From Rothia nasimurium (lineage in GTDB: Bacteria; Actinomycetota; Actinomycetes; Actinomycetales; Micrococcaceae), in assembly GCF_014217215.1 (NCBI RefSeq), contig NZ_CP056080.1, forward strand, positions 992,001 through 1,056,000: a stretch of DNA of 64,000 nucleotides, given 5' to 3'. The position numbers were made by a program, and so were the translations under genes. The notes beneath the pieces were generated by a model, which saw only the letters and a program-made list of their open reading frames with translations, was not told where the DNA came from and did no database searches. This document shows, one piece after another, positions 1 through 64,000 of this stretch. Numbering within the stretch: position 1 is the first letter of the stretch; each line of letters begins with the position of its first letter.

Positions 1-897
1 AACCCCGTTGACGATGCCCTCATGGGCATCACCCACGTGCTGCGTGGTGAGGACCTGCTGTCATCAACTCCCCGCCAGATTGCCCTCTACCGGGCCCTGG
101 TTGAGGTTGGCGTCACCAGCTTTATCCCCGAATTTGGCCACCTGCCCTACGTCATGGGCCAGGGCAACAAGAAGCTTTCCAAGCGCGACCCCGAGTCCAG
201 CCTCTACAACCTGCTGGATGCCGGTTTTATCAAGGAAGGCCTGCTCAACTACCTCTCCCTGCTGGGCTGGTCCCTTTCCCACGATGAAGACATCTTCACC
301 ATGGATCAGATGGTTGCTGCCTTCGACATCAAGGACGTTCTGGCCAACCCCGCCCGCTTCGACCTGAAGAAGGCAGAGGCCATCAACGGCACCCACATTC
401 GTCTGCTGGAGGCAGAGGACTTCCGCAACCGCCTGGTTCCCTTCCTGCATAAGGCTGAACTGGTATCCGCTGAGAGCTTCGAGAATCTGACCGAGCGTGA
501 GCAGGCTATTCTGACCGAGGCAGCCCCTCTGGTGCAGGAGCGCATGCAGCTTCTGGGCGAGGCCCCCGGCCTGCTGGGCTTCCTCTTCACCGCAGACGAG
601 AACATCGAGGTTGCTGAGGACGCCGCCAAGCAGCTCAAGGAGTCAGCACCGGCAGTTCTTGACGCGGCTATTACCGCCGTTGAGGGCCTGACTGATTTCA
701 CCGCTGCCACCATCGAAGCTGCCCTGCGCGAAGCTATCGTCGACGGTCTTGAGATCAAGCCCCGCCTGGCCTTCGGCCCGGTGCGCACCGCCATGAGCGG
801 CCAGCGCATCTCACCGCCGCTCTTCGAGTCTATGGAGATTCTGGGCAAGGATTCCTCTCTTGCCCGCCTGAAGAAGCTCCGCGCTTCGCTGGCCTAA
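1..897 (+). CDS. gltX: Glutamyl-tRNA synthetase, 3' part (5' end outside window)
   Basis: Class I aminoacyl-tRNA synthetase that loads glutamate onto tRNA-Glu. In bacteria without GlnRS it also loads tRNA-Gln, which GatCAB then amidates. The reading frame is open from base 1, so about 298 C-terminal residues are seen and roughly 200 N-terminal residues, including the HIGH motif, lie upstream of the window. Visible family features are the stretch [18 protein letters not shown] near the start and the KMSKS-type loop, here KLSKR, at about residues 58-62 of the visible part. The helical anticodon-binding region follows and ends in a Lys/Arg-rich tail. A strong hairpin terminator follows at 921-967, then tRNA-Gln and two tRNA-Glu genes, its likely substrates. 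Identification is firm; the only gap is the missing 5' end. Confidence 0.96.
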
Positions 898-920
898 AAA
901 ATTTTGAGGTTTAGCTCACA

Positions 921-967
921 CACCGCCCCGTGAACCCACCTAATAGGGGAGCGGGGCGGTGCTTTTT
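921..967 (+). terminator. Intrinsic terminator after gltX
   Basis: A 10-bp GC stem (CACCGCCCCG at 921-930 pairing with 952-961) is followed by a run of T at 963-967. It lies 24 bp after the gltX stop. The following 239 bases up to the tRNA-Gln gene hold no convincing gene. Confidence 0.85.
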
Positions 968-1206
968 ATAAGACCTGGGAGGGGAGAAAAGTGGGGAAGT
1001 AGGACGCCTGCAGCGGCTTTTTCAGGAATTTTTACAATAATTTTGGGGCTAAAAACCGCTAGAAATAAGGGTAAACGCGGGGTTAACTACTTGAATGTGA
1101 GCCAGCTCTACAGATTTCAAGTTGCATGCCCTCAAAAGCTCGTATAGAGTTATTACTCGTTGCGGCGATGAGTTCCGAAAGGAAAACAAGCCGGAGCAAA
1201 TAATAA

Positions 1207-1278
1207 TGGGATATGGTGTAATTGGCAACACTACGGTTTCTGGTACCGTCATTCTAGGTTCGAGTCCTGGTATCCCAG
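1207..1278 (+). tRNA. tRNA-Gln (CTG anticodon)
   Basis: A 72-nt cloverleaf. The 7-bp acceptor stem is TGGGATA with TATCCCA, and the discriminator base is G. The anticodon stem ACGGT/ACCGT encloses the loop TTCTGGT, giving anticodon CTG. The T loop is the normal GGTTCGAGTCC. The 3' CCA is not encoded. It precedes two tRNA-Glu genes and follows gltX, fitting joint use by a non-discriminating glutamyl-tRNA synthetase. Confidence 0.93.
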
Positions 1279-1302
1279 CGAGCATCTTGGTTCAAGATGT
1301 TA

Positions 1303-1386
1303 CGGCCCCATCGTATAGCGGCCTAGTACTCCGCCCTCTCACGGCGGCAACACCGGTTCAAATCCGGTTGGGGTCACAGGCTAAAA
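1303..1386 (+). repeat. 84-bp perfect direct repeat, copy 1 (tRNA-Glu unit)
   Basis: Bases 1303-1386 and 1620-1703 are identical. The repeated unit is the complete tRNA-Glu gene plus one base before it and ten bases after it. Sequence on both sides differs, including the terminator hairpins. Confidence 0.9.
1304..1376 (+). tRNA. tRNA-Glu (CTC anticodon), copy 1
   Basis: A 73-nt cloverleaf. The acceptor stem is GGCCCCA with TGGGGTC, and the discriminator is A. The anticodon stem CCGCC/GGCGG encloses CTCTCAC, giving CTC. The T arm is CCGGTTCAAATCCGG. CCA is not encoded. A hairpin terminator follows at 1384-1418. It is identical to the second copy at 1621-1693. Confidence 0.94.
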
Positions 1387-1418
1387 TCCCTCGCTTCATT
1401 CGAAGCGGGGGATTTTTT
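1384..1418 (+). terminator. Intrinsic terminator after tRNA-Glu copy 1
   Basis: The stem ATCCCTCGCTTC pairs with GAAGCGGGGGAT across a 4-nt ATTC loop and is followed by TTTTT. It ends the tRNA-Gln/tRNA-Glu transcript. Confidence 0.85.
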
Positions 1419-1452
1419 CGTGTGTCTGAATGCAACATGTTGCGGTGGCCTC

Positions 1453-1500
1453 CAAATGTGGCAGCGCCATCGCCACATATGGCGGTAGGTGCCACATTTG
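1453..1500 (+). repeat. Nested inverted repeat between the two tRNA-Glu genes
   Basis: The outer arms CAAATGTGGCA (1453-1463) and TGCCACATTTG (1490-1500) are perfect 11-bp complements. Inside them CGCCAT (1465-1470) pairs with ATGGCG (1479-1484). The whole could fold as one long hairpin of about 17 bp with small interruptions. No T run follows, so it does not look like a terminator. The rest of 1419-1620 holds nothing recognisable. Confidence 0.7.
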
Positions 1501-1619
1501 CCCTGTGCGCCTGTGTTCTTAGAAATGGCGCAGATTACACCCTTCCAGCTTGCGCACAGGTAAACGGTGTGTGTATAGTTTTATCTGTTGTCGGAAACGG
1601 CAGCAGCTCGGAAGAGTTT

Positions 1620-1703
1620 CGGCCCCATCGTATAGCGGCCTAGTACTCCGCCCTCTCACGGCGGCAACACCGGTTCAAATCCGGTTGGGGTCACAGGCTA
1701 AAA
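1620..1703 (+). repeat. 84-bp perfect direct repeat, copy 2 (tRNA-Glu unit)
   Basis: Identical to 1303-1386, with its start displaced by 317 bp. It carries the second tRNA-Glu gene. Confidence 0.9.
1621..1693 (+). tRNA. tRNA-Glu (CTC anticodon), copy 2
   Basis: Base-for-base identical to the tRNA-Glu gene at 1304-1376: acceptor stem GGCCCCA/TGGGGTC, anticodon CTC, discriminator A. It has its own terminator at 1702-1738. Confidence 0.94.
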
Positions 1704-1738
1704 GCTCCACATCCAGTAGGATGTGGAGCTTTTCTTTT
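1702..1738 (+). terminator. Intrinsic terminator after tRNA-Glu copy 2
   Basis: A 13-bp stem, AAGCTCCACATCC with its complement across an AGTA loop, is followed by TTTCTTTT. Confidence 0.88.
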
Positions 1739-1800
1739 GCCCACAGCGTCATTGGCTGCCAAGCCCCGCGTCTTTCGCTAAACATGCGAGAATAGGGTAC

Positions 1801-3594
1801 GTGCACAACGAATCAATCACTCCCGCTCTCACCGCAGTTCGCGATGCCCGCAATACCCTTGCTGCGGCGTCCTTCCCCCTGGTTACCGGCTCTGCCGACG
1901 CAGCGCGCAAGGAGGCGCGTACCGCCGTTACCCAGCTCGATGATTACATCCTGCCTAAGCTGGCTACCCTCGACGCCCCGCTGACCGTTGTGGTGGGTGG
2001 CTCTACCGGTGCCGGTAAGTCTACCCTGGTGAACACCCTGATGGGGGAGCCCGTCACCCGCTCCGGCGCGATCCGCCCCACCACCCGTCAGCCCGTCCTT
2101 CTGCACCGCCCCGAAGACGCTGACGCTTTCACCCCCGAGCGTATGCTGCCCCACCTGGTGCGAGTTCCCGTAGCCCCCGGCGAAGCCCTGCCCGGTGCTA
2201 ACCCCCACAAGGGCCAGGATGAGCTGGTCACCGTACCTGTCGACTCCTTGCCTGCCGGAATCGCCCTGATTGACGCCCCCGACTTCGACTCGGTCTCGGA
2301 TGAGAACCGCCGCCTGGCTCAGCAGCTCTTGCGCGCTGCCGACCTCTGGCTGTTTGTCACCACCGCCAACCGCTACGCCGACGCCGTGCCCTGGGAGATT
2401 CTGCGCCAGGCCGCTGCCCGCGATATCACCATCGCCGTGGTGCTCAACCGCGTGCCCGAAGGTGCCGAGGACGAAATTGAAGCCGACCTCACCCGCATGC
2501 TGACCGAAGCGGGCATCACCCCCGCCCTGATTCACTCTGTGACCGAACAGGAACGCGACGAACGCGGCCTGCTGCCCTCCGTCGCCCTCACCCCCCTGAT
2601 TTTCTGGCTGCGCTCCCTGGGCGCTGACGTGGACGCCCGCTCCGATATCGCCCGCCGCACCCTAGAAGGTGCGGTGCGGGCGGTAGGGCAGCAGGCAGCT
2701 ATTCTCGCCCAGGCTGCCGGTGAACAGCAGGACGCCGAAGCCCGCCTGCGTGCGGACGTCACCTCAGCCTTTGAGCGAGCCCTGGGCAACCTGAACGAGG
2801 CCACCCAGGACGGGCAGATGCTCCGCGGCGAGGTGCTGACCCGCTGGCAGGACTTTGTGGGCACCGGTGAATTCTTCCGCCAGGTGGAAACCACTATCGG
2901 CAAGGTGCGCGACCGCGTTGCCGGCTTCTTCAGAGGCACCCCGCCTACCCGCGCCGTAGAGGTGGAACAGGCCCTTGAAGTGGGCCTGCACTCGGTCATT
3001 ATGGAAGAGGCTGCTGCCGCTGCCGAAACCGCCCAGCGCCGCTGGCTCGAAGACCGAGCCGGGCGCGCCCTGCTAGCCGGGGACGACCTGGCAGCCCTGG
3101 ATGAGAACTTCTCCGAAGAGGTCGCCGAGTCAATTCGAGCCTGGCAACAGGACGTCATGGACATCATCTCCGCCGAAGGCGCCGGTAAGCGCCAGCGGGC
3201 CCGTTTCATGTCACTGGGCGTAAACGTCACCGCCGTGATTCTGATGGTGGCGGTCTTCTCCATGACCGGCGGTCTCACCGGCCTGGAAGTGGGTATCGCC
3301 GGTGGCTCGGGCGTAGTGGGCCAGAAACTGCTCGAAGCAATTTTTGGTGAGGACGCCGTACGCCGCATGGCAGCCGGTGCCCGCACCCGCCTCGAAGAGC
3401 GTATGCGAGAGCTCCTTGTCAGCCAGCAGGAGCGCTTTACCCAGCGCCTGGACGAGGCAAGCGGCAGCACAGATCCCGAAACCCCCTCAGCTGCCGACCT
3501 GACCGAAGCGGCCCAGATTCTGGCCCGCGCGGGGGAGCAGCTGGCGTCCGCCTCCACCGCAACTACCCCCGCACCCACAACCGAGACCAAGTAA
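1801..3594 (+). CDS. Dynamin-like GTPase, first of an adjacent pair
   Basis: A predicted 597-residue GTPase of the YfjP/dynamin-like type found in actinobacteria. The P-loop GGSTGAGKST is at about residues 65-74. The switch II/G3 element DAPDFDSV is near residue 160, and a G4-like VLNRVP follows at about 217. The middle is a long helical, Ala/Glu-rich stalk. A hydrophobic segment at about residues 474-500 should anchor the C-terminal part in the membrane. GTG at 1801 was chosen because an upstream in-frame start at 1723 would lie inside the tRNA terminator. A related GTPase starts 15 bp after the stop, so the two are probably co-transcribed and may work as a hetero-oligomer. Division or membrane-remodelling roles are inferred from dynamin-like relatives such as Streptomyces DynA/DynB and are not shown here. 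Confidence 0.8.
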   Translation: MHNESITPALTAVRDARNTLAAASFPLVTGSADAARKEARTAVTQLDDYILPKLATLDAPLTVVVGGSTGAGKSTLVNTLMGEPVTRSGAIRPTTRQPVLLHRPEDADAFTPERMLPHLVRVPVAPGEALPGANPHKGQDELVTVPVDSLPAGIALIDAPDFDSVSDENRRLAQQLLRAADLWLFVTTANRYADAVPWEILRQAAARDITIAVVLNRVPEGAEDEIEADLTRMLTEAGITPALIHSVTEQERDERGLLPSVALTPLIFWLRSLGADVDARSDIARRTLEGAVRAVGQQAAILAQAAGEQQDAEARLRADVTSAFERALGNLNEATQDGQMLRGEVLTRWQDFVGTGEFFRQVETTIGKVRDRVAGFFRGTPPTRAVEVEQALEVGLHSVIMEEAAAAAETAQRRWLEDRAGRALLAGDDLAALDENFSEEVAESIRAWQQDVMDIISAEGAGKRQRARFMSLGVNVTAVILMVAVFSMTGGLTGLEVGIAGGSGVVGQKLLEAIFGEDAVRRMAAGARTRLEERMRELLVSQQERFTQRLDEASGSTDPETPSAADLTEAAQILARAGEQLASASTATTPAPTTETK

Positions 3595-3609
3595 GCGAGA
3601 GTACCCACC

Positions 3610-5325
3610 GTGACCACCACAGATACAGCTTTCGCCACCACCGCCCTGGCCACCCGACTGGACGCCCTCACTGAGGCACTTGACCTGGGCGAAGGGCGAG
3701 TAGCCCCCGAAACCCTCGAAGCTGCCCGTGCAACCCTGGGCCGGGCAGCAGCCCGCCGGGAGCTCTCAGCCGAACACACCGTCATCGGCTTCTTCGGTGC
3801 CACCGGCTCGGGCAAGTCCACCCTCTTCAACGCGGTAGTCGGCAAAGACATCGCTAAGAGCGCAGCCCGCCGCCCCACCACCTCCACCGCCCAGGCCGCC
3901 ATCTGGGGTAAGGAAGGGGCAGAACCCCTGCTGGACTGGCTGGGCGTAACCAACCGTACCTACATGGACGAAGACCCCGCCCAGGCCGCAGAAGCCCTCA
4001 ACCGCGCCGACGTTCCGGTCACCGTGGGTATGTGGAACAAGATTCGCCGCTCGGTAGGAGCCGGTAAGACCGAACAGGCCAGCGGCGGGCTCATCTTGCT
4101 CGACCTACCCGACTTCGACTCGGTAGAAGCCTCTAACCGGGCTATCGTTGAAAAAATGGCCGAGTGCGTCGATGTGCTGGTCTGGGTCATGGACCCGCAA
4201 AAGTATGCCGACGCTGTAATTCACCAGGACTTCATCCAGCCCCTGGCCGCCCACGGGGCAGTAACCCTGGCCGTGCTCAACCAGGTGGATAGGCTCGATG
4301 AAGCCGAGGTCCCGTCAGTGCTCGACTCTCTCAAGCTCCTGCTGGCCCAGGATGGGCTGAGCTCTACCCTGCTCGCTGACCCCCTGGGCGTCTCAGCCCG
4401 CACCGGCTACCAGATACCCCGCCTCCGCGAGATCCTCGGGCAGGTGGCTGTCGCCAAGAGTGCCGCGGTTGCCCGTCTCGAAGCCGATTTGGCGGGCGTC
4501 CGCTCAGACCTTGCTGCCCAGGACGGCGGGGGAGAGCCCGCCGGCATCACCGCCGCAGCAACCACCCGGCTCGAGGACGACTTCTACACCGCCTCGGGTG
4601 CAGAAGCCCTGGTTAAGGCCGCAGCGGACTCCTACAAGCTGCACGCGGCCTCATCCACCGGCTGGATTGCAACCCGCTGGCTGCTCAAAATCAAACGCGA
4701 CCCCCTCAAACGCCTGGGCCTGCATAAGGACCACGATGGGGCGCCTATCTCTAAGTCCTCCCTGCCGCCGCTGGGAGCTCCCCAGAAAGCGGCCCTCTCA
4801 ACCTCCCTGCGCACCTTCGCCACGAGCGTCTCAGACGGAGTTGAAGAGCCCTGGAGCCACTCCATCAGGGCAGCAGCCCGCACCTTCGAGGGCCAGCTCC
4901 CCGGCGAAATTGAGCGCGCCGCAGCCACCGTGCACTACGACGCCCAGAAGAAGCGCTGGTGGTGGCACCTGCTCAACGCCCTGCAATGGGTCGGGCTGGC
5001 AACGGCTCTTGTGGGCCTGCTCTGGCTCACCGGCCTGGCAGTGGCAGGCTACTTCCAGATTGTGCTGCCTGACCCGCCCACCATCGAGGGTTTCCCCCTG
5101 CCTGTGCCCACCCTGCTCGTAGCCACCGGCATCTTACTGGGCATAATCACCGCGGCCCTGGGCCGAGGGCTAGCGGCAGTGGGGCACCGCATCTACGCTA
5201 AGAACATCCGCCGTCAGCTCGAAACAAACCTGGCAGATGTGGCAGCCCGCTGCGTCACCGCCCCCGTGCAAGACGAACTAGCCCGCCTCCAGGGCTACCG
5301 CCAGGCCCTGCACGAGGCCCGATAA
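3610..5325 (+). CDS. Dynamin-like GTPase, second of an adjacent pair
   Basis: A 571-residue GTPase starting at GTG 3610. The P-loop GATGSGKST is at about residues 63-71, G3 LDLPDFDSV at about 164-172 and G4 NQVD at about 224. Two hydrophobic segments, at about residues 459-486 and 501-527, would form a C-terminal membrane hairpin. It is related to its upstream neighbour in G-domain layout (both share the PDFDSV element) but differs in having two membrane spans rather than one. It ends just before a bidirectional terminator, so the operon appears to hold only this pair. The exact cellular role is unknown; GTP-dependent action at the membrane is the safe inference. Confidence 0.8.
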   Translation: MTTTDTAFATTALATRLDALTEALDLGEGRVAPETLEAARATLGRAAARRELSAEHTVIGFFGATGSGKSTLFNAVVGKDIAKSAARRPTTSTAQAAIWGKEGAEPLLDWLGVTNRTYMDEDPAQAAEALNRADVPVTVGMWNKIRRSVGAGKTEQASGGLILLDLPDFDSVEASNRAIVEKMAECVDVLVWVMDPQKYADAVIHQDFIQPLAAHGAVTLAVLNQVDRLDEAEVPSVLDSLKLLLAQDGLSSTLLADPLGVSARTGYQIPRLREILGQVAVAKSAAVARLEADLAGVRSDLAAQDGGGEPAGITAAATTRLEDDFYTASGAEALVKAAADSYKLHAASSTGWIATRWLLKIKRDPLKRLGLHKDHDGAPISKSSLPPLGAPQKAALSTSLRTFATSVSDGVEEPWSHSIRAAARTFEGQLPGEIERAAATVHYDAQKKRWWWHLLNALQWVGLATALVGLLWLTGLAVAGYFQIVLPDPPTIEGFPLPVPTLLVATGILLGIITAALGRGLAAVGHRIYAKNIRRQLETNLADVAARCVTAPVQDELARLQGYRQALHEAR

Positions 5326-5330
5326 AACAA

Positions 5331-5371
5331 AAACTCCCCGCCTACCGAAACCGGTGAGCGGGGAGTTTCTG
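5331..5371. terminator. Bidirectional terminator between GTPase pair and IclR gene
   Basis: The stem AAACTCCCCGC (5331-5341) pairs with 5358-5368. T-rich sequence follows on the plus strand, and on the minus strand the hairpin runs into TTTTTGTTTT, so it can serve both convergent genes. The next 97 bases to the IclR stop hold no gene. Confidence 0.82.
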
Positions 5372-5468
5372 TATTTCAGCTTCCGCCCGCAGATTTATTT
5401 CCTCGCGCGCTCGGAATCTGCTGGGCTCCATCCAGCGCGAGCCTGTGTAACCCCTGCTGAAGAAGGTT

Positions 5469-6185
5469 CTAGCTACGCAGTGCATCAGTCAGCGCAGCTG
5501 CAGCCTCGCACACTACTTCGGCGTGCAGGCGGCCGGGTTGTCGGGTTAGACGCTCGATGGGGCCCGAGATTGAAACCGCCGCAATGACCTTGCCGGAGGG
5601 GGAGCGCACCGGCGCTGAAACGGATGCGGTACCGCGTTCACGCTCACCGACAGACTGGGCCCAGCCGCGGCGGCGGACGGCTGCCAACATGGTGGCTGAG
5701 AAACGGGCGTTGTGTAGGCCCTCGACTAGGCGGGCGTGGTCTTCCCAAGCGGTAAGAATCTGGGCGGCTGACCCTGCCTTCATGGAAAGCTGGGTGCCCA
5801 CCGGGATGGTGTCGCGCAGGCCGATAGGACGCTCGGCGGAGGCCACGCAGACGCGCCAGTCGCCCTGGCGGCGGAAGACCTGGGAGGACTCACCGGTGAC
5901 ATTGCGCAGGTTGTTGAGTACGGGGCCTGCGGCTGCAATCAGCCGGTCTTCACCGGCGGCGCTGGAGAGTTCGCCCAGGCGGGGGCCGAGCATGAAGCGG
6001 CCCTGAACGTCGCGGGCTACCAGGCGGTGGTGGGTGAGAGCAACAGCCAGTCGGTGGGCCGTGGGGCGGGCAAGCCCGGTGGCTTCAACGAGCTGGGACA
6101 GGGTAGCGGGGCCTGCTTCGAGACAGTCAAGAATGTGGGCGGCTTTGTCGAGGACGCCGACGCCTGAGCTGCGGTTATCTTGCAT
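5469..6185 (-). CDS. ndgR: IclR-family transcriptional regulator of leuCD (NdgR/LtbR type)
   Basis: A 238-residue IclR-type regulator. The N-terminal winged helix-turn-helix is at about residues 10-65 (the ATLSQLVEATGLARPTAHRL stretch). The C-terminal effector-binding domain contains the family-typical GSAAQILTAW region. ATG at 6185 is preferred over the open frame that runs back to 6314, because the added residues are a low-complexity Pro/His stretch and would overlap the promoter region. It is divergent from leuCD. The Corynebacterium LtbR and Streptomyces NdgR regulators occupy this same position and control leucine biosynthesis genes, so a role as leuCD regulator is well supported by context. 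A palindrome in the shared intergenic region (6306-6330) is the likely operator. Confidence 0.88.
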   Translation of the reverse strand: MQDNRSSGVGVLDKAAHILDCLEAGPATLSQLVEATGLARPTAHRLAVALTHHRLVARDVQGRFMLGPRLGELSSAAGEDRLIAAAGPVLNNLRNVTGESSQVFRRQGDWRVCVASAERPIGLRDTIPVGTQLSMKAGSAAQILTAWEDHARLVEGLHNARFSATMLAAVRRRGWAQSVGERERGTASVSAPVRSPSGKVIAAVSISGPIERLTRQPGRLHAEVVCEAAAALTDALRS

Positions 6186-6305
6186 GGTGGTAACTTTCGC
6201 CTGTGGTCGTGGGCCGGGCTGCGGCCCAGGTGAATGGTGCGGTGGGGGCCTTTCGAGTGTGAAAGATTGAGAGCTAAAAGGATTGTGCCCGTATAACCTA
6301 TCATG

Positions 6306-6330
6306 ACTTCTCATATGCTGATATGCAAGT
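6306..6330. promoter_or_regulatory. Candidate NdgR operator upstream of leuC
   Basis: An inverted repeat of 25 bp with core CATAT-GCTG-ATATG at 6312-6325 and outer arms ACTTCT and CAAGT. It lies between the divergent IclR gene and leuC, 75 bp before the leuC start. Its position and symmetry fit a dimeric IclR-type regulator. The assignment is inferred. Confidence 0.45.
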
Positions 6331-6404
6331 TCATTTATTGGAAAGATTTTCTTTGGCGCGTCACACTTGTTAAAGCATCACGAGAAAATTTTTTGGAGGA
6401 CGAC

Positions 6405-7826
6405 ATGGCTGGTATTACCGACCATACCCCGCGAACCTTGGCAGAGAAGGTCTGGGACGCGCACACTGTAGTGCCCGGCGAAGACGGCAAGCCCGATCTG
6501 CTCTACATCGACCTGCACCTGGTCCACGAAGTGACCTCACCCCAGGCTTTCGAGGGCCTGCGCCTTGAAGGGCGCCCACTGCGTCGCCTCGACCTCACCA
6601 TCGCAACCGAGGATCACAACACTCCCACCGAGAACATCTTCTCCACCATCGCTGACCTGACCTCCCGCACCCAGATTGAAACCCTGCGTCGCAATGCTGA
6701 GGAATTTGGGGTACGTATTCACTCCCTGGGTGATAAAGAGCAGGGTATCGTGCACGTGGTGGGCCCCCAGCTGGGTCTGACTATGCCCGGCATGACCGTG
6801 GTCTGCGGTGACTCCCACACCTCAACCCACGGCGCTTTCGGTGCCCTGGCCTTCGGTATCGGTACCTCTGAGGTGGAGCACGTGATGGCTACCCAGACCC
6901 TGCCCCTGGCCCCCTTCAAGACCATGGCCATCAACGTTGAGGGCACCCTCAAGCCCGGCGTCACCGCTAAGGACATCATCCTGGCTGTTATCGCCGAAAT
7001 CGGTACCGGCGGTGGCCAGGGCTATGTGCTGGAATACCGTGGCTCGGCTATTCGTGCTCTCTCGATGGAGGGCCGCATGACCATCTGCAACATGTCCATT
7101 GAAGCCGGTGCCCGCGCCGGCATGGTCGCTCCCGACGAGACCACCTTTGAATACGTCAAGGGCCGCCCCCACGCACCGACCGGTGAGAACTGGGACGCCG
7201 CCGTTGAGTATTGGAAGACCCTGCCCACCGACGAGGGCGCAACCTTCGACCGCGAGGTCTTCATCAATGCCGACGAGCTTGAACCCTTCGTCACCTGGGG
7301 CACCAACCCGGGCCAGGGCGTCCCTCTCTCCCAGGCTGTGCCCTTCCCCGAGGACTTCGAGGACGAAAACGAGCAGAAGGCTGCTACCCGCGCCCTGGAA
7401 TACATGGACCTGACCGCAGGTACCCCCATGAAGGATATCCCCGTGGACGTGGTCTTCCTGGGCTCCTGCACCAACTCCCGCATCGAGGATCTGCGCGCTG
7501 CCGCCGAAATCGTCAAGGGCCAGAAGCTGGCTGAGGGCGTACGTATGATGGTTGTCCCCGGCTCCCAGAAGGTGCGAGCCCAGGCCGAAGAAGAGGGCCT
7601 GGACCAGATTTTCAAGGACTTCGGCGCCGACTGGCGTTTTGCCGGCTGCTCCATGTGCCTGGGTATGAACCCCGACCAGCTGGCCCCCGGCGAACGCTGC
7701 GCTTCGACCTCCAACCGCAACTTTGAAGGACGCCAGGGTAAGGGCGGACGCACCCACCTGGTTTCCCCTCTGGTCGCCGCTGCTACAGCCATTCGTGGCA
7801 CTCTCTCATCACCGGCAGACCTGTAG
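6405..7826 (+). CDS. leuC: 3-isopropylmalate dehydratase, large subunit
   Basis: The aconitase-family large subunit (473 residues) that, with LeuD, isomerises 2- to 3-isopropylmalate in leucine biosynthesis in the cytoplasm. Cysteines for the [4Fe-4S] cluster are visible in GSCTNSR (about residue 354) and CSMCLG (about 415-420). The substrate-binding [14 protein letters not shown] region is near residue 130. ATG at 6405 has an ideal ribosome site (GGAGGA at 6395-6400); an in-frame extension to 6303 would run through the operator and is rejected. LeuD follows after 46 bp. The divergent IclR regulator and palindrome point to leucine-responsive control. Confidence 0.97.
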
Positions 7827-7872
7827 GTCCTCTTTGAATGAACCCGGTAAGCCCGGGTGGAACGGATTTTTC

Positions 7873-8466
7873 ATGGAACCCATTAAGAAGCACACCGGCG
7901 TTGGCGTGCCCCTGCGTGCCTCCAACGTCGACACCGACCAGATTATCCCCGCCGTCTACCTCAAGCGCGTGACCAAGACCGGCTTCGACGATGCCCTGTT
8001 CGCTGGCTGGCGCAAGGACGAAAACTTTATCCTCAACCAGGAGCCCTACAAGCACGGTACAGTGCTGGTCGCTGGCCCTGACTTCGGCACCGGCTCATCC
8101 CGCGAGCACGCGGTCTGGGCCCTCAAGGACTATGGTTTCCGCGTGGTCATCTCAGCCCGTTTCGCTGACATCTTCCGCGGTAACTCCGGCAAGCAGGGCT
8201 TGGTTGCTGCCCAGGTAGACCAGGACAACATTGAACTGATCTGGAAGCAGCTAGAGGCCGAACCCGGCACCGAAGTCACCATTGACCTGGAAGACAAGAC
8301 CGTCACCGTCGGTGCTTTGACCGTGCCCTTCCAGATTGACGACTATGTGCGCTGGCGTCTGATGGAAGGCCTGGACGACATCGGCCTAACCCTGCAGCAC
8401 GAGGACGCCATCACCGCCTACGAGGCCAAGCGCCCCGCCTGGCTGCCCCGCACCCAGCAGCTGTAA
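7873..8466 (+). CDS. leuD: 3-isopropylmalate dehydratase, small subunit
   Basis: The swivel-domain subunit (197 residues) that completes isopropylmalate isomerase with LeuC. Diagnostic stretches are [17 protein letters not shown] near residue 19 and the active-site loop [14 protein letters not shown] at about residues 75-88. ATG 7873 gives the normal family N terminus; the frame is open back to 7723 but that part overlaps leuC. The ribosome site is weak (GTGGA), so translation may be coupled to leuC. A long hairpin (8485-8524) ends the operon. Confidence 0.96.
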
Positions 8467-8484
8467 AACCCGCCCACAGCTTAA

Positions 8485-8528
8485 CCCAAAGAACGCCGTG
8501 CCCCGAGCACCGGCGTCCTTTGGGCGTT
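8485..8528 (+). terminator. Probable terminator after leuD
   Basis: CCCAAAGAACGCCG (8485-8498) pairs with 8511-8524 with one bulge. The downstream U tract is poor, so it may be a weak or Rho-assisted terminator. Confidence 0.6.
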
Positions 8529-8633
8529 CTGCCTGGCCCGTCTAGATAAGTAAAAGCTGTGGTATGGCTAAGAACACCGCCTGTACAACAACCAGTGCAC
8601 CTAAGTGGGGTAAAGTTGGTAAACGAGAATTGA

Positions 8634-8649
8634 CGCGTAAAGTAACGCG
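8634..8649. promoter_or_regulatory. Small palindrome upstream of murA
   Basis: CGCGT (8634-8638) and ACGCG (8645-8649) flank AAAGTA. The pair is extended by TTGA on the left and TCAA on the right. It is 36 bp before the murA start, in a region with no other clear promoter. It could be an operator; no regulator can be named. Confidence 0.3.
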
Positions 8650-8685
8650 AATCAACACCCTAGTAGTTTTGACGATTGGACATAC

Positions 8686-10008
8686 ATGGTCAGCGCACTG
8701 CGTATTGAAGGTGGCACCCCTCTGAAGGGCGAGGTAAACGTCCGCGGTGCTAAGAACCTGGTCCCCAAGGCCATGGTTGCCGCCCTGCTGGGCTCCACCC
8801 CCTCGGTGCTCCGCAATGTTCCCGAAATCAAGGACGTGCAGGTTGTTACCGACCTAGTTGAGCTGCACGGCGTTTCGGTGGACTACAACATGCAGGCCGG
8901 CGAGCTGCGCATGGACCCCTCAAAGGTCTCTGTAGCCAACCACACCGACATCGAGGTGCACGCAGGCGACTCCCGCATCCCGATTCTGCTCTGTGGCCCC
9001 CTGCTGCACACTATCGGTGAAGCCTTCATCCCCGACCTGGGCGGCTGTAAGATCGGCGACCGCCCCATCAACTGGCACCTGCGGGTGCTCGAAAAGTTCG
9101 GCGCCAAGATTGAGAAACTGCCCACCGGCATTTCCATGAAGGCCCCCGCAGACGGGCTCAAGGGTGCCCAGATCAACCTGGAATACCCCTCAGTGGGTGC
9201 TACTGAGCAGGTTCTGCTGGCCGCTTCCCGCGCCAAGGGCAAGACCGAGCTGACCGGCGCTGCCATCGAACCCGAGATCATGGACCTCATCGCTATCCTG
9301 CAGAAGATGGGCGCCATCATCACCGTCGAAACTGACCGCCAGATCATCATCGAGGGCGTCGACGAACTGACCGGCTTCAACCACGTGGCCATGCCTGACC
9401 GCAACGAATCAGCCTCCTGGGCGTCAGCAGCACTGGCCACCGGCGGCGACATCTTCGTACGCAACGCCAACCAGAAGGACCTCTCCACCTTCATCAACGT
9501 CTACCGCAAGCTGGGCGGCGGACTGGACATCACCGACGAGGGCATCCGCTTCTTCCACCAGGGCGGCGACCTGAACCCCCTCTTCGTTGAAACCAACGTG
9601 CACCCCGGCTTCATGACCGACTGGCAGCAGCCCCTAGTGGTAGCTATGACCCAGGCTAAGGGCGTCTCCGTTGTTCACGAGACCGTCTACGAGAACCGCT
9701 TCGGCTTCACCGACGCCCTGGTTCGTATGGGCGCTACCGTGCAGCTGCACAAGGACTGCCTGGGCCCCACCCCCTGCCGCTTCGGCCACCAGAACTTCAA
9801 GCACTCAGCTATCATCACCGGTAAGACCCCCCTGCGCGGGGCCGACATCAACGTGCCCGACCTGCGTGGTGGCTTCTCCCACGTGATTGCTGCTCTGACC
9901 GCTGAAGGCACCTCAAACGTTACCGGCGTTTCTGTGATCTCCCGCGGCTACGAGCACTTCGTTGATAAGCTCACCGCCCTGGGCGCTAACTTCGAGGTCA
10001 CTGCCTAA
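8686..10008 (+). CDS. murA: UDP-N-acetylglucosamine 1-carboxyvinyltransferase
   Basis: The enzyme (440 residues) that transfers enolpyruvate from PEP to UDP-GlcNAc, the first committed step of peptidoglycan synthesis. The N terminus has the conserved GAKN element (RGAKNLVPKAMVAALL). The catalytic-loop cysteine is present in LGGCKIGDRP, so fosfomycin would be expected to find its target residue. The late NRFGFTDALVRMGA region is also typical. plsC starts one base after the stop, so murA-plsC-gpsA-ddl probably form one envelope-precursor operon. The start has no strong ribosome site. Confidence 0.96.
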   Translation: MVSALRIEGGTPLKGEVNVRGAKNLVPKAMVAALLGSTPSVLRNVPEIKDVQVVTDLVELHGVSVDYNMQAGELRMDPSKVSVANHTDIEVHAGDSRIPILLCGPLLHTIGEAFIPDLGGCKIGDRPINWHLRVLEKFGAKIEKLPTGISMKAPADGLKGAQINLEYPSVGATEQVLLAASRAKGKTELTGAAIEPEIMDLIAILQKMGAIITVETDRQIIIEGVDELTGFNHVAMPDRNESASWASAALATGGDIFVRNANQKDLSTFINVYRKLGGGLDITDEGIRFFHQGGDLNPLFVETNVHPGFMTDWQQPLVVAMTQAKGVSVVHETVYENRFGFTDALVRMGATVQLHKDCLGPTPCRFGHQNFKHSAIITGKTPLRGADINVPDLRGGFSHVIAALTAEGTSNVTGVSVISRGYEHFVDKLTALGANFEVTA

Positions 10009-10009
10009 G

Positions 10010-10783
10010 ATGAGCAAGAACAGCGCTTCTTTGAGTGATATCAAGCCCACCAAGATGGGGGACGCGGTCTACACCGTAGCCGGTACGCTCTTGCGCCCCC
10101 TCTACAACCTACCCATGAAGGCGCAGATTGAGGGGCGGGAGAAGCTACCCAAGACCGGCGGGTTTATCGTGGTCTCAAACCACCTGACCGTGGTAGACCC
10201 GATTACCGCAGCCTACCCCTTCTTCCTTGAGGGCGTGCTGCCCCGGTTCTTGGCCAAAGAAGCGCTGTTTAGGGTGCCGGTGCTGGGCTGGCTCATGCGC
10301 CAGTGCGCCCATATCCCGGTTGCCCGCGGCTCAGCCCGGGCCGGGCAGTCTCTTGAGGTTGCCCAGAATGTTCTGGACGCCGGGGGAGCGGTCATTATCT
10401 TCCCTGAGGGCACCTTAACCAAAGATCCAGAGCTGTGGCCCATGACCGGTAAATCGGGGGCAGCCCGCCTGGCCCTGGCCACCGGCGCCCCGGTCTACCC
10501 GGTAGCCCACTGGGGCGACCAGGACTTCTGGCCCCGTCGCGGCAAGCCCCGCTTCAGCTGGCCCCGTAAGAAGGTCAAGATTGTGGTGGGCGACCCGGTC
10601 GATTTCAGCGACCTGGTCCAGCGCCGCGAAGACGGTGCCCGCTACACCCACGACGAGCTGGCCGCCGTCACCAACCGCATGCTCGACGACGTCACCACCC
10701 TGCTTGAGGGCCTGCGCGGCGAGAAAGCCCCCGCCGGGCGCTGGAATGCCGTTTTGGACGTCCGCCAGTCACCTGACCAGTAA
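10010..10783 (+). CDS. plsC: 1-acyl-glycerol-3-phosphate acyltransferase
   Basis: An acyltransferase (257 residues) of the PlsC/LPLAT family that adds the second acyl chain to lysophosphatidic acid at the membrane. The catalytic NHLTVVD (H-x4-D motif) lies at about residue 53. The FPEGT motif for glycerol-phosphate binding is near residue 130, followed by a KSGAARLALATGAPVYPVA block typical of actinobacterial members. ATG 10010 starts one base after the murA stop. It lies beside gpsA, which makes the glycerol-3-phosphate backbone, so the pair supplies phospholipid precursors. Confidence 0.9.
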   Translation: MSKNSASLSDIKPTKMGDAVYTVAGTLLRPLYNLPMKAQIEGREKLPKTGGFIVVSNHLTVVDPITAAYPFFLEGVLPRFLAKEALFRVPVLGWLMRQCAHIPVARGSARAGQSLEVAQNVLDAGGAVIIFPEGTLTKDPELWPMTGKSGAARLALATGAPVYPVAHWGDQDFWPRRGKPRFSWPRKKVKIVVGDPVDFSDLVQRREDGARYTHDELAAVTNRMLDDVTTLLEGLRGEKAPAGRWNAVLDVRQSPDQ

Positions 10784-10810
10784 ACCGCACAAGGGGGAGG
10801 TAACGCACCC

Positions 10811-11902
10811 ATGACCGATGTGAAGCACCAGAAAATCGCTGTTCTCGGAGCAGGTAGCTGGGGCACCGCTTTTGCCAAGGTTGTTGCGGACGCCGCCGCC
10901 AGCTCAGGCGCCGACCGGCAGGTCGTGTTGTGGGGGCGTAACCCCAACACGATGGAAGCCATGCAACAGAGCCGCACCAACGAGGGCTACTTCCCCGGGG
11001 TCAAGCTCCCCGATAGCATGGTCATGACGGCCGATGCCGCTGAAGCCTTGACCGGGGCCAGCATTGTGGTGCTGGCTATTCCGGCCCAGGTGCTACGCTC
11101 CCAGCTTGAGGTCTTTGCCCCTCTGATGGAAGAGGACGCCCTGCTGGTGTCTCTGGCCAAGGGCCTAGAAATGGGCACGGGCCTGCGCATGAGTGAGGTC
11201 ATAATTGAGGTGCTCCAGGGGCACCTCATCGCCAGCGGAGCTGCCCCCGAAGCGATTGAGGCTGTACCGGGACGCGTTACCGTGCTTTCCGGGCCCAACC
11301 TAGCCAAGGAGATCATTGCGGAGCAGCCCACCACCAGCGTGGTTGCCGCTCAAAGCGAGCAAACCGCACAGGCGGTTGCCGCTATCTGTGCCGCTGACTA
11401 TTTCCGCCCCTACACCAACACCGATATCGTGGGCGTAGAAATTGGCGGGCTGGTCAAGAACGTCATTGCCCTCTGCGTGGGTATGTGCGAAGGTAAGCAG
11501 TACGGTGATAACTCCAAGGCCTCGGTCATGACCCGGGGTCTTGCTGAGACCACCCGCCTGGCCCTGGCTCTTGGCGGTAAGAGCGAGACCATGAGTGGCC
11601 TGGCAGGTATGGGCGACCTTATTGCCACCTGCGCCTCACCGCTTTCCCGCAACCATACCGCCGGTCGATTACTGGCCGAAGGCGTGGCCCCTGACCAGCT
11701 GCACACCGTGATGACCCAGACCGCCGAGTCTATTAAATCTGCCCCTGTTGTGGCAGAACTCGCGCGAAAAGTGGGGGTAGAAATGCCTATTACCGAAGCG
11801 GTCACCGCTGTGCTCGACCGTAGAATATCTGTTGAAGAATTAGCCCCCGCCCTGCTGGGCCGCTCCCTCAAATCTGAGGAAAGCACCCCGGCAGCCAGCT
11901 AG
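10811..11902 (+). CDS. gpsA: Glycerol-3-phosphate dehydrogenase [NAD(P)+]
   Basis: A 363-residue cytoplasmic enzyme that reduces dihydroxyacetone phosphate to sn-glycerol-3-phosphate for phospholipid synthesis. The N-terminal Rossmann loop is GAGSWGTAFA (about residues 13-22). LSGPNLAKEI and the catalytic lysine in LVKNVIAL are typical. The C-terminal helical substrate domain contains GLAGMGDLIATCASPLSRN. A good ribosome site, GGGGGAGG, lies about 10 bp before ATG 10811. It sits between plsC and ddl in the envelope operon. Confidence 0.96.
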   Translation: MTDVKHQKIAVLGAGSWGTAFAKVVADAAASSGADRQVVLWGRNPNTMEAMQQSRTNEGYFPGVKLPDSMVMTADAAEALTGASIVVLAIPAQVLRSQLEVFAPLMEEDALLVSLAKGLEMGTGLRMSEVIIEVLQGHLIASGAAPEAIEAVPGRVTVLSGPNLAKEIIAEQPTTSVVAAQSEQTAQAVAAICAADYFRPYTNTDIVGVEIGGLVKNVIALCVGMCEGKQYGDNSKASVMTRGLAETTRLALALGGKSETMSGLAGMGDLIATCASPLSRNHTAGRLLAEGVAPDQLHTVMTQTAESIKSAPVVAELARKVGVEMPITEAVTAVLDRRISVEELAPALLGRSLKSEESTPAAS

Positions 11903-11942
11903 GGCAGACGGGGCTGAGCCCCACACGAAACCAAAGGACGTT

Positions 11943-13070
11943 ATGACCGAAACCAGCACCAAACCTACCGTCGCCCTGCTGTGCGGTGGGCGCTCGTCCG
12001 AGCACTCCATCTCACTGATTACCGCCCGAGGCGTCCTCGGGGCTATCGACCACGAGAAGTACGACGTGGTCACTATCGGTATCACTAAGGACGGACGCTG
12101 GTACCTGACCAACGAGGCGGCCCTGGTCGAGCTGACCGAGGCTACCGCTCTGGCAGAATTCCCCGCTGAGGGCAAGCAGGTCTTCCTGCCCCTGGGCGGC
12201 GGCGACAACCGCCTACGCCTGATCGACTCCACCGATGCCACCAGCGTTGAGATGGGCCCGGCTATCGACGTGGTCTTCCCCCTGCTCCACGGCCCCTTCG
12301 GAGAGGACGGCACCGTGCAGGGCCTGCTGGAAATGGCAGATTTGAAGTACGTGGGCTGCGGCGTAGCCTCATCTGCTATCGGCATGGATAAGCACTTCAT
12401 GAAGGTAGCCTTCGAGGCCGCTGGCCTAGAGGTTGGGCCCTATGAGGTTGTGACCCACCGCCAGTGGGTGCTTGACCAGGCAGGTGCACGCGAGCGCATC
12501 GAAAAGCTGGGCTACCCGGTCTTTGTGAAGCCTGCTCGTGCGGGTTCGTCCTTCGGTATTACTAAGGTTGATTCGGCGGACCAGCTCGATGCTGCGATTG
12601 CCGAGGCCCAGGCACATGATCCCAAGCTGGTGATTGAGGCCGGTATTGTGGGCCGTGAGATTGAGTGCGCTGTGCTCGATGGGCACCGCTCTGAGCTGCC
12701 TCGGGCTTCCTACCCCGGTGAGATTGTGGTGGTTGATGAGCAGCACGGTTTCTATGATTTTGAGGCCAAGTACGTGTCGAAGACTTCCGCTGAGACCCGC
12801 TGCCCGGCTGACCTGCCCGCTGAGGTTTCTGAGCGGATGCGCCAGCTAGCTGTTGAGGCCTTCCTGGCTGTTGACGGTGAGGGCCTGTGCCGCGCTGACT
12901 TCTTCTACACCGAGGACGGCCACCTGGTGATTAACGAGGTCAATACCATGCCCGGCTTTACCCCGATTTCTATGTATAAGACCATGTGGGAGAACACCGG
13001 CCTGGCCTATGGTGAGCTGATTGACGAGCTGATTTCTCTGGCCCTGGAGCGTCCCCTGGGTCTGCGCTAG
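11943..13070 (+). CDS. ddl: D-alanine--D-alanine ligase
   Basis: An ATP-grasp ligase (375 residues) that makes D-Ala-D-Ala for peptidoglycan precursors. The N-terminal GGRSSEHSISLITA matches the substrate-entry loop. The central FVKPARAGSSFGITKV carries the ATP-binding lysine and glycine loop. The C-terminal VINEVNTMPGFTPISMYK carries the Mg-binding Glu and Asn. AAAGGA precedes ATG 11943. It is last in the murA-plsC-gpsA-ddl group and ends at a bidirectional terminator facing the DUF3515 gene. Confidence 0.97.
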   Translation: MTETSTKPTVALLCGGRSSEHSISLITARGVLGAIDHEKYDVVTIGITKDGRWYLTNEAALVELTEATALAEFPAEGKQVFLPLGGGDNRLRLIDSTDATSVEMGPAIDVVFPLLHGPFGEDGTVQGLLEMADLKYVGCGVASSAIGMDKHFMKVAFEAAGLEVGPYEVVTHRQWVLDQAGARERIEKLGYPVFVKPARAGSSFGITKVDSADQLDAAIAEAQAHDPKLVIEAGIVGREIECAVLDGHRSELPRASYPGEIVVVDEQHGFYDFEAKYVSKTSAETRCPADLPAEVSERMRQLAVEAFLAVDGEGLCRADFFYTEDGHLVINEVNTMPGFTPISMYKTMWENTGLAYGELIDELISLALERPLGLR

Positions 13071-13119
13071 GAGCCCTCAGCGAGGCACTGGGGTAAGCCC
13101 CTGCTTCTAGATATCAACG

Positions 13120-13153
13120 AAACCCCCGATACCTGAGATGGTATTGGGGGTTT
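13120..13153. terminator. Bidirectional terminator between ddl and DUF3515 gene
   Basis: AAACCCCCGATACC (13120-13133) pairs with 13140-13153 across a 6-nt loop, with one G-T pair. A/T runs flank both ends, so it can stop both convergent transcripts. Confidence 0.85.
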
Positions 13154-13172
13154 GCTGACGGAGGTTTTTCGT

Positions 13173-13700
13173 TTAGCTGCCGGTGCCGCTGTCGACACCG
13201 GTGAGGGTGTCATCGACATTGGTGCACTGCATCTGCTGGGGTATCTGGGCGACGGCCGACGATACTTCTGCAAGGACGGTGGACGACGATACCCGGTCAG
13301 CGTCGAAGGTTACCTGTACGGCGGGGTCGCGGCCGAAGGTTTCGGCAACCCAGGTGCCGGTGGCAGTTTGCTCGGCGGCAGTAGCGAGTTCTTCGTCGGC
13401 GGGCTTGACGATCCAGTCAACGCCGTTGACCGAGACACAGGTATCTGAGACGGGGGCTATGCCGAGCTCGACCCCGCACTTGAGAATGACGGCGCTGGGG
13501 TCACCCCAGGCGGTGGTGGCCTGGGCGGTGGTTTCGCGCTGGGCCAGGCCGCTCACAGTATCGGGCATAGCAACCAGGGCATAGGCGCAGGTGGGGTTGG
13601 CGGCGTCTGGGGCCGGTTCAAGGTTGACGGCACCTGACCCGCAGCCGGTCAGGCCTAGAGCGGTTAAGACGAGGACGAGGAGTTTGTGCGGTGTTCTCAC
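13173..13700 (-). CDS. DUF3515 family lipoprotein
   Basis: A 175-residue actinobacterial protein of the DUF3515 family. The signal sequence KLLVLVLTALGLTGC ends in a lipobox (LTGC), so it should be a membrane-anchored lipoprotein facing outside. The body has three further cysteines (CAYAL, KCGVEL, DTCVSVNG) and the WGDPSAVILKCGVE segment characteristic of the family. GTG at 13700 is preferred: it puts the signal peptide right at the N terminus, and the promoter-like TACAAT ends exactly 6 bp before it, the geometry of a leaderless mRNA. An upstream ATG at 13733 is possible. It is often found near ddl and thiL in actinobacteria; its role is unknown. Confidence 0.85.
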   Translation of the reverse strand: MRTPHKLLVLVLTALGLTGCGSGAVNLEPAPDAANPTCAYALVAMPDTVSGLAQRETTAQATTAWGDPSAVILKCGVELGIAPVSDTCVSVNGVDWIVKPADEELATAAEQTATGTWVAETFGRDPAVQVTFDADRVSSSTVLAEVSSAVAQIPQQMQCTNVDDTLTGVDSGTGS

Positions 13701-13702
13701 CT

Positions 13703-13712
13703 GGCTATTGTA
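13703..13712 (-). promoter_or_regulatory. -10 box (TACAAT) for a probable leaderless DUF3515 mRNA
   Basis: On the minus strand TATACAAT is followed by AGCCAG and then the GTG start. A start site at +1 of the GTG fits exactly. No clear -35 is seen and no ribosome site precedes the GTG. Confidence 0.5.
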
Positions 13713-13848
13713 TAACTTTCGCCGTGGCAGCATGCCAGCACGCTGCTTGCTAGCCGGGGGAGAACAGATTCGGTAGGGTAGGGGTAGAGCTAGCCGGGGC
13801 AGGTAGCCGAACAAGACTATCTGGATATGAGCGATGGAAGGAGGGGCT

Positions 13849-14811
13849 GTGAAGCAGAAGACCTATTATGCGGCGGGGACGGCTCTTGCCGTGACGGCCC
13901 CCCTTGCCCTGCTCGCCGGGCAGGTTCTCACCGGCCCCCAGAGCGCTTTCGCTGCTGACCCGACAGAAAGCCCCGCCCCAACAAGCTCCACACCCACCAG
14001 CATGCCGTCGGTGGGTGGGAGCCCGAGCGAGAGCCCTAGCCTAGAGGTCACAGTTGCCCCTAGCGCTACTGAATCGCCCAGCCCCGAAACGCCAACACCT
14101 GAGACTCCCACACCGGAGGCTCCTAGCTCTGAGCCTACAAGTGCGGAGCCGACAAGCTCGGCACCAGAACCCACCAGCGACCCGGTGCCTTCGGCTGACC
14201 CTGAGCCGGCTCCTGCGCCTAGCGAGTCGGTCATCGTGGTTCCGGTACCGCCGGGGGAGACGTCCGCCCCCGATGTAACCGGCGGAGCTGCCGGGCTGCC
14301 CAGCCTGCCCGCCGCCGACCCCTCGGCTCAGCCGTCCGCCAGTCCGGGCCAGAGCGAGGGCAGCCAAGTTGCAGCACCGGGCCAGGGGGCCTTCGTACCC
14401 TCGACCCTGGGCAGCAACGTCGCCGGGGCCCAGGACCCGACCCGGATGGACGCCGATACCAGCCAGCTGGAAACCTCGCCGCTAGATGGAACCGTGCTGG
14501 GTATTTTTTCAAGTAGCCAGCAGAGCCCCAGGTACGCAGGGGCACCTGAGTGGGTGGAAGGCTTCTTGAACGTGTCGGGGGCCCAGGGGAACAAATCTTC
14601 ATCTGCCGACCCCAACCAGGCCGCCGGTGTGGCCGGGGCAGAGATTCAGGGGCACCAGGCGGGGGCGGTGACCGGGGGGAGGATCTTCCAGCGAGGTGGC
14701 ACCATTATGAACGGGGCCCGCCCCCTCATTATTTTTACGGGTCTTGCTACGGCGGGCCTGGCCCTGGTGGTCTTTAACTTTGTGTGGCGTAACCGCGCGC
14801 CCGGGAACTAG
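13849..14811 (+). CDS. Pro/Ser/Thr/Glu-rich surface protein with C-terminal membrane anchor
   Basis: Not a recognised family. The 320-residue product has an N-terminal signal sequence (KTYYAAGTALAVTAPLALLA, cleavage probably after SAFA). A low-complexity region of about 100 residues rich in Pro, Ser, Thr and Glu follows, with short imperfect ETPTP repeats at residues near 75-90. Then comes a less biased segment, and one C-terminal membrane span ending in a short basic tail (WRNRAPGN). No LPXTG motif is present, so it should stay in the cell membrane by its C-terminal span with a wall-crossing stalk. GTG 13849 has the ribosome site GAAGGAGGGG just before it, better than ATG 13834. thiL begins 7 bp after the stop, hence probable co-transcription. 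Confidence 0.75.
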   Translation: MKQKTYYAAGTALAVTAPLALLAGQVLTGPQSAFAADPTESPAPTSSTPTSMPSVGGSPSESPSLEVTVAPSATESPSPETPTPETPTPEAPSSEPTSAEPTSSAPEPTSDPVPSADPEPAPAPSESVIVVPVPPGETSAPDVTGGAAGLPSLPAADPSAQPSASPGQSEGSQVAAPGQGAFVPSTLGSNVAGAQDPTRMDADTSQLETSPLDGTVLGIFSSSQQSPRYAGAPEWVEGFLNVSGAQGNKSSSADPNQAAGVAGAEIQGHQAGAVTGGRIFQRGGTIMNGARPLIIFTGLATAGLALVVFNFVWRNRAPGN

Positions 14812-14818
14812 GAGCCCT

Positions 14819-15859
14819 ATGCAGACCGTTACCCAGGTGAGTGAGGGCCAGCTTCTTGCCCTGTTTATGCCCGTGCTGGCCGAGCACAATGAGCGGGCGG
14901 CGGACGTCCGCGCCGAGCTGGGTGCCCCCGGCGCCCTGGTCCTGGGGCCGGGGGACGACTCTGCTGCCCTCGATCTGCGGGGCGGGCTGACCGTCATGAG
15001 CACCGACACCCAAACCGAAAACCAGGACTTCCGATGCAGTTGGCCCTCGGGCTACACAACCGGCGGGTATGAGGTGGGCTGGAAGGCCGCCACCCAGAAC
15101 CTGGCCGATATCGCAGCTATGGGGGCTACCCCGGTCACCCTGCTGGTCTCCCTTACCCTGACACCCGATACCCCCGTGAGCTGGGTACAGGATTTTGCCC
15201 GGGGGCTCACCGAATCCTGTGTTACCCAGGGGGCTACTACCTGCACGATTGCCGGTGGTGATATGGGCTCCGGCAGTGAAATCTCGGTAACTGTTACCGC
15301 CGTGGGCCTGACCGACCGGCCCATCACCCGAAGTGGGGCCCGCCCCGGGGACGCTGTGGTCTTCGCCGGTGCCCTGGGCACCGCAGCTGCCGGCCTAGCC
15401 CTGCTCGACTCAGCCCCCTTCACCGCCACCGAAGAGCTGACCGCCTGCGTCCGCGCCCAGCAGCGCCCCCGCTCGCCCCTTCACCTGGGGCCGGAGGGCG
15501 CCCCCCACCTAACCTCCCTCATGGACGTCTCCGACGGGCTGGTACGCGACGGCGGCCGTATTGCAGCGGCCTCCGGCGTGGCCCTTGACCTCGACTCGAC
15601 GGCCCTGGCTCCCTGGGTCAACAGGGTAGGCCCTGCAGCCCAACTCACCACAGGCACCCCCGAACAGGCGGACGCCCAAGCCCTACGCTGGGTACTGACC
15701 GGCGGGGAAGACCACGGTCTACTAGGCACCTGCCCACCCGTACAGATACCGCCCGGATTTACTAGAATTGGTACGGTACAGGCAGGCGACGGAATCACCG
15801 TCGACGGCCGCACCTACACCGCGAAAGGATGGGATCACTTTGAGGCAGGTTCCCGCTGA
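14819..15859 (+). CDS. thiL: Thiamine-monophosphate kinase
   Basis: An AIR-synthase/PurM-fold kinase (346 residues) that phosphorylates thiamine monophosphate to the active diphosphate. The N-terminal GPGDDSAALDL holds the Mg/ATP-binding aspartates. NLADIAAMGATPVTLLVSL and the C-terminal DVSDGLVRDGGRIA and GGEDHGLLG motifs are typical. The start is ATG 14819 with AGGAG upstream; the open frame back to 14744 overlaps the surface-protein gene. Its 3' end overlaps the start of the DAK2 gene by 20 bp. Confidence 0.93.
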   Translation: MQTVTQVSEGQLLALFMPVLAEHNERAADVRAELGAPGALVLGPGDDSAALDLRGGLTVMSTDTQTENQDFRCSWPSGYTTGGYEVGWKAATQNLADIAAMGATPVTLLVSLTLTPDTPVSWVQDFARGLTESCVTQGATTCTIAGGDMGSGSEISVTVTAVGLTDRPITRSGARPGDAVVFAGALGTAAAGLALLDSAPFTATEELTACVRAQQRPRSPLHLGPEGAPHLTSLMDVSDGLVRDGGRIAAASGVALDLDSTALAPWVNRVGPAAQLTTGTPEQADAQALRWVLTGGEDHGLLGTCPPVQIPPGFTRIGTVQAGDGITVDGRTYTAKGWDHFEAGSR

Positions 15860-16811
15860 CTGGTGGCTGAACTGGCTACTGCGCGCTCGCACCCAGCTGG
15901 TGGAGCACCGATCCCTTCTCAACCGCATTAACGTCTTCCCCGTGGCCGACGCCGACACCGGGGCCAACATGGTCGCCACCCTCGGGCGGGCCGCCGACAC
16001 CGCCGGCATGGCGGATGAGCCCACCCTTGCCCTTGCCGCCCGGGCAGCCCTGCGCGGGGCCAGGGGAAACTCTGGAACCCTGCTAGCTGTCTGGCTCCTG
16101 GGTCTAGCTGAGGAACTGGGGGAGGCAGGGCAGCTGCTGCCCTCCACTGTCTACCCCCTGACCCCGCAGGCGCTCGCCGCTGCCTGGGAACGAGGAGCCC
16201 AGCAGGCGTCCGCCGCTCTGAGCCAGCCCGCCGACGGCACCATGCTCACCCTCATGCAGACTCTTGCTACCTGCCCGCTGCCAGATCCTACCGATGAAGA
16301 GGACCCCTGGCAGGTCTACCTCACGACCCTGCTGGCTGCCTCAGAGGCTGCCCTGCGAGCTACCGCCGAAGCAGACCACGCCCGTAACGGCTGGGTTGAT
16401 TCCGGAGCCCTGGGCCTGCACCTGGTCTTAGTTGCCCTAGTGACAGAGCTACTGGGGGCCGCCCCACAGGCCACCTACCGCGACCTGCTCCAGGTGGGGG
16501 CGGCGTCCTTACCGCCCCGAAGCGCTCGGCAGCGCTCGGCGGCAGAAGCCCGTATCGAGGTTATGTGCGAGATTTATCTGCCGGTGCTCGAAGTAACCCA
16601 GCTGCGCAGCGCCCTTGAGACGGTCGGGGACTCGGTCTCCATCGCCCAGGTCGAAGCAGGGAACGAGGCTCTATGGGCTATCCACGTGCACGTCCCTGAA
16701 GCTGAGGACGCCCTGGCCCTCCTCCGCGCTGCGGGCAACCCCCTCAACGTACGAACCACCTCCCTGGATGACCCCGCCCACCAGGAAGCCCACCGAGAGC
16801 CCACCCCCTAA
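15840..16811 (+). CDS. Short DAK2/DhaL-domain protein (FakA-like, shortened)
   Basis: The DhaL-type N-terminal domain carries the metal/ATP motif NVFPVADADTGANM and GARGNSGTLLAVW, as in FakA (YloV), the kinase domain of the fatty-acid kinase. At 323 residues it is far shorter than the usual ~500-580. The middle FakA-like region (EVMCEIYLPVL..GNEALWAIHVHV) is kept but no DegV-like C-terminal domain follows. TTG at 15840 is chosen because AAAGGA lies about 10 bp before it and because longer versions would run deep into thiL. The recG ATG overlaps its stop (TAATG). It is usually found just before recG in actinobacteria. Whether the short form is active as a kinase cannot be told from sequence. 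Confidence 0.78.
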   Translation: MRQVPADWWLNWLLRARTQLVEHRSLLNRINVFPVADADTGANMVATLGRAADTAGMADEPTLALAARAALRGARGNSGTLLAVWLLGLAEELGEAGQLLPSTVYPLTPQALAAAWERGAQQASAALSQPADGTMLTLMQTLATCPLPDPTDEEDPWQVYLTTLLAASEAALRATAEADHARNGWVDSGALGLHLVLVALVTELLGAAPQATYRDLLQVGAASLPPRSARQRSAAEARIEVMCEIYLPVLEVTQLRSALETVGDSVSIAQVEAGNEALWAIHVHVPEAEDALALLRAAGNPLNVRTTSLDDPAHQEAHREPTP

Positions 16812-19375
16812 TGGCAGCCCGTAAACTCAAGACCCCGGAACTGAGCGAGCAGGCAAAGGACGCCCTAGCCCGCTACGCCGCAGAAGACCGCCTCGATAAC
16901 GCCCCCCTGGCCGACTACCTGGGGGCGACCCTGGCCAAGTCCTTCAAGACCCACCTGGGGCTAGAAACCGTGGGGCAGGCCCTGGACTACTACCCCCGCA
17001 AGTATCTGCCACGCGGGGAACTCACCCCCTTCTCCTCCCTGGTAGAAGGCACCGAAGCTACCATCGTCGCCAGGGTAGTGCGGGTGACAACCCGCCAGAT
17101 GGCATCGCGCCGCGGGTCCATCACAGAAATCACCATCACCGACCAGCTAGATCAGGTTGGTCAGCCCGAGCCCGCCTGGCAACCCCCTAACCCCAACGCC
17201 TACCGGGGAGCGGCCCCACCGGCGTCCTACACCCGGGGCTACACCAACCCCCGCCTGCACGGTAGCGCAGGGGGCTACACCGACACCCAGCTACCGGGCA
17301 CCCAGCCCAGCTACCAGCTGAGAGACGTCTTTGGCGGCTACGCCCCCGAACCCTACTCGCTGACAGCCAACGGCACCATGACCCTGAGCTTCTTCAACGC
17401 CTGGACAGCAGCCCGCGACATCCACGAGGGCGACCAGGTCATGTTCTCGGGCAAGGTGGGATCCTACCGGGGCGAAATCACCCTGACCAACCCCCACTAC
17501 GCCGTCATCGCCGGAAAAGAACTGGCCGCTACCCCCGGTGCCAGCGCCGAAGCGATAGAGCGGGCTGCCGCGCGGGCGTCCGCCCCCATACCGGTCTATA
17601 AGGCCAGCCCCAAGTTCCCCACCGATAAGGTGGCCGCAGCCATCGAGACCCTGATTGAGCGCATCAATCTCAAGGAGCTCGAAGACCCCGTCCCCTTTAC
17701 CGTGCGTAAGAGCCGCAAGATCCCCTCCCTGGAATGGACCTACCGGGCCGTGCACACCCCCGATACCGAAGAAACCTGGCGGGCAGCCCACCACTCCCTG
17801 CGCTACCGCGAGGCCTTCGTGCTACAGGCCGCTCTTGCCCGTATTCGTGCAGCCCGAGCCGCCCACCAGACCGTTGCCCGGCCCTATGTAGAGGGTGGTT
17901 TCGCGGACGCCCTGCTGGAGGCTCTGCCCTATCAGCTGACCGAGGGCCAGCAGGCCGTTGGCGCAGAAATCCGCTCTGACCTGGCCAGCTCTTCCCCCAT
18001 GAACCGCCTGCTCCAGGGGGATGTAGGCTCGGGTAAAACTGTGGTGGCCCTGCGCGCCATGCTACAGGTGGCAGATAACGGTGCCCAATCGGCGATGCTG
18101 GCCCCCACCGAGGTGCTGGCCGAACAGCACTACCGGTCGGTGTGCGAGATTCTGGGCGATATGCTTGCCCCGCAGGACAGTTCCGGGAGCGCCGGTGCGG
18201 GCGTCCGCGTCGTGCTGCTCACCGCCTCCCTCAAAACCAAGGCCAAACGGGAAGCCCTGCTGGCTATCGCCTCGGGTGAGGCAGACATCGTTATTGGCAC
18301 CCACGCCCTGCTCGGAGACTCGGTGACCTTCGCCGACCTCGGGCTGGTCGTGGTTGATGAACAGCACCGCTTCGGCGTTGAACAGCGCGATGCCCTGCGC
18401 GGGCCCGGCGGGGAGCTACCCCACCGACTGGTCATGACCGCCACCCCCATACCCCGTACCGTCGCCATGACTGTCTTTGGCGATCTCGACACCTCGGTGC
18501 TTGACCAGCTACCGGCCGGCCGCCAAAAAATTACCACCCACGTGGTGCCGCTGGCAGAGCACCCCCGCTGGGCTGACCGCATCTGGGCCCGTGCCCGCGA
18601 AGAAATCGATGCCGGGCACCAGGTTTATGTGGTGGTGCCCAAAATCGGCGGGGCCGATACTCCCGGTGACGCCGAGGCAGGTCAGACCCTCTTCGGGGCG
18701 AGTGGGCTCACCGGTAAGGGGCTGGGGTCCCAGGCCGCGGCGGGGGAGAGCGCCCGCGGTTCGCTGGCCTCGGTCGAGAGCACCCTGGAGGAGCTCGAGG
18801 ACGTTCCCGCCCTGGCCGGGGTTCGCATCGAGGGGCTCCACGGGCGTATGGATACTGCCGAGAAGAACCGGGTCATGACCGAATTCTCCGCCGGTCGCAT
18901 TGACCTGCTGGTGTCTACCACTGTGATTGAGGTGGGCGTGAACGTGCCCAACGCAACCCTCATGATCATCATGGACGCCGACCGCTTCGGTATTTCTGGC
19001 CTCCACCAGCTGCGCGGACGCATCGGTCGTGGCTCCCTGCCCGGTACCTGCCTGCTGGTTACTAAGCAGCCGGCGGACGGCGTCAGCCGGGAGCGACTGG
19101 CAGCGGTAGCGGCCACCACCGACGGCTTCGAGCTTTCGAGGGTTGACCTGGAACAGCGGCGCGAAGGCGATATTCTCGGCGCTGCCCAGTCTGGTAAGAA
19201 ATCTACCCTCAAGCTGCTGCGTGCCCTGACCGATGCCAAACTTATCGAGCGGGCCCGGCAGGATGCCTTCGGAATTATTGAGGCTGACCCCACTCTGGCC
19301 AAACATCCCGACCTGGCCCGCACCATTGACCGGGCCCTTGACGCTGACCGCGAGGCCTTCCTGGGGCGCGGTTAG
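16811..19375 (+). CDS. recG: ATP-dependent DNA helicase RecG with two insertions
   Basis: An SF2 helicase that remodels stalled replication forks and branched DNA. Walker A LLQGDVGSGKT (about residue 400), the DEQH box (VVDEQHRFGVEQR), motif III MTATPIPRT and motif VI QLRGRIGRG are all present. At 854 residues it is longer than the usual 680-760. Two stretches explain most of this: a Gly/Pro/Tyr-rich insert at about residues 115-183 inside the N-terminal wedge/OB region, and a Gly/Ala/Ser-rich insert at about 617-660 between the helicase lobes. Both look like disordered loops. It overlaps the DAK2 stop by one base. Confidence 0.94.
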   Translation: MAARKLKTPELSEQAKDALARYAAEDRLDNAPLADYLGATLAKSFKTHLGLETVGQALDYYPRKYLPRGELTPFSSLVEGTEATIVARVVRVTTRQMASRRGSITEITITDQLDQVGQPEPAWQPPNPNAYRGAAPPASYTRGYTNPRLHGSAGGYTDTQLPGTQPSYQLRDVFGGYAPEPYSLTANGTMTLSFFNAWTAARDIHEGDQVMFSGKVGSYRGEITLTNPHYAVIAGKELAATPGASAEAIERAAARASAPIPVYKASPKFPTDKVAAAIETLIERINLKELEDPVPFTVRKSRKIPSLEWTYRAVHTPDTEETWRAAHHSLRYREAFVLQAALARIRAARAAHQTVARPYVEGGFADALLEALPYQLTEGQQAVGAEIRSDLASSSPMNRLLQGDVGSGKTVVALRAMLQVADNGAQSAMLAPTEVLAEQHYRSVCEILGDMLAPQDSSGSAGAGVRVVLLTASLKTKAKREALLAIASGEADIVIGTHALLGDSVTFADLGLVVVDEQHRFGVEQRDALRGPGGELPHRLVMTATPIPRTVAMTVFGDLDTSVLDQLPAGRQKITTHVVPLAEHPRWADRIWARAREEIDAGHQVYVVVPKIGGADTPGDAEAGQTLFGASGLTGKGLGSQAAAGESARGSLASVESTLEELEDVPALAGVRIEGLHGRMDTAEKNRVMTEFSAGRIDLLVSTTVIEVGVNVPNATLMIIMDADRFGISGLHQLRGRIGRGSLPGTCLLVTKQPADGVSRERLAAVAATTDGFELSRVDLEQRREGDILGAAQSGKKSTLKLLRALTDAKLIERARQDAFGIIEADPTLAKHPDLARTIDRALDADREAFLGRG

Positions 19376-19474
19376 GCTCGGCCAAGGTCGTAGACCCCCG
19401 CATTTATTCTCACCAGCCCTACCGGTACCCTTATAACAGTCCCACCCCTACCACTACGAGCGGAGCGCAGCCGA

Positions 19475-20035
19475 ATGAGCCGCATCATTGCAGGAGCCGC
19501 AGGCGGCCTGCGCCTAGCCAACGTCCCCGGCGACAACACCCGCCCCACCACCGACCGGGTCAAAGAAGCCCTTTTTTCCCGCCTGGATACCTACAACATG
19601 CTGGACGGCGTACGCGCCCTCGACCTCTTCGGCGGCTCGGGCGCCCTGGGCTGCGAGGCCCTCTCGCGCGGGGCCTCCCATGTGGACTTCGTGGACCACT
19701 ACCCCAAGGCCGTTACCGTTATCGAAAAAAACATCGCCGCCGTGGGCAAGACCGCCGGGGGTACTACCCGCGTGCATAAGATGACGGCTCGCACTTACCT
19801 TTCGGCGGGGGCCTCCGCCTGGGACCTGGTCTTTATCGACCCGCCCTACGCCGTGACCAACAGCGAACTCGAAGAGCTACTGGCCCTGCTGGCACCCCGC
19901 CTGACCGAGGGGGCAGTGGTGGTGGTTGAACGGGCCTCCCGCACCGACGAGCCCACCTGGCCCGAAGGCCTTGAAAAGTTTGCCGAGAAAAAATACGGTG
20001 AGACCGTGCTCTACTATGTGGAGCCCGCCGTCTAG
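19475..20035 (+). CDS. rsmD: 16S rRNA (guanine(966)-N(2))-methyltransferase
   Basis: A 186-residue SAM-dependent methyltransferase acting on G966 of 16S rRNA. The N terminus MSRIIAGAAGGLRL matches the family. The SAM loop is DLFGGSGALGCEALSRGA (about residues 49-66), and the catalytic N6/N2-MTase tetrad is DPPY (about residue 129). GGAG precedes ATG 19475. The gene order recG-rsmD-(LURP)-coaD is common in actinobacteria, with coaD here separated by two genes. Confidence 0.95.
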   Translation: MSRIIAGAAGGLRLANVPGDNTRPTTDRVKEALFSRLDTYNMLDGVRALDLFGGSGALGCEALSRGASHVDFVDHYPKAVTVIEKNIAAVGKTAGGTTRVHKMTARTYLSAGASAWDLVFIDPPYAVTNSELEELLALLAPRLTEGAVVVVERASRTDEPTWPEGLEKFAEKKYGETVLYYVEPAV

Positions 20036-20049
20036 TTGAGGGTAGAACT

Positions 20050-20667
20050 ATGAGTGAGAACACAAACAACCCCGGTCATCAGCCCCAGCCGACCCCAGAA
20101 ACGAGCCAGGGAGCGTCCGCGCCCCTGCTGACCGAAAACACCCTGGTGGTGCAGCAAACCCGCAGCTTCATGAGCAATGACTTTGAGATGCAGAGCCAGG
20201 ACGGGCGCGTGCTCGGCCGGGTGATCACCACCGGCTCAACCGCAGGCCGCCTGCTCAAGGGCAACCGCACCTTTGACCTGGTCGACGGCAGTGGGAACCT
20301 TCTTCTCAAGATTGTTGACCCCTTTGACTTTGGCCTGGACCGCTACGAACTGCTGAACCCCGATGGTTCCCTCTTCGCACACGTGCAAAAGCAGTTCTCT
20401 TTCATGCGCAAGCGCCTCACCATCGAGCTGCCGGGCCTCACCCTGGAGCTTGAAGGTAGCCTCTTCGAGTACGACTTCAATATCACGGTTAATGGCCATG
20501 TAGCTGCCCGCGTTGCCCGCGAATGGGGCGGCCTGGTGGCGGGGTTGCGCGGTAAAAGCCGCTACGGGGTGAACTTCGACCCCGGCGCCCCCGGGCCCGT
20601 GCGCCTGGCCATGCTGGGCGGCCTGGTTGCCCTTGACCTCATCCGGGCAAAGGACGCCCGCAACTAG
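20050..20667 (+). CDS. LURP-one/scramblase-like protein
   Basis: A 205-residue protein with the tubby-like LURP-one/phospholipid-scramblase fold signature. After a Pro/Gln-rich 30-residue N terminus, repeated short beta-strands carry patterns such as LVDGSGNLLLKIV, LLNPDGSLFAHVQKQF and FDITVNGHVAARV-like segments. A C-terminal hydrophobic stretch (PVRLAMLGGLVALDLI) resembles the buried helix of the tubby fold. No signal peptide is seen. It starts 14 bp after rsmD and its stop lies 5 bp from that of the convergent aminotransferase. The biochemical role of bacterial members is unknown. Confidence 0.78.
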   Translation: MSENTNNPGHQPQPTPETSQGASAPLLTENTLVVQQTRSFMSNDFEMQSQDGRVLGRVITTGSTAGRLLKGNRTFDLVDGSGNLLLKIVDPFDFGLDRYELLNPDGSLFAHVQKQFSFMRKRLTIELPGLTLELEGSLFEYDFNITVNGHVAARVAREWGGLVAGLRGKSRYGVNFDPGAPGPVRLAMLGGLVALDLIRAKDARN

Positions 20668-20672
20668 GGCTC

Positions 20673-21890
20673 TTAGCCGCTATAGGCACGCAGGCGGGTG
20701 GCGGCGTCCTGTAGTACTTCAGGGCGTTTGCAGAAGGCAAACCGTACATAGGTCTGCACCTGCTGCCGGTAGGCCTCGGTCGTAAAGGCGGTCAGCGGAA
20801 TCAACGCGACCCCGGCCTGCTCGGGAAGCAGGTGGCAGAGCTCTTCTGCTGAGCTCAGGCCCCGCTCAGTCAGGACCCGCGACACATCAGCTACCGCGAA
20901 GAAGGTACCTGCCGGGGGAGTTACCTCCCACGATGAGCCCGCTAGGTTTTCCACCAAAATGCGTCGCTGCTGGGCGTACCGGGCCTGCACGCCGGTATAG
21001 AAGTCATCACCCAGGCCCACACCAACAGCCGCAGCGGCCTGCAGGGGAGCGGCCGCCGAGTGCGTGAAATAGCCCTTCACCAGGCGAATGGGGAGTATAA
21101 GGTTTTCTGGGCCGGTCATCCACCCCACCCGCCAGCCGGTGGCCGAATGGGTCTTCGAAATCGCTGAAACCGCCACCGTGCGCTCAGCCGCCCCCGGCAG
21201 GGTCTGAATGGGCTGGTAGGGGCCGGTAAAGACCAGGTGTTCGTAGACCTGGTCAGCCAGAATCACAGCGTCGAACCTGGTCGCCAGCTCCACGATTTTA
21301 GTCTTTGCTTCGGTTGAGAAGACCATACCTGTGGGGTTGTGCGGGTCGTTGACCACCACCAGGGCTGTGCGGTCAGAAAAAGCTGCTTCAAGGGCGTCCA
21401 GGTCGGGTTCAAAGGTGGGCGGCACAAGCGGAACGGTGCGGACGCGCGCCCCGGCTAGGGCGGCAGCGGCAGGGTAGAGGTCGTAGTAGGGTTCGAAGAG
21501 AACAACCTCGTCGCCCGGTTCTACTAGGGCCGCAATGGTAGCTGCCAGGGCTTCAGAGGCGCCGGCGGTTACGGTGACCTGGGTATCGGGGTTGAGGGTG
21601 AGCCTGTAGAAACGCTGCTGGTGCTCGGCAATGGCCTGCCGCAGGGCGGGGTTGCCCGCGATGGTGGCGTACTGGTTGACCCCGCTAGCCAGGGCGTCAG
21701 CTGCTGCCCGGAGCATCTCTGCGGGGCCGTCCGTATCTGGAAAACCCTGCCCCAGGTTTAGGGCGCCGTATCGGTGGGCAAGGGCTGACATCTCTTCGAA
21801 GATGGTAGAGCGCCAGTGGCCGTCCGCCCCCATCAGCCCGGCTGCTAGCCCAACCCGTTCAAAGGACCGTTGCTTCTTCATAGTGGCCAT
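20673..21890 (-). CDS. PLP-dependent class I/II aminotransferase (DapC/KAT-like)
   Basis: A 405-residue fold-type I aminotransferase. The N-terminal LNLGQGFPDTDGP matches kynurenine/glutamine and succinyl-DAP aminotransferases. NDPHNPTGMVF holds the conserved Asn, ILADQVYEHLVF the PLP-binding Asp/Tyr, and SKTHSATGWRVGW the Schiff-base lysine. The C-terminal arginine is in YVRFAFCK. In actinobacteria this subfamily is often annotated N-succinyldiaminopimelate aminotransferase (DapC), for lysine and cell-wall biosynthesis, but sequence alone does not separate it from methionine/kynurenine transaminases. Translation could start at ATG 21890 or ATG 21881. It is divergent from coaD. Confidence 0.85.
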   Translation of the reverse strand: MATMKKQRSFERVGLAAGLMGADGHWRSTIFEEMSALAHRYGALNLGQGFPDTDGPAEMLRAAADALASGVNQYATIAGNPALRQAIAEHQQRFYRLTLNPDTQVTVTAGASEALAATIAALVEPGDEVVLFEPYYDLYPAAAALAGARVRTVPLVPPTFEPDLDALEAAFSDRTALVVVNDPHNPTGMVFSTEAKTKIVELATRFDAVILADQVYEHLVFTGPYQPIQTLPGAAERTVAVSAISKTHSATGWRVGWMTGPENLILPIRLVKGYFTHSAAAPLQAAAAVGVGLGDDFYTGVQARYAQQRRILVENLAGSSWEVTPPAGTFFAVADVSRVLTERGLSSAEELCHLLPEQAGVALIPLTAFTTEAYRQQVQTYVRFAFCKRPEVLQDAATRLRAYSG

Positions 21891-22034
21891 CTGGTGCCTA
21901 CCCCGCTCTCGTCTAGCCCACCGCCGTAAGTGCAGGGGCAGGCGTCCGTATCTTTGTCTGAATCCAAGATTACCGGCCTACCCCTGTTGCCCAAGAGAGC
22001 ATGACTTAGTGTGTCATACCTAACCAACCTGCTG

Positions 22035-22040
22035 TAGCCT
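22035..22040 (+). promoter_or_regulatory. -10 box (TAGCCT) for a probable leaderless coaD mRNA
   Basis: TAGCCT at 22035-22040 followed by AGAGAC and the coaD ATG at 22047 places transcription start at the A of the ATG. It fits the actinobacterial TANNNT consensus; no strong -35 is seen. Confidence 0.42.
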
Positions 22041-22046
22041 AGAGAC

Positions 22047-22523
22047 ATGCAATTGGTTGTCTGCCCCGGATCCTTTGACCCCATCCACAACGGTCACGTC
22101 GAAATCATCACCCGCGCCGCAAAAATCTACGGTAACGTCATCGTCGCGGTCTCCCACAACTCCAAGAAAAAGTACCGCTTCACCCTTGAAGAGCGCGTCG
22201 CCATGGTTGAGGAAACCTTCGCCCTCTTCGACGGGGTGAGTGCCAAGGTGCTACCCGAGGGGGAGCTGCTGGCTAACTTCGTGCGCGACCAGGGGTCCGT
22301 ACTTATCGTGAAGGGGCTTCGCAATACCGCCGACTATGAATACGAGGCTCCCATGGCCTCGATGAACCGGCACATCGCCGGGGTTGAAACCAGCTTTATC
22401 GCCGGGGACCCCAAGTACAACCACATCTCATCGACCATCGTTAAAGAGGTCGCAGGCTTCGGTGGGGACGTGCGGGCTTTTGTTCCGCGCGCGGTGCAGC
22501 GGGCCCTCTACCCTGAGCATTAA
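22047..22523 (+). CDS. coaD: Phosphopantetheine adenylyltransferase
   Basis: A 158-residue nucleotidyltransferase catalysing the fourth step of coenzyme A synthesis (4'-phosphopantetheine plus ATP to dephospho-CoA). The HxGH motif is in PGSFDPIHNGHVEI (about residues 8-21), and the C-terminal NHISSTIVKEVAGFGGDV contains the ISSTxV signature. The ATG at 22047 has no ribosome site. A TAGCCT box ends 6 bp before it, so the mRNA may be leaderless. Confidence 0.96.
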   Translation: MQLVVCPGSFDPIHNGHVEIITRAAKIYGNVIVAVSHNSKKKYRFTLEERVAMVEETFALFDGVSAKVLPEGELLANFVRDQGSVLIVKGLRNTADYEYEAPMASMNRHIAGVETSFIAGDPKYNHISSTIVKEVAGFGGDVRAFVPRAVQRALYPEH

Positions 22524-22559
22524 TGTGGTCAGCCAAACAAGAGGTTAAACCTAGAGCGC

Positions 22560-22589
22560 TTGATTCGGCCGGTCTTAAGCCCCTAAAAT
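22560..22589 (+). promoter_or_regulatory. Promoter for yceD-rpmF-rnc-mutM
   Basis: TTGATT (22560-22565), an 18-bp spacer and TAAAAT (22584-22589) form a good vegetative promoter 38 bp before the likely yceD start. Confidence 0.6.
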
Positions 22590-22626
22590 AGGTACTTGGT
22601 TTAAAACATTCGATAGGGAGTTCGTC

Positions 22627-23175
22627 ATTTCACGAAAAGATTCATCGCCCCTTAAGATCTCGGTTCGAGATCTAGCTCATCGCCCGGGCGCAATGGAGAC
22701 CCTTGATGAAGTTCTGCCAGCGCCAAGCGACTTTGGCAACGCTCTGATTGAGGCGGAAGAAGGCAGCGACATTGACCTCAATGTTCGCCTGGAATCCGTT
22801 TCAGATGGTATCTTGGTAACTGGTACTGCAACTGTCACCGTTTCCGGTGAATGCAGCCTCTGCCTAGACCCGGTTGACTTTGATGTTACAGCCGATGTTC
22901 AAGAGCTTTTTGTTTTCGAGAAGGCCCCCGAAGGCGGCCCCGAAGATGAAGTAGATGAGCAGTACGCCGTAGAGAACGATGAAATTGATCTCGAACCGGC
23001 GCTGCGGGACGCAGTGATTCTTCAACTGCCGTTCCAACCTGTTTGCAGTGACTCCTGTCAGGGCCTGTGCTCCGAATGCGGCGCACGCCTAGAGGACGAC
23101 CCTGAGCACCACCATGAGGTCATCGACCCCCGGTGGAACGCGCTATCAGCGCTGCTCGATGCGAACGACAAATAA
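22627..23175 (+). CDS. yceD: YceD/DUF177 family protein, probable AUU start
   Basis: A 182-residue member of the DUF177 (YceD) family, almost always next to rpmF and linked to 23S rRNA/ribosome maturation. Conserved cysteine pairs are seen in CSLC and in CSDSCQGLCSECG, the latter like a small zinc knuckle. The first ATG in frame (22693) would remove the strongly family-typical ISVRDLAHRPGAM stretch. No ATG, GTG or TTG lies upstream in the frame before the promoter, but an ATT codon at 22627 is preceded by AGGGAG with exactly 6 bp spacing. I therefore annotate an AUU start, as in infC of other bacteria. The ATG 22693 version is the fallback. Confidence 0.8.
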   Translation: MSRKDSSPLKISVRDLAHRPGAMETLDEVLPAPSDFGNALIEAEEGSDIDLNVRLESVSDGILVTGTATVTVSGECSLCLDPVDFDVTADVQELFVFEKAPEGGPEDEVDEQYAVENDEIDLEPALRDAVILQLPFQPVCSDSCQGLCSECGARLEDDPEHHHEVIDPRWNALSALLDANDK

Positions 23176-23208
23176 AACTTATAAAGCAACAAGAGAAAAG
23201 AGATAGCT

Positions 23209-23412
23209 GTGGCTGTTCCCAAGCGGAAAATGTCCCGTGCTAACACCCGCGCCCGCCGTTCCCAGTGGAAGGCTTCCGTTCCTCAGCTGGTCAAGACCGT
23301 AGAAAACGGTCGCGTCACCTACTCCCTGCCCCACCAGGCAAAGCTCGTGACTGACTCAGCTGGCAACGAACTCTTCTACGAGTACAAGGGCCGCAAGGTA
23401 GCTGACGCCTAA
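23209..23412 (+). CDS. rpmF: 50S ribosomal protein L32
   Basis: A 67-residue ribosomal protein starting [20 protein letters not shown] after the initiator, typical of L32. It is one of the forms without the CxxC zinc ribbon in its C-terminal half (no cysteines present). GTG 23209 follows GAGAAAAGAGA. It is co-transcribed with yceD upstream and rnc downstream (10 bp gap). Confidence 0.96.
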
Positions 23413-23422
23413 TTCGCGCCTT

Positions 23423-24106
23423 ATGACTAACTCTGCATCACAAGAGTTTCTGAAACGTCTCGGTATCGACCTCGATACCGAGACGTTTCAGCTTGCAATG
23501 ACTCACCGCTCCTACTCCTTTGAAAACGGCGGCATACCCCACAACGAGCGCCTAGAATTCCTGGGTGACTCCGTGCTGTCCCTGGCCGTCGCCTCAGAGC
23601 TCTACAAAAAGTTCCCTGACCTGCCCGAAGGTGAGCTGGTCAAGCGCCACCACGTGATTGTTTCTACCCGAACCCTAGCCAACCTGGCCCGCAGTCTCAA
23701 GCTGGGGCCCTGCGTCCGCCTGGGTAAGGGCGAGAAGAAAACCGGTGGTGCCGATAAGGACTCCATTCTGGCTGACACCATGGAGGCCGTCTTCGGTGCC
23801 GTGTATATGAAGCACGGCCCTGAGGCCGCCCACCAGCTGGTGCTGGCCCACACCTCCCACCTGCTGGATGACAACAAGACCTTGAACATCGGGCGCGACT
23901 GGAAGACCGAAATCCAGGAATACGCTGCCGCCCAGGGCACCGGCGAGCCCGTCTACGAAGTTGAGGGCACCGGCCCCGACCACGCCCGCCGCTACACCGC
24001 CAAGGTCCTCCTGGCCGGGAAGGTCATGGGGCAGGGCAAGGGCACCAGCAAGAAGGAAGCCGAGCGTATGGCTGCCGAACAGGCCTACTACAGGGTCTAC
24101 GGCTAG
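23423..24106 (+). CDS. rnc: Ribonuclease III
   Basis: A double-strand-specific endoribonuclease (227 residues) for rRNA processing and mRNA decay. The catalytic signature HNERLEFLGDSVLSLAVA is at about residues 39-56. The second acidic cluster lies in DTMEAVFGAVY (about 118-128), and the C-terminal dsRNA-binding domain ends in KKEAERMAAEQAYYRV. The 5' coding region carries a perfect 19-bp inverted repeat (23451-23490), whose RNA form would itself be a substrate for RNase III. In Streptomyces coelicolor the orthologue AbsB cleaves hairpins in its own operon transcript, so autoregulation is a reasonable inference. Confidence 0.96.
   Translation: MTNSASQEFLKRLGIDLDTETFQLAMTHRSYSFENGGIPHNERLEFLGDSVLSLAVASELYKKFPDLPEGELVKRHHVIVSTRTLANLARSLKLGPCVRLGKGEKKTGGADKDSILADTMEAVFGAVYMKHGPEAAHQLVLAHTSHLLDDNKTLNIGRDWKTEIQEYAAAQGTGEPVYEVEGTGPDHARRYTAKVLLAGKVMGQGKGTSKKEAERMAAEQAYYRVYG
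23451..23490 (+). promoter_or_regulatory. Perfect 19-bp hairpin in the rnc coding region (candidate RNase III autoregulatory site)
   Basis: TGAAACGTCTCGGTATCGA (23451-23469) is followed by CC and then its exact reverse complement (23472-23490). It spans roughly codons 10-23 of rnc. Perfect complementarity this long is not required by the protein sequence it encodes. A 19-bp RNA duplex is close to two helical turns, the size RNase III prefers. No T run follows, so it is not a terminator. Confidence 0.7.
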
Positions 24107-24136
24107 GCCAGGCCAATTTGGAAAGGCGGAGTGAAT

Positions 24137-25090
24137 ATGCCGGAGTTACCCGAGGTCGAGGTGGTCCGCCGGGGCCTAGCCGGGCACATCCTCGGTGCGG
24201 TGCTGGAACGCGTGCAGGTAGTGGACGGACGCTCGGTGCGGCGCCACAAGCCCGGGCCGGTGGATTTCGAGCGGCTGCTGACGGGCCTGCGCGTGGCGGA
24301 TGTGGCTAGACGCGGCAAGTACCTCTGGCTGCTCTTTGAGGGCAACGAAGAATTTGCCCTGGTCATTCACCTGGGCATGAGCGGGCAGGTTCTGCTCAAA
24401 GCCCCCGAGCTACCGGCAGAAAAACACCTCAAGGTGCTCATAGACTTAGCAGGAGCCACCGATGAGAGCGGGCGCGAAGCCCCGCTCACCCTGCGCTTTG
24501 TGGACCAGCGCATCTTCGGCGGAATGTTTGTAAGCCCCCTGCTGCCCACCCGCAACGCCGCCGGGGAGCCGGTACCGGGGGCGTCCGCCTCCGCCCTGGG
24601 TCTGGCCCTCATCCCGCAGGCCGTTGCCCACATCGCCCGTGACCCGCTCGACCCCCACTTCGACTTCGGGCAGTTCAGACGCACCATGCTGGGCACCTCC
24701 ACCGGCATCAAGAAGCTCCTACTCGACCAAAGCGCCATTTCCGGGGTTGGTAATATCTACGCTGACGAAGCCCTATGGCGGGCCAGGCTACACTACGCCA
24801 AACCCGCCAAGAGCATCCCCGCCTCAACCGCCCGCGAACTGGTGGACGCCGCGCGCACCGTCATGCGGGATGCCCTAGCCCAGGGCGGCACCAGCTTCGA
24901 TGCCCTCTACGTCAATGTTAACGGGGAATCGGGCTACTTCGACCGGTCCCTCAATGCCTACGGGCAGGCAGGGCAGCCCTGCCCCCGCTGCCTAGACGCG
25001 GGGCGCACCTCGCTGATGGTGCGGGAGCCCTTCGGAGGAAGAAGCTCCTACCGGTGCTCTCACTGTCAGAGAAGACCTCGGGGCATGTAA
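24137..25090 (+). CDS. mutM: Formamidopyrimidine-DNA glycosylase
   Basis: A base-excision repair glycosylase/AP lyase (317 residues) that removes 8-oxoguanine and FapyG. Starting at ATG 24137 leaves Pro2-Glu3 (PELPEVE) at the N terminus, the catalytic pair. The GTG at 24131 would bury them and is rejected. The H2TH region contains LLLDQSAISGVGNIYADEAL, and the C-terminal zinc finger has CPRC and CSHC. AAAGGCGGAG precedes the start. It is the last gene of the yceD-rpmF-rnc-mutM unit. Confidence 0.96.
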   Translation: MPELPEVEVVRRGLAGHILGAVLERVQVVDGRSVRRHKPGPVDFERLLTGLRVADVARRGKYLWLLFEGNEEFALVIHLGMSGQVLLKAPELPAEKHLKVLIDLAGATDESGREAPLTLRFVDQRIFGGMFVSPLLPTRNAAGEPVPGASASALGLALIPQAVAHIARDPLDPHFDFGQFRRTMLGTSTGIKKLLLDQSAISGVGNIYADEALWRARLHYAKPAKSIPASTARELVDAARTVMRDALAQGGTSFDALYVNVNGESGYFDRSLNAYGQAGQPCPRCLDAGRTSLMVREPFGGRSSYRCSHCQRRPRGM

Positions 25091-25111
25091 CAACATCAGG
25101 GGGTAGAAAGT

Positions 25112-25211
25112 CAGGCAGAGCGCCTAGGCCAGCAACCCTCTTGGCCTCGCGCGGGGCGCTCGCCCAATTCACCGCCAGCCCCGGTCCAGCTGGCTGTCGG
25201 CGCTCTGCCTG
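25112..25211. ncRNA. Cloverleaf-like structured element between mutM and oleD
   Basis: A perfect 13-bp outer stem (CAGGCAGAGCGCC at 25112-25124 with 25199-25211) encloses three further hairpins: AGGCCA/TGGCCT (25126-25147), GGGC/GCCC (25154-25165) and GCCAGC/GCTGGC (25174-25194). On the plus strand the strings GCAACC and CCAATTC recall conserved parts of SAM-family riboswitches, but the long outer stem and order of helices do not match any family I can name with confidence. There is no gene downstream on the plus strand. On the minus strand it follows the oleD stop and could act as a 3' structure or terminator. Function unknown. Confidence 0.4.
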
Positions 25212-25233
25212 CCTATTCGAAAAGGGCTAGTTA

Positions 25234-26298
25234 TTAGTTCCTACGAAATCTACACCCGTAGTAGTCGCCCAGCCGCTCATACCCTTCCTCCAGGGAGACG
25301 GCAGGGGACCAGTCAAGGAGTTCCCGGGTGGTGCGCTGGTCGAACCAGTGGGCGGTAGACAGCTGCTCGGCTAAGAAAGAGGTCAGCGGGGGAATCTGCC
25401 CGGGGGCACAACGGGCCCAGGCCTTTTCCATCGCCAAACCCAGCCCATAGGCCACGGACGCCGGCAACGAGTAGGCCGGGGGTTTGACACCGCAGGTGAT
25501 ACACATGCCGGCGATAATCTCACCGACAGGGCGGGGCTGGCCGTTGGTGACCACCAGGGGCACCCCGCGAATCGCTTCCAGGCGCTGGTAGCCGCGCACA
25601 AAAGCGTCCGCCCCGTTATCGATGTAAAGGGTGTCAATCATAGCGGTGCCCTGGTTGAGCAGGGGCAGACGGCCAGCGGCGGCGCGTTCTAGGACGCGCT
25701 CCACCAGCTGGGTATCGCCGGGGCCCCAAACAATGTGGGGGCGTAGCACACCCACCCAGAAGTCGTCCGCATCGTAGCTCAGGGCCAGCAGCTCAGACTC
25801 GGCCTTAGACCGGGCATAGTTACCGCGGGCCTGGTCGGGGCTAGCGGGCGGGTTACCTTCGCCCACGATGGAGGCTCCGGTGTGGGCTACAGAGGGCGAA
25901 GAGGTGTGCAGGAACTTACCGATACCGACTGCGCGGGCAGCCTCAAGCAGGGTGCGGGTGCCCTCGACGTTGACCTGCCGGTAATCCTCCCATTCCCCGA
26001 CCACAGATACCTTAGCGGCCAGATGGATAATCCCCTGAACACCGGTAACAGCCCGGCGCACCGCCAGCTGGTCGGTGAGCGAACCCTGCACCTGGTCGAA
26101 GCGGTCGGCCAGGTGGGCAGGGCACATCTGGGCTATACCGGAGTCCCCGCGCTGGAAGGCCCGCACAGCATACCCTGCCCGCAGCAGGGCAAAGACAACC
26201 TCACGGCCCAGAAGCCCAGAGGCGCCGGTGACCAGCACCCGCTCAGACCGGGCAGGCTGGCAGACCTCGGGGGTAAGAGGACGCAGTGAAACTACCAC
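25234..26298 (-). CDS. oleD: OleD: NAD(P)H-dependent 2-alkyl-3-ketoacid reductase
   Basis: A short-chain-type dehydrogenase of the 3-beta-HSD/NAD epimerase group (354 residues). The Rossmann loop is VTGASGLLG (about residues 23-31), HLAAKVSVVG matches the OleD subgroup, and the catalytic Tyr/Lys are in NYARSKAE. It reduces the beta-keto acid made by OleA to the beta-hydroxy acid in long-chain olefin synthesis. GTG 26298 overlaps the end of oleBC by 7 bp, so the two are translationally coupled. Family assignment rests mainly on the cluster with OleA and OleBC. Confidence 0.88.
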   Translation of the reverse strand: MVVSLRPLTPEVCQPARSERVLVTGASGLLGREVVFALLRAGYAVRAFQRGDSGIAQMCPAHLADRFDQVQGSLTDQLAVRRAVTGVQGIIHLAAKVSVVGEWEDYRQVNVEGTRTLLEAARAVGIGKFLHTSSPSVAHTGASIVGEGNPPASPDQARGNYARSKAESELLALSYDADDFWVGVLRPHIVWGPGDTQLVERVLERAAAGRLPLLNQGTAMIDTLYIDNGADAFVRGYQRLEAIRGVPLVVTNGQPRPVGEIIAGMCITCGVKPPAYSLPASVAYGLGLAMEKAWARCAPGQIPPLTSFLAEQLSTAHWFDQRTTRELLDWSPAVSLEEGYERLGDYYGCRFRRN

Positions 26299-29009
26299 GC
26301 GATAACCCCCTTGCCCAGACGGGCCTTTTTCCCCTGGAGGAGTTGCTCAGCCCAGGCAGCAAGAACCGGGCGGTCAATCTTCGAGTTGTGCCGCACATCG
26401 GTGGGGTGCTCAGCAACCACCAGCACAGCCGATACCTCTACGCCGGTCTCAGCCAGTACCCGCTCCCGCACCCGCTGGGCCAGATCAACCGGAGCCAGGC
26501 CATTGCGGGTCTTCTTGCCCCGGAAGGTGGGGCCAACCTCGGCCACGATGAGGACGGACGCCGCCCCGGCCGGGCCGGTAGCAACAGCGGCTGCCCGGCG
26601 CACCTCGGCATCGAGTTCGGCTGCCTGTTCCAGGGCAACCGGGGTGAGTACGCCCTGGGCTGTCACCAGCACGTGGGCAAGGCGGCCCTCAACCCAGAGG
26701 CGTCCGCTGGCATCGAAATGCCCCACATCGCCGGTACGGTGCCAGCCGGGGGTGGCGCTGGAAGCGCGTTCGGTGACCCAGAGAGTGTCGTAGCGGTCCT
26801 TGATGTGTGGGGCTGCCACCAGAATCTCACCGGTGATACCGGGCTCGGTGGTGACCTCGGTTGATGCGGTTCCATCCGGCAGCAGGGGAGCAAGCTGCAG
26901 GGCTGCCCCGTGGACGGGGGTACCAACGCAGACGCCACCACCAGCACCGAGAAGCCCGGCTGCCGCGTCCTGCTCAGCCTGCTGAATCTGGGCGTAGGAG
27001 ACGTCGGTGGTGGGCAGGGCCTCGGTCATACCGTAGGGGGTGTGTAGGGAGGCAGCCGGTAGCAGGGTCTGTAGGCGGGCCAGCAGGGGAGAAGTAATGG
27101 GAGCCCCGGCGGAGAGCAGAGTGGTGACCTGCCCCAGGGCAGAGCGCTGCTGGCTGCTCAGGCCATCGACGGTCTCGAGCACGTTCATCAGGGCTGCCGG
27201 TGAAGCAAAGACCGTGGTTGCCCCAATTGCAGAAGCTGCCGATGCCAGGGCGGCGGCGGTGAGGGTCTTAGGTTTGGTGACATCCATTGCCGGGGTGACA
27301 GATGTAGCTCCCAGGGCCGGGCCCAGCAGGGCAAAGGGGGCAAAACCCGCAACCAGACCGCTGCCGGCAGCCAGATCGTAGGTGGCTGCGATAGTATCCC
27401 GCATAGCCGCCAGCTGGCGGTGGGTGTAGACCACGCCCTTAGCCGGGCCGGTGGAGCCTGACGTGTAGAGGATGGCGGCGTCCGCATCGGGGTCAGGGTC
27501 GGCTACCGCAAAAACCTCGGGGGCTGCAAAGTCATCGACCGCACCCACCACGCCCAGGGCCCGGGCGGCGGCAGCGGGGAGGGAACCGGCTGCAATGCGC
27601 TGGCCGGGCCAGCCCAGGGTACGGGCCAGGGTGAGGGCAGCCGGAATACCGATGAGCCAGGACGGGCGGGCCCCCTTGAGCGCGCGCGTCAGCCCCGCAG
27701 CGCCCAGGCCGGTATCAGCCACAACAATCACGGCTCCGATCTTGAGGCAGGCGTAGATGAGGGTGGTGAGTTTAATGCCGGGTGGCACCAGCAGATTGAC
27801 CCGGTCGCCGGGCTTCACCCCGAGCCGGTGCAGGCCAGAGGCAACCCGGTCTACCTCGGCAGCTAGTTCAGCCCACGAGAGCTGGGCGGCTACCTCGGTG
27901 CCGTCCCCCTTGCTACTCATATCAACGATAGCTAGGGTGGTGTCGTCCGCCCGGTCTGCCAGCTCGGCTCCCATGGGGCGGTAATGAGCGGACGCCGGCA
28001 CCCGGGCAGCGCGCGCGGTGAGGTGGAGGTCCCGCTGGGTGGTTCCGGTGACAAAGTGCTCGGTCAGCCAGGCCAGAATGGGGCTGGCGATGTCTTCATC
28101 TTCAGCAACCAGGTGACTGGCGGTTTCAAAACGGTGGATGTCGGCCTGCGGCAGACGGGCGGCCAGGTCGGCCATGTAGCGGCGCTGGAAGACCGGGTCT
28201 TTAGTGCCCCAGAGCATCAGGGCAGGTACATTGAGCTCGGTCATGCCTTCGGCAATAGAGACCATGGGGCGGTAGCTGGCAGCCGCTTCGGTTGCCGGTA
28301 TGTCGGCCACGAAATTCCGCACGCCCACCCGGTGCTCGGCGGTGGGGTAGGGCAGCTTGTAGGCCTTCTTGACCGCAGCATCAAGACCGCCCTGGGCCAG
28401 GCCCAGAGTCACGTCGATAAAGGCGGTTGATTTTTCGGTCGCCCAGGAATGCAGAGCCGGGTGGAGGGCCGCTTGCAGGGCTACCGGGATTTTCTCACCG
28501 GCGTCATGAAAAACGGCGGTGTTGGTCAGCATGACACCCGAGACAATCTCACGGTGGCGCAGGGCCCACCCCAGCGAGATCAGCCCGCCCCAGTCATGGG
28601 CCAGTGTAACCAGGGGAAGCTCGGTAGTATCAAGCCCAAGCGCGGCCGTAAAATCACCGAGGTCAGCGATACGGTCTGAGAGCGAGCGGGTCAGGCCGGT
28701 ACGCTCCGAATAGCCCATATCGAGCTGGTCTACCGCTACAACGCGCCAGGGCTGCTCGGCAACAGTGGCGGCAGCGATGACCGACCGCCAGAGATAGGAC
28801 CAGGTGGGGTTACCGTGCACCGCCAGGACGGTACCGACCGGGGTGCGACCGGCGGCCTCGAGAGCCGGGCCGTTATCGAGGTAGTGCCAGCGGCGGCTAG
28901 CCCCGGCTTCTTCTACCGGGGCGGACGCAGGCACCTGCACCTGCTGGGACCAGGCAGGGTCAACGCCGGGCCAGAGGGCAGGAACGGGAGTGAGTTGAGA
29001 AAACGTCAT
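26292..29009 (-). CDS. oleBC: OleBC fusion: beta-lactone decarboxylase + beta-lactone synthetase
   Basis: A 905-residue fusion. The first ~320 residues are OleB, an alpha/beta-hydrolase of the haloalkane-dehalogenase group with the Asp nucleophile in LAHDWGG (D139) and catalytic His in ETASHLV (H299). It decarboxylates a beta-lactone to the cis-alkene. The remaining part is OleC, an AMP-binding ANL enzyme (AILYTSGSTGPAKGVVYTH) that closes the beta-lactone from the beta-hydroxy acid. In gamma-proteobacteria these are separate genes; the fused form is known from Micrococcus luteus and relatives. oleA lies 8 bp upstream and oleD overlaps the end, so all three form one operon. Confidence 0.92.
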   Translation of the reverse strand: MTFSQLTPVPALWPGVDPAWSQQVQVPASAPVEEAGASRRWHYLDNGPALEAAGRTPVGTVLAVHGNPTWSYLWRSVIAAATVAEQPWRVVAVDQLDMGYSERTGLTRSLSDRIADLGDFTAALGLDTTELPLVTLAHDWGGLISLGWALRHREIVSGVMLTNTAVFHDAGEKIPVALQAALHPALHSWATEKSTAFIDVTLGLAQGGLDAAVKKAYKLPYPTAEHRVGVRNFVADIPATEAAASYRPMVSIAEGMTELNVPALMLWGTKDPVFQRRYMADLAARLPQADIHRFETASHLVAEDEDIASPILAWLTEHFVTGTTQRDLHLTARAARVPASAHYRPMGAELADRADDTTLAIVDMSSKGDGTEVAAQLSWAELAAEVDRVASGLHRLGVKPGDRVNLLVPPGIKLTTLIYACLKIGAVIVVADTGLGAAGLTRALKGARPSWLIGIPAALTLARTLGWPGQRIAAGSLPAAAARALGVVGAVDDFAAPEVFAVADPDPDADAAILYTSGSTGPAKGVVYTHRQLAAMRDTIAATYDLAAGSGLVAGFAPFALLGPALGATSVTPAMDVTKPKTLTAAALASAASAIGATTVFASPAALMNVLETVDGLSSQQRSALGQVTTLLSAGAPITSPLLARLQTLLPAASLHTPYGMTEALPTTDVSYAQIQQAEQDAAAGLLGAGGGVCVGTPVHGAALQLAPLLPDGTASTEVTTEPGITGEILVAAPHIKDRYDTLWVTERASSATPGWHRTGDVGHFDASGRLWVEGRLAHVLVTAQGVLTPVALEQAAELDAEVRRAAAVATGPAGAASVLIVAEVGPTFRGKKTRNGLAPVDLAQRVRERVLAETGVEVSAVLVVAEHPTDVRHNSKIDRPVLAAWAEQLLQGKKARLGKGVIAW

Positions 29010-29017
29010 AGTGGCTC

Positions 29018-30049
29018 CTACCAGGTGATTTCCATGAGCGCGGTGTTCAGGCCGGAGCCCACACCCATGCAGAGAATACGGTCACCGGCTACGAAGTGGG
29101 CGCTTTCCTCAGCCAGGGTCATGGGAAGGGCAGCTGCCGCCACGTTACCCCAGACCGGGAAAGTCATGGGGATGCGCTCGCGGTCGATACCCACGGCCTC
29201 AATAATGGCGTTGGTGTGGGCGTTAGAAATTTGGTGGGTTACATAGGAGCGCATGTTGCCCCAGTCCCAGCCGTTTTGGTGAGCTTCTTCCCAGGCCTCA
29301 GCGACCAGCTGCAGGCCGTGCTTGAGCAGACCGGCGGCATCCGTATTCATCCCCTGGTCGGCTTCACCGCCAATGCAGAGGTTGCGGTGCTCGGTTCCCG
29401 CGCGGGAGACCGAACCGACAATCGTGTGGCCTGCGGGGTGCAGGTCGGAGCGGCCAATGACGGCGGCCGCAGCTCCCGAGCCCAGGGTTAGGGTAGCGAA
29501 CTGGGCCAGCACATCGTCTCGGGTTGAATCGGGGCGGTTGAGCTGGCGCAGGGCGGTGGCGTGCCAGGGGGAGGGGTCTTCGCCGTCGACGATGAGGGCG
29601 TAGTCGATAGCCCCGGCGTCAATCATGGTAGCAGCAACCGTAATGCCGTTGACGAAGCCCAGGCAAGCGTTGGTGATATCGAAGTTCAGAGCGTGGCGGG
29701 GCAGGCCCAGGCGGTCGTGAATACCCACGGCTACAGCAGGTTCAAAATTATCGCGGGTGACCGAGGTGTTAATAATCAGTCCGATTTGTTCCTTGCTGAT
29801 ACTGGCCTGGGCGATAGCCTGCTCAGCAGCCTGCACCGCGCCGTCCTCAAAATGCATGGCCGGGCCCCAGGCGCGGCGCTCGCTAATACCGGCGAGGCGC
29901 TCGAGCAGACCCTTGGGCATCCTCAGCCGCTTGTAGGTGGCCGCTAGTTGCTCGTCAAAGTAGGAGCTGGTGACGACCTCCGGCGGTAGCACCCTGGTTA
30001 CCGATAGCAGGGAGGCGTTCTTGTGGCGAATATCTGAATTAGCGGTCAA
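29018..30049 (-). CDS. oleA: OleA: acyl-CoA head-to-head condensing thiolase
   Basis: A FabH-like thiolase (343 residues) that condenses two fatty acyl-CoAs to a 2-alkyl-3-keto acid, the first step of long-chain olefin synthesis. The active-site cysteine is C129 in FDITNACLGFVNG. Glu103 in the NFEP element matches the extra catalytic Glu of OleA enzymes, and the NAHTNAII stretch contains the Asn/His region. The start is TTG 30049, which gives the expected OleA N terminus (RHKNASLLSV); no ATG fits. A TTGAAA-17-AATAAG promoter lies 38 bp upstream. Divergent from smc. Confidence 0.92.
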   Translation of the reverse strand: MTANSDIRHKNASLLSVTRVLPPEVVTSSYFDEQLAATYKRLRMPKGLLERLAGISERRAWGPAMHFEDGAVQAAEQAIAQASISKEQIGLIINTSVTRDNFEPAVAVGIHDRLGLPRHALNFDITNACLGFVNGITVAATMIDAGAIDYALIVDGEDPSPWHATALRQLNRPDSTRDDVLAQFATLTLGSGAAAAVIGRSDLHPAGHTIVGSVSRAGTEHRNLCIGGEADQGMNTDAAGLLKHGLQLVAEAWEEAHQNGWDWGNMRSYVTHQISNAHTNAIIEAVGIDRERIPMTFPVWGNVAAAALPMTLAEESAHFVAGDRILCMGVGSGLNTALMEITW

Positions 30050-30086
30050 TCTACTCTTCTAGCCTTAGTGCGGACTTGGGTAAGCC

Positions 30087-30115
30087 CTTATTTGAAGAAA
30101 AGGGCACTTTTTCAA
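30087..30115 (-). promoter_or_regulatory. Candidate oleA promoter with overlapping inverted repeat
   Basis: On the minus strand TTGAAA (30115-30110), a 17-bp spacer and AATAAG (30092-30087). An inverted repeat GCCCTT/AAGGGC (30084-30089 and 30100-30105) overlaps the -10 side and could be an operator. Confidence 0.45.
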
Positions 30116-30248
30116 TAATATGCCCCGGCGGGGCAGGTGCGGTGATTGATGGTGCGGGTTCATCTCACACCGAACAGGGGCGCGGGCCTGCGGTAAAGTG
30201 GTAAGCCGACCTAAACCCGCTTTTACCCAACCGATGGGGCCCACCACT

Positions 30249-33200
30249 ATGTACCTAAAATCTTTGACCGTGCGCGGCTTTAAGTCTTTTGCGTCGGCCA
30301 CCGTGTTTGAGTTTGAGCCTGGCTTGAATGTGCTGGTGGGACCGAACGGGTCGGGTAAGTCAAACGTGGTGGATGCCCTTGCCTGGGTGATGGGTGCCCA
30401 GGGGGCTAAGCAGCTGCGCGGTGGCGCCATGAAGGATGTCATTTTTGCTGGCGGTGGCTCCCGCGGTGCGCTGGGGCGCGCCAAGGTTGAACTGGTGATT
30501 GATAACGAGGACGGCGCCCTGCCGCTGCCTCATGCTGAGATCCGGCTTTCGCGCACCATGTTTTCTGCAGGCGGTTCTGAGTACGAGATCAACGGGGAGC
30601 CTGCCCGCCTGTCTGATGTGCAGGACCTGCTGGCGGACGCCGGTGTGGGCCGGGAGCTCTACACCCTGGTGGGGCAGGGGCAGGTCGATAAGATTTTGCA
30701 CGGCACCGCTGATGACCGTCGCGAGCTGATTGAGCAGGCTGCTGGCTTGCTCAAGCACCGTAAGCGCCAGGCGAAGACCGCGAGCAAGCTTGATGATTTG
30801 AAGACCAATCTTGACCGGCTGGAGGATCTAGCCGGTGAGTTGGCTGAGCAGCTGGAAGGACGCCGGGAGCAGGCTGACGCGGCCCGGGCAGCTAGCGAGG
30901 TGGCGGGCCGTGTTCGCAGCCTGACCGCTGATCTTCTGGCTCACGATGCACGCGCCCTGATGCAGGAGCGGGAGGCCGAGCAGGTCGCTGGCCAACAGGC
31001 TGAGGCTGCCCGCCTAAGGGCGCAGGAGCGCTGCCGCACCCTCGAGGGGCAGCTGGGGGAGTTGGCTAAGGCCCGGCAGGTAGCCCAGCAGGCTCTAGAT
31101 GAGACCACCCAGCGCCGCACCTCCCTGAAAGAGGTTGCCCACCTGGTGGAGACGGTCCAGCTGGTGGCTACTGAACGCTTGTCCGCCTCCCACCACCAGG
31201 AAGAAGATCAGGACGCCGCCGCCCGCCTGGTTTCGGCTCAACAGGCCTGTGCTCGGGAGGAAGAAAATCTTGAACGGGCCCGGGAGGCGGGGAAAGCAGC
31301 TGAAGAAGAACTTACCGCTGCCCCCTCTGCCTTAGAAAAGGCCCAGGCGGAGCAGGGCACAGCTCGGCAGGCCCTGGCTATGGCCGACCAGCAGGTGCGG
31401 GACTATAAGGAGAACCTGTCGCAGCTCACCTCCCAGCTGGCTACCGCCCGCGTAGCTTTTGAGCGAGCCGGTGAAGAGGCCGCCCGACGAGTAGCTGAGT
31501 ATGCCGAAGCTAAAGAGCAGGGGGCTTCAGCCGGTGCTGATACCGAGCGTGCCCAGGCAGCCGTGAATGGCTACCGGGAGCAGCTAGAGCGGGCCGAAGC
31601 CGAAGAAGAAAATCTGCGTCGGGCGCGGCAGCAGGCGAGCGAAAAAGTGGAATCCAGCCGAAAAGAGCTGCATCAATCTCAGGTAAAGCTTCATGCTGCT
31701 CAAGCTCGCTGCGAGGCTCTTGAAGCAGCTTGGCAGTATGACGATGCTGAAAGTGGTGATAGCGAAGATCTCCGCCAGCAGGCCGTGGAGCAGGGAGCTC
31801 AGGAACTTATTTCTCTACTTGAGATTGAAGATGCCTGGCAGGCTGCTGTGGCTGCTGCTCTGGGCCCCTATCTGAGGGCCCTCGCCCTGACGAGCGGTGA
31901 GTCTCTGCCTGCTGGAGTAACCCAGCTTTATTCTGTCGCTGGTAACATCGAGCAGATTGGCCTGCGTGAACTATCTATATCTCAAGCTGAGGTTTATCAA
32001 GCTCGCCCGCTAGCGGACGTCCTGACCGCACCACAGGCCGTCAGTCGCGCCCTCGCCGTGCTCACCGCTGATACCTACCTGACTCCCGATCAAGAAGCCG
32101 CCCGCGCCCTGGTAGCTGCCCACCCGGGCGTCCGCGCTGTAACCCCCGACGGAACCGTGCTAACCGCAGGATCAACCCTCTACCCCTCCCAAGAGCGGCC
32201 TCTGACTGAACGCTACGCTGAACTCATCCGAGCTCAACAGACCCACCGGGAGCTTGCCCAGCAACAGGAGCAGGCAGAGAGGGCCCACCAGCAGGCCGAA
32301 GAAGCACTAAAGACTGCTCAGGAGGCTGAAAAAGCCCAGGCCCGCACCACCGGCTCACTCACGGCCCAGCTAGCTGCCGCCCGGGCAGACCTTGCCACCC
32401 TCACCGGCCGGGCAGAAAGCTCACAGGCGGCCCTCGACCGTCTGCAAGAAGCCGCCACCCGCGCCGAAGAAGCCCAGAAAGAGACCCAAAGGCACGTGGA
32501 GGCCGCCCAAGAGGCCCTGGCTCGGGCTCGCAGCACGGAACCCCAAGCCGATAGTGCTACCCTGCGCGAGGCCGTCCGCACCGCAGAAAAAACCCTGGTC
32601 GAAGCCCAGGAGGCTAAAACCCTCGCCGAGGCCACAGCAACCTACGCCCGCGAAAAAGAGGAAGCCGCCCAGGCCCGCCTCACCCAGGCCCAAGAAGCCC
32701 TTGCTGCCCTCGAAAAAGCTGAGGAGACTCGTCAGCTGCGCCAACAAGAGGCCGCTGACTCCGGGTATCGTGCCCGCAGTGTAGCTGCCTGCGCCAAGGC
32801 TCTGGCGCTGGCCATCGAACAGGTGGAGAGCCAGGAGAACGAGGAACACCGCAAGGCCCTGGCCCGTGCTGAGCAGGCCCAGCAGGCCCTCACTGCCACA
32901 CGCGAAGAACTGGCCGGTGCCCAGACATCGCTGGCTGCTGCCCTGACCCTGCAGGCTGAATCGTCGGCCCAGGGTGCCCGCGTTGAAGCCCGCTGGGAAG
33001 GCCTGACCCAGCGGGTAGATAGCGAGTTGGGGCTCAGTCTTGAGACCCTACTAGAGAGCCACAAGGCCAGGGACCTACCCCGGGAGAACATCGAGACTGA
33101 CCTGGCGACAGCCGAGGCAGAGCTGGCCCGCCTGGGGGTTATCAACCCCCTAGCCCTTGAAGAATACGAGGCCCTCGAACAGCGCCATAGCTACCTACGC

Positions 33201-33725
33201 CAGCAGATTAAAGACATCAAGACCTCGCGGGCAGACCTGCGGGCCGTGATGAAGGACGTGACCGGCCAGATCGAAACCTCTTTCAGTCGGGCACTAGCCG
33301 ATGTGCAGGTTGAGTTCAGCAGGATTTTCGCCCTGCTCTTTCCCGGCGGCCAGGCCGAGCTGGTGCTGGCCGACCCCAACGACCTTGAGCACAGCGGGCT
33401 TGATATCAGAGTGACACCGGCCGGTAAGAAGGTCACCCGTCTTTCCCTGCTCTCTGGCGGCGAGCGCACCCTGGCCTCTCTGGCCCTGCTCCTGGCGGTT
33501 TTTATGGCCCGGCCTGCCCCCTTCTATGTGCTGGATGAGGTAGAAGCGGCGTTGGATGACCGTAACCTGGGCCGTCTGCTGGAGGTGCTGGGGCAGCTGA
33601 GGGAGAAGTCCCAGCTGCTGATGATTACCCACCACCAGCGCACCATGGCCCAGGCCGATACCCTCTACGGCATCACCATGCGGCAGGGGGTGTCAAGCGT
33701 GCTCTCGCACCGCCTGGCGGACTAG
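30249..33725 (+). CDS. smc: Chromosome segregation protein SMC
   Basis: A 1158-residue SMC ATPase of the condensin that compacts and segregates the chromosome. The N-terminal head carries Walker A GPNGSGKSN (about residues 32-40). Two long coiled coils rich in Ala/Glu/Gln flank a hinge at about residues 520-640. The C-terminal head has the signature LSLLSGGERTLASLALL and Walker B FYVLDEVEAALDD. ATG 30249 gives the standard MYLKSLTVRGFKSFA start; the open frame to 30198 is rejected. In related genomes smc normally follows mutM directly, but here the ole cluster lies between them. Its stop is 5 bp from that of the convergent MFS gene with no terminator. Confidence 0.96.
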   Translation: MYLKSLTVRGFKSFASATVFEFEPGLNVLVGPNGSGKSNVVDALAWVMGAQGAKQLRGGAMKDVIFAGGGSRGALGRAKVELVIDNEDGALPLPHAEIRLSRTMFSAGGSEYEINGEPARLSDVQDLLADAGVGRELYTLVGQGQVDKILHGTADDRRELIEQAAGLLKHRKRQAKTASKLDDLKTNLDRLEDLAGELAEQLEGRREQADAARAASEVAGRVRSLTADLLAHDARALMQEREAEQVAGQQAEAARLRAQERCRTLEGQLGELAKARQVAQQALDETTQRRTSLKEVAHLVETVQLVATERLSASHHQEEDQDAAARLVSAQQACAREEENLERAREAGKAAEEELTAAPSALEKAQAEQGTARQALAMADQQVRDYKENLSQLTSQLATARVAFERAGEEAARRVAEYAEAKEQGASAGADTERAQAAVNGYREQLERAEAEEENLRRARQQASEKVESSRKELHQSQVKLHAAQARCEALEAAWQYDDAESGDSEDLRQQAVEQGAQELISLLEIEDAWQAAVAAALGPYLRALALTSGESLPAGVTQLYSVAGNIEQIGLRELSISQAEVYQARPLADVLTAPQAVSRALAVLTADTYLTPDQEAARALVAAHPGVRAVTPDGTVLTAGSTLYPSQERPLTERYAELIRAQQTHRELAQQQEQAERAHQQAEEALKTAQEAEKAQARTTGSLTAQLAAARADLATLTGRAESSQAALDRLQEAATRAEEAQKETQRHVEAAQEALARARSTEPQADSATLREAVRTAEKTLVEAQEAKTLAEATATYAREKEEAAQARLTQAQEALAALEKAEETRQLRQQEAADSGYRARSVAACAKALALAIEQVESQENEEHRKALARAEQAQQALTATREELAGAQTSLAAALTLQAESSAQGARVEARWEGLTQRVDSELGLSLETLLESHKARDLPRENIETDLATAEAELARLGVINPLALEEYEALEQRHSYLRQQIKDIKTSRADLRAVMKDVTGQIETSFSRALADVQVEFSRIFALLFPGGQAELVLADPNDLEHSGLDIRVTPAGKKVTRLSLLSGGERTLASLALLLAVFMARPAPFYVLDEVEAALDDRNLGRLLEVLGQLREKSQLLMITHHQRTMAQADTLYGITMRQGVSSVLSHRLAD

Positions 33726-33730
33726 GGTAG

Positions 33731-35089
33731 CTACTTACCGGTGTAGCCTTCGTCGGCTATGTCTGCCGGGAACTTGGGGCGGTAGCCGGGGAACCAGCCA
33801 ACAGCCGCAAGAAGAAGTAGGGCACCGGCCACGATAAAGGCGGGGAAGAAGCCCCAGGCGTCGATGATAAAGCCAGCTACGAGCGGGCCGACAATCAGGC
33901 CGATGTCTGAGACCATCTGGTAGTAGGCCAGGGGCTGACCGCCTGAGCGCTTGTTGCCCACAATGTCTGAGACAGCAGCCTGCAGGGAGGGGCCGAGTAG
34001 AGCCGAGGCAATGCCCAGAAGTACGGCTGCCCCCACAAAGACAAGCGGGTTGGTAATCAGGCCAAAGACGATGGTGACGATACCTGCCAGAATCAGCCCG
34101 GAAAAGACCATGGGACGGCGGCCAATCTTATCGCCCATCTTGCCCGAATAAATCTGGACCAGGGCGTTCCCGGCGGCGTAGGTGGCCAGGGTGAAACCTG
34201 CCAGCTTGGCTCCAGCAACTGCGGCATCGTAGGTGGCTTCACCGGCATGCAGGTTAGCCAGGAGGGCTACAGCGGCGAGGGGAACCACCGTTGACTGCAG
34301 ACCGAAGACGCTCCACCCTACCGCCAGGTTGGTCACGAGGGCTGCTTTGAAGTTGGTGAACTTCAGGGCATCGGCCAGCTTGAGTTCGGGCTTGGGTACA
34401 GCGATACCCTGGGTGTTGAGGTTGACCTCCTGCGGCTCGTCCTTGAGCTGGGTGAGCACTACCAGGGCAGCGCACAGGAGCATTGCCGCATAGACAAAGA
34501 AGGGCATCCGCATACCCAGGGACGAGGCCGCTGCCCCCAGAACGGGCCCCAAAATATTACCCAGCAGGAAGGACGTAGCAAAGTAGCCCGAGACCTTACC
34601 CCGAATCGTCGGGGGTGAGTTGCGCACCAAGATACCCATGGCGGCCACGGTGAACATGACCGAGCCGGTGCCACCGACAATGCGGGAGGCAATCAGCATG
34701 GGGTAGTTAACTGAAAGTCCGGCGCCAATGGACCCCAGCCCCACAATAATGAGGCCCGCTGAGTAGATGCGGCGCTCGCCGAAGCGGGAGATGAGGCGTC
34801 CGGACGCCGGCGCGAAAGCCAGGCGCGAGAGGGCGAAGGCTGAGACGACGAAGGTCGCTGCCATGGCTCCCACATCGAAGCTGCGGGCAAAGCCGGGGAG
34901 CACTGGAGCGACCAGACCGTAGCCGAGGGCAATGAGGAATGAGGCTGCAATAAGGACCTTAATTTGGGTAGGTACCTTGACGGTTTCGGTGGCGCGGGGC
35001 TTTTGGTTGCGGCTTTCCTGCCGTACGGATTCGGGGATGATGGGGATAGCCCCGGTGTCCATGGAGGGGGTGGGGATGTGGTTGCTCAT
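33731..35089 (-). CDS. Major facilitator superfamily transporter
   Basis: A 452-residue MFS permease, predicted 12 membrane helices after a ~45-residue polar N terminus. The first helix ALGYGLVAPVLPGF and the A-like motif RLISRFGERRIY between helices 2 and 3 match drug/proton antiporters (DHA1 type). The second half repeats it as KMGDKIGRRPMV. The hydrophobic C-terminal helix is followed by a short basic tail. Substrate cannot be deduced. It is divergent from ftsY and convergent with smc, with no co-transcribed partner. Confidence 0.85.
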   Translation of the reverse strand: MSNHIPTPSMDTGAIPIIPESVRQESRNQKPRATETVKVPTQIKVLIAASFLIALGYGLVAPVLPGFARSFDVGAMAATFVVSAFALSRLAFAPASGRLISRFGERRIYSAGLIIVGLGSIGAGLSVNYPMLIASRIVGGTGSVMFTVAAMGILVRNSPPTIRGKVSGYFATSFLLGNILGPVLGAAASSLGMRMPFFVYAAMLLCAALVVLTQLKDEPQEVNLNTQGIAVPKPELKLADALKFTNFKAALVTNLAVGWSVFGLQSTVVPLAAVALLANLHAGEATYDAAVAGAKLAGFTLATYAAGNALVQIYSGKMGDKIGRRPMVFSGLILAGIVTIVFGLITNPLVFVGAAVLLGIASALLGPSLQAAVSDIVGNKRSGGQPLAYYQMVSDIGLIVGPLVAGFIIDAWGFFPAFIVAGALLLLAAVGWFPGYRPKFPADIADEGYTGK

Positions 35090-35243
35090 GCGGTGATACT
35101 CTGGTGACTCTTTGCTGTGTCAATCTATCTGAAAAGTATCATAACTCACAAAAGTGGCCTCTGTGGGGCGCACTGTGCAGAAGTGCATTCTACTCCCGCT
35201 GTTGGGGCTGTATGGGGCGGGGAGAATATGGCAAGCTAGAAGG

Positions 35244-36347
35244 GTGAATGATTCTCTAACTCTCATTGTGTACATACTTCTCGGTGTGCTGATTCTAGGT
35301 GGCGTGCTTGCGGTTCTGCTCCGCGGCCCTAAGGCCCCTAAGGAAGGCTACGAGGGCACCCGCGATGCCGATGACCTCCCCGCAGATAGCGCTGACGGGC
35401 CGGTCACCACTATCGAGCGTCCGGCGTCCGCCCAGGGCCGTCTGGTGCGCCTGCGCGCCCGTCTCTCACGCTCCAATAACCTGCTGGGCAAGGGCCTGCT
35501 GGCCCTGCTGTCCCGCGACAAGATTGACCAGGACGTCTGGGACGAGGTCGAGGAGACCCTGCTCCTGGCAGACCTGGGTGCCGAGCCCTCAGCCCGCCTG
35601 GTGGAGGCCCTGCAGCAGCGTGTGCGCGTGGAGGGCACTGAGAATCCCGCCCACGTCAAGCAGATGCTGCGTGAGGAGCTTCTTTCAATCGTGGGTGAAG
35701 ATACCGACCGCTCCCTGGCCCTGGACGGTGCCGACGGTAACCCCGGCGTCGTTCTGGTCGTTGGCGTAAACGGTGTGGGCAAGACCACCACTGTGGGCAA
35801 GCTGGCCCGCGTAATGGTCGCTGAAGAGAAGAACCTCCTGCTGGGTGCAGCCGACACCTTCCGCGCGGCGGCTGCCGACCAGCTCCAGACCTGGGGCGAC
35901 CGCGTAGGGGTGGATACCGTCCGCTCCGATAAGGACGGCGCCGACCCGGCTTCCGTTGCCTTCGAAGCTATCCGCGAGGGCAAGGCCCGCGGCGTCGATA
36001 CTGTCATGATTGACACCGCCGGACGCCTGCAGAACAAGGCCGGCCTGATGGACCAGCTGGGCAAAATCAAGCGCGTGGTCGAGAAAGAAGCCCCGGTCAC
36101 CGAGGTGCTCCTGGTCATTGACGCCACCACCGGCCAGAACGGCATGATCCAGGCCAAGGTCTTCTCCGAGGTCGTTCAGATTACCGGTATCGTGCTGACC
36201 AAGCTCGACGGCTCAGCAAAGGGTGGCATCGTGGTCGCTATCCAGGAAGAGCTGGGTGTGCCCGTCAAGCTCATCGGCCTGGGCGAAGGCCCCGACGACC
36301 TGGCGCCCTTCGAGCCCGGTGCCTTCGTTGACGCCCTCCTTGACTAA
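35244..36347 (+). CDS. ftsY: Signal recognition particle receptor FtsY
   Basis: The SRP receptor GTPase (367 residues) that docks ribosome-nascent chain-SRP complexes at the membrane. GTG 35244 gives one N-terminal membrane helix (LIVYILLGVLILGGVLAVLL) followed by a short acidic linker and the NG domain. The G1 loop is GVNGVGKTT, G3 DTAGR, G4 TKLDGSAKGG, and the closing motif is GLGEGPDDLAPF. The upstream open frame to 35154 is rejected because it would put 30 residues before the anchor. Its partner Ffh is encoded 6.5 kb downstream. A very strong terminator follows. Confidence 0.95.
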   Translation: MNDSLTLIVYILLGVLILGGVLAVLLRGPKAPKEGYEGTRDADDLPADSADGPVTTIERPASAQGRLVRLRARLSRSNNLLGKGLLALLSRDKIDQDVWDEVEETLLLADLGAEPSARLVEALQQRVRVEGTENPAHVKQMLREELLSIVGEDTDRSLALDGADGNPGVVLVVGVNGVGKTTTVGKLARVMVAEEKNLLLGAADTFRAAAADQLQTWGDRVGVDTVRSDKDGADPASVAFEAIREGKARGVDTVMIDTAGRLQNKAGLMDQLGKIKRVVEKEAPVTEVLLVIDATTGQNGMIQAKVFSEVVQITGIVLTKLDGSAKGGIVVAIQEELGVPVKLIGLGEGPDDLAPFEPGAFVDALLD

Positions 36348-36370
36348 AGCTCAACCTGAGTTCACCTAGG

Positions 36371-36409
36371 AACCGGGGGAACTGTTTCAAACAGTTCCCC
36401 CGGTTTTTT
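36371..36409 (+). terminator. Strong intrinsic terminator after ftsY
   Basis: A 14-bp stem (AACCGGGGGAACTG and its complement) with a 7-nt loop is followed by TTTTTT. Confidence 0.92.
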
Positions 36410-36429
36410 CATACCCGCCTAGAGCGCCG

Positions 36430-36540
36430 GTAACCTGTCCGTTACTGTCCGAAACACCCCCGTAACCCCTGTTTTCATACCCGCAACACGGGGAGGGCAC
36501 CTGTAACCGGGGCGAAACTCCAGGCGCAAGCAGCCGAAAC
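36430..36540 (+). promoter_or_regulatory. GlnR-type boxes upstream of amt-glnB
   Basis: GTAAC (36503-36507), six bases and GAAAC (36514-36518) exactly match the actinobacterial GlnR half-site pair gTnAc-n6-GaAAc. A further GAAAC at 36536-36540 lies two helical turns (22 bp) on. A second array upstream has GTAAC (36430), GTTAC (36441), GAAAC (36451) and GTAAC (36462) spaced 10-11 bp. Phase and consensus both support GlnR binding and nitrogen control of amt. Confidence 0.6.
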
Positions 36541-36632
36541 ACGCGCAGAGAACAATAGAACCTGTCAACACACCAAGAGCCGGTCTACCGGCACACAGGT
36601 TTTCTCTACGGGTTTTGAAAGGGGTAACAGGC

Positions 36633-37889
36633 ATGGAACTCACCGCCAGTGATGTTTGGACCGTGGTCGCCGCGGCACTTGTTCTGTTCATGACACCGGG
36701 TCTCGCTCTCTTCTACAGCGGTATGACGCGAGCCAAGTCAGCACTCAACATGATGATGATGTCGGTCATCTCAATGGGACTTGTCGGTGTGTGCTGGGTA
36801 CTTTGGGGCTACAGGATGAGCGGGGGAGACGCCCTCATCCACGACATCGTCGGCTCACCCTTCAACGATTTTGGCCTATCAGCTACGCTTGCGGACGGCG
36901 GCACCAACCTCCTCTCGGTAGCCTTCAGTTCCACCTTCGCTATCATCGCGGTGGCTATCATCTCAGGGTCTATTGCAGACCGCGCCCGCTTCGGCGCCTG
37001 GTGCATCTTCGTGCCCCTCTGGCTCACCCTGGTCTACTGCCCCCTGGCCTTCATGGTGTGGGGCGGTGGCCTCTTCGGTGAAGAGGGCTTCATCGGGTCC
37101 ATGTTCGGCGAAGCCATCGACTTTGCAGGCGGCCTGGTAATTCACATCAACGCCGGTGTCGCCGGTCTCATCCTGGCCCTGGTGCTGGGTGCTCGCAAGG
37201 GCTTTGGTGAAGACCCTAACCAGCGCCCCCACTCCCTGCCCCTAGTCATGCTCGGTGCAGCTATCCTCTGGTTTGGCTGGTTCGGCTTCAACGTGGGGGC
37301 TGCTGCGGACGGCGCCCAGGCAGGTCTGATCTGGGTCAACACCCTTGCCGCCCCGGCAGCTGCCATGCTCGGCTGGGCCCTGCTTGAACGAATCCGCGAC
37401 GGCCACGTAACCTCCCTGGGCGCGGCGTCCGGCCTGGTCTCTGGCCTGGTAGCCATCACCCCGGCCTGCGCCAACGTTGACCCGGTCGGTGCCCTGGCCC
37501 TGGGCTTTATCTCGGGTATCGCCTCAGGCTGGGCTGTGGGCCTCAAGTACCGCTTCGGCTACGACGATTCTCTTGATGTAGTGGGTGTACACCTGGTCTC
37601 CGGCCTCATCGGCACCCTGGCCCTCGGTTTTATCGCAACCCCGGCCACCGGAACCGCCGGTCTCTTCTACGGTGGCGGTCTAGGCCTGCTGATTACGCAG
37701 ACCGTTGCAACCGTTATTTCCATGATCTTCTGTGCGGTCATGACCCTGGTGATTGTGATTCCGATTCACCGCACAATGGGCTTCCGCGTCAGCGAAAAGC
37801 AGGAAGTCCAGGGCATCGACCTGGCCCAGCACGCTGAGACCGCCTACTCCATGTCCACCGGCACCTCCGGTGCCTTCGCCAAACACTAG
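36633..37889 (+). CDS. amt: Ammonium transporter
   Basis: An Amt/MEP/Rh channel (418 residues, about 11 membrane helices) for ammonium uptake. The N-terminal FMTPGLALFYSGMTRAKSALNMMMMS is diagnostic. The conserved IHINAGVAGL and VHLVSGLIGTLALG histidine helices, which form the twin-His pore, are present. GAAAGGGG precedes ATG 36633. It is co-transcribed with the PII gene 12 bp downstream, and GlnR-type boxes precede it. Confidence 0.96.
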   Translation: MELTASDVWTVVAAALVLFMTPGLALFYSGMTRAKSALNMMMMSVISMGLVGVCWVLWGYRMSGGDALIHDIVGSPFNDFGLSATLADGGTNLLSVAFSSTFAIIAVAIISGSIADRARFGAWCIFVPLWLTLVYCPLAFMVWGGGLFGEEGFIGSMFGEAIDFAGGLVIHINAGVAGLILALVLGARKGFGEDPNQRPHSLPLVMLGAAILWFGWFGFNVGAAADGAQAGLIWVNTLAAPAAAMLGWALLERIRDGHVTSLGAASGLVSGLVAITPACANVDPVGALALGFISGIASGWAVGLKYRFGYDDSLDVVGVHLVSGLIGTLALGFIATPATGTAGLFYGGGLGLLITQTVATVISMIFCAVMTLVIVIPIHRTMGFRVSEKQEVQGIDLAQHAETAYSMSTGTSGAFAKH

Positions 37890-37901
37890 GGGAGCCGTAC
37901 C

Positions 37902-38240
37902 ATGAAACTGATTACAGCGCTGATTCAGCCCGAAAAATTTGATGATATCCGCGAAGCCCTCGAAAAGTTTGGGGTCGACGGTATGACAGCCTCCGAAGCC
38001 CAGGGCTACGGTCGCCAACACGGTCACGTTGAGGTCTACCGGGGCAAAGAATACGACATTCGCCTGATCCCTAAGGTTCGTCTGGAAATCCTGGCGGACG
38101 CTGACCGGGCCGAGGACATCATCGACCTCATTATCGCCACCGCTAATACTGGTAGCGCCGGGGACGGCAAAATCTGGGTGAGCAGCGTGGATGAGGTGGT
38201 TCGAGTCCGCACCGGAGAACGCGGGCTCTCTGCCATCTAA
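37902..38240 (+). CDS. glnB: Nitrogen regulatory protein PII
   Basis: A 112-residue PII signal protein that senses 2-oxoglutarate/ATP/ADP and blocks Amt. The T-loop contains Tyr51 (YRGKEY), the site modified by uridylylation or adenylylation. The B-loop GDGKIWV and C-loop RTGERG residues are intact. It directly follows amt. The modifying enzyme gene glnD, which usually follows amt-glnB in related genomes, is not present in this window. Confidence 0.96.
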   Translation: MKLITALIQPEKFDDIREALEKFGVDGMTASEAQGYGRQHGHVEVYRGKEYDIRLIPKVRLEILADADRAEDIIDLIIATANTGSAGDGKIWVSSVDEVVRVRTGERGLSAI

Positions 38241-38261
38241 ACACAAGCGACATACAAATCT

Positions 38262-38302
38262 AGGGCAGACCCACGGTTTCGTGGGTCTGCCCTTACTTTT
38301 TG
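38262..38302 (+). terminator. Intrinsic terminator after glnB
   Basis: A perfect 14-bp stem, AGGGCAGACCCACG and its complement with a GTTT loop, is followed by TACTTTTT. Confidence 0.9.
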
Positions 38303-38383
38303 CAGTCTGGGTAGGAGAGCTGGCAGGGAGGGGCGGACGTGAGTCAGGGCGGCGGCGGGGGAGTGCCGGGTAGACTAGGGGGC

Positions 38384-39211
38384 ATGAAACTTGTCTCCTG
38401 GAATGTTGATTCACTCAATGCTGCACTCACCAGTGAGTCGGCCCGTGCCCTGCTCTCCCGTGATGTCTTTGCCTCTATCGCCCTGTTGAACCCCGACGTC
38501 CTTGCCCTGCAAGAAACCAAGCTCTCTGCCAAGGGGCCTACCAAGAAGCATCTCGAAGCCCTGCACGCCTACTTCCCCGACTACAAGATTGCCTGGGTAT
38601 CTTCCGACGAACCCGCCCGCAAGGGCTACGCCGGGACCATGTTCCTCTACCGCCCCGAACTGGAACCGGTTGTCACCTACCCCCGCCTTGACGCGCCGAC
38701 CACCATGGACTCCGAGGGGCGTATGATTACCCTCGAATTCGAAAACTGCTACATCACCCAGGTCTACACTCCCAACGCCTCCGAGGGGCTGCGCCGCCTG
38801 GCTGACCGTCAGGTCTGGGATCGTCTTTATGCTGACTACCTGGCAACCCTGGACGCCAGCAAGCCGGTACTGGCGACCGGCGATTTCAATGTTGCCCACA
38901 CCGAAATCGACCTGGCTAACCCTAAGTCCAACCGCCGCTCACCCGGCTTTACCGATGAGGAACGAGAGGGCTTCACCCACCTACTTTCACGTGGGTTTAC
39001 CGATACCTTCCGCCACCTGCACGGCGATATTACCGGTGCCTACACCTGGTGGGCCCAGCGCTCTAAAACATCCAAGATTAACAACACCGGTTGGCGTATT
39101 GACTACTGGCTGGTCAGTGACCGCGTGGCCGATAAGGTCACCACATCGGAGACGATCGATTCAGGACCCCGCCAGGATCACACTCCGATCCTGTTGGAAA
39201 TTGAGCTGTAA
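38384..39211 (+). CDS. xth: Exodeoxyribonuclease III / AP endonuclease
   Basis: An exonuclease III-family enzyme (275 residues) that cuts at abasic sites in DNA repair. The N terminus MKLVSWNVDSLNA carries the metal-binding Asn. Later landmarks are LALQETKLS (metal-binding Glu), TGDFNVAHTEIDLANP (catalytic Asp/Asn) and the C-terminal RQDHTPILLEIE (catalytic His). ATG 38384 is chosen; the upstream extension is Gly-rich and not family-like. TAGACT ends 7 bp before the ATG, so a leaderless transcript is possible, though GGGGGG could also serve as a ribosome site. Confidence 0.93.
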   Translation: MKLVSWNVDSLNAALTSESARALLSRDVFASIALLNPDVLALQETKLSAKGPTKKHLEALHAYFPDYKIAWVSSDEPARKGYAGTMFLYRPELEPVVTYPRLDAPTTMDSEGRMITLEFENCYITQVYTPNASEGLRRLADRQVWDRLYADYLATLDASKPVLATGDFNVAHTEIDLANPKSNRRSPGFTDEEREGFTHLLSRGFTDTFRHLHGDITGAYTWWAQRSKTSKINNTGWRIDYWLVSDRVADKVTTSETIDSGPRQDHTPILLEIEL

Positions 39212-39227
39212 TTCTAGAAACAATTAT

Positions 39228-39270
39228 GCCGTCACGATTCATCTACTTTAACCAGCTGGTTCGTGACGGC
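39228..39270 (+). terminator. Hairpin after xth
   Basis: GCCGTCACGA (39228-39237) pairs with TCGTGACGGC (39261-39270) over a 23-nt loop. No T tract follows. It directly precedes a TACAAT -10-like box (39273-39278) that may start the restriction-modification gene. Confidence 0.5.
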
Positions 39271-39321
39271 GATACAATGAGGGGCGACATTAAACGTATT
39301 TAGCTTCCACGAGGTTCCCCT

Positions 39322-42300
39322 TTGACTCAGACAACAAAAGCATATCTAGACGAGTATGTTAAAGCCGTTAAACAAAACCTAGCAACAGGCATAGGGGAGC
39401 CTGAAGCGCAACTTACAACACCTACCGCGGTTCTTATCCAAAATGTGGGGACAAGTTCAATATCCGGGGTGGGTACTGTAGTAACAGTTCGGGAAACTCG
39501 CCTAGATGGGGGCGATGCACGTCCTGATTTTGGCGTTGTTGTAGACGGTCTACTTACGGGCCATGTTGAGTTGAAGAAACCAGGAACTTCGCTTGACCCA
39601 GTGAGCTTTGATAAGCGTAATAAAGAACAATGGAGAAAGCTAAGGCGTTTGCCAAATCTTCTCTATACCAATGGCTCTGAATGGTATCTGTATTCATTTG
39701 GTGAGCTAGTTGCCCAGGCAACTGTTCATCTCTATGCGGTTACTCCAGATGAAGCGATCTACCAGTTTGAGCGACTCTTAAAGACTTTTTTGGCCTGGGA
39801 ACCGCTACCGATTACTAAGGCGAGTTCTTTGGTAGAGCGTATGGGGCAGCTCGCGGCTCTGCTTCGTGAAGAGATACTGGTCCAACTCAAGGAACAGCGT
39901 AAGGCCAAGAACAATAATCCCAGGGTTGCCCTAGCTGATTTGTACCTTTTAGGTTTGAAAGATGACTGGCGTAGCGTTCTCTACCCTGGTGCCACTGATG
40001 AAGAATTCGCGGATGGTTTCGCACAGACCGTAGTATTCTCTCTGATTATTGCCGTCTCCGAAGGCCTTGAGGTCAATGTTCAATCCCTCAACGCTGTGTC
40101 ACGTGATTTGCGCGGTAATCATGGCCTTTTGGGGAGCGCTTTGGGTTTGCTAACCGACTACATAAATGCAGACAGCCCCCTTTATCGGACTTTGACTATT
40201 ATTACCAGAATGTTTGAGGCCGTTGCCTGGGAGGAGATTTCTCAGGGGAAAGAGGACGTTTACCTCCACCTTTACGAGCATTTCTTGAGCGTTTATGATC
40301 CTGAGCTACGCAAGAAAACGGGTAGTTACTATACGCCTGTTGAAGTTGTGGACTCTATGGTTCGGCTGACTGATGAAGCTCTCCGTGGTTTCTTAGGGAA
40401 AGATATGGGGCTAGCATCGGATGGGGTAGCTGTAATTGACCCGGCGATGGGTACAGGTACGTATCCGCTGTCAGTTTTGCGCTCTGTTGCTGCTAATCCC
40501 GACTTGTTAGGACCGGGGGAAGTTGCAGACCGTGTGAGCGCAATGGCTGAGAACCTTTACGGTTTTGAGCTACAGTCTGGTTCATTTGCGGTAGCAGAAC
40601 TCCGGATTAGTCAGACAATTGAGCAGCTTGGTGGCACAATCCCAGACGAGGGGTTGAACCTATACGTCACGGATACTTTGGAAGACCCTACTGCCACCTC
40701 GAATAAGCGTATGAGCTATAACCTACAGGTAATTGCCCAGCAACGGATTTTGGCGAATAAGGTTAAAGCTGAAACCCCGATTCAGGTATGCATAGGCAAC
40801 CCGCCTTATAAGGACAAATCTGAGGGTCTGGGGGGATGGATAGAGTCGGGTAACATCGATTCAGGGGTCCCTCTTGCTGACTTCCGTAAGGAGGGCAATG
40901 GGCGTTTTGAATATGTCCTGAAAAATCTCTATGTTTACTTTTGGCGGTGGGCCTTCTGGAAAGTCTTTGAATCTGCTGAGACAACAGATACTGGGGTAGT
41001 TTGTTTCATTACCGCAGATGGCTATCTGCGTGGTCCAGGTTTTGCGGGTATGCGTGAGTACATTCGCCGTAAGACCAGCCGGGGCTGGATTATTAACGTC
41101 ACTCCTGAAGGCAAGACCCCGCCAGCTAAGAACGCCATATTCAACATTGAGACTCCTGTTACGATTGCGCTCTTTGTAAGAGAACCGGGAACATCCGAAG
41201 ATACCCCAGCTGATATCCGTTACATTGCTCTGGGAGGAACTCGAGAACACAAATTCAAGCAACTAGAGTCTCTGACTCTCAAGAGTGAGCGTTTCGAACC
41301 AGTTCGTGAGGGTTGGGGGGATAAGTTCACGCCTAAGCCGACAAGTGATTGGGATAGCTACCCGGCTATTTCCGATCTCTTTCTATGGCAAAGCCCAGGT
41401 ATTAAGCCTAATAAGACGTGGGTTTATGCACCATCAACCACGGTATTAGAAACCCGCTGGACGCACCTTGTTTCCGAGGAAAATCTTGAACTCAAAAAAG
41501 AGATGTTCAAGGAAACTTCCAGTACATCCCTTCAGAAAACTTGCAAGCCTTTACCTGGTATCGACGTCGTTGAAGATACCACTAACCCTGTTGAAAACCT
41601 CGATTGGTTGGTTGGTACTAAAACAGTCCGTGTTGGGTATCGCTCCTTTGACCGACAATACTTAATTCCTGATAGTCGATTACTTCATAGGCCGGTTCCA
41701 AATCTATGGGCAGCACGCATTCCCGGCCAGATTTTTGTGGTGGAACAACATGCTCGTTTCCCAGAATCTGGCCCCGGATTGTATTTTGATTCGCTGATAC
41801 CGGATATGAACCATTTCAATAATCGAGGTGGGCGTGTCCACCCCCTTTATCACCCGGACGGTAGTGCCAACCTTATTGAAGGTGTCCTCTCCTCGCTCGC
41901 TGATAGACTCGGATTAGAGGTCACTGAAGAAGATATTGTGTTCTACCTAGCTGGGATTACTGGACACTCTGGTTACGTTCGAACCTTTGACGAAGAACTG
42001 CAAGAAGCTGGTATCCGTGTTCCGGTTACGGCTGACCCCGAGCTGTGGACTAACCTGGTGAAACTAGGCCGTAATATTGTCTGGCTCCATACCTATGGAG
42101 AAGCCGGTGAACCTATTCCAGGGATATCGAGAATCAGAGACGTAGGTGATGGGTACAGCCTGCCAATCTATGAGAAGGCCATGGGCCGTGATATGCCAGA
42201 GGATAAGCCGACATGGGAGCCCTCTATCACCATCGGCGAGCATACCTACGAAAGAGTCGTGTGCTTTGGTAACGCAATCTGGTCTGGCGTTGATCGCCGT

Positions 42301-42609
42301 GTCTTTGATTACACAGTGGGCGGAAACAACGTGATTGGCTCATGGGCGGGATATAGGCTCAAAAGCCCTAATGGTAAACGTACCTCTCCCCTGAACAATA
42401 TTGTTCAAGAGACATGGCCCCGGGAGTGGTCGGAAGAGTTCAACGAGCTTCTCGCTGTTCTGACTCATCTTATATACCTCGAAGACCAGCAACAGACTCT
42501 GTTGGAAGCTGTTTTGACCGGTCCGCTCATTTCTCTTGAGGAATTTGAGAAAGCTGGGGTAATCTTCCCTCAGACTAGCCGAAGTCGCAAGCCCAAGATG
42601 CCCAGCTAA
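39322..42609 (+). CDS. Single-chain restriction-modification enzyme (type ISP/IIG-like)
   Basis: A 1095-residue fused endonuclease/adenine methyltransferase/specificity protein. N-terminal residues about 60-95 hold a PD-(D/E)xK-type site (RPDFG then HVELKK). After a helical region comes an N6-adenine MTase with motif I DPAMGTGTY (about residue 373) and motif IV GNPPY (about 493). The C-terminal ~450 residues resemble the target-recognition domain of type ISP enzymes. No DEAD-type helicase domain is seen, so it is closer in layout to type IIG than to full-length type ISP. The TTG at 39322 is preceded by GAGG. The gene is clearly more AT-rich and uses rarer codons than its neighbours, a sign of horizontal transfer. 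Likely phage defence. Confidence 0.85.
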   Translation: MTQTTKAYLDEYVKAVKQNLATGIGEPEAQLTTPTAVLIQNVGTSSISGVGTVVTVRETRLDGGDARPDFGVVVDGLLTGHVELKKPGTSLDPVSFDKRNKEQWRKLRRLPNLLYTNGSEWYLYSFGELVAQATVHLYAVTPDEAIYQFERLLKTFLAWEPLPITKASSLVERMGQLAALLREEILVQLKEQRKAKNNNPRVALADLYLLGLKDDWRSVLYPGATDEEFADGFAQTVVFSLIIAVSEGLEVNVQSLNAVSRDLRGNHGLLGSALGLLTDYINADSPLYRTLTIITRMFEAVAWEEISQGKEDVYLHLYEHFLSVYDPELRKKTGSYYTPVEVVDSMVRLTDEALRGFLGKDMGLASDGVAVIDPAMGTGTYPLSVLRSVAANPDLLGPGEVADRVSAMAENLYGFELQSGSFAVAELRISQTIEQLGGTIPDEGLNLYVTDTLEDPTATSNKRMSYNLQVIAQQRILANKVKAETPIQVCIGNPPYKDKSEGLGGWIESGNIDSGVPLADFRKEGNGRFEYVLKNLYVYFWRWAFWKVFESAETTDTGVVCFITADGYLRGPGFAGMREYIRRKTSRGWIINVTPEGKTPPAKNAIFNIETPVTIALFVREPGTSEDTPADIRYIALGGTREHKFKQLESLTLKSERFEPVREGWGDKFTPKPTSDWDSYPAISDLFLWQSPGIKPNKTWVYAPSTTVLETRWTHLVSEENLELKKEMFKETSSTSLQKTCKPLPGIDVVEDTTNPVENLDWLVGTKTVRVGYRSFDRQYLIPDSRLLHRPVPNLWAARIPGQIFVVEQHARFPESGPGLYFDSLIPDMNHFNNRGGRVHPLYHPDGSANLIEGVLSSLADRLGLEVTEEDIVFYLAGITGHSGYVRTFDEELQEAGIRVPVTADPELWTNLVKLGRNIVWLHTYGEAGEPIPGISRIRDVGDGYSLPIYEKAMGRDMPEDKPTWEPSITIGEHTYERVVCFGNAIWSGVDRRVFDYTVGGNNVIGSWAGYRLKSPNGKRTSPLNNIVQETWPREWSEEFNELLAVLTHLIYLEDQQQTLLEAVLTGPLISLEEFEKAGVIFPQTSRSRKPKMPS

Positions 42610-42637
42610 CAAAGTTAGGTAATTTATATAGGCCTCT

Positions 42638-42673
42638 AACTGGGGTGGATGTGTCCACCCCAGTTGTTCTTTA
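42638..42673 (+). terminator. Intrinsic terminator after the restriction-modification gene
   Basis: AACTGGGGTGGA (42638-42649) pairs with 42654-42665 over TGTG and is followed by GTTCTTTAT. The next 152 bases to ffh hold no gene. Confidence 0.85.
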
Positions 42674-42825
42674 TCGGGCAGATGTATCTATTCTTCGACC
42701 AATAGTCTGTACCTGAACCCTGCTAGAACGGGTCCTGATGCGTTATTCTTAATAGCTGACTTACATTTGAGTGGGCGCAGTTCCCCTCCTCGAACCCATC
42801 CAGCCACGAAAGTAGTGCACAGCTC

Positions 42826-44400
42826 GTGTTCAATTCACTCTCAGACCGGTTGACAGCAACCTTCAAAAACCTACGCGGTAAAGGCAAGCTCACCGAAGCG
42901 GACATCGACGCCACAGTACGCGAAATCCGCCGCGCCCTGCTGGATGCCGACGTCGCCGTCCCCGTAGTGCGTGAGTTCACCGCCCACGTCAAAGAACGCG
43001 CCCTGGGCGCGGAGGTTTCCGAAGCGCTCAACCCCAGCCAGCAGATCGTCAAGATCGTTAACGAAGAGCTGGTTAATATCCTGGGCGGTCAGACCCGCCG
43101 TATTAATATGGCCAAGACCGGCCCGACCATCATCATGCTGGCTGGTTTGCAGGGTGCCGGTAAGACCACCCTGGCCGGTAAGCTCTCCCACTGGCTCAAG
43201 AAGCAGGGGCACACCCCCATGCTGGTCGCCTCTGACCTCCAGCGCCCCAACGCCGTCAACCAGCTTAAGGTGGTTGGTGAGCGCGCTGGCGTTCCCGTCT
43301 ACGCCCCGCACCCCGGCGTCACCAGCGAATTCGACGTTCCCACCGGTGACCCCGTCCAGGTCGCCCGCGATGGTGTAGCTGAGGCCCGCGCCAAGCTGCA
43401 CGATGTGGTCATTGTCGATACCGCAGGCCGCCTGGGCGTCGACGCCGAGCTCATGCAGCAGGCCCGCGACATCCGTGACGCTATTGAACCTAACGAAGTT
43501 CTCTTCGTCATCGACGCCATGATCGGTCAGGACGCCGTTAACACCGCTAATGCCTTCAACGAGGGCGTCGACTTCACCGGCGTTGTGCTCTCTAAGCTGG
43601 ACGGTGACGCCCGCGGCGGTGCCGCCCTGTCAGTTGCTTCGGTAACCGGCAAGCCCATCATGTTCGCCTCAACCGGTGAAAACGTCACCGACTTTGAGCA
43701 GTTCCACCCCGACCGCATGGCCAGCCGTATTCTCGACATGGGCGATGTGCTCACCCTGATTGAGCAGGCCGAGCAGACCTGGGATAAGGCCGAAGCTGAC
43801 CGCATGGCCAAGAAGTTCGTTGACCAGGAAGACTTCACCTTCGAAGACTTCCTGGCCCAGATGCAGCAGATTCGCAAGATGGGCTCCATGAAGAAGCTGC
43901 TCATGATGATGCCGGGTGCAGCCCAGATTCGTCAGCAGCTGGAGAACTTTGACGAGAAGGAAATCGACCGCGTCGAGGCAATCGTGCGCTCCATGACCCC
44001 GCACGAGCGCGTGGCTCCCAAGATTATTAACGGATCCCGCCGTGCCCGTATCGCTAAGGGTGCCGGTGTGACCGTTTCTGAGGTCAACATGCTCATGGAG
44101 CGTTTTGCCCAGGCGCAGAAGATGATGAAGAAGCTGGCTAGCGGCAATATGGCTGGTATGCCCGGTGGCATGCAGATGCCCGGTATGGCTGCTGCCGGTG
44201 GTGCTGCCCGTAAGAATAAGGGCAAGGGTAAGGGCAAGCAGAAGGCTCGTTCTGGCAACCCGGCAAAGCGCGCCCAGCAGGAGCAGGCAGCTGCAGCTAA
44301 GCAGCAGGCCGCTCTGGGGTCGGCCTTTGGTCAGCAGACCCAGGATGTGAAGCCTGAGGATTTGAACCTGCCTAAGGGCTTCGAGAAGTTCCTCAAGTAA
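42826..44400 (+). CDS. ffh: Signal recognition particle protein Ffh (SRP54)
   Basis: The SRP GTPase (524 residues) that binds signal sequences on the ribosome with SRP RNA. The N domain starts FNSLSDRLTATFKNLRGKGKL. The G domain has G1 GLQGAGKTT (about residue 105), G3 DTAGR, and G4 SKLDGDARGG. The Met-rich M domain (about 300-450) contains KKLLMMMPG and GSRRARIAKGAG for RNA binding. A Gly/Met then Lys/Gln-rich tail ends the protein. GTG 42826 gives the family N terminus. It functions with FtsY, encoded upstream. Confidence 0.96.
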   Translation: MFNSLSDRLTATFKNLRGKGKLTEADIDATVREIRRALLDADVAVPVVREFTAHVKERALGAEVSEALNPSQQIVKIVNEELVNILGGQTRRINMAKTGPTIIMLAGLQGAGKTTLAGKLSHWLKKQGHTPMLVASDLQRPNAVNQLKVVGERAGVPVYAPHPGVTSEFDVPTGDPVQVARDGVAEARAKLHDVVIVDTAGRLGVDAELMQQARDIRDAIEPNEVLFVIDAMIGQDAVNTANAFNEGVDFTGVVLSKLDGDARGGAALSVASVTGKPIMFASTGENVTDFEQFHPDRMASRILDMGDVLTLIEQAEQTWDKAEADRMAKKFVDQEDFTFEDFLAQMQQIRKMGSMKKLLMMMPGAAQIRQQLENFDEKEIDRVEAIVRSMTPHERVAPKIINGSRRARIAKGAGVTVSEVNMLMERFAQAQKMMKKLASGNMAGMPGGMQMPGMAAAGGAARKNKGKGKGKQKARSGNPAKRAQQEQAAAAKQQAALGSAFGQQTQDVKPEDLNLPKGFEKFLK

Positions 44401-44411
44401 AACCTGCTCAT

Positions 44412-44455
44412 AGGGCGGGGGTAAGCAGTTGGCCTACCCCCGCCCTGTGGTTTTT
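44412..44455 (+). terminator. Intrinsic terminator after ffh
   Basis: AGGGCGGGGGTA (44412-44423) pairs with TACCCCCGCCCT (44435-44446), followed by GTGGTTTTT. Confidence 0.9.
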
Positions 44456-44576
44456 AAGGACGCTTGGGGCAGGGGACAGTTCTGCTGAGAGAGTGCAAGG
44501 GCCCCTCTGCCTTTTACCCGTTTGTCTGGCGCGGTACATTGGGTGTAGTAACCGCCCGTTGAGAAGGAGCAGCACC

Positions 44577-45071
44577 GTGGTTGATTCTTACCTGCCTGAA
44601 GAAGAACTGAAAGCCTTTATTGAAAGTCTGCCCACCCGTCGTCTGGCGGCCGGTGCTGTGATTCGTAATGAAGCGGGGCAGATGCTGCTGGTCAAGCCTA
44701 ACTATAAGGACGGCTGGACTATCCCGGGCGGTACCGTTGAGGCGGGCGAAGCTCCGCAGCCAGCCTGTTTCCGTGAGGTGGCTGAGGAAGTTGGCCTTAC
44801 CCTTGAGCCGGGCCGTCTTCTGGTGATTTTCCACGGCCTGCAGATGGGCATTTGGGGCGATTCAACCAGCTATATTTATGACGCCGGTGTACTTCCTGAC
44901 GATGCGGTGATTACCCTGCAGGAAGAAGAGCTGACCGCTTATGAATGGGTAGCGCCCGAAGATTTGGGTAACTACTTTGATCAGGGGCAGGCCTACCGTT
45001 TGCAGCAGGCTTTCCGTGCTTTGCAAACCGGGGCTGTGTACGAGTTCTCTAGCGATTCACCTGCACGCTAG
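44577..45071 (+). CDS. Nudix hydrolase
   Basis: A 164-residue Nudix protein. The Nudix box at about residues 54-76 is complete: it starts GGTVEAGEAP and ends REVAEEVGL, matching Gx5Ex7REUxEExGU. The substrate, some nucleoside diphosphate linked to another group, cannot be predicted from sequence. GTG 44577 has AGAAGGAG at 44562-44569; the open frame to 44493 lacks a ribosome site and is rejected. It appears to be a single-gene unit or to read into the next gene 72 bp on. Confidence 0.88.
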   Translation: MVDSYLPEEELKAFIESLPTRRLAAGAVIRNEAGQMLLVKPNYKDGWTIPGGTVEAGEAPQPACFREVAEEVGLTLEPGRLLVIFHGLQMGIWGDSTSYIYDAGVLPDDAVITLQEEELTAYEWVAPEDLGNYFDQGQAYRLQQAFRALQTGAVYEFSSDSPAR

Positions 45072-45143
45072 TTATCCCTGCCTTGTGTGGCCCGGGGCAG
45101 AGCTCTGCCCGTTTGATGAAGCGTTGAGAAGGATTGTAAGCAT

Positions 45144-47075
45144 ATGACTGAATCACACCGTGACCCCGCCCAGCAGGGTGCCTCCCGCGGGGAGGTTGTG
45201 GGTTCTGATGTGCTGTGGGTGCGTCTGCGCATTGATCGTGCCCAGCCCTGGGGGAGCTGGCGGGAGCTAGTGCCCGCCCTGTACAGCGGCGCGTCTGATA
45301 CTCAGCAGGGGGCGGACGCCGGTGAGCAGCTTGCCCTGCCTGCTGACGTTGAGCAGCAGGTTCGGGATCAGCTAGAGAGCATTATCGGCATGATTCGGGA
45401 TCAGGCGCAGGGAGCTGACCAGAGCTACGAGTACACCGATGAAGACATCAAGAGTGTCGAGGAGCTCGCTGCCGACCCCGATAAGTTCGATGACCTGATT
45501 CAGCAGATTATGCAGGCAGAGCAGGGGAGCGAAGAGCTCCTGGCAGAGCCTGACCAGGTGCCTACTGAGGTCACCGCAGAGGAACTTCAGGCGCTGACCG
45601 ACGACCCCACCCCAGAGGCTCTGGCCGCGATGGAAGAGCTGAACTGGGAGATCACCCCTCAGCTAACGGGCTATTTAGAGTCGGTGGCGACGGTGACGGC
45701 CCTTGAGACGGACGGACGCCGCGCCCAGCTCTTCGTGCTGTGCGAGCGGGTGCCGGGGCAGGCGTCCTTGCGCACCGTGGAGACCGACAGCACCGGGGTG
45801 CTGCTGCCCGGTGAGCCCCTGAACGAGTTCTTGAATCAGCTGGACGCCCTCTTCCCGGGTGCCGCTGACCTTCTGCCCCAAAAGCCGGGGGAGGACTACC
45901 ACCTGGCGTCCTTCTCCCAGGGCACCGATTCCCTGAGCCTTGACCCGCACGGGGTGAGTGCTGCGCTGGTGGAACTGTCGATGGCTGATCTTGCTACCTA
46001 CATGCAGCCTGAGCTCATGGCCGGTGAGGTTGAGGCGGCACCTGCCGATAAGGGCTGGTCACTGCTCACCGCCGACCCCCGCACCCTGGCCAACCTGCTT
46101 GAAGCCATGAACGTACCCTCGATTGTGGCTGAGCAGACCCTCTTCGGTCAGAATCTGACCTTCGTGCTCCCGGCCGATTCTACCGGCCCCGAAACCGGTA
46201 GCGTCACCGACTGGGTTAATCAGGTTATGGGCACTCCCGATGCAGGTCTGGTGGGCACCGTGCTGACTTTCAGCTGGTCTCCCCTCACAAAAATCGGCTC
46301 TGCCCTTGAACGGGCCTCCAGCGAAGTGGGCAACCTGGCCTGGAGTCTGCCGGGCCTACTCCCGGCACCGTTCAGGGAGCTAGCCGCCCGTGACCAGCTC
46401 GAACAGCTCATCTGGCTCTACGGGCTCGATGAACAAACCGCTAACCGCCTGACCAACTACGTGCTGGACTGCGAAAGTTCCGACGGGCTGGAATCCACCA
46501 TCCATGCCCTCGAACTTCCCGAAGAGCTGCTCAAGGTGCTCACCGGGACTGTGCACCTTGATGAGTTCGTGGGCTACCGAAAATTCGCCCCCGATATGAA
46601 CGGGCTGGAGCGCTTCAAGGAGAGCGTCACCGCCTACCCCAACGGCACCGATACACTCAGCACCGTGAGCCGGGAAATTAGGGAACGCCCTTGGCTTCTC
46701 ACAGCGGACGCCACCGCCCAGCTCGGTGCCTCTGGCGCCCTGGCCCTGTGGGCAGCCCGGCGCGTAGCGCAGGGGCGTTCACCCCGCGCTGCCCTCATCG
46801 CAGCAGCCACCCTCGGGGCTACGGGCGCAGCCGAACTGGTCATCGCAAGGGTCTACCACCGCCTGCAGGTAGCCGAGAAACTGCCCACGGTCGAACACCA
46901 TCGGGTGCGGCCCCTCTCACTGACCGAAGAGCTCCGGGCCCAGGCCCAGCAGCAGGCAGAAGAAACCTCCGAGCCGCAACCCCCCAAAGTCGTCCGCAAC
47001 GCCCAGAAGCTCGGCCGCCAGGCAGGGCAGCTTGCCCGGAAGCAGCTGGGGCGGTTCTTCGGCGCTCGCGACTAG
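45144..47075 (+). CDS. Large protein of unknown function with C-terminal hydrophobic segments
   Basis: Not recognised. The 643-residue product begins with a stretch (SDVLWVRLRIDRAQPWGSWRELVPAL) that looks like a beta-strand/amphipathic helix pair, then an acidic Gln/Glu/Asp-rich segment (about residues 50-170). A long mixed alpha/beta middle contains many short Asp-Pro and Leu-rich segments. Near residues 530-570 lie two Ala-rich hydrophobic stretches (ATAQLGASGALALWAARRVA and RAALIAAATLGATGAAEL) that could be membrane helices. A highly basic tail ends the protein (RKQLGRFFGARD). No signal peptide is evident. ATG 45144 follows GAGAAGGA. It lies directly upstream of the sensor kinase gene (63 bp) and might belong functionally to that module, but this is only positional. 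Confidence 0.7.
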   Translation: MTESHRDPAQQGASRGEVVGSDVLWVRLRIDRAQPWGSWRELVPALYSGASDTQQGADAGEQLALPADVEQQVRDQLESIIGMIRDQAQGADQSYEYTDEDIKSVEELAADPDKFDDLIQQIMQAEQGSEELLAEPDQVPTEVTAEELQALTDDPTPEALAAMEELNWEITPQLTGYLESVATVTALETDGRRAQLFVLCERVPGQASLRTVETDSTGVLLPGEPLNEFLNQLDALFPGAADLLPQKPGEDYHLASFSQGTDSLSLDPHGVSAALVELSMADLATYMQPELMAGEVEAAPADKGWSLLTADPRTLANLLEAMNVPSIVAEQTLFGQNLTFVLPADSTGPETGSVTDWVNQVMGTPDAGLVGTVLTFSWSPLTKIGSALERASSEVGNLAWSLPGLLPAPFRELAARDQLEQLIWLYGLDEQTANRLTNYVLDCESSDGLESTIHALELPEELLKVLTGTVHLDEFVGYRKFAPDMNGLERFKESVTAYPNGTDTLSTVSREIRERPWLLTADATAQLGASGALALWAARRVAQGRSPRAALIAAATLGATGAAELVIARVYHRLQVAEKLPTVEHHRVRPLSLTEELRAQAQQQAEETSEPQPPKVVRNAQKLGRQAGQLARKQLGRFFGARD

Positions 47076-47126
47076 GAACCCGGCTCCTTCCGCCTCGCGG
47101 GGGAGCCGCCAGCGCCCCGCTCTTGA

Positions 47127-47132
47127 TACAGT
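47127..47132 (+). promoter_or_regulatory. -10 box (TACAGT) for a probable leaderless kinase mRNA
   Basis: TACAGT at 47127-47132, then GGGCAG, then the GTG start at 47139. Transcription starting at the G of the GTG fits standard -10 spacing. The same arrangement precedes the DUF3515 gene. Confidence 0.45.
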
Positions 47133-47138
47133 GGGCAG

Positions 47139-48530
47139 GTGAACACAGCCACCCGTTTTTCCTTCTCACAGATAGACCCCGACTGGGAGCGCCCCACCCC
47201 GCCGGCGGCGTCCTTGCGCCGGGACGTGCTGGTCTGGCTCGTGGTGCTCGCCGCAACCCTGCTACTGAACACCGCCTACCACTCCGCAGGTTTTCTGGGG
47301 GACGATACCCAGCAGATTCACTACTCCTACTGGGCCGCTGCGGCGATGACGCTGCCGCTTATTTTCCGCCGCGTCTACCCGCTGAGCATGATGCTCCTGG
47401 CCACCGCGCTCTTCTTTGCTCTGAGCTATGTGTCTGAAATAGCGCCCGCTACCCTGAGCTACCAGCTCTGCTACTTTGCGGTGCTCTATGCCGGTATCGC
47501 CTGGGGCAAGAACCGCACGATGACCTGGATTGTCTACGCCCTGGTCTGCACCGCCGCCCTCATCTGGATTGTGCTTACCTGGGTCGTGATCGACTCGGCC
47601 TACAGGATGGCGGGCGTTGAAGAGTACTCCGGCGGGCCTTTTAGTCAGGCGACCGCCGGCTATGTGATGGCTTTCGTCACGAATCTTTTCTACTACGGGT
47701 GCGCAGCCCTGATGGGGCGCACGGCCTGGAACCAGGCCTACCAACGGACTGTCCTTGCGGCCCAGGCCCAGCAGCTAGAGCGGCAGGCTGAGCAGATGGC
47801 CCAGGACGCCGTGACCCGCGACCGCCTGCGCATCGCCAGGGAACTCCACGACTCGGTGGGCCACCATGTCTCGTCCATGGGGATTCAGGCGGCAGCAGCC
47901 CGCCGGGCCCTGAGCAAGAAACCTGAACTGGCAGTAGAGCCCCTGGCCAACATAGAAAAGCTGGCCCGCTCGTCGGTCTCTGAAATGAAGAACCTGATTC
48001 GAGTCATGCGTGCCGCCGGGGAGGCTGAGCACGGCGGCGGTTCGGCGAAAGAACCCCAGGTCGCTGAAATTTTTGACCTGGTAGAGCACATGAGCTCGGT
48101 CGGTGTCCAGACCCGGCTGCAGGTAGGGGAGCAGGACCTTGCCCGGCTGACCCACCTTCACCAGGGAACCCAGCTGTCCATCTACCGCATGGCTCAAGAA
48201 GCCCTGACCAACGTGCGCAAACATTCAGCTGCCCAGAATGCGGTGCTGGCCCTGCGTACCGGCGGCAGCCCCGGTGCCCGCTGGGCTGAATTAGAGGTCA
48301 CCGATGACGGGCCCGCCACCGGCCCGGAGCGAGGTGAAGGTCAAGAATACATACCCGATCCCAGCCGCCACGGCTACGGTCTGCAGGGTATCCGGGAACG
48401 GGCTGCCGCCCTGGGAGGTACCTGCTGGACCGGACGCCGCCGCGGCGCCCCCGGCTGGAAGGTACAGGTACGCTTCCCCATAGACATTGACGAAACCCAC
48501 GACGCCCACGCCTCTAGGAGCACCTCATGA
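47139..48530 (+). CDS. Sensor histidine kinase (NarL/LiaS-type, HisKA_3)
   Basis: A 463-residue membrane sensor kinase. About five to six membrane helices in residues 25-205 form the sensor, with little outside domain. A short coiled coil leads to the HisKA_3 dimerisation helix RIARELHDSVGHHVSSM with the phospho-His at about 236-240. The HATPase domain has the N box (AQEALTNVRKHSAA) and G boxes (DDGPATGP, GYGLQGIRERAAALGG). GTG 47139 has no ribosome site, but TACAGT ends exactly 6 bp before it, the same spacing as for DUF3515, so a leaderless mRNA is likely. The response regulator gene overlaps its stop (ATGA). Confidence 0.9.
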   Translation: MNTATRFSFSQIDPDWERPTPPAASLRRDVLVWLVVLAATLLLNTAYHSAGFLGDDTQQIHYSYWAAAAMTLPLIFRRVYPLSMMLLATALFFALSYVSEIAPATLSYQLCYFAVLYAGIAWGKNRTMTWIVYALVCTAALIWIVLTWVVIDSAYRMAGVEEYSGGPFSQATAGYVMAFVTNLFYYGCAALMGRTAWNQAYQRTVLAAQAQQLERQAEQMAQDAVTRDRLRIARELHDSVGHHVSSMGIQAAAARRALSKKPELAVEPLANIEKLARSSVSEMKNLIRVMRAAGEAEHGGGSAKEPQVAEIFDLVEHMSSVGVQTRLQVGEQDLARLTHLHQGTQLSIYRMAQEALTNVRKHSAAQNAVLALRTGGSPGARWAELEVTDDGPATGPERGEGQEYIPDPSRHGYGLQGIRERAAALGGTCWTGRRRGAPGWKVQVRFPIDIDETHDAHASRSTS

Positions 48531-49246
48531 CCCTCAAAGTACTGTTAGCTGACGACCAAGACATGGTACGTTCCGGTTTCGCCCTCATTCTCTCGATGGA
48601 GGACGACATCGAGGTGGTCGGCCAGGCCCGCAACGGAGCCGAAGCCCTTGACCTTGCCGAAGCCACCCGCCCCGATGTGGTGCTCATGGACGTTCAAATG
48701 CCCGTGATGGACGGAATCACCGCCACAGCCGCCCTCACCGAGAAGCTGCCGGGCACGTCCGTCCTAATCCTCACCACCTTCGACCGCGAGGACTACCTCT
48801 TCTCATCCCTGCAAGCCGGGGCCAGCGGCTTCCTGCTCAAAACCTCAGACGCCGACGAGCTGGTTGAAGCCATCCGTAAGGTTGCCGGCGGTCTGGCCCT
48901 GCTGTCGCCCGAGATGACCCTGCCGCTCATTGCCCGTTTTGTGGAGCAGACCAAGGGGCAGGACGCCACCGCGCAGGCAGGCAGCTTAGGGGCAAGCAAG
49001 AGCGGGGGAGTACGCTCCGCCCAGGAGCTGAGCCCCGAGGACGCCTTCGCCTTGGGCGCACTCACCCCCAGAGAGAAAGAAACCCTAGAGCTACTCGCCC
49101 AGGGCCTCACCAACGCAGAAATCGCAGAAAAACTCTTCCTCGGTGCGGCAACCGTCAAGACGCACGTTTCTAACATCCTGGCTAAGACCCACAGCCGCGA
49201 CCGCGTCGGCGCCGTTATCTTCGCCCACCGGGTAGGGCTAGCCTAG
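48527..49246 (+). CDS. Response regulator, LuxR/NarL type
   Basis: A 239-residue DNA-binding response regulator. The receiver domain has the acidic pair (LADDQD), phospho-acceptor Asp at about 55 (VVLMDVQMPVMDG), Thr in LTTF and Lys in LLKTSDADEL. An unusually long, low-complexity linker (about residues 142-178) joins it to the LuxR-type helix-turn-helix (LTPREKETLELLAQGLTNAEIA). It overlaps the kinase gene by 4 bp. A terminator separates it from the ABC transporter genes, which are its obvious candidate targets. Confidence 0.92.
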   Translation: MTLKVLLADDQDMVRSGFALILSMEDDIEVVGQARNGAEALDLAEATRPDVVLMDVQMPVMDGITATAALTEKLPGTSVLILTTFDREDYLFSSLQAGASGFLLKTSDADELVEAIRKVAGGLALLSPEMTLPLIARFVEQTKGQDATAQAGSLGASKSGGVRSAQELSPEDAFALGALTPREKETLELLAQGLTNAEIAEKLFLGAATVKTHVSNILAKTHSRDRVGAVIFAHRVGLA

Positions 49247-49276
49247 ATCCTCAACCCAGCTTCTCAGCGTCCGGCC

Positions 49277-49317
49277 ACAATCTCCCCCGCCCGGCTCCAC
49301 CCGGCGGGGGAGTTGTT
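49277..49317 (+). terminator. Intrinsic terminator after the response regulator
   Basis: A GC stem of 12 bp (CTCCCCCGCC region with CCGGCGGGGGAG at 49301-49312), extended by ACAA/TTGT, with modest T content downstream. Confidence 0.78.
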
Positions 49318-49370
49318 ATGCTTACAGCCTTCCTAGACTTGAGGTAGAAGCTATCCAAAGGAAGTGTCCC

Positions 49371-50288
49371 ATGACTGACCGAACCATAGAAGTGAGTGAC
49401 CTTACCAAGGTCTACGGCAGCGGATCCGGTGCCACCACCGCTGTAGAAAAGGTGAGTTTTACCGTTGAACCCGGCTCCATGACCGGCTTTCTTGGCGCTA
49501 ACGGCGCGGGTAAAACCACCACCATGCGCATGATCATGGGCCTGCTTGAACCCACCGAAGGGCAGGTACTCTACGGCGGCCGTCCCATTACCGCCGCAGA
49601 CCGCGCGGGTTTTGGCTACATGCCCGAAGAACGCGGCCTCTACCCCAAGCAGGCTATCCTGGCCCAGCTCGTCTACCTGGGTCAGCTGCGCGGTATGAGC
49701 GCCAGCACCGCCCGCAGCATCGCCACCGATCACCTCACCGAACTGGGATTGGGGGAGCGCCTGAACGACAAGCTCGAATCTCTCTCCCTCGGCAACCAGC
49801 AGCGGGTGCAGATTGTAGCCTCTATCCTGCACCAGCCCACCGCCCTGATCCTCGACGAACCCTTCTCTGGCCTTGACCCTAAAGCCGTAGACACCATGGT
49901 CTCCATGATGCGCGAGCTTATGCGTGGTGGGGTCCCCATCCTTTTCTCGTCCCACCAGCTCGATCTGGTTGACCGTCTCTGCGACCGCGTCGTTATTCTG
50001 CACGGCGGAACCGTCCGTGCCAGCGGTAGCGCCACCGAACTGCGCGAATCAGGCGCCCCCCGCTACCTCTACCGGGGTGGGGCGGACGCCGCCTGGCTCC
50101 GCGATCTGGCCGGGATCAACGTCCTCGACGTCTCCGGCACCGACGCCGTCCTCGAACTGGCCCCCGGCGCTGACCTGGCCAGCGTCCGCCACCAGATCCT
50201 CAGTGTTGGCCTAGAGCACGACATACACGAGTTCTCCCGCCAGCTCCCCACCCTCGGCGACATCTACCGAAAGGTCACCGGCCAATGA
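49371..50288 (+). CDS. ABC transporter ATP-binding protein (NatA/drug-export type)
   Basis: A 305-residue ABC ATPase. Walker A is GANGAGKTTT, the Q-loop region is EERGLYPKQ, the signature is LSLGNQQRVQ (SLGNQ in place of the common SGGQ), and Walker B is ALILDEPFSGLDP. A C-terminal extension of about 80 residues is typical of DrrA/NatA-like export ATPases. AAAGGAAG precedes ATG 49371. The permease gene overlaps it by 4 bp (ATGA). It follows a two-component system that probably senses the exported or membrane-active compound. Confidence 0.92.
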   Translation: MTDRTIEVSDLTKVYGSGSGATTAVEKVSFTVEPGSMTGFLGANGAGKTTTMRMIMGLLEPTEGQVLYGGRPITAADRAGFGYMPEERGLYPKQAILAQLVYLGQLRGMSASTARSIATDHLTELGLGERLNDKLESLSLGNQQRVQIVASILHQPTALILDEPFSGLDPKAVDTMVSMMRELMRGGVPILFSSHQLDLVDRLCDRVVILHGGTVRASGSATELRESGAPRYLYRGGADAAWLRDLAGINVLDVSGTDAVLELAPGADLASVRHQILSVGLEHDIHEFSRQLPTLGDIYRKVTGQ

Positions 50289-51466
50289 ACACCGCACCCA
50301 CCCGCCCCAGCACCGCCCCCAAAAACGCCTGGCAAATCGTCGCAACCCGCGAAATCATGGTCAAGCTGCGCGACAAATCCTTCATCGGCGGAACCATCTT
50401 CTCCCTCGTCATCATCCTGGCCGCAATCCTCATCCCTTACTTTATGAGCTCGGGGTCAACCGACTACACCGTAGCCACCAGCGACGACCGAGCCACCTCC
50501 CTGGTCGCTGCTGCTGAAGCCAGCAGCGACGAGAACACTAATTACACCGCCACCCAGGTCGACAGCGCGGACGCCGCCCGTACCCTCGTTGCCGACGGGG
50601 ACGCGGACGCCTACCTCGCCCCCACCGACCAGGGCTGGGAACTCGTCTTTGACTCTTCCCCTGACAACAGCCTGGTCACTGAACTGAGCGCCGTCATCAC
50701 CTCCACCGTTACAGCCGAAAACGCAGCTGCCGCAGGCGTTGACCTCGAAGCCCTGGCCGCGGGTACCCAGGTGAGCACCAGCGTCCTCTCCGGCAACCAA
50801 AACGCCGGCCTTGCCTTCCTCATCGCCATGGTCTTCGCCATGATTTTCTACATGACTACCGTGTTCTTCGGCGTAGCCATCGCCAACTCCGTGGTCGAAG
50901 AAAAACAAAACCGCATCGTCGAAATCATCGCCACCGCCATACCGCTCGGCCAGCTCCTTGCCGGAAAAATCGTGGGCAACATCGTGCTCGCCATCCTGCA
51001 AGTAGCCATCTACGCAGTCGCCGGCCTCATCGGCATGCAAGTCACCGGAAGCGCCTCAGAATTCGGCTGGATCCTACCCTCGGCCGGCTGGTTCGCTCTC
51101 TTCTACATCGTCGGTTTTGCAGCCATCGCCACCATCTGGGCCGCCGTCGGTGCCATGGCAGCCCGCATCGAAGACATCGCCAACCTCTCCAACCCCATCA
51201 CCATGGTGCTCATCGCCGCCCTCTTCGCCGGTATCTACGTCTCAGGAACCTGGCTCAAGATTGTCTCCTTTGTGCCTGTCCTATCCTCCATTGCTATGCC
51301 CCGCCGCCTGCTCACCGAAGACGTAGCCCTCTGGGAACCCCTAATCGCCCTCGCCCTCACCCTGGCAGTAGCCGCCCTCCTCACCCGGCTCGGTGCCCGC
51401 ATCTACCGCGCCAACATCATGCGCGGCGGAACCTCGGTGAGCTGGAAGCAGGCGCTGAAGAAATAA
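50285..51466 (+). CDS. ABC-2 type permease (NatB-like)
   Basis: A 393-residue ABC-2 membrane subunit. The first membrane helix (about residues 35-56) is followed by a ~130-residue outside domain rich in Asp/Ala/Thr, then five or six helices in residues 175-375 (for example AGLAFLIAMVFAMIFYMTTVFF). The cytoplasmic VVEEKQNRIVEIIATAIPLGQLLAGKI coupling motif is the hallmark of NatB/YhaP exporters. It pairs with the ATPase upstream. Substrate unknown; relatives export sodium, antibiotics or peptides. Confidence 0.9.
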   Translation: MNTAPTRPSTAPKNAWQIVATREIMVKLRDKSFIGGTIFSLVIILAAILIPYFMSSGSTDYTVATSDDRATSLVAAAEASSDENTNYTATQVDSADAARTLVADGDADAYLAPTDQGWELVFDSSPDNSLVTELSAVITSTVTAENAAAAGVDLEALAAGTQVSTSVLSGNQNAGLAFLIAMVFAMIFYMTTVFFGVAIANSVVEEKQNRIVEIIATAIPLGQLLAGKIVGNIVLAILQVAIYAVAGLIGMQVTGSASEFGWILPSAGWFALFYIVGFAAIATIWAAVGAMAARIEDIANLSNPITMVLIAALFAGIYVSGTWLKIVSFVPVLSSIAMPRRLLTEDVALWEPLIALALTLAVAALLTRLGARIYRANIMRGGTSVSWKQALKK

Positions 51467-51673
51467 ACACGGTCAGCTTGCTCACAACACGCTCACTCCA
51501 TAGAGCGTAACCCTAGATTAAGCAGGGCGGAGCTGGCATACTTGACGGGTACTCGATTTTTCCCGGCCCCTCTCATCCGGGAGAAATTGTGTCCGCAGAG
51601 GTCTTGACGAAGCCCGCCCCACGAGCTGACCCCTGACCTCGAACAGTTATAGAAAACAGGAGAAACCACTACA

Positions 51674-52102
51674 GTGGCTGTTAAAATTCGTCTGAAGCGT
51701 TTCGGTAAAATCCGCGATCCCCGCTACCGTGTTGTAGTAGCTGACTCACGCACCAAGCGTGACGGTAAGGCTATCGAGGAAATCGGCATTTACCACCCGA
51801 CCGAGAACCCCTCACGCATCGAGATCAACTCAGAGCGTGCCCAGTACTGGCTGTCAGTTGGCGCCCAGCCCACCGAGCAGGTAGCTGCTCTGCTGAAGCT
51901 GACCGGCGACCTGGCTGCTGCCAAGGGCGAAAAGGCTGAGTCAACCGTAAAGCCCGTTGACGCCAAGCCCGAGTTCGTTGTTCCCGAAAAGGGTTCCGTC
52001 ATCCTTCCCGAGGCAATCACCCCCAAGGGCGAGGACAAGGCTGAAGAAGCTCCCGCAGAAGAGGCTGCTGAAGAAGCAGCTTCTGAGGAAGCAGCTGAGT
52101 AA
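51674..52102 (+). CDS. rpsP: 30S ribosomal protein S16
   Basis: Ribosomal protein S16 (142 residues). The first ~80 residues ([20 protein letters not shown]) are standard. A long C-terminal extension, ending in an acidic Ala/Glu repeat ([14 protein letters not shown]), is typical of actinobacterial S16. GTG 51674 follows AGGAG at 51658. The KH gene begins 2 bp after the stop. The 207 bp between the ABC permease and rpsP carry no gene. Confidence 0.95.
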
Positions 52103-52104
52103 TC

Positions 52105-52347
52105 ATGTTGGCTGACGCTCTCGAACACCTCGTTCGGGGTATCGTCGACAACCCAGACGACGTCCAGGTGCGCGCCAAAACCGGCCGCCGGGGCGAAACC
52201 CTGGAGGTTCGCGTGAACCCTGATGACCTTGGCCGTGTCATTGGCCGCTCCGGCCGCACCGCCAAGAGCATCCGCACCGTGGTCAACGCCATCAACGACG
52301 GCGACCACGTGCGCGTAGACGTCATCGACACCGACCGACGACGCTAA
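52105..52347 (+). CDS. khpA: KH-domain RNA-binding protein KhpA
   Basis: An 80-residue single KH-domain protein. The RNA-binding loop is in VIGRSGRTAKSIRTV, a GxxG-type element. KhpA binds many RNAs and is linked to cell elongation in Gram-positives. It sits between rpsP and rimM as in most actinobacteria. A strong terminator follows, separating it from rimM. Confidence 0.92.
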   Translation: MLADALEHLVRGIVDNPDDVQVRAKTGRRGETLEVRVNPDDLGRVIGRSGRTAKSIRTVVNAINDGDHVRVDVIDTDRRR

Positions 52348-52360
52348 CTGAATACTTCTC

Positions 52361-52400
52361 AAGAAGCCCCTACCGCTTATCAGCGGTAGGGGCTTTCTTG
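52361..52400 (+). terminator. Intrinsic terminator after khpA
   Basis: A 17-bp stem starting AAGAAGCCCCTACCGCT, with a TATC loop and a one-base bulge, ends in TTTCTTGT. It splits the rpsP-khpA unit from rimM-trmD. Confidence 0.85.
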
Positions 52401-52479
52401 TACCTACCCACCGGCGTCCGCAAAACCCGGTAAAGTTAGACCCAAACCCCACAACACCTTTACCCCCAAGGAGATACGC

Positions 52480-53097
52480 GTGCAGGTACAGGTCGCCCGC
52501 ATCGGCAAACCCCACGGCATCCGCGGCGAAGTCACCGTCCAGCTCTTCACCGACGCCCCCGAAGAACGCTTCGCTCCCGGGGCCGTACTCGACATCGAAA
52601 ACTTCAACCCCGCAAGTACCGCAGGCACCATCGCCCCCGCTGGCACCCTCACCGTCAAAAAATCCCGCTGGAACAAAAAAATCCTGGTCGTAGCCTTCGA
52701 AGAAGTCACCAACCGCAACCAGGCCGAAGAACTCCGCGACACCCGCCTCACCTTCGACTCCTCCGCAGAAACCGACACTGACAGCGACGAAGAAGGCTAC
52801 TACGAGCACGAACTGCTCGACCTGCCCGTCTACCTGGCTGCCGACATCAAGGATGGCTACCTACCCGAAGAACCTATTGCCATCGTCACCGGCCTGCAGA
52901 CCATGCCCACCCAGGACCTGCTGATTCTCGAAAACACCGCAGACGGTGAAGAGGTTATGATCCCCTTCGTTGAAGAACTTATCCCCGCTATCGACACCGA
53001 AGAGGGCTACATCATCATCAACCCTCCCGCCGGTCTGCTCGAACTCAACAGCGACGATGAAGAAGCAGAACCCGAGACCGAGAGTGAACACAACTAA
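52480..53097 (+). CDS. rimM: 16S rRNA processing protein RimM
   Basis: A ribosome maturation factor (205 residues) for 30S assembly that binds S19. The N-terminal [22 protein letters not shown] block is diagnostic. The PRC-barrel half ([19 protein letters not shown]) and the late [30 protein letters not shown] segment complete the family. An acidic tail of about 15 residues follows. GTG 52480 follows AAGGAG. trmD starts 5 bp after the stop. Confidence 0.95.
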
Positions 53098-53102
53098 CGC
53101 TC

Positions 53103-53927
53103 ATGCGCTTTGACGTCATCACCATCTTCCCCGAATACCTGGCCCCGCTAGAGCTCTCCCTCATGGGCAAAGCCCGCGAATCGGGCAAGGTCGACCTGCA
53201 CCTGACCAACCTGCGTGACTTCGCCTTCGACCGCCACAAAACCGTTGACGACACCCCCTACGGCGGGGGAGCGGGCATGGTTATGAAACCCGAGCCCTGG
53301 GGCCTTGCCCTGGATCAGGCACTTGCCGCCTCACCAGCGTCCGCACGGGCGGACGGGGGCAAACCCCTGCTCATCGTGCCCTCACCTGCCGGCACCGTCT
53401 TCAACCAGCAGCTGGCCTACGACCTGGCAGAAGAAGAGCACATCGTGTTCGCCCCGGCCCGCTACGAAGGCATTGACGAGCGTGTACTGGACTGGGCTGA
53501 GCAGGAATTTAGGGTGCTGCCCGTATCAATCGGCGACTACGTGCTCTACGGGGGTGAAGTGGCAGTGATGGTGATGATTGAGGCCATTACCCGCCTGATT
53601 CCCGGTGCCATGGGCAACCCGGAGTCCCTGGCCGAAGAGTCCCACACCGGCGGGCTGCTGGAGTACCCGGTCTACACCAAACCCGCCACCTGGCGAAACC
53701 AGCAGGTGCCGCCAGTCCTGCTCTCTGGCAACCATGGCGCTATCGCCCGCTGGCGCCGCGACGAGCAAATCAAGCGCACCTTTGCCCGCCGCCCCGATAT
53801 GGTCAAGGCCTACCCCGCAGAGAACTGGGACAAGAAAGACCGCAAGCTCCTGCAGGAGCTACACACCGAGCAGAAAGCTGCCCAAAAAGCTGAGCGCGAG
53901 GCCGAGCTTTTGAGCGAAGGTCGGTAA
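53103..53927 (+). CDS. trmD: tRNA (guanine-N1-)-methyltransferase
   Basis: A SPOUT methyltransferase (274 residues) making m1G37 in tRNAs with G36, which protects against frameshifts. The N terminus [13 protein letters not shown], the [16 protein letters not shown] loop and the deep-knot region [21 protein letters not shown] are typical. It is co-transcribed with rimM. A Lys/Glu/Ala-rich C-terminal helix ends the protein. Confidence 0.96.
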
Positions 53928-53957
53928 AGTAGGTAAGCTCACAGGCAACACGCGGAC

Positions 53958-53993
53958 GCCCGACCCGGCACCCCTGGTGCAGGCGGGTTTTCT
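53958..53993 (+). terminator. Intrinsic terminator after trmD
   Basis: CCCG (53959-53962) and GCACC (53968-53972) pair with GGTGC (53976-53980) and CGGG (53984-53987), followed by TTTTCT. A GATAAT box at 53998-54003 right after it may be the -10 of the rplS promoter. Confidence 0.65.
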
Positions 53994-54070
53994 GTGGGAT
54001 AATTTTTATTTGTGTTCATGCTGGGCACGCCCCTGCCGCAGGGGGAAGAGCGACCTATAACAGCGTGAAC

Positions 54071-54196
54071 CACCGGCTCTGACCGTTCAGAGCACGGTGA
54101 GTAAAGAATTCATCGCAGACAGCATCAGTCTGGCACCATCCGGTGACCCCTAGACACTGCCTGCGACATACATCGAATATGTTTGACCTGCGGCAG
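54071..54196 (+). promoter_or_regulatory. Structured leader of rplS
   Basis: The ~215-nt stretch between the GATAAT box and rplS folds into consecutive hairpins: CACCG-GCTCTGA pairing with TCAGAGC-A-CGGTG (54071-54099), CAGAC/GTCTG just after, and a stem CTGCC/GGCAG (54157-54161 with 54192-54196) enclosing ACATA/TATGT. The last stem ends 10 bp before the rplS ribosome site. Ribosomal-protein operons often use such leaders for autoregulation; this one is not identified with a named family. Confidence 0.45.
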
Positions 54197-54217
54197 AGAT
54201 ATTCACGGAGAAACTCA

Positions 54218-54565
54218 ATGCAGACTCTTGACTTCATTGATAACAAGTCACTTCGCACCGACATCCCCGAGTTCGGCCCCGGCGACACCCTGAACGTACA
54301 CGTCAACATTGTTGAAGGTAACCGCAGCCGTGTCCAGGTCTTCAAGGGCTTCGTTGTTGGCCGTCAGGGTGCTGGCGTCCGCGAAACCTTCACCGTCCGC
54401 AAGGTTTCCTTCGGTGTTGGCGTAGAGCGTACCTTCCCCGTACACTCTCCCGTCATCGAAAAGATCGAGGTTGTCACCCGCGGTGACGTCCGCCGTGCAA
54501 AGCTCTACTACATGCGCGACCGTCACGGTAAGGCTGCTCGTATCCGCGAGAAGCGCGAAGCCTAA
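54218..54565 (+). CDS. rplS: 50S ribosomal protein L19
   Basis: Ribosomal protein L19 (115 residues), at the 30S-50S interface. The stretch [20 protein letters not shown] and the late [21 protein letters not shown] are diagnostic. ATG 54218 follows CACGGAG; an upstream ATG in frame at 54179 lies inside the structured leader and is rejected. The signal peptidase gene begins 23 bp after the stop. Confidence 0.96.
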
Positions 54566-54588
54566 GCCATTTAGGTTTCATCAGATTT

Positions 54589-55245
54589 ATGGAGACTGGC
54601 GTAAACGCCGACTCTTCTGAGGCAAGGCGCCAACCCTTTCTACAGGGCTGGCGCCTTGTTGCTGTCGCCGCAGCCCTCGCCTTCACCGTGCTCCTGGTGG
54701 TTCGTTCCTTTTTCATTGATGTGTTCTACATACCCTCAAGCTCCATGGAACCCACCTACGAACCGGGCGACCGTATTCTAGTCTCAAAACTAGCTACCGA
54801 GCCCCAGCGTGGCGATGTGGTCGTTTTTGACGGTACCGGCTCCTTTGCCCCCTATGTGCCCGGCAGCCCCTGGGTGCGTGATCCGCTCAGAACCGCGGGG
54901 CAGTGGCTCGGGTTAGTGGGCTCAGATACGGTCTACATCAAGCGCGTCATCGGGGTAGCTGGCGATACCGTCGAGTGCTGTGATGCCGAGGGCTATCTTC
55001 TGATCAATGGGCAGCCTTCCGAAGAGCCCTATCTTTACCCCGGCGACAGCGCCAGCGAGGTGAGCTTTAGCGTCCAGGTGCCCGAAGGACGCATGTGGGT
55101 GATGGGCGACCACCGCTCGGCGTCCGCTGACTCCCGGGCCCTGCTAGGGGCCCCCGGTGGCGGTATGATTCGCACCGAGAAAATCATCGGCACCCCGGTC
55201 TTCATCGCCTGGCCGGCTCACCGCTTTGGTCAAGCTCCCAGTTAA
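54589..55245 (+). CDS. lepB: Signal peptidase I (first of two)
   Basis: A type I signal peptidase (218 residues). One N-terminal membrane helix (WRLVAVAAALAFTVLLVV) precedes the catalytic Ser52 in PSSSMEPT. The general-base Lys118 is in YIKRVIGVAGD, and MGDHRSASADSR is box E. There are two adjacent cysteines (ECCDAEG) in the substrate-binding part. No clear ribosome site precedes ATG 54589. A second, related signal peptidase gene starts 49 bp after its stop. Confidence 0.93.
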   Translation: METGVNADSSEARRQPFLQGWRLVAVAAALAFTVLLVVRSFFIDVFYIPSSSMEPTYEPGDRILVSKLATEPQRGDVVVFDGTGSFAPYVPGSPWVRDPLRTAGQWLGLVGSDTVYIKRVIGVAGDTVECCDAEGYLLINGQPSEEPYLYPGDSASEVSFSVQVPEGRMWVMGDHRSASADSRALLGAPGGGMIRTEKIIGTPVFIAWPAHRFGQAPS

Positions 55246-55294
55246 AACCACTAAACTATCTCTAAACACGTTCACAGCAGAAGGGTGCGGGCTC

Positions 55295-56032
55295 ATGGAA
55301 CAGCAGAAGAACTCAGACAGCATCGAGGCAGCGACACAGGACGCCACCACAGCCTCGACCGACAAGCCCCGCGGCGGTAAGCGCCGCCGCGAAAATAGCG
55401 CGCTCAAAGAGTACACCCTGATTATCCTCTACGCGGTGCTCATCGCCTTCCTGCTGAAAACCTTTGTGGTTCGCGGATTTTACATTCCTTCTAGCTCCAT
55501 GGAAGATACCCTGCAGATCAACGACCGTGTTTTTGTGAACGTAGCAGGTGGACTCTTCACCGAAGCCGAGCGCGGCGACATCGTGGTCTTCAAGGACACC
55601 CAGGGCTGGATGCCTGTCTCTACCAGCTCTAACCCCGTACGCGATGCGCTTGCCTTTGTGGGGGTTATGCCCGATAGCTCATCAAACTACCTGGTCAAGC
55701 GCGTGATAGGCGTGGGCGGTGACCACATCGTGGGTACCGCCGATGGTCGCATCACCGTCAACGGCGTAGAAATTGACGAGACCTACCTCAAACCCGGTGT
55801 AAGCCCCACCGAGCTTCCCTTCGACGTGATCGTTCCCCAGAACTCCTACTTCGTCATGGGCGATAACCGCTCTAACTCTGCTGACTCCCGTTACCATATT
55901 CAGACCGGCACAGAGTTCATCAACGACGCCGACGTCGTGGGCGAAGTCTTCGTCGTTGCCTGGCCCCTGTCTAACTTCACGTTCGTCGGTGGGGCTAGCG
56001 ATGTCTTTGCCGACGTACCCGATACCGAGTAA
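55295..56032 (+). CDS. lepB: Signal peptidase I (second of two)
   Basis: A type I signal peptidase (245 residues). A ~36-residue polar, Thr/Lys/Arg-rich cytoplasmic N terminus precedes the membrane helix (YTLIILYAVLIAFLLKTFVV). Ser68 lies in PSSSMEDT and Lys135 in YLVKRVIGVGGD; the box E stretch is VMGDNRSNSADSR. ATG 55295 follows AGAAGGG; an upstream in-frame start overlaps the first lepB. It differs from its neighbour in N-terminal length and in lacking the cysteine pair. Tandem signal peptidases are also known in Streptomyces. Confidence 0.93.
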   Translation: MEQQKNSDSIEAATQDATTASTDKPRGGKRRRENSALKEYTLIILYAVLIAFLLKTFVVRGFYIPSSSMEDTLQINDRVFVNVAGGLFTEAERGDIVVFKDTQGWMPVSTSSNPVRDALAFVGVMPDSSSNYLVKRVIGVGGDHIVGTADGRITVNGVEIDETYLKPGVSPTELPFDVIVPQNSYFVMGDNRSNSADSRYHIQTGTEFINDADVVGEVFVVAWPLSNFTFVGGASDVFADVPDTE

Positions 56033-56036
56033 GACC

Positions 56037-56819
56037 GTGCCAACTAAAGAAACCGCGTCCGCTAATCTGAGTGTCGAAACCGAGCTTTTTGCAGCGGGCA
56101 AGACCCTGGTTGCGGGTATGGACGAGGTGGGGCGCGGCCCGCTGGCCGGGCCGGTTACCGTGGGGGTAGCCGTGATTGATGCGAGCGCCCAGCTCAGCAT
56201 CGAGGGCCTCATCGATTCAAAGGCCCTGACCGAGAAAAAGCGGGTGGCGATGGCTCCGCAGGTGAAGCAGTGGGCCGTGACCGCGGTGGGGCACGCCAGC
56301 CCTGCTGAAATCGATGCTTTGGGTATCACCACCTCCCTGCGTTTAGCGGGGCAGCGGGCTCTTGCCCAGGTGGCCCGGGCTGGGGCTTACCCTGACGCCG
56401 TCCTCTTGGATGGCAAGCATAACTGGCTTTCTGCTCCCGAGGCTGACCTTTTTGCCGACCTTGACCCGGCAACCGCCCTCTACCGTGGGCTGGTGGCTGA
56501 AGCCTGGGCAGGTCTGGCGGGGGAGTCTGGTGGCTGGTTCGGGCCGGTGCAGATGGAGATTAAGGGTGACTACCGCTGTGCCTCTATCGCGGCAGCTTCG
56601 GTGGTGGCTAAGGTGGAGCGCGATACCCTCATGGACGAGCTGGACGCCCGCTACCCCGGCTACGGCTGGGCGAAAAATAAGGGCTACGGGTCGGGTGCCC
56701 ACCGCACCGCGATAGAAACGATGGGGCCCACCCCCTTGCATCGGCTGAGCTGGTCGCTGCCGGCTACCGAAGCACAAATCCAGCAGGCTATGGCGGAACG
56801 AGAGAAGGAAGAAGTATGA
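56037..56819 (+). CDS. rnhB: Ribonuclease HII
   Basis: RNase HII (260 residues) removes ribonucleotides from DNA and RNA from RNA:DNA hybrids. Catalytic DE are in AGMDEVGRGPLAGPV (about residues 26-40). The later aspartates are in AVLLDGKHNW and IKGDYRCASIAAASVVAK, and the YGSGAHRTAI motif is near the end. GTG 56037, 4 bp after the lepB stop, is the first start not overlapping lepB. It overlaps the DUF2469 start by 4 bp. Confidence 0.94.
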   Translation: MPTKETASANLSVETELFAAGKTLVAGMDEVGRGPLAGPVTVGVAVIDASAQLSIEGLIDSKALTEKKRVAMAPQVKQWAVTAVGHASPAEIDALGITTSLRLAGQRALAQVARAGAYPDAVLLDGKHNWLSAPEADLFADLDPATALYRGLVAEAWAGLAGESGGWFGPVQMEIKGDYRCASIAAASVVAKVERDTLMDELDARYPGYGWAKNKGYGSGAHRTAIETMGPTPLHRLSWSLPATEAQIQQAMAEREKEEV

Positions 56820-57151
56820 GCCAAGAGGATCTTGAGAGCTATGAGTCAGGTGCCCAGCTAGCCCTGTATGAAGAGTACAAGAATGTAGCTGAGCTCTTTA
56901 CCTATATCGTTGAGACCGATCGCCGTTTTTACCTGGCCAACCAGGTGCAGGTGACCCCGCGAACCGCTGACGGGTCTTTGTATTTTGAGGTTGAGATGCA
57001 GGACGTGTGGGTGTGGGATATTTTCCGCCAGTCTCGATTTGTTAAGAATGTGAAGGTGTATTCGGTGCGCGATGTGAACGTTGAAGAACGCGCTGCCGCT
57101 GAAGACCTGGTAGTGCCGACTATGAGTGATTTCGACCCCGGTTCGGCCTAA
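56816..57151 (+). CDS. DUF2469 family protein
   Basis: A 111-residue actinobacteria-specific protein of the DUF2469 family, nearly always found after rnhB and before yraN. Recognisable stretches are LALYEEYKNVAELFTYIVETDRRFYLAN and VWVWDIFRQSRFVKNVKV. Function unknown; it is acidic and has no membrane segment. It starts at ATGA overlapping rnhB. Confidence 0.92.
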   Translation: MSQEDLESYESGAQLALYEEYKNVAELFTYIVETDRRFYLANQVQVTPRTADGSLYFEVEMQDVWVWDIFRQSRFVKNVKVYSVRDVNVEERAAAEDLVVPTMSDFDPGSA

Positions 57152-57165
57152 AAACTAGCGTATGA

Positions 57166-57204
57166 GCCCGCCTCCTTCCCGTGAGGGAAGGGGCGGGTTT
57201 TTTG
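57166..57204 (+). terminator. Intrinsic terminator after DUF2469 gene
   Basis: CCCGCCTCCTTCCC pairs with GGGAAGGGGCGGG over GTGA, followed by TTTTTT. The next 227 bases to yraN hold no gene. Confidence 0.9.
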
Positions 57205-57431
57205 TATGCAGAGATGCGCGGACGCCCGGTGCAGCTGGCTGGGGATAAGGACACGCGGGGCGTCATGGTTGCGTCACGGCTGTACCGTTTACGAGCGTGA
57301 ATACGGGAGCTATCTGGCGCTGACCTGGTGGTATAGGGAAGGGGTGATATCCACAGCCAGCACAGAGGTAGGTAGAACCAGACACAGCAGGTCATGATGG
57401 GGCTAACCCTGATACTTGAAGGAGGCCCCCC

Positions 57432-57848
57432 ATGAACCCCGCACTACAGCCATCCTCACCCCATGCGTCCTTGCGGCCCAAAGACGTGGGTCGCTGGGGT
57501 GAAGATATCGCCCTGGCAGTCTTAGAACGGCAAGGTTATACCCTCTTAGCTCGTAACTGGCGGCCCGTACGAACTGAAGAGCGGCCGCGGTGGAGCGGTG
57601 AACTTGATTTGATTATGCGCGATAGCGACCAAACCCTGGTCTTTATCGAGGTTAAAACCCGTTCTGGTGCGGGCTATGGGCACCCGCTTGAATCCATTAC
57701 TGCCCGGAAATGCCAGATGCTACGACACCTGGCCTACGCCTGGTTAGCAGAAAACCGGGCTCCCTATTCCACCATGAGAGTAGACGCTATTGCCCTGTGC
57801 GGGAGCCTCACTGATTTCACCTTTGAGCATCGGCAGGCGGTGGTGTAG
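57432..57848 (+). CDS. yraN: YraN/UPF0102 family putative endonuclease
   Basis: A 138-residue protein with the restriction-endonuclease-like fold of UPF0102. Family marks are GRWGEDIALAVLERQGYTLLARNWR, GELDLIMRD and VFIEVKTRSG, the last two holding the presumed catalytic Asp and E-x-K. AAGGAGG precedes ATG 57432. comM begins 2 bp after the stop, so yraN-comM-dprA are one unit, possibly with xerC. Confidence 0.92.
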   Translation: MNPALQPSSPHASLRPKDVGRWGEDIALAVLERQGYTLLARNWRPVRTEERPRWSGELDLIMRDSDQTLVFIEVKTRSGAGYGHPLESITARKCQMLRHLAYAWLAENRAPYSTMRVDAIALCGSLTDFTFEHRQAVV

Positions 57849-57850
57849 CC

Positions 57851-59401
57851 GTGGCCTTCGCACGAACCTATTCGGTTGCTCTGGTGGGCGTCACCGGCTA
57901 CCTCGTCGAAGTAGAAGCCGATATTTCATCTGCCCTACCCGGCTTCGTGCTGCTCGGTCTGCCCGATAGTTCTTTGAACGAGGCCAAAGACCGGGTGCGG
58001 TCTGCCGCGAAGAATTCCGGGCTGCCCCTGCCACCCCAGAAACTCACCATCAACCTCACCCCGCCTACCCTTCCCAAGCGCGGCTCGGCATTTGATGTGG
58101 CCATGTTGGTGGCAGCCCAACAGGCGGCGGGGCAGCTAGGTTCATCAGGCCGCACGGTCTTCCTGGGCGAAGTTGGTCTCGATGGGAGTGTGCGACAGGT
58201 TCCCGGGGTACTACCTGCCGTCAAAGCTGCCCGTGATGCTGGGCATGAGCGGGTAATTGTGCCCGAGGGTAACGCCCAAGAAGCAGCCCTCATAGAGGGG
58301 GTTGAAGTGACCGGGGTCAGCTGTCTCGCTGAAGTGTTTGAACTCCTGGGCTGCCCCGAACCAGAAAAGCTCAAAAGACCAGTTCTGGTAGGGAACCAGA
58401 GGGTGGGCGCGGAGCACAGCAGCCCGCAGCAGAGCGCTGATATGGCAGATGTTGCTGGGCAGACGGAGGGACGCCTAGCCCTTGAAATAGCGGCTGCAGG
58501 GGGCCACCACCTGTTGCTGACCGGCCCACCCGGTTCTGGCAAGACCATGCTGGCAGAACGCCTCCCCGGTATTCTTCCTCCGCTCACGCCACAAGAAGCT
58601 CTAGATGTCACTGCGGTGCACTCGCTCTGCCGTTCGGGGGAGCCGCTCACCGAACTGATGACCAGGCCGCCCTTCGAAGCGCCCCACCATACTGCCAGCG
58701 CACCTGCGATTATGGGAGGCGGTGCCGGGCTGCCCAAGCCGGGGTGCATCTCAAAGGCGCACCGGGGCGTCCTCTTTCTCGATGAAGCCCCGGAGTTTAA
58801 GCGCAGCGTTTTAGATTCTCTGCGCCAGCCCCTCGAAAGTGGCGAAGTCATTATTAGTCGCTCAGCTGCTTCAGCCCGGTACCCGGCTAGGTTCCAACTC
58901 GTTTTAGCTGCCAACCCCTGCCCCTGCGGCTATAACGTGGGTCGCGGTCTAGACTGCACCTGTACCAGTCGAGAGCGAAGGTCCTACTTCAGCCGGCTAT
59001 CGGGGCCCCTGCTTGACCGTATCGATCTTCATATCAGCGTCCCTAAAGTAACGGCTGCCGACCTCGCAACCAGCGGCACCAACGAAAGCTCAGAGGAAAT
59101 CCGTTACCGGGTTAGCCAAGCCCGCCAAGCCCAGGCGGAAAGACTGACCCCGTTGGGCGTGACCACCAATGCTGAGACGAACGGCAAGATTCTGCGAGGC
59201 CCTCTCAAGCTTTCAGCTCAACTGACCTCGTCCCTCTCCACCGCCCTGGACCACGGAACCCTCACAGCCCGCGGCTATGACCGAGTGCTACGGACAGCCT
59301 GGACCTTAGCCGATTTAGATGGAGCCACCAGCCCCAGCCGAGACCACCTTGACCTTGCCCTCTACTTCCGCAACCACGCCACTGAAAGCTACCAGACATG
59401 A
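57851..59401 (+). CDS. comM: YifB/ComM family Mg-chelatase-like AAA+ ATPase
   Basis: A 516-residue AAA+ protein. The N-terminal S5-fold/Lon-like domain (residues 1-170: ARTYSVALVGVTGYLVEVE) is followed by the Mg-chelatase-like ATPase with Walker A GPPGSGKTM (about residue 228) and Walker B GVLFLDEAPEF. A zinc-type cysteine set, CPCGYNVGRGLDCTC, is near residue 360. ComM relatives drive branch migration of incoming DNA during transformation. It overlaps dprA by 4 bp, strengthening a link to DNA uptake and recombination. Confidence 0.93.
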   Translation: MAFARTYSVALVGVTGYLVEVEADISSALPGFVLLGLPDSSLNEAKDRVRSAAKNSGLPLPPQKLTINLTPPTLPKRGSAFDVAMLVAAQQAAGQLGSSGRTVFLGEVGLDGSVRQVPGVLPAVKAARDAGHERVIVPEGNAQEAALIEGVEVTGVSCLAEVFELLGCPEPEKLKRPVLVGNQRVGAEHSSPQQSADMADVAGQTEGRLALEIAAAGGHHLLLTGPPGSGKTMLAERLPGILPPLTPQEALDVTAVHSLCRSGEPLTELMTRPPFEAPHHTASAPAIMGGGAGLPKPGCISKAHRGVLFLDEAPEFKRSVLDSLRQPLESGEVIISRSAASARYPARFQLVLAANPCPCGYNVGRGLDCTCTSRERRSYFSRLSGPLLDRIDLHISVPKVTAADLATSGTNESSEEIRYRVSQARQAQAERLTPLGVTTNAETNGKILRGPLKLSAQLTSSLSTALDHGTLTARGYDRVLRTAWTLADLDGATSPSRDHLDLALYFRNHATESYQT

Positions 59402-60642
59402 CACATCACGACCCCCACCACGATATTCGTAGAGCCCGCACCGAGATCCTGCGCATTACCGACCCCGAGGACGTCGCCACCTACACCCTGCTTCGGCTAG
59501 TCGGACCGGTGCGTGCCGCAGACTACCTCACCGGCCGTCAGGAGCTCACTCCGCATCTTCTCGCCCGCTACCTTGAGGAAGCAGGAGCACACGATGTCTC
59601 TGCAGCATCTGCCCTAACTAGTGCCATCGGCGAACGGACGCAGCGGTGGAAGAGCAGGCGGGCAGGTATCAGCGTACAACAAGATACGGCTTTAGCCCGG
59701 GCCAGCGGCAGCTGGCTGTGTATACCCGAAGACCCAGACTGGCCACAGGCCTTGAATGACCTCGCAGAAAAAACTCCGGTCGGTCTCTGGGGTAGGGGAG
59801 ACCGCCAGCTGCTGGCTCAGCTCACCACCGAAAAGAGTTATGCGGTAGTGGGGTCCCGCGATGTCAGCTCCTACGGTAACTCAGCAACCAGCCACCTGGC
59901 CGGTGAACTAGCAAACCGGGGCTATACGGTGGTCTCAGGCGGAGCCTTTGGCGTAGACGCCACCGCCCATCGAGCTGCACTCGCTACAGCAACGTCTTCC
60001 CTGCCCACGGTAGCGTTGATGGCGGGAGGTCTTGACCGTCTTTACCCCAAGCCCAATGAACGTCTGCTACACGAGATTATTGAACGGGGCCTGCTGCTGA
60101 GTGAGGTTCCCCTGGGGCAGAACCCCACCCGTTACAGGTTCCTCCAACGTAACCGGCTCATCGCCGCTCTCACCGGGGCCAGCATAGTTATCGAAGCCCG
60201 CTGGCGCAGCGGCGCGCTCAACACCGCCCATCATGCCCTAGAACTGGGGCGCCCCGTCTACGCTGTACCCGGCCCTATTTTTTCACCAACCTCAGAAGGC
60301 TGCCACCGTCTGATTCGAGACGGTCTAGCCCAGCTTGTGACCGATGCCCGGCAGATTCTTGACGACAGAACTTCGGAGATAGCTGCAGAACAAACCAGCC
60401 TATTTTCAGCTCCTTCTGCCCACCAGCAGCTCCTGGATTCGCTCACCGAAACGCAAAGACGGGTGTGGGACGTACTGCCCCTCCGCACTCCGGCTACTGT
60501 CGAACAGCTCAGTGCTGACCTTGCGCTACCTACCCGAACAGTCATGATCGCCCTAGCCCAACTCAACCGACTCAACTGCGCAGAACAGGAAGGAATGGGC
60601 TGGCGAAAAACCAAACCATCGGCGGAAAGCTCCGGGGGATAG
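59398..60642 (+). CDS. dprA: DNA-processing protein DprA
   Basis: A 414-residue single-strand DNA-binding protein that loads RecA on incoming DNA. The central Rossmann-like domain has AVVGSRDVSSYGN and VVSGGAFGVDATAHRAAL, and the later RFLQRNRLIAALTGASIVIEA block is also typical. A C-terminal winged-helix region (about residues 345-405) follows. It overlaps comM. With comM it forms a transformation/recombination pair; no DNA uptake pilus genes are in the window. Confidence 0.94.
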   Translation: MTHHDPHHDIRRARTEILRITDPEDVATYTLLRLVGPVRAADYLTGRQELTPHLLARYLEEAGAHDVSAASALTSAIGERTQRWKSRRAGISVQQDTALARASGSWLCIPEDPDWPQALNDLAEKTPVGLWGRGDRQLLAQLTTEKSYAVVGSRDVSSYGNSATSHLAGELANRGYTVVSGGAFGVDATAHRAALATATSSLPTVALMAGGLDRLYPKPNERLLHEIIERGLLLSEVPLGQNPTRYRFLQRNRLIAALTGASIVIEARWRSGALNTAHHALELGRPVYAVPGPIFSPTSEGCHRLIRDGLAQLVTDARQILDDRTSEIAAEQTSLFSAPSAHQQLLDSLTETQRRVWDVLPLRTPATVEQLSADLALPTRTVMIALAQLNRLNCAEQEGMGWRKTKPSAESSGG

Positions 60643-60685
60643 AATGAAGACCTCACATCAGTCACCGGTAGGAAGGAGCAGTACG

Positions 60686-61681
60686 GTGCACCCTGCAGAC
60701 CAGCTACCCACCACCCTCAAAATCGGGGCCTCCACGGTCGACGAAGACCGAGAGTTCGTACGAGCCCTTGAAGCCTTTGAACGCTACCTCACCTACGAGC
60801 TCCACCGCTCACCCCAAACAATTCGGGCCTACGTCTCTGACCTCACCGATTTCTTTGCCCACGCTCGCAGGCACGGCACCACCCACCTCTCCCACATTAC
60901 CCTTGAAGTTATTCGAGACTGGCTAGCCTACCATCACCGCAAACAAGCTGCCCGGAGCTCTATGGCCCGGCGGACCTCGTCCTTGCGGACCTTCTTCACC
61001 TGGGCGGAGGAAGAAGAACTCATCCAAGCCAACCCGGCACTCAAACTCACTACCCCCAAGAAGAGCAACCACCTACCCTCGGTACTCAGCGAAGCCCAGA
61101 TGCAGGCCCTCACCACAACCCTCACAGCAGCTCTGGAGCAGACCCCGCGGGATGCCCGACTCCTGCGACTTCAGGCGGTAGTGGAGCTACTCTACGCCAG
61201 CGGGTTGCGCATCTCAGAGCTCACCGGTCTCGACCTAGCAAGCATTGACCGTCACCAGCGAACCCTGCGCGTGCTGGGTAAGGGCAATAAAGAGCGGGTC
61301 GTGCCCTTTGGGGCCCAGGCTATGCAGGCCCTCAACCGGTGGGTTATGGTAGGACGCCCGCAGTGGCTTCCAGAGATAGAAGAAGCTAAAAGTGCCCTAG
61401 CTCAACACGCCCTCTTCATCGGCCCCCAGGGTAAACGCGCCAACCCCCGGCAGATTCGCCAAGACCTTACCACCCTGCTGGGTACTTTGGGCGATACCGA
61501 AGCCACAGGCGCCCACGTCTTCCGCCATACAGCTGCAACCCACATGGTCGATGGGGGAGCAGACATTAGAGCTGTCCAAGAGTTTCTTGGGCACAGTTCT
61601 TTAGCAACCACCCAGGTCTACACCCACGTCTCGGTAGACCGCCTTGCCCAGGCCTATAGCAGGGCTCACCCCCGGGCCTAA
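60686..61681 (+). CDS. xerC: Tyrosine recombinase XerC
   Basis: A site-specific tyrosine recombinase (331 residues) that resolves chromosome dimers at dif. The core-binding domain lies at about residues 25-115. The catalytic residues are Arg in ASGLRISELTG, His and Arg in HVFRHTAATHM, His in LGHSSLATTQ and the Tyr nucleophile in QVYTHV. GTG 60686 has GGAAGGAG 7 bp upstream and is preferred over ATG 60644, which lacks a site. The position after dprA is usual for actinobacteria. Confidence 0.92.
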   Translation: MHPADQLPTTLKIGASTVDEDREFVRALEAFERYLTYELHRSPQTIRAYVSDLTDFFAHARRHGTTHLSHITLEVIRDWLAYHHRKQAARSSMARRTSSLRTFFTWAEEEELIQANPALKLTTPKKSNHLPSVLSEAQMQALTTTLTAALEQTPRDARLLRLQAVVELLYASGLRISELTGLDLASIDRHQRTLRVLGKGNKERVVPFGAQAMQALNRWVMVGRPQWLPEIEEAKSALAQHALFIGPQGKRANPRQIRQDLTTLLGTLGDTEATGAHVFRHTAATHMVDGGADIRAVQEFLGHSSLATTQVYTHVSVDRLAQAYSRAHPRA

Positions 61682-61713
61682 AGGTAAGGCAGAAGGTATA
61701 GGATGGGAAGACC

Positions 61714-62265
61714 ATGTTTTCACCAGCAGAAAAGACCGGCCAGCCCGTCCCCCTACCGCCAGAGACAACCGGCAACCCTACCGGTGGTTTTATCTTTCTG
61801 CTGGCTATCCCCTCAGCCCTCACAAGCCACGTTACCTGGGCTCTTGAAAATCTCACTGCCCACCGGCTGACCCCCACCTGGCAAGCCCAACCCCAGAAAC
61901 CGGGCTACCACCGTGCAGATATCAGCTGGCAGGGCAACAGCGGGGGAGCCGCCCTCATCGCCTCCACCCTGCGGCACTTCGGGGGCAGCTACTTTGAAAT
62001 CACCGAGCGCCGCACCGCAACCTCCGATGCCTTACGCATCATGCACACCCCAGAACTCGGCATCTGTACCCTACCGGTAGATCTACAGGGCAACTTCACC
62101 GTGACCGAAGACCGCATCCGCTACGCCTTCGAAAAGGCAGCCGGTAATTTTGATGAACTCTATCGGCAGTTCTCTGCGGCTGTTGGCCAGCCCTGGGACG
62201 ACGAACTTGAGCCCCTGCGTCCTAACGCCTCATCGGCCAGTGCTACCGTCAGGCTCCGGGACTAA
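61714..62265 (+). CDS. DUF3145 family protein
   Basis: A 183-residue actinobacterial protein of the DUF3145 family, typically adjacent to fabF and acpP. Visible features are GFIFLLAIPSALTSHVTWAL near the N terminus, WQGNSGGAALIASTLRHFGGSYFEITE in the middle and the RIRYAFEKAAGNFDELYRQF helix near the end. No membrane segment or signal peptide. Function unknown. It is convergent with fabF, separated by a bidirectional terminator. Confidence 0.88.
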   Translation: MFSPAEKTGQPVPLPPETTGNPTGGFIFLLAIPSALTSHVTWALENLTAHRLTPTWQAQPQKPGYHRADISWQGNSGGAALIASTLRHFGGSYFEITERRTATSDALRIMHTPELGICTLPVDLQGNFTVTEDRIRYAFEKAAGNFDELYRQFSAAVGQPWDDELEPLRPNASSASATVRLRD

Positions 62266-62294
62266 GGCAAGAGCACCCGCCCCAGACAGAGCAC

Positions 62295-62346
62295 AGAAAA
62301 GGGCCCTTCTGCCCGAACCAGAGTTCGCGCAGAAGGGCCCTTTCTC
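62295..62346. terminator. Bidirectional terminator between DUF3145 gene and fabF
   Basis: AAAGGGCCCTTCTGC (62298-62312) and its exact complement (62329-62343) flank a 16-nt loop. A-rich and T-rich flanks allow termination both ways. Confidence 0.88.
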
Positions 62347-62367
62347 ACAAGCTAGACCAGCACGGTG

Positions 62368-63639
62368 TTAGTTACTGATGCTACGGAAAGCCGCTACAGC
62401 GTTGTGGCCACCAAAACCAAAGGAGTTCGAGACAGCAACAATCTCACCGGCGGGAAGGTCCCGTGCCTCGGTGACAACGTCGAGGTCAATCTCAGGGTCC
62501 TTGTTCTCCAGGTTAATGGTGCAGGGAGCCTTACGGTGGTAAACCGCAAGAACAGTCAGCACAGCTTCAAGAGCACCGGCACCGCCGAGCAGGTGACCGG
62601 TCATTGACTTGGTTGCAGATACAGCTACCTTGCCGGTGTGCTCCCCGAAGACCTCACGCAGAGCCAGGGACTCGGGGATATCACCCACGGGAGTAGAGGT
62701 TGCGTGCGCATTGACGTGCACTACCTGCTCGGGAGAAATACCGCCATCGGTCAGAGCCTCCTGCAGGGCGCGGGTAGCACCCAGAGCAGCCGGGTCGGGA
62801 GCTGTGATGTGGTGGGCGTCCGCTGAGACGCCGGTGCCAGCCAGCTCCGCGTAGATACGGGCTCCGCGGGCCAGCGCGTGCTCCTCAGATTCAAGAATTA
62901 GCGCAGCACCGCCCTCACCCATCACAAAACCGTCGCGGCCGGTATCGTAGGGGCGGGAAGCACCAGCAGGGTCATCGTTGCGGGTCGATAGGGCCTGCAT
63001 CTTTGCAAAGGCGCCAATCGTCATGGGGTGGATTGCAGCCTCAGAACCACCGGCAATCACCACATCGGCCTTACCCGAGCGAATCAGCATCAGGCCGAGC
63101 TCGAGAGCTTCGGTCGACGATGCGCAGGCGGACACCACGGTCTGGGCAGCGCCACGGGCCTTCAGATTCATCGAGACGGCAGCAGCATTTGAGTTGGGCA
63201 TCAGCATGGGAACCGTCATAGGCAGCATACGGCGAGGGCCCTTCTCGCGCAGAGTATCCCAGGCATCAAGCAGAGTCCACACACCACCGATACCGGTACC
63301 AAAAGCAACCGCGGTCCGCAGCGGATCGCACTCTTCAGCAGCCTCAGCGTCAGGGCCGCTAAAACCGGCGTCCTCCCAGGCCTCACGCGCAGCAACCAAA
63401 GCCAGCTGACCCGAGGGGTCCAGGCGCTTAGCCTCAACCTTAGTCAGGCGGCCCGAATCAACAGCATCTACAGCCACACGGCCAGCAATCGAAACCGGCA
63501 GGTCGAATTCCTCAACCCAGGGCTCTTCAATAGTGGTGATGCCTGAGACACCTGCAAGCGCATTTTCCCAGGTCGTCGGGACATCCCCACCGATGGGGGT
63601 GGTGGCGCCGAGGCCGGTGACCACAACTTTACGAGTCAT
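62368..63639 (-). CDS. fabF: Beta-ketoacyl-ACP synthase II
   Basis: A condensing enzyme (423 residues) that elongates acyl-ACP in type II fatty acid synthesis. The active-site Cys is in VVSACASSTEALELG (about residue 170), and the two catalytic His are in VHVNAHATSTPVGD and later TKSMTGHLLGGAGALEA with its Lys. The NSFGFGGHNA loop ends the protein. ATG 63639 follows GAAGGAA; the open frame beyond it to 63699 would run into the acpP terminator hairpin. It is co-oriented with acpP, but a terminator lies between them. Confidence 0.95.
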   Translation of the reverse strand: MTRKVVVTGLGATTPIGGDVPTTWENALAGVSGITTIEEPWVEEFDLPVSIAGRVAVDAVDSGRLTKVEAKRLDPSGQLALVAAREAWEDAGFSGPDAEAAEECDPLRTAVAFGTGIGGVWTLLDAWDTLREKGPRRMLPMTVPMLMPNSNAAAVSMNLKARGAAQTVVSACASSTEALELGLMLIRSGKADVVIAGGSEAAIHPMTIGAFAKMQALSTRNDDPAGASRPYDTGRDGFVMGEGGAALILESEEHALARGARIYAELAGTGVSADAHHITAPDPAALGATRALQEALTDGGISPEQVVHVNAHATSTPVGDIPESLALREVFGEHTGKVAVSATKSMTGHLLGGAGALEAVLTVLAVYHRKAPCTINLENKDPEIDLDVVTEARDLPAGEIVAVSNSFGFGGHNAVAAFRSISN

Positions 63640-63674
63640 GCTTGATTCCTTCGAATACAGTCTTGGGTTGGGGT

Positions 63675-63720
63675 AAAGAATAAAAAGCAGGTTGGGCACG
63701 ATAAGACCGTGCCCAACCTG
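63675..63720 (-). terminator. Intercistronic terminator between acpP and fabF
   Basis: On the minus strand CAGGTTGGGCACG (63720-63708) pairs perfectly with 63700-63688 over a 7-nt loop, followed by CTTTTTATTCTTT. It lies 12 bp after the acpP stop and about 49 bp before fabF, so most transcripts probably stop here and some read through. Confidence 0.85.
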
Positions 63721-63731
63721 GTCAACGCGAC

Positions 63732-63971
63732 TTAGGCGTTAGCGATGAAGTTAACAGCGTCGCCGACGGTCTTCAGGTTCTTGACCTCTTCGTCGGGAAT
63801 GGTAACGCCGAACTTTTCCTCGGCGTTCACAACGATGGTCATCATTGAGATGGAGTCGATGTCCAGGTCTTCTGTGAAGGACTTCTCGAGCTGGACGTCC
63901 TCAACCTCTACACCGGTCTCTTCGTTCACGATTTCTGCAAGACCTGCGAGGATTTCGTTCTGATCTGCCAT
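63732..63971 (-). CDS. acpP: Acyl carrier protein
   Basis: Acyl carrier protein (79 residues), the carrier of growing acyl chains on 4'-phosphopantetheine. The attachment serine is in LDIDSISMM (DSIS in place of the common DSLD). The protein is strongly acidic with the expected four-helix pattern. GAAGGAG precedes ATG 63971. It lies upstream of fabF on the minus strand; fabH/fabD would be expected outside the window. Confidence 0.96.
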   Translation of the reverse strand: MADQNEILAGLAEIVNEETGVEVEDVQLEKSFTEDLDIDSISMMTIVVNAEEKFGVTIPDEEVKNLKTVGDAVNFIANA

Positions 63972-64000
63972 GATGGCTCCTTCGTCTTAGTATGAGTGGC

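Follow-up and report, generated by a model that had tools for sequence, protein, structure and literature searches.

A hairpin within the RNase III coding sequence is conserved across the Micrococcaceae and is a likely target of RNase III itself

We found that the RNase III gene (rnc) of Rothia carries, inside its open reading frame, a perfect hairpin that very probably serves as a cis-acting autoregulatory target of RNase III. Sequence comparison shows that selection has preserved the hairpin, as a structure of the sense RNA, across the sampled family, the Micrococcaceae, and that its pairing is maintained by compensatory changes that alter residues of the protein. Below, "the window" denotes the whole 64-kb stretch of DNA that was analysed.

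A perfect in-frame hairpin near the start of rnc

An inverted-repeat scan of the window (arms of at least 14 nt, spacing of at most 60 nt) returned 17 repeats, and the longest perfect one lies in rnc, with arms of 20 nt that are 100% complementary and a CC spacer. An earlier note on this DNA had described a 19-bp hairpin with this spacer over codons 10-23 of the RNase III gene. Both statements were confirmed: there is one extra outer pair (20-bp arms, 23450-23469 and 23472-23491), and the placement on the codons is exactly in frame. The relevant features are as follows.

22693..23175, + strand: YceD-family gene (Pfam PF02620), upstream of rpmF
23209..23412, + strand: rpmF, ribosomal protein L32 (Pfam PF01783), 10 nt upstream of rnc
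23423..24106, + strand: rnc, RNase III, 227 aa (Pfam PF14622, PF00636 and PF00035; above the TIGR02191 cut-off), which hosts the hairpin
23450..23469, + strand: 5' arm of the hairpin, rnc codons 10-15 (Leu-Lys-Arg-Leu-Gly-Ile) plus positions 1 and 2 of codon 16 (Asp); 20-nt perfect inverted repeat, paired in the MFE and centroid structures
23469..23472, + strand: apical loop as RNA, 4 nt (ACCU); in the DNA the perfect arms are separated by CC, 23470-23471
23472..23491, + strand: 3' arm of the hairpin, from position 2 of rnc codon 17 through codon 23; inverted repeat, with codon-codon complementarity kept in relatives

The predicted RNA fold has 19 bp and a 4-nt loop, because the innermost A-U pair cannot close a loop of 2 nt. 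A 180-nt segment around the hairpin folded at -58.8 kcal/mol, compared to -41.0 (sd 4.3) for dinucleotide shuffles (z = -4.2), and 0 of 200 such shuffles folded as well; the stem was also present in both the MFE and the centroid fold of a 325-nt piece beginning at the rpmF leader. It spans nucleotides 28-69 of the rnc ORF, close after the start codon. Its symmetry follows the reading frame exactly, with codon 12 opposite codon 21, 13 opposite 20, 14 opposite 19 and so on, and therefore opposed codons pair base for base. When the genome was searched with 200 bases, no second copy of the hairpin was found (the second match was the palindrome against itself), and a mobile or repeated palindrome was rejected on this ground. 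Nothing exceeded the gathering score in Rfam, where the best of four weak matches, to microRNA models, had 25 bits versus 81.

The rnc product has RNase III and dsrm domains (Pfam), and its translation includes NERLEFLGDS, which we take to be the RNase III signature motif; this protein is the proposed trans-acting enzyme on the hairpin. It is identical to the protein in the R. nasimurium 15QC2CO record and 99-100% identical to those of three further R. nasimurium records and of Candidatus R. avicola, while the RNase III of a record named R. nasimurium 136RC1 is only 86% identical. The genes rpmF and rnc probably share one transcript, and a scan of 22500-24200 found no terminator-like site on the + strand. 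Only 10 nt separate the rpmF stop codon from the rnc ATG (23410-23425), and no clear Shine-Dalgarno sequence is visible there; these two features suggest that translation of rnc is coupled to that of rpmF. Downstream of rnc lies a gene for formamidopyrimidine-DNA glycosylase.

The hairpin is conserved across the family

The family set held 96 distinct rnc sequences, 36 from Rothia/Kocuria records (one of which bears the name Curtobacterium) and 60 from 31 other genus groups; group f1 was taken to be the Micrococcaceae from its named Rothia and Kocuria records. The wider set comprised 180 rnc regions, 60 each from the 149 family, 198 order and 148 class genomes searched. These regions were hand-picked, at one to a few per genus or family, before their DNA was seen, those of the order and class being chosen among the matches listed; families f4, f10, f16, f18, f41, f48, f50 and f52 fall outside the sample. 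The extra-family loci L064-L082 and L084 were excluded from the counts, and L063 was counted as group x in the gene scan, the register-free test and the codon 12/21 counts. The order set contributed 59 of its 60 sequences to the fixed-register pairing test (L153 has no anchor), and the class set contributed 58 of 60 to the gene scan, the register-free test and the codon 12/21 test (L224 and L260 have no anchor). Because the protein motif LGV..DPE favours complementary codons, the null was made by resampling synonymous codons according to each gene's own usage, 300 times per sequence.

All 36 distinct Rothia/Kocuria sequences formed at least 16 of the 19 pairs at the same codons, as did 56 of the 60 other family members; the remaining four formed 14-15 (15 in L098 and L105, 14 in L110 and L144). 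Over the whole family, 92 of 96 sequences reached at least 16 pairs, compared to 12-13 expected from synonymous resampling, with means of 18.1 in Rothia/Kocuria and 17.6 in the rest of the family against null means of 13.2 and 12.3. Furthermore, for 84 of the 96 sequences no more than one of 300 resamples was as stable, and a register-free repeat of the test again gave 84 of 96. A gene-wide scan of every second family member (48 of 96 sequences, 24 shuffles, approximately 220 codons) revealed that the excess of structure along rnc peaks only at the hairpin, where the mean z was -5.0 (18 sequences) and -5.2 (30 sequences); the overlapping next step of the scan gave -1.8 and -1.7, and every other step within rnc gave -1.2 or higher. 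The earlier note had called such a perfect duplex rare by chance, and its length rank in the window agrees; the comparative data, in which pairing is kept across the family, exclude chance as its origin.

Codons on opposite sides of the stem coevolve

For covariation we aligned 30 of the 36 Rothia/Kocuria sequences, the near-duplicates L022, L030, L053, L057, L059 and L061 being excluded. In this alignment 96% of cells pair, compared to 28-42% after sliding by 1-3 columns, and 44 cells had changed on both sides versus 13.5 in shuffles. Two of the five covariation measures were those reached by some shuffles, namely the number of pairs with a both-side change (7 of 19; reached by 22 of 500 shuffles) and the number of further pair types (19; reached by 29 of 500).

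The effect of this coevolution on the protein is plainest at codons 12 and 21. Family members carry CGT/ACG (Arg/Thr), CAT/ATG (His/Met), AGT/ACT (Ser/Thr) and CAG/CTG (Gln/Leu) at this pair of codons, as well as AGC/GCT and CGC/GCG (Ser or Arg/Ala), and group f8 has AAG/CTT (Lys/Leu) and GAG/CTC (Glu/Leu). Exact reverse complementarity between codons 12 and 21 holds for 103 of the 105 f1, f6 and f8 sequences, compared to 7 of 110 elsewhere (f6 and f8 were pooled with f1 after their stems had been seen; f1 was not so chosen). Within these three groups Arg12 is accompanied by Thr21 in 87 of 89 sequences. Outside them, 42 of the 49 sequences with Arg12 have Leu as residue 21 and one has Thr, and the association of Arg12 with Thr21 is therefore not a preference at the level of the protein. 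In addition, Arg12 is written CGT in 86 of the 89 sequences, a codon used for 15% of the arginines elsewhere in the gene.

Silent choices on one side of the stem also predict amino acids on the other. Among the 96 family sequences, Gly14 written GGT goes with Thr19 in 16 of 33 and, through a G-U pair, with Ala19 in 16; GGC goes with Ala19 in 30 of 33, GGG with Pro19 in 18 of 21, and GGA with Ser19 in 5 of 9. Likewise, Lys11 written AAA goes with Phe22 in 15 of 15 and AAG with Leu22 in 55 of 56. A tree built from the rest of the protein by a quick method without a mixture model requires a minimum of 32 changes at the third base of codon 14 and of 22 changes at residue 19. In phylogenetically independent pairs the partner shifted in the matching direction or stayed equal, and never shifted in the opposite direction; the sign tests are mostly too small to stand alone (median p of 0.03 for GGT/Thr, 0.06 for GGG/Pro, 0.125 for GGC/Ala and 0.25 for GGA/Ser), and Lys11/Phe22 gave one independent pair only. 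The earlier note had proposed looking in relatives for compensatory changes at synonymous positions, and the pairing came through that comparison very strongly. Its remark that the duplex is not needed by the protein was right but understated: residues of the protein change so that the duplex is preserved.

Selection acts on the sense RNA

A structure selected in the mRNA can tolerate G.U pairs but not A.C mismatches, whereas selection on the DNA or on an antisense RNA gives equal or reversed counts. In the 15-bp core of the stem, the 1440 cells of the 96 sequences comprised 1351 Watson-Crick, 61 G.T, 3 A.C and 25 other combinations, compared to null means of 866, 121, 128 and 325, respectively. 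Over all 19 pairs the counts were 1572 Watson-Crick, 136 G.T, 15 A.C and 101 other. Because G-U cells far exceed A-C cells in the core (61 to 3), we conclude that selection acts on the sense RNA.

Stems at the same place in other actinobacterial families

Structure at these codons was also found beyond the Micrococcaceae. With no more than 3 of 300 resamples as stable in the register-free test, all three members of f6, five of six in f8 and all nine in f37 passed, together with one or two members each of f5, f7, f9, f19, f20, f27, f30, f45, f46 and f47 and the lone L063. Outside f1 and f37, 23 of 110 sequences passed, where simple arithmetic leads one to expect one to two. No significant structure at these codons was detected by the same test in f3 (0 of 6), f11 (0 of 3), f13 (0 of 5), f22 (0 of 5) or f38 (0 of 4), nor in any sampled member of f14, f15, f17, f36 and others; because so many actinobacterial families show no significant structure here, the hairpin is not a general requirement.

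The nine f37 sequences, which we infer to be from Streptomyces and whose protein start matches what we take to be that of AbsB, all have a stem over the same codons. It differs from the Rothia stem in sequence, contains a one-base bulge and reaches its apex roughly one codon further upstream. In L152, L169, L158 and L259, which belong to other actinobacterial families, strong stems of other sequence, some of them in other registers, are likewise predicted at almost the same codons and hint at repeated gain of a hairpin in the rnc coding region. On the whole it seems probable that a feedback hairpin has persisted at a single site in rnc, or has arisen there anew with different stems, in several actinobacterial families (the Micrococcaceae, f6, f8, f37, plus one or two members of others), and that in the Micrococcaceae the requirement for the mRNA to serve as a good substrate of its own product partly determines residues 11-22.

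Discussion

RNase III is specific for double-stranded RNA, and it generally cuts both strands of an unbulged helix of nearly two turns such as the Rothia stem. By analogy with the systems described below, we infer that RNase III would read the stem and cut it, with autoregulation as the result. The stem would form in the rpmF-rnc mRNA, and RNase III, when abundant relative to its other substrates, would bind and cut this stem of roughly 17-20 bp. The cut would destroy the rnc message and lower RNase III synthesis, a negative feedback, while the upstream rpmF part of the cut message may survive; cutting would in this way presumably uncouple L32 from rnc expression. Self-cleavage by RNase III is by far the best reading of the hairpin because of the selection on sense RNA, the location in rnc and the known precedents. 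The earlier note had proposed it as well, and the sequences give that proposal good if partial support, short of proof.

In S. aureus, RNase III is reported to autoregulate by cutting a stem-loop that lies in the coding part of its own mRNA; this stem-loop is conserved among staphylococci, and catalytic mutants have two- to three-fold more of the protein (PMC3386247). Like the Rothia hairpin it lies inside the RNase III coding sequence, but it sits near +296 to +306, is bulged and is reported to be cut on one side only (PMC3386247). We found no excess of structure near +300 of the ORF in two groups of the family, where the mean z was -1.2 to 0.1, in contrast to the Rothia stem at 28-69. In E. 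coli, too, RNase III autoregulates by cutting a hairpin in its own mRNA, as we propose for Rothia; the E. coli site, however, is described as a 5'-terminal stem-loop (PMC3386247), and the protein code of rnc does not overlap it.

A further parallel comes from S. coelicolor, where RNase III is reported to cut its own polycistronic transcript at two places, one in the rnc cistron and the other upstream of it, with both cuts placed in loop regions of stem-loops (PMC10126417). Lioliou et al. also place the control of Streptomyces rnc in the coding sequence (PMC3386247). The S. coelicolor RNase III mutant is described as having more of its own polycistronic mRNA (PMC10126417 and PMC5775266, after Xu, Huang and Cohen 2008). 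The gene in question, absB (rnc), is the same gene as in Rothia and likewise stands after L32, as the last of a three-gene operon (PMC5775266). In S. venezuelae the 3' half of rnc mRNA is reported to rise without RNase J, which its authors read as an internal RNase III cleavage product (PMC12096830). The mapped absB cut may or may not coincide with the f37 stem. Cleavage by RNase III of its own mRNA is reported for S. coelicolor, and for the Micrococcaceae it is predicted.

Self-cleavage within the RNase III coding region is thus of a known kind, here widely extended and joined to an unusual coevolution of codon with codon. As far as limited searches show, what is new is the family-wide reach, the recurrence at one place in rnc with different stems, and the residues that follow RNA pairing; the abstract openings among the matches listed in open-licence PMC name neither this hairpin in the Micrococcaceae nor codon coevolution in rnc. 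What had been observed in a few species thereby becomes a conserved control element, open to experiment, for a core enzyme of RNA processing in a large family of bacteria. The hairpin is also an unusually clean case of RNA structure overriding protein, in which two amino acids evolve together on account of base pairing between their codons in the mRNA, and inference of protein contacts from coevolution, or recoding of rnc for expression, would be misled if it were ignored. In addition, the stem is a place where cleavage in vivo is likely, and could serve for mapping the activity of RNase III in the Micrococcaceae.

Several other explanations were weighed against self-cleavage. A conserved mRNA hairpin might have a different role, as a translation brake, as a stability element shielding rpmF from 3' exonucleases or as the target of another RNA-binding protein, with RNase III controlling rnc by another route such as antisense RNA. 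Stable hairpins can indeed slow ribosomes and block exonucleases, and the Rothia stem starts at nucleotide 28 of the ORF, close after the start codon. Furthermore, Lioliou et al. (2012) raise the possibility that translation is slowed by the stem in the S. aureus coding sequence, which would aid access of RNase III (PMC3386247), and an antisense RNA to rnc has been detected in S. coelicolor, which could be a second source of duplex substrate for RNase III (PMC5775266). We nevertheless consider such a role unlikely: it leaves unexplained why the host gene, in several families, is that of a double-strand-specific nuclease, given the coding-region self-cleavage reported in two species (PMC3386247, PMC10126417), and the excess of G.U over A.C speaks for a fold of the sense strand itself. 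The same asymmetry bears on a palindrome acting at the level of DNA, whether as an operator, as a cruciform or through template-switch (quasipalindrome) upkeep. Although the two arms complement each other perfectly in the window and 9 of the 19 pairs are invariant in the Rothia/Kocuria alignment, the other pairs vary yet stay paired, which an operator does not need; the excess of G.T over A.C is expected only for sense RNA, equal counts being absent; and the excess of pairing is limited to one site in rnc across many genera. Together these points make a DNA-level palindrome very improbable.

The hairpin might also arise without selection, as a by-product of the LGV..DPE motif and GC-rich codons that are naturally complementary (CTCGGGGTC / GACCCCGAG). 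The motif does raise the background, so that under the null the family forms 12-13 of 19 pairs on average, and two family members, L111 and L112, stand only weakly beyond the null in stability (8 and 26 of 300 resamples, respectively, at least as stable). However, most family members form more pairs than the codon-aware null predicts, silent third bases vary together with the amino acids encoded opposite them in the stem, CGT at codon 12 runs against codon bias, and f13, which has the same LG[VI]..DPELL motif, pairs at background (10.8 vs 10.7). We therefore regard a by-product as extremely improbable; as a full explanation it is refuted by the codon-aware null and the silent-site covariation, and it accounts for only part of the pairing. 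An intrinsic terminator between rpmF and rnc, finally, would fit a stem-loop shortly after rpmF, but the stem lies inside the ORF, no T run follows it (AGCTTGCAATG) and the + strand scan found no terminator, so that the chance of this reading is next to nil.

Other inverted repeats and genes in the window

Four further perfect inverted repeats of 14-17 nt start at 1700, 36371, 38262 and 52364. When ORFs of at least 130 aa were considered, the last three fell in gaps between + strand ORFs, and the repeat at 1700 extended 11 nt into the listed GTG start of a + strand ORF; mechanical - strand ORFs overlap two of the four. The repeat at 36371-36405, a perfect 17-bp one with a 1-nt gap, lies between + strand ORFs ending at 36347 and starting at 36615 and could be an intergenic terminator or a processing hairpin. 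A 21-bp, 95% inverted repeat at 62298-62343, between the ORFs 61714-62265 (+) and 62368-63699 (-), is probably a bidirectional terminator of these convergent genes. On the - strand at 25234-30049, three adjoining genes encode, according to Pfam, a ketoacyl-synthase III-like protein, a 905-aa fusion of an alpha/beta-hydrolase with an AMP-binding enzyme, and an NAD-dependent epimerase/dehydrogenase, an order that resembles what we take to be the OleA-OleBC-OleD arrangement of long-chain olefin clusters.
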